Virus record (IMG/VR): IMGVR_UViG_3300030329_003445
Coordinates: 1-21,411 of that record
Reading direction: 5' to 3' (one strand)
Length of the DNA stretch: 21,411 nt
From: a virus
The stretch's first letter is position 1, and every line of letters starts with the position of its first letter. The translations under genes were made by a program, and so were the position numbers. The notes beneath the pieces were generated by a model that saw nothing but the letters and a program-made list of their open reading frames with translations, was not told the origin of the DNA and did no database searches. Positions 1-21,411 of this stretch are shown here, one piece after another.

Positions 1-90
1 GCTTGGTACGCGATACAGGACAAATCTACGCTGAAAGCGCCCTTGCCGGAGTGGGTCACGCAAGCCGCAGATATGAATAAGGACGACTGA
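1..90 (+). CDS. C-terminal end of an unidentified protein (5' truncated by window edge)
   Basis: Frame 1 is open from the first base to a TGA at 88-90 and encodes 29 residues ending in NKDD. The reading frame shares the last base of its stop with the ATG of the next gene (TGATG at 88-92). The same tight stop/start packing recurs along this strand, which supports it as the real tail of an upstream gene in the same operon. The fragment has two Trp and a mixed charged end, with no recognisable motif. Too little is visible to suggest a function. Confidence 0.6.
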   Translation, partial: AWYAIQDKSTLKAPLPEWVTQAADMNKDD

Positions 91-281
91 TGAGCTACAT
101 AAATAGAAAACTAACACGCACCCGTATCCTTGGCTCCAAGAGGGCCAAGGTTGCGGGGCTGACGCGCGTCAGCGACGCCTACCTCAACCGCCTTGAGGCG
201 GAGTTCCTAAACATGGTCGATCGCCATGTCGAAAAGCACCCAAGCAAGGGCAAGACCTTTCAACCGTATAACATAATATGA
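90..281 (+). CDS. Small basic protein, 63 aa, possible histone-fold-like helix pair
   Basis: This 63-residue protein has a Lys/Arg-rich N-terminus (RKLTRTR, SKRAK), then a long predicted helix from about residue 28 (RVSDAYLNRLEAEFLNMVDRH), and ends GKTFQPYNII. The order of a basic leader, RVS, a long amphipathic helix and a terminal GKTF-x-P motif resembles the second half of small archaeal-type histone folds, where a similar RKTV-x-x-x-D/N-I element follows the long helix. That comparison is from memory of the fold, not an alignment, and a plain hypothetical phage protein is just as possible. The start ATG overlaps the upstream stop (TGATG), and its own stop overlaps the next ATG (ATGA at 278-281). 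No strong Shine-Dalgarno is visible. A DNA-binding role is plausible from charge alone but unproven. Confidence 0.7.
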   Translation: MSYINRKLTRTRILGSKRAKVAGLTRVSDAYLNRLEAEFLNMVDRHVEKHPSKGKTFQPYNII

Positions 282-568
282 AAACAAACCCCAACCCCCA
301 TCGACCATACATAATAATGAAAAGATACCAGTTCACAGTAACCCCCAAGCACAACGACAACCAGTTCCCGATGGATATGCTCCGCTACGACCGGTGCTAT
401 CCGTTGACAGAAAGGGACGCGAGGGAGATCGAGCGCAGCACCGAACTTACCGAGTCACGCCGGGAGATCGTAATCATGCTACAAAGCAACGACCGCAGCC
501 CAACCGCTGATCGCTGGGATTCGCGCGGCTGGAAAGTCACCCGCTCGGAATACATGGGAAAAATATAA
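278..568 (+). CDS. Hypothetical small phage protein, 96 aa (or 83 aa from an internal ATG)
   Basis: The 96-residue reading begins at an ATG that overlaps the previous stop (ATGA). An alternative ATG at 317 would start directly at MKRYQFTVTP, removing an Asn/Pro-rich 13-residue leader, and may be the real start. Both ATGs are preceded by an A/T-rich ATAAT sequence rather than a Shine-Dalgarno site. The core has a predicted beta strand (YQFTVTP), the string FPMDMLRYDRCYP, a charged helix, a strand (REIVIMLQS) and an aromatic end (RWDSRGWKV). From memory, small proteins with a DMLRYDR-type string and a W-x-x-x-GW-x-V ending occur in other environmental phages. I know no function for them. It sits inside the early-type operon between two other small genes. 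Confidence 0.72.
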   Translation: MKTNPNPHRPYIIMKRYQFTVTPKHNDNQFPMDMLRYDRCYPLTERDAREIERSTELTESRREIVIMLQSNDRSPTADRWDSRGWKVTRSEYMGKI

Positions 569-572
569 TAAC

Positions 573-1004
573 ATGAGAGCACAGGACATTTACGGTATGA
601 CATACAGACTGATCGAATTGGAGTGCCTTGACAGGGCGCTGGACAAATACAGAGACATCGCGGCGACATTCATGGATGTCCCAAAGCCCATGCCGCCGCT
701 CTATCGAAAGGAAGGCGTGAACACGGACGGCAAATGGTTCAATCCGGAGATGTTCCAGACCGCCGAAAACTACTGGGCCGGGCTGCTGGCCGAGCACATT
801 ACAGCGCAGGCCGATGGCAACGAGCCGTTCAAGCGCTGGAAGGACGACGACGGCTGGCACGGCGAGGTCAAGTGCTTCGGCTACCTAGTCCGAGTCACTT
901 GCCGTTACAACAACGGTGAGGGCCACATGGTGAGCCTTTGGAAGACCAACGGCGACGAGCCGCAGCTAATCATCAGCGACGAGCCAGAGGAGGAACTGGA
1001 ATGA
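573..1004 (+). CDS. Hypothetical protein, 143 aa
   Basis: The 143-residue acidic protein has an N-terminal helical region (residues about 8-35), a Pro/aromatic linker (PKPMPPLYRKEG), a second helix around AENYWAGLLAEHI, and a C-terminal beta-rich part with several aromatic residues (GWHGEVKCFGYLVRV). It ends in an acidic EPEEELE tail. The ATG lies 4 bases after the previous stop and is preceded by TATAATAAC rather than a Shine-Dalgarno. The stop overlaps the next gene in an ATGA, which implies translational coupling. I do not recognise the family. Alternating-frame readings over the same stretch lack comparable overlaps with the neighbours and are rejected. Confidence 0.75.
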   Translation: MRAQDIYGMTYRLIELECLDRALDKYRDIAATFMDVPKPMPPLYRKEGVNTDGKWFNPEMFQTAENYWAGLLAEHITAQADGNEPFKRWKDDDGWHGEVKCFGYLVRVTCRYNNGEGHMVSLWKTNGDEPQLIISDEPEEELE

Positions 1005-1270
1005 CCCCAGCGGAACACGACGATCTTATCGACCATCTTGCAGATATTGACAAGGACACGCTGCTCGACCTAGTTAAACGGTTTAGGAAAGCAGGTAAAA
1101 AGTGCAAGTTGTCACCGATGCAAGCAATGTTCGCGGCAATTCTCGGCTGCTCCGTCGTTAATGTCAGACAAGTTGGAGTTGAAAAAATGAAGGAAGACCT
1201 GACAACATTGATCGGCGTCGTCTTGGAGATTTGCGAAAACGAAATCGAGGACGACCTTTCCCGAAACTAA
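1001..1270 (+). CDS. Hypothetical mostly helical protein, 89 aa
   Basis: This start is chosen because its ATG overlaps the stop of the preceding gene (ATGA at 1001-1004) and is preceded by GAGGAGG about 7 bases upstream, the only good Shine-Dalgarno in this operon. The same frame stays open upstream to an ATG at 938, but that would overlap the previous gene by 67 bases. The 89-residue product is predicted largely helical and charged, with an acidic N-terminus (EHDDLIDHLADIDKDTL), a basic patch (KRFRKAGKKCKL), a hydrophobic segment (MFAAILGCSVVNV) and an acidic C-terminus. It contains two Cys and no known motif. It could be a small regulator or interaction protein, but nothing visible decides this. 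Confidence 0.72.
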   Translation: MTPAEHDDLIDHLADIDKDTLLDLVKRFRKAGKKCKLSPMQAMFAAILGCSVVNVRQVGVEKMKEDLTTLIGVVLEICENEIEDDLSRN

Positions 1271-1271
1271 C

Positions 1272-1490
1272 ATGAGCAGAAACAACGGAAAGGTCACGGG
1301 CGACCCCGTGATCCGTCGGTACAAGCATTTCACGGCGGACGGGGCTGAAGACCAATGGATCGTCTTCAGCCTCGATCCGCAGGGCCGGATCAGCAGGAGC
1401 CTCAATGTCAGCACCGACGCTGCCACGCTGGTGAGCTACGGACTCAAGCAAGTCCCCAGAGAAGACTACAACAAGCTCAAGAAGAAATGA
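1272..1490 (+). CDS. Hypothetical small protein, 72 aa
   Basis: The 72-residue product begins one base after the previous stop and overlaps the next, membrane-protein gene in an ATGA. It has a basic N-terminus and a central beta-rich portion with regular hydrophobic alternation (DQWIVFSLDPQGRI). A short helix and a Lys-rich C-terminus (REDYNKLKKK) follow. There is no Shine-Dalgarno; the leader is CCCGAAACTAAC. The pattern suggests a small compact beta domain, and I do not recognise a family. The opposite strand has two overlapping open frames here (1112-1426, 1164-1502) that run against the operon and have no start signals, so this plus-strand gene is preferred. Confidence 0.68.
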   Translation: MSRNNGKVTGDPVIRRYKHFTADGAEDQWIVFSLDPQGRISRSLNVSTDAATLVSYGLKQVPREDYNKLKKK

Positions 1491-1582
1491 AGCTGCCACC
1501 ACACGCGATCATTGCCGTCGCCACTTGGCTTCTCCTAGCGGCGGCGTTCCTGACCTCGATCATCACGATCATCCTGATGTGA
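1487..1582 (+). CDS. 31-residue single-pass membrane microprotein
   Basis: An ATG overlapping the previous stop (ATGA at 1487-1490) opens a 31-residue frame. After a short MKLPPH head it is almost entirely a hydrophobic segment (AIIAVATWLLLAAAFL and on to the end), long enough for one membrane helix, with no charged residue after His6. In the same frame the sequence is open further upstream, but the coupled ATG is the economical start and gives a clean membrane peptide. Such phage microproteins can be holin-like, superinfection-exclusion or membrane-targeting peptides, and nothing here distinguishes these. The stop at 1580-1582 closes the first run of coupled genes. Confidence 0.55.
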   Translation: MKLPPHAIIAVATWLLLAAAFLTSIITIILM

Positions 1583-1593
1583 ATAATATGTGT

Positions 1594-1640
1594 ACAGTTA
1601 CTAATAAGTTTGGATTGCACAGTTGACAGTTCCTTAATAA
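1594..1640 (+). promoter_or_regulatory. Repeat-bearing intergenic region upstream of the RHH gene (candidate promoter/operator)
   Basis: The 88-base gap 1583-1670 contains ACAGTT three times (1594-1599, 1619-1624, 1626-1631). Two copies are followed at 2-3 bases by TAATAA (1602-1607 and 1635-1640). A perfect TTGACA lies at 1623-1628 inside the repeats, but no good -10 box sits 16-18 bases after it. TTGGAT (1610-1615) with TTAATA (1634-1639), spacer 18, is a weak alternative. Direct repeats just ahead of a small ribbon-helix-helix gene are a usual arrangement for autoregulation. That role is inferred. Confidence 0.35.
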
Positions 1641-1670
1641 ACAGACCGCAGCCGTATCAGAAAACCAAAA

Positions 1671-1916
1671 ATGGCTACCAAGAAAAAAACCAAGAAAAGA
1701 ACAACGCCAGATGGCAAAAAACTCGCTACCGTTTACCTCGATGAAGAAGAACTGGCCCTGTACAAGGGCCGGGCGGATGAACTTGGCCTCACGCTCTCCC
1801 GGTACTTCGCGCACCTCGCGCGGAGGGATATGCTGGGAGAGAACAAGGACTTGCGACTCTACACCTCAACAGAGGAGCTTCTGGATCGACTAAACAAGGC
1901 CCGGTTAAACCTATAA
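1671..1916 (+). CDS. Ribbon-helix-helix (Arc/CopG-like) DNA-binding regulator
   Basis: The 81-residue protein starts with a strongly basic tail (ATKKKTKKRTTPDGKK). An RHH-type core follows: a short strand (LATVYLDEEE, about residues 18-27), helix 1 (ELALYKGRADELG), a turn with the typical LTLSRY, and helix 2 (RYFAHLARRDML). An extra charged C-terminal helix (STEELLDRLNKARLNL) could mediate dimer or partner contacts. RHH proteins bind DNA as dimers by placing the paired N-terminal strands in the major groove and often repress their own operons. The gene sits behind an 88-base gap holding ACAGTT repeats, so it probably forms its own transcription unit with the next gene. The leader CAGAAAACCAAAA has no Shine-Dalgarno. 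It could control lysogeny or early expression; an antitoxin role is less likely because no toxin-like partner follows. Confidence 0.75.
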   Translation: MATKKKTKKRTTPDGKKLATVYLDEEELALYKGRADELGLTLSRYFAHLARRDMLGENKDLRLYTSTEELLDRLNKARLNL

Positions 1917-1953
1917 CCAAGAAAGAACTACTAAAAAACAGGACACACCACCA

Positions 1954-2118
1954 ATGAACAAAGACATCCGACTCCCAGACACCAAAGACCACGCCGCCGT
2001 TTTGATCGCGGAGGCACTTGTTAAAATCCACAAATGCCTGCGATGGCAAGCCTGCGCGGTACTAGCCACGGCCATCGTCCTGATAATAATAGTGGGCGTG
2101 ACCATATTAACGAATTAA
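1954..2118 (+). CDS. 54-residue membrane protein with C-terminal transmembrane helix
   Basis: A short frame of 54 residues runs from ATG 1954 to TAA 2116-2118. Residues 1-30 are hydrophilic to amphipathic (NKDIRLPDTKDHAAVLIAEA, then LVKIHKCLRWQ). Residues about 33-52 form a strong hydrophobic helix (ACAVLATAIVLIIIVGVTIL), giving a tail-anchored topology. There is a weak AGGAC 12 bases before the start. It follows the RHH gene by 37 bases and is the last plus-strand gene before the convergent integrase. The opposite strand also has open frames here (1911-2105, 1789-2049), but they have no leader and oppose the operon. It may be a holin-like, exclusion or membrane-anchoring protein. The coding call rests on position, clean topology and the following terminator. 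Confidence 0.5.
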   Translation: MNKDIRLPDTKDHAAVLIAEALVKIHKCLRWQACAVLATAIVLIIIVGVTILTN

Positions 2119-2144
2119 GGCGCGGGTTTTGCGTTCCCCGCGCC
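2119..2144. repeat. G/C-rich hairpin in the convergent intergenic gap
   Basis: GGCGCGGG at 2119-2126 pairs perfectly with CCCGCGCC at 2137-2144 around a 10-base loop. The hairpin starts directly after the stop of the 54-residue gene. It has no T run on its plus-strand side and only a weak TTAATT on the minus-strand side. It could slow polymerase or block 3' exonucleases, and might contribute to stopping leftward transcripts that leave the integrase gene. Confidence 0.45.
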
Positions 2145-2151
2145 TGTGGTG

Positions 2152-2195
2152 CTGCCGCTGGAGTCTTATGACGCTTCAGCGGCAGTTTCCTTTTC
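2152..2195 (+). terminator. Candidate rho-independent terminator for the rightward operon
   Basis: CTGCCGCTG at 2152-2160 pairs with CAGCGGCAG at 2177-2185, a 9-bp perfect stem that can be extended by three weaker pairs into the loop. It is followed on the plus strand by TTTCCTTTTC (2186-2195). This T-rich tail fits a terminator for plus-strand transcripts. It overlaps the last codons of the convergent integrase gene, which would let it shield that gene from antisense read-through. The interrupted T run makes strength uncertain. Confidence 0.5.
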
Positions 2196-3458
2196 AGCCC
2201 CGTAGTCGTAGGAGACGGGCTTCGGCGTGCTCGGCATGACATAGCGCTTCGTCGTCTTAATATCCTTGTGACCCAGCGCTCGCATCACATCGATCGTGTT
2301 GTTGAATTGATTGACCCGTGTCGCGAAAATCTTCCGCAGCTCATGAGCCTTCTGGCGGCGCGTCCAGCCGTGAGAGCGCATGAACACCGACAGATGAATA
2401 AAACCTCTCTGGCCCTTCTCTCCGTCCCCGAACCAACCCTTGTCGCCCGGTCGGAGATTGCCCGGCCCCTGCTGGCCCTTCGGCACGACATAATCGTCAT
2501 CGCCCATCGCCCAGCCGCGCTTGAGCGCCTCGCGCTGTAGGTTGGCCCTCAACTCCTCCGGCACGGCGATCCGGCGCTCCTCCTTGCCCTTCGTCATGTG
2601 GTCAGACTCCAACCGGGTCACGATGAATAGCTGGCCATCCTCCACGATAAACCATCCCCATCGCATCGCGAGAACCTCGGATTTCCGCAGGCCACCGTAG
2701 CAGCAGATTTGAAAGCAAAACCAAGTCCGCGCGTGCTCGGCCAGCAGGGAGTCTGCATTATTCCAGATGGCATCGATGACCTTCGACTCCGGCAGGGTGT
2801 AATTCTCCTTCGACATGACCGGCATGAACGGCGTCTCCTTCAAGTCCTTGAGAGCCGGAATCTTCAGCCCGGCATAAATCTTCTTCTTCACAGTGTTCCG
2901 CGAGAACACGCCCCTCGCGCAGCGCAGGCGGTTGTTGATCGTCTCATGCACCGAGTCCTTGCGCTTCATGTCCCCCTTGACCGGCTCGAGCATCGAGGCC
3001 ATCCACTTGTTGATCGTCTTCGCGTTCAGAACCGAGAGCCGCAGGGCGTGAATCTGCTCGACCTTCTCCGGCGTCGCCGGATCGTCAGCCCCCATGATGC
3101 CCGTGCCGACGCCCACAATTTTGTACAGAGCGGACAGATAACCTTTCATGGTCACATCGGTCAACGCCAGCAGCTCCTGACTCGCTTTAAGAGCGCCCAC
3201 GACTTCCCCAATCGTTGACCAGCTCCCGCTCGCCGCCTTCGTGTCGGTGACGGCCTCCCACTTGCCTGCCAGCGCCGCCGCGAAGATAGGCTTGGCCAAC
3301 GCCACCGCCTCATCGGCGTTCGTGACGCCCAAGGCTTGTCGCAGATATGTTTTATTTAACGATGTCCATAGCGACCACTTCTGTTTCTTGCCGCGCTTCC
3401 GCAGCGTGACCTTGTGTCCCTTGTACATGAATGTGTGTGTTGTTTTCGGTTTTTTCAT
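2166..3458 (-). CDS. int: Tyrosine-recombinase phage integrase
   Basis: The 430-residue protein has all expected catalytic positions of the lambda-integrase family: Arg258 in GGLRKSEVLAMRW, a beta-hairpin Lys near 289 (TKGKEERR), His372 and Arg375 in HELRKIFATRV, His397 in ALGHKDIKTT and nucleophile Tyr406. The N-terminal 65 residues are basic (YKGHKVTLRKRGKKQKWS) and fit an arm-binding domain. A helical core-binding domain follows at about 80-200. It should recombine the attP core at 3648-3697 with a host tRNA-Thr gene. The gene reads away from attP. Its ATG lies only 7 bases from a pair of 10-bp repeats likely to be its own arm sites, and no Shine-Dalgarno is seen, so integrase binding could limit its own expression. 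All key residues are present and length is normal, so it is probably active. Confidence 0.95.
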   Translation of the reverse strand: MKKPKTTHTFMYKGHKVTLRKRGKKQKWSLWTSLNKTYLRQALGVTNADEAVALAKPIFAAALAGKWEAVTDTKAASGSWSTIGEVVGALKASQELLALTDVTMKGYLSALYKIVGVGTGIMGADDPATPEKVEQIHALRLSVLNAKTINKWMASMLEPVKGDMKRKDSVHETINNRLRCARGVFSRNTVKKKIYAGLKIPALKDLKETPFMPVMSKENYTLPESKVIDAIWNNADSLLAEHARTWFCFQICCYGGLRKSEVLAMRWGWFIVEDGQLFIVTRLESDHMTKGKEERRIAVPEELRANLQREALKRGWAMGDDDYVVPKGQQGPGNLRPGDKGWFGDGEKGQRGFIHLSVFMRSHGWTRRQKAHELRKIFATRVNQFNNTIDVMRALGHKDIKTTKRYVMPSTPKPVSYDYGAEKETAAEAS

Positions 3459-3465
3459 GGTATTT

Positions 3466-3486
3466 ATTTGTGCCAGATTTGTGCCA
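3466..3486. repeat. Paired direct repeats, candidate integrase arm sites (P side)
   Basis: ATTTGTGCCA occurs at 3466-3475 and again at 3477-3486, giving an 11-base period, about one helical turn, so both copies face the same side of the DNA. A matching pair in the same orientation lies across the att core at 3752-3772. The arrangement is that expected of arm-type binding sites for the integrase N-terminal domain. It sits right before the integrase start codon. Confidence 0.6.
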
Positions 3487-3576
3487 TTTCGATGGGATAT
3501 GCAAGTTGTCCTTACGGGTTCTTACTGCACCTCATCTGCGGAGAAACTATGTAGTAGGAATCAGGTTGTCAAGGGA

Positions 3577-3626
3577 TTATTTAAGTAATTTACTTAATAA
3601 ATTAGCCCAAATAGAATTTATTTAAG
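3577..3626. promoter_or_regulatory. A/T palindrome cluster in attP (candidate accessory-factor or repressor site)
   Basis: TTAAGTAA at 3581-3588 and TTACTTAA at 3590-3597 form a perfect 17-base palindrome centred on T3589. The half-site with its flank, TTATTTAAG (3577-3585), recurs directly at 3618-3626, and a near copy is present in inverse orientation at the end of the palindrome. The position between P-arm repeats and core fits an excisionase, IHF-like or repressor site controlling recombination or integrase transcription. The sequence fact is clear; the binding protein is unknown. Confidence 0.45.
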
Positions 3627-3647
3627 CGTTTTTGAAGAAAAGAGGAA

Positions 3648-3697
3648 TGGAGCCAGTTGTCGGACTCGAACCGACGACCGTTCGATTACAAATCAAA
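3648..3697 (-). other. attP: attP core: 3' half of a tRNA-Thr(UGU) gene
   Basis: Read on the minus strand, this stretch gives half an anticodon stem, the loop TTTGTAA with anticodon TGT (loop complement at 3686-3692), a variable region, a perfect T arm (GTCGG-TTCGAGT-CCGAC), the acceptor 3' strand AACTGGC, discriminator T and encoded CCA (complement of 3648-3650). The 5' half of a tRNA (GCCAGTT acceptor strand and D arm) is absent from the following bases, so this is not a working tRNA. Phages commonly carry the 3' part of a tRNA gene so that integration restores it. The 7-base anticodon loop with its imperfect stem (TTCGA/TCAAA) is the likely crossover region. Phage genes on both sides identify it as attP. 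Confidence 0.8.
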
Positions 3698-3751
3698 TTC
3701 TACAATTCAGAAAACCCAATGAAAATAGGGTCAGATCGAATTAATTACAAA

Positions 3752-3772
3752 ATTTGTGTCAAATTTGTGCCA
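3752..3772. repeat. Paired direct repeats, candidate integrase arm sites (P' side)
   Basis: ATTTGTGTCA (3752-3761) and ATTTGTGCCA (3763-3772) repeat with the same 11-base period, sequence and orientation as the pair at 3466-3486. They lie about 55-75 bases beyond the tRNA-like core and run into the last codons of the 79-residue gene, whose TGA is within the first repeat. Together with the other pair they bracket the core as P and P' arms. Confidence 0.6.
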
Positions 3773-3998
3773 ATTCTTCCCGCTCCAGAAAGACCGGGGT
3801 CTGCTTTCCTACCCAACCCCCGACCACATTGAACTCGAAGAAGTCGCTGGCCTCGTCCCGGCTCATGCCGTCGCGGCTCATCAAGACATCGAGGCATAGG
3901 TCGTAATCGTAGACGGCCACCCATGTCGTGAATTGCCGGGCAAGCCCTAGATAAGCATCCTCGAAGCCATCAGCCAGAAGGACGCCTTCAGTCCTCAT
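3759..3998 (-). CDS. Small conserved-looking phage protein, 79 aa
   Basis: This is the last gene of the leftward late operon. Its ATG overlaps the stop of the giant gene (ATGA), so it is probably translationally coupled. The 79-residue acidic product has a helix (FEDAYLGLARQFTTWVAVYD), an Asp-rich turn, then GMSRDEASDFFEFNVVGGWV and a C-terminal TPVFLEREE. From memory, short phage proteins with an E-x-x-x-FFEFN-V-x-G-x-V-G signature are frequent in marine and gut phage genomes, without known function. The 3' end extends into the P'-arm repeats of attP, so after integration the gene would lie at the very end of the prophage. A role in virions is possible from operon position only. Confidence 0.75.
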   Translation of the reverse strand: MRTEGVLLADGFEDAYLGLARQFTTWVAVYDYDLCLDVLMSRDGMSRDEASDFFEFNVVGGWVGKQTPVFLEREELAQI

Positions 3999-6900
3999 TT
4001 TTCAAACGCTTCCGCTGTTTCATCCAGACGCTTCCGCGCGTCAGCCCGGCCCACCTCGCTCACCGCCTCATCGACCTCCTGCTCGGCCATGTTGAACGCA
4101 GAGATAAACGCAGACAGATCGATATAGCGATCCTGCTGGGTCTCGTTGCGCCCCCCCATGATCGGCTTGCCTGACTCCAAGTAGCCTTCGCCCCTTGGCG
4201 CGCCGAGTGATTGCAGAGTGTAATACTCGCGGTGGAGCTTCCGCACGCGATCAGAGAACTCCAGAAACAGCTCATCCCGGCGCTCCTGCTCGCGGCCCAG
4301 CGCCTTGCGCTGAATCTCACGGTAGCCAAAATCGCTGATCTTTACAAAACGGTGCAGGGCCGGAATCATGCGAATTTTACCCTCCACGCCGTCCATCGTT
4401 TCGGGGTCGTAGCGGAACCAGTCCTGCAAGCCCGTCTGGTTGAGTGACCAGATCATCATGTCGTCCATGCCTCGCAGCCCGCCAGCAGAGAACTCGCGGC
4501 TGGGGATGATAGCCCGGTCGCCAAATCCGTCCTTTGGGTTGCGCTGGCGGAGGTAATCGCTCCAGCCCAGCAGGAGCGTGATAACGGGGTTTAGGCCGGG
4601 TACTTGGTCGCCACCAAACTCAAGCCCGCTCGCCGCCGAGGTCATCGACTCCAGCGGTTCGCCTTTCTCCCAAGCCTCGGCAGCGCCGCGCGTCATGATG
4701 TAGGTCAAGCCGGAGATCAACCGGGAAGTCTCATCCTTCGGGATTCGGATGTAAGCCACCTTCTTCCCATAGTCACTAGTCTCATCCGGCACGATGCCGA
4801 TTGGCAGGATGTTGTAATTGGCCATGTCGTAATCAGAGACACCGTCAAACAGCTCCTTGAGCATGACGCCCAAAAGACCGGCGGAACCCGCGCCCATCAT
4901 CATGGCCCAGAGGCCATCCCATGCCGCCCAGCGCTTCCACCAACCCGATCTCGTCTTGGGATCGGTCGCCTTCTCGTAGTCGGACTTCCAGCCCTTCAGA
5001 AAGACATTCCAGAACGGCACAATACCCTTGACCACCTTGATAGCCTTGCCTTTCTTGTAGACATTCGGTGTGCCGACGAAATTGCGGATTTCCATCGCAT
5101 AATCCTTGGGCGACACGCCACGCTCTTTGAAGACCACGCCGCTGGCGAGCTTCGGCAGGGATTCTAGGACTTGCCCAGAGAACTCCAACGGCGAGGTGAT
5201 CTTCTTAAATAGGCGAATGATCTGCCGGTGATCCGCGTCCTTGGGGAGTAAATTATAGCGCGCCAGCATATCCTCAAAGTATCCGTGACCGTAGTCGCCG
5301 GAGTGCATCGTCGAGATCGCAGACAATTCAACGCCGGAGATGGCATAATTCTCCATGAGCCGAGTCACCAGCGGATCATCCCTGCCCAACGACCGGCGGA
5401 GGGCGGGGGCCAGCGCCTGCGCGTATGCCTTGCCCAGCTTGATCGAGCCGACATTGAGGTTGCGGCGCGTGCGGGAGAAGTCCCGCTTCAGGTTGGCAGC
5501 TTGGAACGCGATATTGTAGGTGATCCAGAACGGGTAAAAGCCGGTGCGAAAGATGGCATCAAGTGGCCGGATCGTCTTCTCAAGTACGCCCGGCGGATCA
5601 TTCTCAAACGAGGCGGCGATATGCTCCTCCACCTCATAGAACTTGGGTCGCCCGTTATCCAGCACCATCAAGTGACCAAAGCCCGGCGGGGGGCGCTTGG
5701 TGACAACGACCTGCCCCTCCTTGTTGACCCTCGTCGGAACCAGCGTGATCTCGGTTGGGAAATGCTTCTTCATCAGGTCAATGAAGGAGTTTTTGGACTT
5801 CTGGATGGCGATCAGGTGATTGATGGAGACGAGCTTCAGCACCGTCGCCGTCATCGGGTTGGCAATGTCGCGCAGAGTACCCATCTGCTCCTTTACAGAC
5901 GCCGGGATGTAAGGCTCCAGATAGTCCAGAACCGCGAATGTCGCGTAGAAATCCTTGTTGGGCAGAATCTTCTCCACGAAGGTGCGCTGATTGTATGCCC
6001 CAACCCTCACCGCCTCCCTCACGACCTCGATGTTGATGTCATGAAGTGCCTTGGAGGCACGCTCCATGATGGTCATACGGTCAAAGCCCATCAGCAGGCG
6101 CATATTGCGAAGCCCACGCTGGGCGCTGACCGGCTCCAGACCCATCGGGTTGGCCAGCCCAGAGCGCTCGTTCACGATCCGCTGGAGCGTCAGGTATTGC
6201 CCGAACAACTTGGTGTCGATCCCGAACTCGTCCAGCTCATTGATGACCTTGCGGTGGATCATCTTCATCATCCGGCGGTTACGGTTGTCCACCAGAGATT
6301 CCTGCTCAAAGAAATTGCGCGGGTCACGACCCGCCGGGATGTCGGTTCCCTTACGGATCGCCTCCTTCACCTTCTGAACGGCGGGATAACGGGCATCATC
6401 GAGCGCCTGCATGACATCGAGCCAGTACCCCTTCCAGCTCCGTCGGCGCAGCTCGGCCTCCTCCAGCTTGCGCTTGAGGATTGCCTCACCCTTCTCAAAC
6501 ATCTCCGATAACTGGGCGCTGTGCGCCTTCGACACGCTGAACTGGCCGTTGTTAAGGAACTCCTGCAATCCAAAGAACGCCTTCTTCACCTCCGGCTTGG
6601 CGTCGATGTAATTCCAGAACATCTTGTAGAAGTGCGGCGAGTGTTCCTGCAAAAGCCCCGGCGAATTAAGCATGACCGACAGGGCATCGGCATACAGCTC
6701 CTTGCTCGACTCCCGGTACTTGATGTAATGCGGAGAAACCTCCTCCCGGTTGAACGGATGCCAGAACTCGGACAGGGCGATCAGCTCACCCGCGATCACA
6801 TCCGCCTCGGCCAAGCCACGCTTCTGGATGGCCTCCTCCACCAGCTCCGAGTATCGCTTGCTAACTTGCTCCCGCCAGCGCTCCATCCCTGCTGGATCGG

Positions 6901-9900
6901 TGGAGGGCCGTGGGCTGTACTCACGCTCGGCCTGCCTCCGCAACGCGGCGCGGTCGCCCTTGTCCAAGCCCTTGCCGCCGGGCGTGATAGGGAAAGTCTT
7001 CTTCAGGAACTCCGTCAGGGATGCCAGCCGCCCCAGAATGTTACCCCGCTTCAAGTGTTGATCGGGGAGGTAGTCGATCAAGTGGCCAATCTCATGGGCC
7101 AGCACCTTGGCGGCGGTGATCGGATCGAGGAAGATCGAGCGATCCAGATGGATTTCAATCCCGCCCGGCCCGTACCTGAAAAATCCAGCTGTACCACCGC
7201 GCAGCTTCCGCAGCTTGGGCAGCTCACCCAGCAGCTCCTTGGCCAACGCCACCAGCTCCGGCAGCATTACTGGGTTGATATGATCCAGACCGCCCAGCTC
7301 CATCTGCACAACCTCCGGCGCTTCGCCCTTCTTGACCGGGGCAGCAGAGAAGGTGATCTTCGGGCGAATCGGCCTGTCTTCCACCATCAAGCCAGCCTGT
7401 CCGCGCTCCCGCCCGAACCAAGAGTCGCTTTGAGGCAGGCCCAAGGTTGCACGCCTGCTGGTTGGGGTTGCGCCGCCGGTAATGACATCGGCCAGCACGC
7501 CCGCCTCGATGAGTGTGTCCAGTACATTGGCCTTTTCCGGCGAGAGCGACCCCTTGAAATAGGCGAGGCCGGAGGCGGCTCCCGCCTGCTGCGCCTCCCG
7601 GCGGATCGAGGCCACCAGCTCGTCGATCGGCGTGGAGAGGTTCAGCTCGGAGAGCGTCCGCACATGGCCGGTGGTGGTCGTGTACATGAGCGACACATGA
7701 CCTTCACCGTGCATGATGTTCTGGCCCACCGCAGCCACATCCTTCACCACATCCGGCCCGATAGGCCGGGCAATCTCCGGCCCCAAAAGTGGATCTACCT
7801 CCGGCCCTGCCGTCTCGATAATCTTGCCATCCCACTTGCCCGACGCATCCATGAGCGCCGCCTTGCGGTGATCGATTGTCACCGCGCCAAGAAAAAGCGG
7901 TTTAAGGAACGGATTCTCCACCAGAGCGCGGGTTGTCTCCATGTCCTTGGCGCTCGGCTTGGGATCGCCGGATGGATGATTATGCACCATGTAAAACCCG
8001 TCCGCGCCGTGGGCCTTGAATGAGTTGATGAGCGCCTCAAGGGAGGCAGGGCCGGGCGGCAGCGCCGCCACGCTGGTCGGCATCCGGCTGGTGACACTAT
8101 GCACGGCCACCACCTTGCCCTGCCTCATAAGCACCCAGCGGTAGGTTTCGATTGAGGCGTTTCGGAACACTTGGAACACCTCCGACGCATGGTTGATGCC
8201 GTCGATCCGTCGCCCGGCAATCTCCAACCCGCGCGGTGTGCTGATGTCCTCGCGCACTTTACGGGCGATCACCCGCTGCGGGGATGGCGCGGCCCTGTCC
8301 AGCGGCGCTGGCTCCTTCACGACCGGGTTGTTCCCAACACCAACCGCCGCCTCCAGCGCCTCAAAATTCACCTGTGGCTCCGACTTGTACCGGGGAGCCG
8401 CCGAGGGGGCGACATACCCGATGGGCGTCTCTGAAATATCACCCTTAACCGACGCACCCAGAAGCCGCAGCTTGGCCAAGATGATGCCGCTGTTCCATCG
8501 ATCCACTTTTAGGCCCGAATCGAGGATTTGCATCTCCGCCCGGCTGGCAGTCGTCAGGCGGTTGACCCGCCCGGCCATCTGCACAAACTCCAGAGCGCTA
8601 AACGGCGGCGTGATGACAATCATCGAGCGGGGCGCGTCCCCATAGAGATCATCCAGACTAACGCCCGTGCCGCCCGTCTCCGGCGTGGCCAGCACCACCT
8701 TGTGAGTGCCGTCCTGAAATTTCTCGATCGTCTCCTGCTTGGCTTGCCGCGCCGATTCGCTTGCCGCAGAACCAAATAGCCTGCCCACCTCGCCCGGCAT
8801 ATCCTTGTTGAGTTTCTGGAAGATCGCATTCAGCCCGTCATCCAAGCCCCATTTGCCCTGCTCAACGCGCTGGGCGAACACCACCACCTGACGCCCCTCT
8901 GCCACCGCCGCCTTGGTCAGCTTCATCGCATGAACCGCCTTCATGCTCTCAAGCGCATTACGCCCGGCCATCATCACAAGACGCTGGACAGCGCCAAATG
9001 GCTGTCCTTGGCTCGTATATTCCTCCTGCGCCAAGGACATGACCTTTTCTACAGTCTGGACTTGTTCATCGGTGAGCTGAACGCGCCGGAAATTGATGTC
9101 AATGTTGTCGAGCGGAACCTCATGCTTTATCGCCAGACCGGCGCGCGTCATGTTGTCAAACATCCGCTCGATATTGCGCTCGATCTGATCCATCGTAACC
9201 TCCAGCTTCGTGACAGGATCAACATAGGGGATAAATTGAACGCGAGGCTCGCCTCCCACATCCACCACCTCTTTCACAAGGCCCACATCCAACAGAGCCT
9301 GCTCCGGCGACATCCGCTTGCCTTGGCGGTTGACCAAAACCGAGTTGAGATAAAAAATGCCATGCGCTTTGTCCAAGGGGGTCGCCGTGGCAAACACGGC
9401 ATGATCCGCCGACTCGGCCAGCTTGCGGCCCCGGTGAGCCTGAATTGAGGAGCCTTGATTGCGGAGATTGTGGGCCTCGTCAAAGATCACCGTCTGCCAG
9501 CCCTCCGGCTTGACCACGCCACGCGCCACATCGGTATAGGTGGCCACCATGATTTCATGTTCCGGCCTGATCTCTCCGCCCCGGTAGCGCCACAGCTCCA
9601 CCCCCAACATTGCGGAGTCACGCGCAAAGGCATCGTTGATGATGCCGTCACTCTCGGTGACAATCAGAACCGGCTTGATGGGGGGCAGGGGAAGGGCGCT
9701 CTCGACAGGGGCCACCTCGCCCATTGGAGCCACCGAACGCTGGATTTCCTTGGCCTTGGCAATCGCAGCCGCCGCGATGGAGATTTCCACCATCGTCTTG
9801 CCAGCGCCTGTGCCGCTGAAGATCGCAAAGTCCCGGCCACTCGTCAGCGCATCCAGCGCCCGGTTGACCTCCTCAATCTGGTGGGGTCGCAGGATTTTAG

Positions 9901-12900
9901 CCTGCGCCGGGATCAGCTTGGCGGTGTGGTCGGGCTTGTTGGCCCGGCTGGGGGCGAGGTTCCTTCTCGCCTTGACGATTTGCTTGGGAGGTCGAGAAGG
10001 GGGCTTTCCAGACCGCCGCTTCTTTCCGGGTGCGTCAAAAAGCCCGCCAAGCTGAAGCTGTCGATCACTACGGACGACCTTTTCGGTTGGCTTGGGCTTG
10101 GGTTCTCTTGAGAGTTTTGCATTGTTCTCTACATTTTCAAAGCCGGGGAAGAAGTCGGGAAACTCGTCCAGACTGTCCACCTTGACTGGGTTATCTCCAT
10201 CGAACAGGGTAAACCCCGGCCCGTCGGAGAACATATCCTGCTGGGTTGTCATGTCGGATGCAATCTCTTTCGAGTCATCCTTCTTGAGTGAATCCTTGAG
10301 CTTGGCCTCCGCCTTCCTCTCCGCCTCCAGCGTGCGCTTGGACTCGGCCAGCAACTGCTCATTGTCGAAGCTGAAGAACTCCTGCCCCAGCTCCTCCTCG
10401 ATCGAGCGCATCTCCTCGATCTCCTTCTGGGTCAGATTGATGCCCCGCAGCTCCTTCTTCTTTAGTTTCTTCCAGCGCACGACAAGCGGGTTGGGCTGCA
10501 CCTTGTAGCGGCCCGTGTTGGCATCCTCCAGCATCCAATCCGGCCCAAGGCGGGAATTAACAAAGCCCCTGATAATCTCCAGTACGCTCTGCTCTTGAAA
10601 CATATCAATTGCATTGGGATCATGATTGGCGATGTGCCGATACACATCATCAAAGAAACCCGAAAATTCAGCGGCGGTGTCCGTCATGCTCACACGCCCC
10701 GCCTTGGTGTATTGAATGTTCTGCGCCAGCGCCGCCGCCATGCCGCGCGCCACCTTGATCTCCTGCGTCTCGTTAATCTGCCCCTGCTCAGAGAATTGAT
10801 CGAAGACCTTGGCAACGGAATCCCGGCCCTTGGCCCCCTTGTGCAAATCAATAAGGCCGTTGACCATCTCGGAGATGGCATCCGCCAGCGCCGTCTCCCC
10901 CTTGGCGCGCAGCTTCAGCACCGGGGCAATGGCCCCTCGGATCAAGCCCTCCCGGTAGACCGCCGGGATGTCAGGGTTATTGTAAGACTTGGTAAGTGCC
11001 GGGTTTTGGAACGCGCCCTGCGCCAGCAGATGCTTGAGGTATCCCTCAAAGCGCCCCGCATCCTCCACGATCGCGCGGCGCGTGTTGAAATCAATCCCGT
11101 GTTCCCCGATCTGCTTTGTGAACCACGACTGCTGCTCCTTCAGCGTTTCCTTGGTAGCAAGATTCGCCAAGGCATCAGGAGGGACTTGCCCAGCGTCGTT
11201 AACAGCCATGACACTTGTCTGCTCGACCAACCCCTCCGACGGGTTAAGCAGATCGACAACTGAATTAGCATTTTCAATCGACTCCGGCGTCGCCAGATCG
11301 TGGGAAGGCAGCAGTCGTACAAGCAGATGGTCATCAGTAGGCCGCGCAGATAATCCAAAGTGCTCCGCCATCTCGTTCTGGACTTGCCCGAACTTGGCGA
11401 GCTGGTCGGCGTCAAGCCGCTGGATGCTCTGGAATCTCCCGTTGCCACCTAATACGCGGAACACCCCATCCGTACCCTGACTTATCATCACCGGGCCATC
11501 CCCGGCGCTTGGCCCCATTGTGGTGTACGAATAAGGTTCCCAATTCTGTGCCATCCGAATGACCTTCTCCTTCTCGGACGGCAGCTCGGAGTAATCTCTG
11601 GTGTTTCGCAGAGGATTGTAAAGCTCGTTCTTCGCGAACCCATCCCCCACATGGCTCGACTGAATCTCCGACTTGGGAACCCAAGCATATACCGAATCCT
11701 GACGGCTTTCCTTGGCCCCCATCACAAAGGAAGCCTTGCCCTTGTGAACATTGGGATTGCTGACAGGCAGGAATGTGTCGCCGGTTGAGGGAGGCTCACC
11801 CTCCGCTGGCGGCTCGACTTCGCCCAGCATCTCCCTCAACTGCTGCTCCATCTCTTTCTGTTTATCGTAGTGTAATTGAGTCTCCGCAGCCAGCGCGTCA
11901 TAGTTCGGGTCATCCACATCCGCATTTCGCGATCTTTCAAACGCCGCGTCCAATGTCGCTCGGACATCAGCCATGTCTAAAACATGAGCCATAATGTTAG
12001 GATCACCCCCCACAAGCTCGGTGATCTCATCCTCCAGTTTGTTGAGAGTTTGATTGTCAGTCTTTGGATCAGCAAGGTCGCGAACCCTCCAAGTAATCTG
12101 ATCTGAAACAGGTTGAGGCTTATCTACTGCCGGAGCCGGTTCAATCTCCCGCCCAGGTGGTGGTTCTGCTGGCGGCTCCGGCTTCGGTTCTGCTGGCGGT
12201 TCCGGCTTCGGTTCCGGCGCTTTTGGTGGAGGCGGTTTCGGCACTTCCACATCCCTCGGCTTTGGCTCCGCCGGTAGCGGAATCTCGACCGGGGGCAAAG
12301 TTTCACCCGGCGCTGGCTCGGCTGGCTTTGGCTCGGCTGGCTTTGTCTTGGCGGTGCGCCCCGATACATGATCTACAAGCTCCCAGTTGATGGGATAACC
12401 CTCCTTGGCCATCCGATCTCTGGTAATGCTTCCCTCGCGGGACAAGCGAGGGATACCCAACGCACTCATCAAGGCCGCGCCAATGATTGCATTCTCCGCA
12501 GCGGCCCCGACATCCTCGGCCTCCATCACTCCCGGCGTTTGCAACGCCAGCAGATAGGCCGTCGTAGCCCCCTGACCACTCACAAATTCAGCCGTCTTGG
12601 CCAGACGCTCCAAGTTGACATTCATTTTTTCAGGAGACATCTTGGGTAACAGACCGCGCGCCTTGGCCACAAATTTACCCGGCTCCAACTGCTCCACCTT
12701 GATCCCGGCTTGGCGCAGCTTCTTCATCACCACATTGCTGCCGAATGTCCTGCCGAGTTTGTCCACCACCGGGATTCCGGCCACCATCGCCATACCCAGC
12801 GGGTTGATGCTGCCATCTTCGTTGAAACCGATGGCCCCGACGGCAATGCCTTGCTCCGCGCCGGTCGCCCATCTCTGGGCAGACTCCACGCGCTGACGAG

Positions 12901-13768
12901 TTGCGGCTGGGAGCCTGCCTCTGCCAGAGGGATCGCGGAGCACGGGGCGGCTGGGGTCTACCCCTTTTGCCTTCAATGTACTTCTGCCTCCAGCCGCCAT
13001 CGCACCGATCAGGACAGCAAACTCTCCCGCCATCACCGTTCCCTTTTGCGCCCAGCGCGAGGCCCACGGTTTCTTCTCCACATCCTCCCAGAATGGAAGG
13101 GGAGCGTGTTTGTCACGCACAAAGGTGCTTATATTGTTGGCCTTCTGGCCCTCGTCACCAAACCCCAAGGTCAACAAGTCTGCCACCGCCGCCGAGGCGA
13201 ACTTGCCGCCCATGTGAACAGGCTCGCCCACAAGTCTCTGGTAAGGTTCAAGCCCAACATCCTCCACCATCTTCAACCCCAGACCGCCCATGTTCGCGGC
13301 GTGATCCGCGTCCAACTGGGCCAGCGCCTGCGCCCGTTCCGCTTCCGTCCTGTGCGTGGCGCTGTTGTGGATCAACTCTCGATCCGCCTCGTACTTGAGC
13401 CGGAACTGCTCGGCCATTTCCGCCGTGCGCTTGTACTCCGAATGGCGCTTCTTTCTCTCATCAGACCCCCGAAACAGGCGATCTTCCGTCTCGTACTTTT
13501 CAAAGAAACCCTGCTTCTTCGCGCCGCCTTTGGGACTGCCGATCCGGCCAAACAAGGGAACCATCTTGTCCTTGCTTCCTTGAAGAAGGTCAGAGAGGCC
13601 GGGGCCGCGCGTCGTGGGTTTGCTTAACCCCTCGACATACGCCTTGAACTCCTCGTTCTTGAGGAAACCGGGGTCTTTCTCGGCCAACCACGGGGCCAGC
13701 TTTTCATCCGGCACATCCTTGAAGCGCGGGTCTTTCTCACGAACCCAATCTAGTACCTTGTTGGGCAT
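3995..13768 (-). CDS. Giant polyvalent protein: ParB/DdrB-like + SF2 helicase + RadC-like JAB + zinc peptidase + LPD38-like C-terminus
   Basis: This single 3257-residue frame joins several domains. Residues 1-50 hold two copies of a W-[VL]-x-E-K-D/P motif. About 470-560 is Pro/Glu/Lys linker. About 655-1010 is a ParB/DdrB-like region with GGNGR at 774-778. About 1300-1740 is a superfamily 2 helicase: Walker A GTGAGKT near 1319, DEAH near 1430, ATATP near 1458, QMAGRVNR at 1730-1737. A RadC-like JAB domain has H1929-N-H1931, S1939 and D1942 in JAMM spacing. An HEIGH zinc peptidase lies at 2225-2229 with likely third ligand Glu2357 (SSKELYADA). From about 2700 to the end it resembles the LPD38 domain of polyvalent proteins, with a hydrophobic patch near 2950-2970. 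No N6-methyltransferase motif is seen, unlike phage P1 DarB. Such proteins are thought to be packaged and ejected with phage DNA to protect or prepare it. The gene follows the portal and an internal virion-like gene, sharing one base with the latter's stop (TAATG). Its start lacks a clear Shine-Dalgarno. Confidence 0.9.
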   Translation of the reverse strand: MPNKVLDWVREKDPRFKDVPDEKLAPWLAEKDPGFLKNEEFKAYVEGLSKPTTRGPGLSDLLQGSKDKMVPLFGRIGSPKGGAKKQGFFEKYETEDRLFRGSDERKKRHSEYKRTAEMAEQFRLKYEADRELIHNSATHRTEAERAQALAQLDADHAANMGGLGLKMVEDVGLEPYQRLVGEPVHMGGKFASAAVADLLTLGFGDEGQKANNISTFVRDKHAPLPFWEDVEKKPWASRWAQKGTVMAGEFAVLIGAMAAGGRSTLKAKGVDPSRPVLRDPSGRGRLPAATRQRVESAQRWATGAEQGIAVGAIGFNEDGSINPLGMAMVAGIPVVDKLGRTFGSNVVMKKLRQAGIKVEQLEPGKFVAKARGLLPKMSPEKMNVNLERLAKTAEFVSGQGATTAYLLALQTPGVMEAEDVGAAAENAIIGAALMSALGIPRLSREGSITRDRMAKEGYPINWELVDHVSGRTAKTKPAEPKPAEPAPGETLPPVEIPLPAEPKPRDVEVPKPPPPKAPEPKPEPPAEPKPEPPAEPPPGREIEPAPAVDKPQPVSDQITWRVRDLADPKTDNQTLNKLEDEITELVGGDPNIMAHVLDMADVRATLDAAFERSRNADVDDPNYDALAAETQLHYDKQKEMEQQLREMLGEVEPPAEGEPPSTGDTFLPVSNPNVHKGKASFVMGAKESRQDSVYAWVPKSEIQSSHVGDGFAKNELYNPLRNTRDYSELPSEKEKVIRMAQNWEPYSYTTMGPSAGDGPVMISQGTDGVFRVLGGNGRFQSIQRLDADQLAKFGQVQNEMAEHFGLSARPTDDHLLVRLLPSHDLATPESIENANSVVDLLNPSEGLVEQTSVMAVNDAGQVPPDALANLATKETLKEQQSWFTKQIGEHGIDFNTRRAIVEDAGRFEGYLKHLLAQGAFQNPALTKSYNNPDIPAVYREGLIRGAIAPVLKLRAKGETALADAISEMVNGLIDLHKGAKGRDSVAKVFDQFSEQGQINETQEIKVARGMAAALAQNIQYTKAGRVSMTDTAAEFSGFFDDVYRHIANHDPNAIDMFQEQSVLEIIRGFVNSRLGPDWMLEDANTGRYKVQPNPLVVRWKKLKKKELRGINLTQKEIEEMRSIEEELGQEFFSFDNEQLLAESKRTLEAERKAEAKLKDSLKKDDSKEIASDMTTQQDMFSDGPGFTLFDGDNPVKVDSLDEFPDFFPGFENVENNAKLSREPKPKPTEKVVRSDRQLQLGGLFDAPGKKRRSGKPPSRPPKQIVKARRNLAPSRANKPDHTAKLIPAQAKILRPHQIEEVNRALDALTSGRDFAIFSGTGAGKTMVEISIAAAAIAKAKEIQRSVAPMGEVAPVESALPLPPIKPVLIVTESDGIINDAFARDSAMLGVELWRYRGGEIRPEHEIMVATYTDVARGVVKPEGWQTVIFDEAHNLRNQGSSIQAHRGRKLAESADHAVFATATPLDKAHGIFYLNSVLVNRQGKRMSPEQALLDVGLVKEVVDVGGEPRVQFIPYVDPVTKLEVTMDQIERNIERMFDNMTRAGLAIKHEVPLDNIDINFRRVQLTDEQVQTVEKVMSLAQEEYTSQGQPFGAVQRLVMMAGRNALESMKAVHAMKLTKAAVAEGRQVVVFAQRVEQGKWGLDDGLNAIFQKLNKDMPGEVGRLFGSAASESARQAKQETIEKFQDGTHKVVLATPETGGTGVSLDDLYGDAPRSMIVITPPFSALEFVQMAGRVNRLTTASRAEMQILDSGLKVDRWNSGIILAKLRLLGASVKGDISETPIGYVAPSAAPRYKSEPQVNFEALEAAVGVGNNPVVKEPAPLDRAAPSPQRVIARKVREDISTPRGLEIAGRRIDGINHASEVFQVFRNASIETYRWVLMRQGKVVAVHSVTSRMPTSVAALPPGPASLEALINSFKAHGADGFYMVHNHPSGDPKPSAKDMETTRALVENPFLKPLFLGAVTIDHRKAALMDASGKWDGKIIETAGPEVDPLLGPEIARPIGPDVVKDVAAVGQNIMHGEGHVSLMYTTTTGHVRTLSELNLSTPIDELVASIRREAQQAGAASGLAYFKGSLSPEKANVLDTLIEAGVLADVITGGATPTSRRATLGLPQSDSWFGRERGQAGLMVEDRPIRPKITFSAAPVKKGEAPEVVQMELGGLDHINPVMLPELVALAKELLGELPKLRKLRGGTAGFFRYGPGGIEIHLDRSIFLDPITAAKVLAHEIGHLIDYLPDQHLKRGNILGRLASLTEFLKKTFPITPGGKGLDKGDRAALRRQAEREYSPRPSTDPAGMERWREQVSKRYSELVEEAIQKRGLAEADVIAGELIALSEFWHPFNREEVSPHYIKYRESSKELYADALSVMLNSPGLLQEHSPHFYKMFWNYIDAKPEVKKAFFGLQEFLNNGQFSVSKAHSAQLSEMFEKGEAILKRKLEEAELRRRSWKGYWLDVMQALDDARYPAVQKVKEAIRKGTDIPAGRDPRNFFEQESLVDNRNRRMMKMIHRKVINELDEFGIDTKLFGQYLTLQRIVNERSGLANPMGLEPVSAQRGLRNMRLLMGFDRMTIMERASKALHDINIEVVREAVRVGAYNQRTFVEKILPNKDFYATFAVLDYLEPYIPASVKEQMGTLRDIANPMTATVLKLVSINHLIAIQKSKNSFIDLMKKHFPTEITLVPTRVNKEGQVVVTKRPPPGFGHLMVLDNGRPKFYEVEEHIAASFENDPPGVLEKTIRPLDAIFRTGFYPFWITYNIAFQAANLKRDFSRTRRNLNVGSIKLGKAYAQALAPALRRSLGRDDPLVTRLMENYAISGVELSAISTMHSGDYGHGYFEDMLARYNLLPKDADHRQIIRLFKKITSPLEFSGQVLESLPKLASGVVFKERGVSPKDYAMEIRNFVGTPNVYKKGKAIKVVKGIVPFWNVFLKGWKSDYEKATDPKTRSGWWKRWAAWDGLWAMMMGAGSAGLLGVMLKELFDGVSDYDMANYNILPIGIVPDETSDYGKKVAYIRIPKDETSRLISGLTYIMTRGAAEAWEKGEPLESMTSAASGLEFGGDQVPGLNPVITLLLGWSDYLRQRNPKDGFGDRAIIPSREFSAGGLRGMDDMMIWSLNQTGLQDWFRYDPETMDGVEGKIRMIPALHRFVKISDFGYREIQRKALGREQERRDELFLEFSDRVRKLHREYYTLQSLGAPRGEGYLESGKPIMGGRNETQQDRYIDLSAFISAFNMAEQEVDEAVSEVGRADARKRLDETAEAFEK
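12162..12209. repeat. 24-bp tandem repeat in the Pro-rich linker of the giant gene
   Basis: Two 24-base units, 12162-12185 and 12186-12209, differ at one position and are followed by a partial third copy from 12210. A shorter 15-base duplication, GGCTCGGCTGGCTTT, lies at 12315-12329 and 12330-12344. Both are in frame and encode Pro-Glu-Lys-Ala linker between the N-terminal part and the ParB-like domain. In-frame tandem units allow length change without breaking the gene. Confidence 0.7.
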
Positions 13769-15006
13769 TATCGGGTGTCACTCTGGAACGCATCAAAGCT
13801 AATCCCCCCCGGTCGATGCGTGTAGTTGCCTCTCTGATCGAAGTCATCTATACGAAGCCGAAAACTCTGCAAGGCTTCGCGAATACGGGTGAGCCTGTTA
13901 TCAATCTCATCAAACTCCTCTTGATAGGACGGGTCACGACCGATGCTGCCGTCCGTTGCATAAACATCGTCTTCTGCCGTGCGCCCATGATCCCTCATGT
14001 CCTGCTCAAGAAGCTGCTTCTCCCTCATTAACTTCCAATACTGTCTGGCTTGGCCTGCGGCATACGACTGATTCTGCGAGGACAGACCCTTAAACGGATC
14101 ATCCTGCGCGGAGCCTCTGTGCAAGGTGGCAGTCGCGCCGGAATCAATCTCCCCGCCTTGAGTCACCACCTTGAACGGCTTATCTGAATCCGGCACATTG
14201 ATGTCCTTCACCTCGATGTCGCCTGCCGAGTCAGCTCCCGGCTTTGGGATAAAACTACCCGACCCGGTGGCGCTTGTTATTCCCCACATATAATTTGGCA
14301 TACCTTCCACTTCGTGAACCGAACCCGGTATCGCCGTTCCCTTTACATCCGGCTCCGGCAGCAACCTGTCCAGCGCCTGTGACATCCCTGCTATGTCCGC
14401 GCCGGGATTCCTGTCCAGCGCCTGCTTCGCAGCCGCAGCGCGGCGCTCCATGAAAGTTCCCGGTGGAGGCGGCAATGCCCCGGCTTGCTGCGCCGGAGTG
14501 GCCGCATCCCCAAAGCCCTGCGGCAAGGGCGGCATGGGTGGTGTCGGCCTCGACATCAAGTGCAGGGCGTCCCTGACCGCTTTGGCCGTCGCATCGCCCT
14601 CCTCCATCTGATCCTTGTAAACATCTCCCTGCAACTTGGAGGCGCGGTTGCTCAACATCTTGCCAATCATCTCCTGCCCCTCTTTCGCACCTTCATAAAG
14701 GGATATTCGTTCCTCCGCAGACTTGCTCAAGTAGCCTGCCTCACCCATCTCGCCGTAGACAGAGACAGGCTGGCCGGTTGACTTGGCGTAGGCATCCATA
14801 GCTTTCATCGCCGTGTCACCCGCCTTGGCCAGCTTGTTGAGTGCCTTCTCCTCCTCGTCCTTCTCCTTGATGGCGTCTGCAATGCTCTTGCTCGCGCTCT
14901 CCATTCCCTTGGCGATCGCGCGCGCCCCCATCGTTGCCGTCTCCATGAAACCGGGCGGTGGCCCCACCGGGCCTGCGCTCCCCTGCCAATAATTATACTT
15001 TGCCAT
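13768..15006 (-). CDS. Probable internal virion (core/ejection) protein, 412 aa
   Basis: The 412-residue product lies between the portal gene (2 bases after its stop) and the giant gene (shares one base with its ATG). It starts with a Gly/Pro-rich head, then a long Ala/Lys/Glu helical region (about 20-75) likely to form coiled coil. A helical stretch follows to about 145. Next comes a Pro-rich linker (RPTPPMPPLPQG) and a less ordered middle with Gly, Ser and Asp. A second coiled-coil-like segment sits at about 320-385. I recognise no enzyme motif. Length, low-complexity helical nature and place in the portal/ejectosome gene block are those of podoviral internal core proteins (compare T7 gp14-gp16 by position only). 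A weak AGGGG lies 8 bases before the ATG. A scaffold-like or assembly role is an alternative. Confidence 0.75.
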   Translation of the reverse strand: MAKYNYWQGSAGPVGPPPGFMETATMGARAIAKGMESASKSIADAIKEKDEEEKALNKLAKAGDTAMKAMDAYAKSTGQPVSVYGEMGEAGYLSKSAEERISLYEGAKEGQEMIGKMLSNRASKLQGDVYKDQMEEGDATAKAVRDALHLMSRPTPPMPPLPQGFGDAATPAQQAGALPPPPGTFMERRAAAAKQALDRNPGADIAGMSQALDRLLPEPDVKGTAIPGSVHEVEGMPNYMWGITSATGSGSFIPKPGADSAGDIEVKDINVPDSDKPFKVVTQGGEIDSGATATLHRGSAQDDPFKGLSSQNQSYAAGQARQYWKLMREKQLLEQDMRDHGRTAEDDVYATDGSIGRDPSYQEEFDEIDNRLTRIREALQSFRLRIDDFDQRGNYTHRPGGISFDAFQSDTR

Positions 15007-15008
15007 AT

Positions 15009-17081
15009 CTATGCCCCTAATCTTCCAATCTGTGCGTTCTGTGCCTGCACCAGTTGATGCTCATGCTGCTTCATGCGCTTGATGACATTCTCTTGGAACG
15101 CCGGGTCTTGCGACATGAGCCTCTGCGCCGTGGCGCTGCTGGCCAGCTTCTGCATCTCCTCCAGCCTTAACCCGTGCGCCTGTCCCGGCTTGATGTCCAC
15201 ATCCGCCCCGGCGGCGATTTGAGCAAAGGCGGTGCGCTCCTCCTCGATCTCCTGCAAGCTCGCCGCCTCCTGCGGTCGGAGCAGGCGTTCGCCAAGCTGC
15301 GGGTCGATGAACTCAAACAAGACCTCCATCGCCGCCGTGCGATCCACCACCGCGTTGACATCAAACTCGACCGCCACCTTCAGCAGCTCCAGCTTCTGCT
15401 TCACCAGCTCCATGTCGAGGTTCGCCACATTGTAGCTCACCGCCACATCAAACTCGCCCTGTATCTCGTCCCGGCCCACTTGCAGCGGCTCGGCCTGACG
15501 GCTTCCCACCACGCGGAAATACATTTCATCCGCCATGAACTGCTGGCAGAGCTGGAAACACATCCCAAGGGCGTCCCCCCAGTAACCCAGCCATTTGCCC
15601 ACCATGTTCTGCTGCCTCATGCGCGCGTAAAACTGGTTCTCCTTGCCGACGGGCCGACCAAAATAGCGGTCTGCCATCTCGCGGATGTTCAGCTCCACCT
15701 CCTTGCTGCCGCTGTCGATCTTGGGCGCGTCAGCATACTCGTAGTCGTCCGGCCTCATGCGGGGGATCATCACGCCCGGCCCCCACTTGCTCGGCGCGCG
15801 GCCCACCGGGTGCATCAGGGGCGGCATCGTGGCCAGATAAGCCCGATCCACGCGCCCGTCCCATTCGGTCTTGATCTGCTTCTGCCACACGGAAGCCACC
15901 TCGCCGTATCCACGGGTGTCATCGAGCCTGCGGCTTAAATGCTCCCGGCGCAGCGCCACAAACGGGTACTGGCCATGCGCGTAGTTGAGCAGCTCCTCAC
16001 GGCCCACGATCTCGTCGCCCCGGTCGTTGCTCGTCAACTGGGGGCAGAACACGATGTAATAGATGCCCGGCACACCGTTCTCATCGCAGCGCCGTTCAAA
16101 GGCATGGACAATCTCGTAGAGCTTGCGCGTGTCCAGATCAACCAGACCGGGGCGCTCCCCGCGCAGCTTGACCTCGCTCGCGAACTCGGCCCCGCCGCTC
16201 AACCCCTTGCCGCGCTCCAGCACCTCCTTGATCCACCCCTCATCCCAGCCACGATTTCCCTTGGCGTCCTTGAGTTGCTCCGCCGTCATGTACTGACGCC
16301 AGAACAGCCGACGGGCCTGCTGCAAATCCGTCGTGTCGTTCGGGAAGAAGAAATCCTCCCCAACACGCAGCGCCGTCAACTGGGGCCGGTTCTTCACCAC
16401 CTCCGGCGCGGTGTAGGTGGCCGCGCCTGTCTCCCTCAAGTCCTTGACCATCCGCTTGGCCTCCGAATTGGACAGCTCAACGCCCAGCAGCCCCTTGGAG
16501 AGACCGATCGCATCATCCTCCGTCACCGGGTTGAGGATCAGCTCCGGCAGGCGCGCCTCCATCGAGTCGGGCCGCTGCTGCTGCGCCCATTGGGCGATCG
16601 TCTCCATGTCGATCTGGCGGTAGCCGTTGAGCTGTTCCCGCTGCCACAACACACTCATCACCGCCACGCCGTTCTCGCAGTAGTAATTGGCCGCAAGCTC
16701 GGCTTCGTGAAAGAACTCGTCCATCTGGTTGTCCACCATCCATCGCAGGAGGTTGCTCGCCAGAAACGCCTTCTTGGCGTCGCCACTCTCGGTCGGCAGC
16801 GCCGTCACCTTCATCTGCCGCAGGCTCGTCATCAGCATATCGACATCCTCCTGCACATAGGAATCCACCAGCGGAACCCGGCTGTCACTCGCGCCGTCAA
16901 ACGGAACCACATTGGCCCCGGTGTTCTTCTTCCACTTCTTGCCGTCGCCACTCTGCCCGGCCCACTCGTTGAAACGCTCGCGCCGGTTCTCGTCGCGCCG
17001 ATCGGTCAGGGTGCTGGTGATGGCCTCATTGTATTCAGCCACCATCCCGCCCAAGTCCAGTTTGTATTCCTTATCCGCCAT
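15009..17081 (-). CDS. Portal protein, 690 aa
   Basis: The protein has the look of large podoviral portals. It has an N-terminal helix (MVAEYNEAITSTLTDRRDE), the string VVPFDGASDSRVPLVDSYVQEDVDML that is typical of this family, and a helical wing region. A central stretch (GRPVGKENQFYARMRQQNM) may contact the stem, and the C-terminus is long, helical and charged (LQEIEEERTAFAQ, then MKQHEHQLVQAQNAQ). The usual length of such portals (about 600-750) is matched. I choose the ATG at 17081 (MADKEYKL), which has GGAG 9 bases upstream. An earlier in-frame ATG at 17096 would overlap the preceding gene by 10 bases and destroy that site as a leader. The portal forms the 12-subunit ring at the capsid vertex through which DNA passes. 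Neighbouring genes are likely core and ejection proteins. Confidence 0.85.
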   Translation of the reverse strand: MADKEYKLDLGGMVAEYNEAITSTLTDRRDENRRERFNEWAGQSGDGKKWKKNTGANVVPFDGASDSRVPLVDSYVQEDVDMLMTSLRQMKVTALPTESGDAKKAFLASNLLRWMVDNQMDEFFHEAELAANYYCENGVAVMSVLWQREQLNGYRQIDMETIAQWAQQQRPDSMEARLPELILNPVTEDDAIGLSKGLLGVELSNSEAKRMVKDLRETGAATYTAPEVVKNRPQLTALRVGEDFFFPNDTTDLQQARRLFWRQYMTAEQLKDAKGNRGWDEGWIKEVLERGKGLSGGAEFASEVKLRGERPGLVDLDTRKLYEIVHAFERRCDENGVPGIYYIVFCPQLTSNDRGDEIVGREELLNYAHGQYPFVALRREHLSRRLDDTRGYGEVASVWQKQIKTEWDGRVDRAYLATMPPLMHPVGRAPSKWGPGVMIPRMRPDDYEYADAPKIDSGSKEVELNIREMADRYFGRPVGKENQFYARMRQQNMVGKWLGYWGDALGMCFQLCQQFMADEMYFRVVGSRQAEPLQVGRDEIQGEFDVAVSYNVANLDMELVKQKLELLKVAVEFDVNAVVDRTAAMEVLFEFIDPQLGERLLRPQEAASLQEIEEERTAFAQIAAGADVDIKPGQAHGLRLEEMQKLASSATAQRLMSQDPAFQENVIKRMKQHEHQLVQAQNAQIGRLGA

Positions 17082-17086
17082 GATGT

Positions 17087-17908
17087 TTAGCTCCATCTAC
17101 CGCCCTTACCAAAGCCAGCCCCGCCAAATGACCCAAGCGCGCTGATGCCTGCGCCCCACATCGCGCCCTTGTTGGCTGCGGTCGCCGTGCGCGCCGCCAA
17201 GATTCCCTGATAGTTGCCACCGTGGATCGCACCGGCATAGCCACTCTCTGGGTTGAACAGTTGCCCCGGCCCCATGCCCTGCGCCTGACCCATGATCGCC
17301 TGCGACTGCATCGCGTTCTGCGAGGGCCGACCCAGAATCGCCATGAACGGATCGGCGGTGGTAGCCTGCCGCATGGCCAAAGCCTGATACGCATTTGCCC
17401 TCTCTGTGCCTCGACGGCGCTCACGACCACGCTGAAGCTCTGCGGCTTCGTAGAATATATCCGCAGGGCCGTGGCCAAAGCCTGCCGCCGCGCGGCCCCC
17501 TGCTACATCCTGCGAGAACTGTCGGCGCTCTATGCCGGTCAACCGGCCATCCGCATCAACCCCCTCCTTCGCCTTCATCATCATGGTCTGCATTAGCTCG
17601 GCCTTCCGTGGATCCATTTGATCCAGCGCAGCCATAGCGCGCGGCCCAAGCTGCTCGATGTCTCGGATGTCGCCCTCGCGTTGCGCCGACTGCATCTGGC
17701 GCAGCGCCGGGTCGATCGTGGTCTGGTACAGGTCAAGCATCTGCGGCGTCATCTGCCGCGCGATGTCCATCTCCAGTTGCGCGTACTGCGGCTGAAATTC
17801 TGCCTCTGACTTAAACAAGTCCTCGGCAAGCCGAATCTGCGCACCTAAATTTCCAGATACCTCTTTCCCGTAATCACGGGGAGGCGGCGCTTTAACTGTT
17901 GTTCCCAT
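17087..17908 (-). CDS. Probable internal virion or portal-adjacent structural protein, 273 aa
   Basis: The 273-residue product is mostly predicted helix. It has a Pro-rich start (KAPPPRDYGKE), Met/Gln-rich helices at about 25-110 (ARQMTPQMLDLYQTTIDPAL, LMQTMMMKAKEG), a charged helix near 160, and a Gly/Ala/Met-rich C-terminus ending with glycine-zipper spacing (GAGISALGSFGGAGFGKGG). A Gly/Ala-rich tail of this kind is common in phage internal proteins that insert in membranes during DNA ejection, such as T7 gp14, but no homology is claimed. The ATG has GGAG 9 bases upstream. The TAA lies 5 bases before the preferred portal ATG. It is in the structural block, so a role in the virion core is probable. 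Confidence 0.75.
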   Translation of the reverse strand: MGTTVKAPPPRDYGKEVSGNLGAQIRLAEDLFKSEAEFQPQYAQLEMDIARQMTPQMLDLYQTTIDPALRQMQSAQREGDIRDIEQLGPRAMAALDQMDPRKAELMQTMMMKAKEGVDADGRLTGIERRQFSQDVAGGRAAAGFGHGPADIFYEAAELQRGRERRRGTERANAYQALAMRQATTADPFMAILGRPSQNAMQSQAIMGQAQGMGPGQLFNPESGYAGAIHGGNYQGILAARTATAANKGAMWGAGISALGSFGGAGFGKGGRWS

Positions 17909-18272
17909 AATATTGTCTCCTAAATCGTTTTGTTACCCTGTCGTACTGTTCCCATGTCCAGACCTTCAACTTCTCCTTGTTCGCCTTGTTCCGATGCCAA
18001 GCCACATACGGCAGCTTGAACGGCGCTACCTCCAGAAACCTCTGGAGAGCGCGCTGGCCAGCCCCCAACCAGACAAACCACACATCACAAACATCCTTGT
18101 CCCACGCCAGAAACTCGTCAGCCTGCGCCAGACATTCGCGAGGGACAGGACGACCCATAATGAAGCAATCAGAACCGCTCCACACATAGCCATGCTGAAG
18201 ATGCCAACCGAGAACACGATGAAAGTCATCATGTCCCTCCCATTCCGCAGCCGTGACAATGGGGCTATTCAC
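17892..18272 (-). CDS. Hypothetical Trp-rich phage protein, 126 aa (GTG start)
   Basis: A GTG at 18272 is preferred as start. It is preceded by AAGGAGGAGA and overlaps the stop of the previous gene by 8 bases. Starting at the upstream ATG (18365) would add 31 Arg-rich residues that are just the previous gene read in another frame. The resulting 126 residues contain about nine Trp in alternating strand/helix pattern: FHRVLGWHLQHGYVWSG, DVWFVWLGAGQRALQRFLE, LPYVAWHRNK, LKVWTWEQYDRV. Small proteins of this shape precede the internal core genes in many T7-like and marine podoviruses (comparable in position to T7 gp13), sometimes noted as acetyltransferase-like. The acyl-CoA loop is not evident here. 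The 3' end overlaps the next gene by 17 bases. Confidence 0.7.
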   Translation of the reverse strand: MNSPIVTAAEWEGHDDFHRVLGWHLQHGYVWSGSDCFIMGRPVPRECLAQADEFLAWDKDVCDVWFVWLGAGQRALQRFLEVAPFKLPYVAWHRNKANKEKLKVWTWEQYDRVTKRFRRQYYGNNS

Positions 18273-18645
18273 TCTCCTCCTTCTTCGGATTCGCCGGACT
18301 GCCCTCGGCGGCCTTAACGCTTGTATCCACCGTGACCTCTGGAGCCTCAAAGTCGGCAGGCGCAACCGGGCGCTGCTTCATAGCCTCAATCTGGCTGTCC
18401 AAAGAAGCAACCCAACCTTGGTCGGCCACGAATTGGCTAACGAGCTTGTTCGCATTGGACTTGAATGTGGACACGGCTGGACATTTACCCTCCGGGTAGT
18501 GGTATGTGCCGTCAATGTATGCCGAATTACCCTTACCATCCTCTGCGGTAAGGCCGATGACCACATGACAAACCTTGCCAGCCTCGGCGTGTCCGTCACA
18601 ATGGCATTGAGGTTCTAAACGAACGCATTTGTAAGTATTAGCCAT
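18265..18645 (-). CDS. Hypothetical protein with Cys-rich N-terminus, 126 aa
   Basis: The 126-residue protein begins with a Cys/His cluster (C7, C14, C16, H19, C26: KCVRLEPQCHCDGH, then KVCHVV), continues through a short beta-like part (NSAYIDGTYHYPEGKC) and a helical part (FKSNANKLVSQFVADQGWVA), and ends in an Ala/Pro/Glu-rich disordered tail (KKEESE). Cys spacing could bind a metal or form disulfides, but it does not match a zinc finger I know. The start follows the lipoprotein-like gene by 5 bases with AAGGA about 10 bases before ATG. Its own tail carries the Shine-Dalgarno AAGGAGG for the following GTG-start gene. Function unknown. Confidence 0.7.
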   Translation of the reverse strand: MANTYKCVRLEPQCHCDGHAEAGKVCHVVIGLTAEDGKGNSAYIDGTYHYPEGKCPAVSTFKSNANKLVSQFVADQGWVASLDSQIEAMKQRPVAPADFEAPEVTVDTSVKAAEGSPANPKKEESE

Positions 18646-18650
18646 ATCTA

Positions 18651-18866
18651 TTATTCCTTATCAGTTCCAATGTATTCTATGTCGAAGAATGGGGTATCCA
18701 CCTCCAGCGTACCGGGGAGCGACTTGCATCCTGCCCCGCACAAAACAACAAACACCGACAACCCAATGATCGTCAGCCACCGCTTGATCTTCTCCTTTAT
18801 CCTTTTCATAAAAGTTTTCTTCTCCCTCCTCGGAAACATGGCGTCTGGATCGTAGTCTCCATTCAC
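18651..18866 (-). CDS. Small membrane or lipoprotein-like protein, 71 aa
   Basis: The ATG at 18866 overlaps the previous stop (ATGA) and has GGAGG six bases upstream. The 71 residues comprise an acidic start, a basic stretch (FMKRIKEKIKRW, 19-30), a hydrophobic helix (LTIIGLSVFVVLCGAG, 31-46), Cys47 and a short acidic exterior (CKSLPGTLEVDTPFFDIEY). Cys after CGAG resembles a lipobox, though Gly at -3 is atypical. An internal Met20 would make a textbook lipoprotein signal sequence but has no well-spaced Shine-Dalgarno, so the longer form is preferred. Location next to tail-fibre and membrane-protein genes fits an o-spanin-like, membrane-anchor or superinfection-exclusion role. No companion i-spanin is recognised nearby. 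Confidence 0.65.
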   Translation of the reverse strand: MNGDYDPDAMFPRREKKTFMKRIKEKIKRWLTIIGLSVFVVLCGAGCKSLPGTLEVDTPFFDIEYIGTDKE

Positions 18867-19300
18867 TTCCTCCGCCCCCTCGCTGCCGGTTTGGCTTTCG
18901 GCTTGTCCACTATCGACACCTCCATTGGCCCCATCTGCTCGCTGCCCTTTGGTAGATAATCCGGCTCACAACCGTTGGGCAGGCGGCGCTCGACAGTCAG
19001 GTGCTTTAACTGACTGTTCGGGATTATCAGCGCGGTTCCCCTGTCCGCCATCTGGAATGTGGTGTTCAAACAACCTTTACGAATCACCCGCGCCTGACGC
19101 CCGTGGAGGAACAGGATTTCATCATTCCTCCACGACGAACTCCAGAAAACCATCATCCCCTGCACAAAATTCATCAACAAATCCTTCCCCATGAGCGCCA
19201 GAAACGCACATATGAATAACCAGCCATACTCACCCATTAAATTCTTCGCCACTCCCTCCATCGCTTCCTGACCTACAAGTTGTTGAACGATGTTTGTCAT
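18863..19300 (-). CDS. MscS beta-domain-like membrane protein, 145 aa
   Basis: The chosen ATG (19300) has GGAGG seven bases upstream and overlaps the tail-fibre stop (ATGA). A longer frame from 19354 would lie inside the fibre gene. Residues 1-25 form an amphipathic helix, and about 26-54 a hydrophobic helix (YGWLFICAFLALMGKDLLMN, then FVQGMMVF). The rest resembles the beta domain of small-conductance mechanosensitive channels: a polar turn (WRNDEILFLHGRQARVIRKG) aligned with MscS's GDWVEI-x-G-x-x-G-x-V, then CLNTTFQMADRG, and the hallmark IPNS-x-L at 93-98. The C-terminus is a basic disordered tail (KPKAKPAARGRRK). MscS normally has three membrane helices and an alpha/beta C-terminal vestibule. 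Only a TM3-plus-beta core is present here, so a channel, a virion or a membrane protein are all possible. Resemblance is by motif only. Confidence 0.72.
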   Translation of the reverse strand: MTNIVQQLVGQEAMEGVAKNLMGEYGWLFICAFLALMGKDLLMNFVQGMMVFWSSSWRNDEILFLHGRQARVIRKGCLNTTFQMADRGTALIIPNSQLKHLTVERRLPNGCEPDYLPKGSEQMGPMEVSIVDKPKAKPAARGRRK

Positions 19301-21411
19301 CCGGTTCCCTCCAACTGCTCTATACGCTTGAGTGCGTCTTGCAACGCTCCCCATAAAATTGGAACCATTTGCGAGTGGGCTACTCCTTGGTATTTCTCCC
19401 CATCTTTTTCGCCAGTAACTAAATCGTTTAGCTGAATCTTTTCATCACACTCATGGGCAAGAAAGCCTACCCGGTCTTGTGTTTGTGCTGAATGGCGGCG
19501 AGCCTCGCACTTGTTGTTCCAGCGATACGAATAAACAGGAAGCGATTGTACGAGATTAGCGGCATTCGATGTGTCCCACGGTGTTAGATTGTCCTTCAAG
19601 CGGTAGTCCGAAGACTCTGTTACTGACCAGCAATAAATATTCCCAACGACATTAACATGGCCCCCCGTTTTTATTTTGTAATCCGTATCAACAACCGAGC
19701 CTACCCCCATGCTCCCAGCAATATAAGTATTGCCCGTGAAGGTTGCTGCGGTTCCCGAAAGTGTGGAACCCACCGACAAAGTGTCATCACACTCAACCGC
19801 ATTTTTAAGTAGGGTAGTCCCGTTGACATACAACTTATGTGAACCGGGGTCTGTCGTTCCTATGCCAACATTGCCGTCAGACATGATCCTTACCGCTTCA
19901 GAAGTTCCAACCTCAAAAGCAAGCGAATCTCCATTGTGTCGGTACACGATTCTTCCAGCGTCATCGTCTGCTGAATCTCCAAAATTTATAACATTTAGAG
20001 CAGTAGTTGATCCTCCTTTTAAGAAAAGATGGGTGCTTTGAGACGCATTAGTGCTTGTGTTATACAGCCGCATTGAAGCACCTGACTTTTCAACATCCAA
20101 CAGGTGGTTTGGCGAATCTGTCCCAATGCCGACATTGCCGTCTGCTTGAATTCTAAATTTTTCAGATGCGCCAGTTTCTACCCGCAGCCCCGAAGCAGTT
20201 CCCATTCCGCCTGCCACAATGACTCTAACGCCGTTGTTCTCGGTTAATGCCCCCGTGACACCGACATTGGCGTTTGTTGTTTGTGACTGAATGTATAGCG
20301 GTGCTTGAGCGTTTGAAGTATTGGAGTCTACAAATATAGCACCAGCGTATTTTCCCGTGCTGTCATATCGTTCCCGAACAAAATCTATTCCGCTAGAATT
20401 GCCGTTACCTGTCTGCTCTATTCTAACAATTGCGTTCCCTCCAGCTTTATAGGTATGAAGCAATGATGATGGCTCAGTAGTCCCTATGCCGACACGACCC
20501 CCATAGGTACTGTCTGTTCCTGCAAACAATACTGGAGAGCCTCCATCCTCCAATGTGATCCCACCAGTACCATCCTGCCTAATGCTGGCAGAATAAGAAG
20601 AATTTACTCTCCACTCCCTATAACTTAACCAGTTGGCTGTACCTGTGTCAAAGGTGTAAAGATTACCAGTAATCCTAGCGGCCCCATTTACATGAAGGGG
20701 TTGGTCTGGCGCAGTAGTCCCAATGCCGACATAGCCGTCAGAATCAAGCACCATTGCCGTTGTTGAACCATCGCTTTTATAGAACTGCGCTATGTTGTTG
20801 CCCGTGGCCCCGACTGTCATTAACCCCGTGGTTCCCGGCAGCGCAACGGTGTGGAAGGTTCCACCGGGGCTGGTTGTTCCGATGCCGACTTTGCCGTCAG
20901 ATTTAATACGAACCCTTTCTCCTCCACCAGCCTGTAGGAACATATTGTCACCAATAGAACCTAATGTGACTTTATAATCTGCTGTGGTAGTTGGGTCTTG
21001 AAATTCAAGGCCAGACTTCGTTGTAGAAGCTCCACCTATAATTCTTACTGGTAAATTATCCCCAGAACCGCCTACAACTGTAAGTTTTCTACCGGGGCTA
21101 GTAGTCCCTATGCCGACTTTGCCAGCATCTGTAATCCTCATTCTTTCACTTCCCGACCCAGAAGTGCCTGTGTTAAATATTATGTCGTCTGCAACTAGCC
21201 GTAAATTTTCTGGGTTGCCACTATTATTGCTCCCCTTGAGGGTGATTAATGAATCGTCATAGTTGGCAAGGAACCTCCGACCACTTGTGAAAAACACATC
21301 AAGCAAGGAAATCGGCGAAGCAGTCCCAATGCCGACATAGCCAGTCTGATCTATGACTAAAGCGTTGGCTCTGACGTTGCCGCCATCCGTTAAAGAAAAC
21401 TCCCAACTATT
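19297..21411 (-). CDS. Tail fibre/spike protein with VGIGT repeats and S74 self-cleaving chaperone (5' truncated)
   Basis: The frame stays open to the window end, so the true start is outside; 704 residues are visible. Seven units of about 53-120 residues each end in a motif such as SDGKVGIGTTSPG followed by LLDV, LTV or LHV, typical of beta-rich trimeric fibre shafts. The corresponding ATGCCGAC DNA words lie at 19862 (one mismatch), 20126, 20486, 20723, 20882, 21110 and 21329, all in frame. The C-terminal 104 residues begin at SDYRLKDNL and contain YSYRWNN, VGFLAHE and a terminal helix: the peptidase S74 intramolecular chaperone, in which Ser and Lys of S-D-x-R-x-K drive autocleavage after trimer folding. 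The protein probably recognises the host surface. Its stop overlaps the MscS-like gene in ATGA. Confidence 0.9.
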   Translation of the reverse strand, partial: NSWEFSLTDGGNVRANALVIDQTGYVGIGTASPISLLDVFFTSGRRFLANYDDSLITLKGSNNSGNPENLRLVADDIIFNTGTSGSGSERMRITDAGKVGIGTTSPGRKLTVVGGSGDNLPVRIIGGASTTKSGLEFQDPTTTADYKVTLGSIGDNMFLQAGGGERVRIKSDGKVGIGTTSPGGTFHTVALPGTTGLMTVGATGNNIAQFYKSDGSTTAMVLDSDGYVGIGTTAPDQPLHVNGAARITGNLYTFDTGTANWLSYREWRVNSSYSASIRQDGTGGITLEDGGSPVLFAGTDSTYGGRVGIGTTEPSSLLHTYKAGGNAIVRIEQTGNGNSSGIDFVRERYDSTGKYAGAIFVDSNTSNAQAPLYIQSQTTNANVGVTGALTENNGVRVIVAGGMGTASGLRVETGASEKFRIQADGNVGIGTDSPNHLLDVEKSGASMRLYNTSTNASQSTHLFLKGGSTTALNVINFGDSADDDAGRIVYRHNGDSLAFEVGTSEAVRIMSDGNVGIGTTDPGSHKLYVNGTTLLKNAVECDDTLSVGSTLSGTAATFTGNTYIAGSMGVGSVVDTDYKIKTGGHVNVVGNIYCWSVTESSDYRLKDNLTPWDTSNAANLVQSLPVYSYRWNNKCEARRHSAQTQDRVGFLAHECDEKIQLNDLVTGEKDGEKYQGVAHSQMVPILWGALQDALKRIEQLEGTG

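What the first reader, a model, noticed from the sequence alone, without database searches (positions are those of the whole stretch)
18863..19300. Phage-encoded minimal MscS beta-domain membrane protein
A hydrophobic helix is followed by a stretch matching the MscS beta-domain pattern up to IPNS-x-L, with a basic tail instead of the C-terminal vestibule. It lies between tail fibre and a lipoprotein-like gene in the late operon. It might be a membrane pore assisting lysis or DNA entry, or might interfere with the host's osmotic channels during infection.
Basis: partly seen in the sequence, partly recalled or inferred. Interest (0 to 1): 0.55.

Follow-up and report, generated by a model that had tools for sequence, protein, structure and literature searches.

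The report
Tiny phage MscS-like pore protein family
The gene encodes a phage protein that is a stripped-down relative of the bacterial pressure-release channel MscS, keeping only the pore helix and the ring domain behind it; many uncultured phages carry it, usually next to a small lipoprotein gene, which suggests that phages make their own membrane pore late in infection.

Summary
The ORF is real: 145 aa, window 19300..18863, minus strand, ATG with a ribosome-binding site, overlapping the tail-fibre gene before it and the lipoprotein gene after it by 4 nt each. It is a very short MscS-superfamily protein: one transmembrane helix (equivalent to MscS pore helix TM3) and the MscS beta-domain, without TM1, TM2 or the alpha/beta vestibule. 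Pfam PF00924 matches 50 of 50 aligned family members (best E 5.7e-7; window protein 8.6e-4). AlphaFold2 gives the helix plus five-stranded domain; the top Foldseek PDB hits are MscS channels (best E 5e-4). One IMG/VR scan found 212 contigs with relatives; 83 distinct records were examined. No PHROGs family matches it, and five members found nothing credible in 50,697 phage records. It is under purifying selection (median dN/dS 0.056). A short lipoprotein gene starts within about 100 bp downstream in 73 of 84 loci; in one large group holin-like and Rz1-like genes follow. A close relative lacks the gene but keeps those lysis-like genes, so it is probably an accessory envelope pore, not the holin. 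Channel activity, oligomer state and role are untested.

The parts
18863..19300 (-). MscS-like minimal protein (P0001, 145 aa, stop included)
   Evidence: ORF and translation; start and ribosome-binding site; Pfam PF00924; fold
19139..19225 (-). single transmembrane helix, equivalent of the MscS pore helix (residues 26-54), with K39-D40, N44 and G48 conserved
   Evidence: helix in the AF2 model; one hydrophobic segment in 83 of 83 members; aligns with the KD-x-L-x-N-x(3)-G stretch of YnaI; column counts
18980..19132 (-). MscS beta-domain (residues 57-107), five strands plus a short helix at IPNSQL
   Evidence: AF2; Pfam residues 40-99; Foldseek and VIA-align
18866..18979 (-). C-terminal tail (residues 108-145) in place of the MscS alpha/beta vestibule; motif YLPKG conserved in the family
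   Evidence: no Pfam match that covers it above cut-off; low pLDDT and no secondary structure; Y115 and L116 identical in 30 of 30 cluster representatives
18651..18866 (-). short lipoprotein-like gene (partner, cluster C1); its GTG start overlaps the stop of the MscS-like gene
   Evidence: ORF; family profile and position; lipobox-like VVLCGAGC that misses the strict PROSITE-like pattern
19297..21306 (-). tail-fibre gene directly upstream (TTG start as listed is uncertain; the gene may run past the window edge)
   Evidence: Peptidase_S74 match E 6.8e-8; ORF
18265..18645 (-). 126-aa protein downstream of the lipoprotein, function unknown, syntenic in related phages

Best explanation
It is a phage-encoded, single-helix member of the MscS superfamily, reduced to the pore helix and the beta-domain. 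Shown here: homology, predicted fold, a single hydrophobic helix, family conservation, purifying selection, and tight linkage to a short lipoprotein gene. Inferred: several copies assemble into a small ring in the inner membrane of the infected cell (seven by analogy with MscS and the miniature Trypanosoma MscS), N-terminus outside and beta-domain in the cytoplasm, leaving an open-ended pore. Inferred further: the pore is made late together with the lipoprotein and adjusts ion and solute balance or membrane tension in the dying cell, either as a safety valve that keeps the stressed cell from bursting too early or as a helper of envelope collapse at lysis. It is an accessory to the phage's own holin-like and spanin-like genes, not their replacement.
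For: PF00924 in 50 of 50 aligned members; 7 of 8 tested records over the curated cut-off. Profile search of PDB sequences: 14 of 14 hits at E<=1 are MscS-family (best E only 0.02). AF2 model with 50 sequences: helix to residue 54, then strands 62-65, 68-73, 79-84, 90-94, 103-106. Foldseek: an MscS structure at E 5e-4, probability 1.00; 46 of the 50 rows shown are titled MscS/YnaI/YbiO/MscK/MSL/Flycatcher channels, 4 'a membrane protein'. VIA-align Z 8.8 to 6.0 for channels over 80-96 residues; best unrelated row Z 5.9 over 53. Miniature TcMscS also matches (Z 6.9) and is a working heptameric channel without the alpha/beta domain (PMC12334622, passages read). Median dN/dS 0.056 over 229 pairs. 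Lipoprotein within 100 bp downstream in 73 of 84 loci. In the 49 loci without a PhoH-like neighbour and with at least 3 kb downstream, within 3 kb: lipoprotein 49, one-TM 51-aa protein 45, holin-like 45, Rz1-like 35. Holin-like and Rz1-like genes persist in a relative lacking this gene.
Against: No function was tested. It lacks TM1 and TM2, the lipid-facing sensor helices of MscS (recalled); even TcMscS keeps TM2. AF2 confidence is moderate (mean pLDDT 67.3, pTM 0.41) and only a monomer was predicted. 'Holin-like' and 'Rz1-like' rest on size, topology, gene nesting and weak PHROGs matches (E 0.03-0.5). In the 24 loci of the PhoH-neighbour group those genes were not found in the stretches held, and 6 loci lack the lipoprotein. 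No endolysin was identified beside it.
Confidence: 0.4

Rival explanations
1. Superinfection exclusion or host-surface change: the MscS-like protein, the lipoprotein and (in many phages) the 51-aa one-TM protein form an envelope module that blocks later phages or their DNA entry.
For: The conserved unit is membrane protein plus short lipoprotein (73 of 84 within 100 bp) and occurs in two unrelated gene contexts (tail-fibre side and PhoH side). In L002 a 94-aa one-TM protein sits in the slot with the same lipoprotein and 51-aa protein, as expected of swappable accessory genes. That small phage lipoproteins can act this way is recalled, not searched.
Against: Nothing in the sequence names a receptor; in one group the module sits directly before holin-like and Rz1-like genes; such a role would not explain conservation of the pore-helix motif.
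Confidence: 0.2
2. It is the phage's holin or pinholin: it gathers in the membrane and depolarises it at a set time to trigger lysis.
For: Small late membrane protein in a lysis-like neighbourhood in one group (45 of 49 loci with the holin-like C2 within 3 kb).
Against: A separate two-TM holin-like gene exists in the same phages, also in the L013 record about 33 kb away, and in the L002 record, which lacks this gene. A conserved cytoplasmic beta-domain is unusual for a holin (recalled).
Confidence: 0.12
3. Dominant interference: subunits co-assemble with or block host MscS-type channels, changing how infected cells take osmotic shock.
For: It keeps the pore helix and beta-domain but lacks the sensor helices and vestibule.
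Against: Identity to solved channels is low (8-18% over aligned residues); a family this conserved over very different phages would have to fit many hosts; no test made.
Confidence: 0.1
4. A non-channel use of the MscS core: a membrane-anchored scaffold whose conserved charged beta-domain residues bind lipid, the lipoprotein or another phage protein.
For: Invariant charged residues R68, R71, R74, D86, R87, E104 and the YLPKG tail suggest a specific partner; TM1 and TM2 are absent.
Against: Pore-helix positions (K39-D40, N44, G48) are conserved as in MscS-type channels.
Confidence: 0.18

Closest known systems
MscS superfamily beta-domain (Pfam PF00924 MS_channel_2nd; E. coli MscS, YnaI, H. pylori MscS, Arabidopsis MSL1/MSL10)
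   Same: Pore-helix motif with KD, N and G, and the five-stranded beta-domain; profile and fold matches
   Different: 128-170 aa, one TM helix only, no TM1/TM2, no alpha/beta vestibule, own C-terminal tail with YLPKG
Trypanosoma cruzi TcMscS (PMC12334622, passages read)
   Same: Also lacks the alpha/beta domain and ends after the beta-domain; heptameric and mechanosensitive; matches the model (Z 6.9)
   Different: TcMscS keeps an N helix and TM2 before TM3; from a protozoan, not a virus
Viral MscS-like genes in print: Aureococcus anophagefferens virus (261 aa, 3 TM; PMC6163359, passages read) and phage PANV1 gp51 (PMC9239159, passages read)
   Same: MscS-type genes in viruses; PANV1 gp51 has HHpred matches to MscS and one doubtful TM helix; AaV and Sylvanvirus proteins match the model
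   Different: AaV has three TM helices in a giant algal virus. Whether PANV1 gp51 belongs to this family could not be tested: its record is not held
Unnamed viral proteins A0A516LVN0 and A0A516MLU7 in BFVD
   Same: Best viral fold matches (E 4.6e-6 and 2.1e-5; 104 and 129 aa)
   Different: Uncharacterised; their sequences were not examined
Phage holins and Rz/Rz1 spanins
   Same: Late small envelope proteins; neighbours of this type lie downstream in one group
   Different: No lysis family of PHROGs matches this protein

Membership tests
MscS superfamily | Beta-domain profile PF00924 | tested here: met
   Window protein E 8.6e-4, 19.8 bits against a cut-off of 20.2, 21.2 bits as a frame; 50 of 50 aligned members match at E<=1, best 5.7e-7
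MscS superfamily | SH3/Sm-like beta-domain after the pore helix | tested here: met
   AF2 model and PDB matches; moderate confidence
MscS superfamily | Pore helix TM3 with conserved N and G of TM3b | tested here: met
   N44 in 27 of 30 and G48 in 28 of 30 cluster representatives, aligned with the YnaI stretch
MscS superfamily | Additional TM helices (TM1-TM2) forming the sensor | tested here: not met
   One hydrophobic segment in 83 of 83 members at the threshold used
MscS superfamily | C-terminal alpha/beta vestibule | tested here: not met
   Only 38 residues follow the beta-domain and no vestibule domain is matched there. TcMscS, an accepted member, lacks it too
MscS superfamily | Heptameric assembly | not testable with these tools
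   No multimer prediction offered
MscS superfamily | Tension-gated conductance | not testable with these tools
   Needs electrophysiology
Phage holin | Match to a known holin family | tested here: not met
   No PHROGs family at E<=1 for P0001, at E<=10 for L006, or at E<=1 for L059; L068 gave two weak matches of unknown function
Phage holin | Needed for timed lysis | not testable with these tools
   A relative without the gene exists and keeps other lysis-like genes

The most novel reading that the evidence does not exclude
Many uncultured phages encode the smallest known MscS-type pore: one helix plus one beta-domain, which with a short lipoprotein forms a tension-responsive envelope device that decides when an infected cell bursts.
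Probability: 0.25. Interest if true: 0.82.

Novelty: new variant of a known kind. Interest (0 to 1): 0.6.

Why it matters
It would show that phages carry their own reduced version of the bacterial osmotic safety valve, as a widespread family (212 IMG/VR contigs in one scan) that PHROGs does not contain. A channel of one helix plus one beta-domain would also be the simplest test case for what an MscS pore needs to sense tension, one step below TcMscS. The conserved lipoprotein partner gives a direct, testable two-gene system.

Tried and rejected
Close-relative search with the window protein alone found nothing in viral contigs or phage records (one chance hit, E 7); relatives appeared only after finding a syntenic homologue through a neighbouring gene and searching with alignments. 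Phage records searched with five family members gave no credible match. Genome contigs: none with the first alignment; one with the larger, on a contig binned in a Flavobacteriales MAG whose neighbours match the PhoH-group phages, so probably a phage contig, not a host gene. NCBIfam: none. PDB by single sequence: none.

Considered and rejected: chance similarity (50 of 50 members match); a cellular contaminant (7 of 7 virus records tested hold one copy each, and the maps I read show phage genes such as terminase and tail genes beside it); a decayed host mscS (dN/dS 0.056; conserved length and tail); the EBV-NA1, L7Ae and other weak Pfam matches (1-3 of 50 members).

Rows dropped: 5 of 96 loci had no family hit (L002, L003, L004, L005, L007); 9 of 92 hits were repeats of the same record, or of the window, leaving 83; L097 was added for context, making 84. 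Only the best 80 of the 212 relatives were held. The 50 members in the second AF2 alignment and Pfam scan were chosen by me from the 83 by leaving out near-copies. Three loci (L036, L063, L070) were missed by my simple gene caller and were put back for the profile-based counts. The gene caller also produced a false antisense ORF (cluster C9) over the lipoprotein gene; profile searches replaced those counts. The neighbour profiles were built from the same loci they were counted in, so they show position, not independent discovery.

Not pursued: profile-profile comparison against a cellular MscS alignment, because the one cellular copy at hand (L098) is rich in unknown residues. MscS residue numbers N117 and G121 used in my alignment script, and the reading of 3t9n/3udc as MscS, are recalled; L105 and L109 are named in PMC12334622.

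Full report
What was checked. The window is a virus record of 21,411 bases, probably a fragment. The named stretch is one minus-strand ORF of 145 codons, 19300..18863. GGAGG precedes its ATG, its start overlaps the tail-fibre stop, and its stop overlaps the GTG start of the lipoprotein-like ORF.

What it is. Pfam reports MS_channel_2nd (PF00924) for residues 40-99, E 8.6e-4, just under the curated score at protein level and just over it as an open frame. NCBIfam, PHROGs and single-sequence PDB searches were empty. Through a neighbouring gene I found a phage contig with a 72% identical, syntenic homologue (L006). Alignments of growing size then found 4, 10 and 212 related viral contigs (the best 80 of the 212 were kept). 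After removing repeats, 83 records including the window were examined; they fall into 30 clusters at 90% identity. All 50 members given to Pfam match PF00924, best E 5.7e-7. A profile of the family against PDB sequences returned 14 hits at E<=1, all MscS-family (H. pylori MscS E 0.02, MSL1, YnaI); with the smaller profile it was 14 of 17 at E<=10.

Fold. AlphaFold2 with 50 sequences gives helices to residue 54 and strands 62-65, 68-73, 79-84, 90-94 and 103-106 with a short helix at IPNSQL (mean pLDDT 67.3, pTM 0.41, about 71-81 between residues 21 and 100). The 10-sequence model agreed. Foldseek's best PDB match is MscS (6pwn, E 5e-4, probability 1.00); of the 50 rows shown, 46 are titled as MscS-type channels and 4 as 'a membrane protein'. 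VIA-align gives Z 8.8 (MSL10), 8.1 (MscK), 7.8 (MscS) and 6.9 (TcMscS) over 80-96 residues, against 5.9 over 53 residues for the best unrelated chain. Among viral models the top two matches are unnamed proteins of 104 and 129 aa, followed by giant-virus MscS proteins.

Anatomy. All 83 members have one hydrophobic segment at the threshold used. The helix aligns with the second half of the MscS pore helix: KD, N44 (27 of 30 clusters) and G48 (28 of 30), as in the YnaI stretch GKDILSNFFSG. The side after the helix is more positive than the side before it in 76 of 83, which fits a cytoplasmic beta-domain, weakly. Identical in 30 of 30 clusters are G26, D60, I62, G67, R68, A70, R71, R74, G76, F82, D86, R87, N95, L98, E104, L107, Y115, L116 and V128, among others. 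TM1, TM2 and the alpha/beta vestibule are missing. The tail after the beta-domain is basic in the window's kin and acidic in the largest group. The gene is under purifying selection: median dN/dS 0.056, maximum 0.226, over 229 pairs with dS 0.15-1, involving 60 loci; the pairs with the window were saturated.

Surroundings. Of 84 loci (83 plus L097), 78 hold a gene of the lipoprotein cluster on the same strand, 73 of them within 100 bp downstream; the exceptions are L033 (226 bp), L016 and L017 (821), L018 and L019 (about 960), and six without it (L075, L090-L093, L097). Where start sites could be compared, 70 of 73 lipoprotein frames have a start codon within -25 to +60 nt of the stop, 65 overlapping it or nearly so. 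Of 79 lipoprotein frames counted (78 plus L002), 67 meet a PROSITE-like lipobox; the window copy does not strictly, because of a cysteine at -4. The contexts form two main kinds. In 49 loci without a PhoH-like neighbour and with at least 3 kb downstream, 49 have the lipoprotein, 45 a 51-aa one-TM protein, 45 a two-TM holin-like protein and 35 an Rz1-like lipoprotein within 3 kb. In 24 loci a PhoH-like gene (Pfam E 1e-48) is the neighbour, with a terminase gene further on. In a tree of 30 representatives the PhoH context is one side of a branch (support 97/86), and so is the window's kin against it.

How it may work. A close relative of the window phage (L002, portal 92% identical) has no PF00924 match in its whole 47.5-kb record. 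Its slot holds a 94-aa one-TM protein, then the 51-aa protein and the lipoprotein; holin-like and Rz1-like genes lie elsewhere in that record. The L013 record has the MscS-like gene and lipoprotein near one end and the holin-like and Rz1-like genes about 33 kb away. So the gene looks like an accessory envelope function rather than the holin. The miniature MscS of Trypanosoma cruzi, which also lacks the alpha/beta domain, forms a heptameric mechanosensitive channel (PMC12334622, passages read), so a pore from this core is plausible; yet that protein keeps TM2. I commit to a late inner-membrane pore that tunes osmotic balance or envelope collapse, at 0.4 as a whole; the homology itself I hold at above 0.9.

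What is in print. Papers seen only in passages: MscS-type and MscL-type genes in large DNA viruses (PMC6163359); MscL and 'mechanosensitive ion channels' among estuarine viruses (PMC13288924); PANV1 gp51 with HHpred matches to MscS and one doubtful TM helix (PMC9239159). The other searches of this library gave nothing pertinent to a phage MscS (listings only). A phage MscS-like gene is thus not wholly new in print; a widespread one-helix family with a lipoprotein partner was not found in those searches.

Verdict. A genuine, widespread, unannotated phage branch of the MscS superfamily: a new variant of a known kind, interest 0.6. Function is inferred, not shown.

Noticed in passing
window 3995-13768 (-): A single 3257-aa ORF with helicase-type (ResIII, Helicase_C) and RadC/JAB-like domains, resembling the large polyvalent proteins of some phages (recalled).
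   Followed up: partly
L002 7699-7983: In the close relative the MscS-like slot is filled by a non-homologous 94-aa protein with one TM helix and a charged helical tail (PHROGs match of unknown function, E 4.3e-4).
   Followed up: partly
L043 11909-12307 and the nested frame near 12033: A short one-TM ORF with a lipoprotein ORF nested in another frame, as in Rz/Rz1; similar pairs in L009, L010, L011 and L015.
   Followed up: partly
window 18651-18866 and the lipoprotein cluster: The lipoprotein core CKSLPGTLEVDTPFFDIEY is the same in the window and in distant phages (L043, L052), although the mature part is only about 25 residues.
   Followed up: partly
L097 (NZWA01000041.1): The only bacterial-genome hit lies on a contig binned in a Flavobacteriales MAG, with the same neighbours as the PhoH-group phages; probably a phage contig in the bin.
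   Followed up: partly
window 2166-3458 (-): Phage integrase (Pfam E 4.5e-14), so the phage may be temperate; no tRNA gene was found in the window.
   Followed up: no
L009 2134-2295, L107 7474-7671 and similar: Family of 53-65 aa holin-like proteins with only weak PHROGs holin matches (E 0.03-0.5), found in most loci and in the L002 record.
   Followed up: partly
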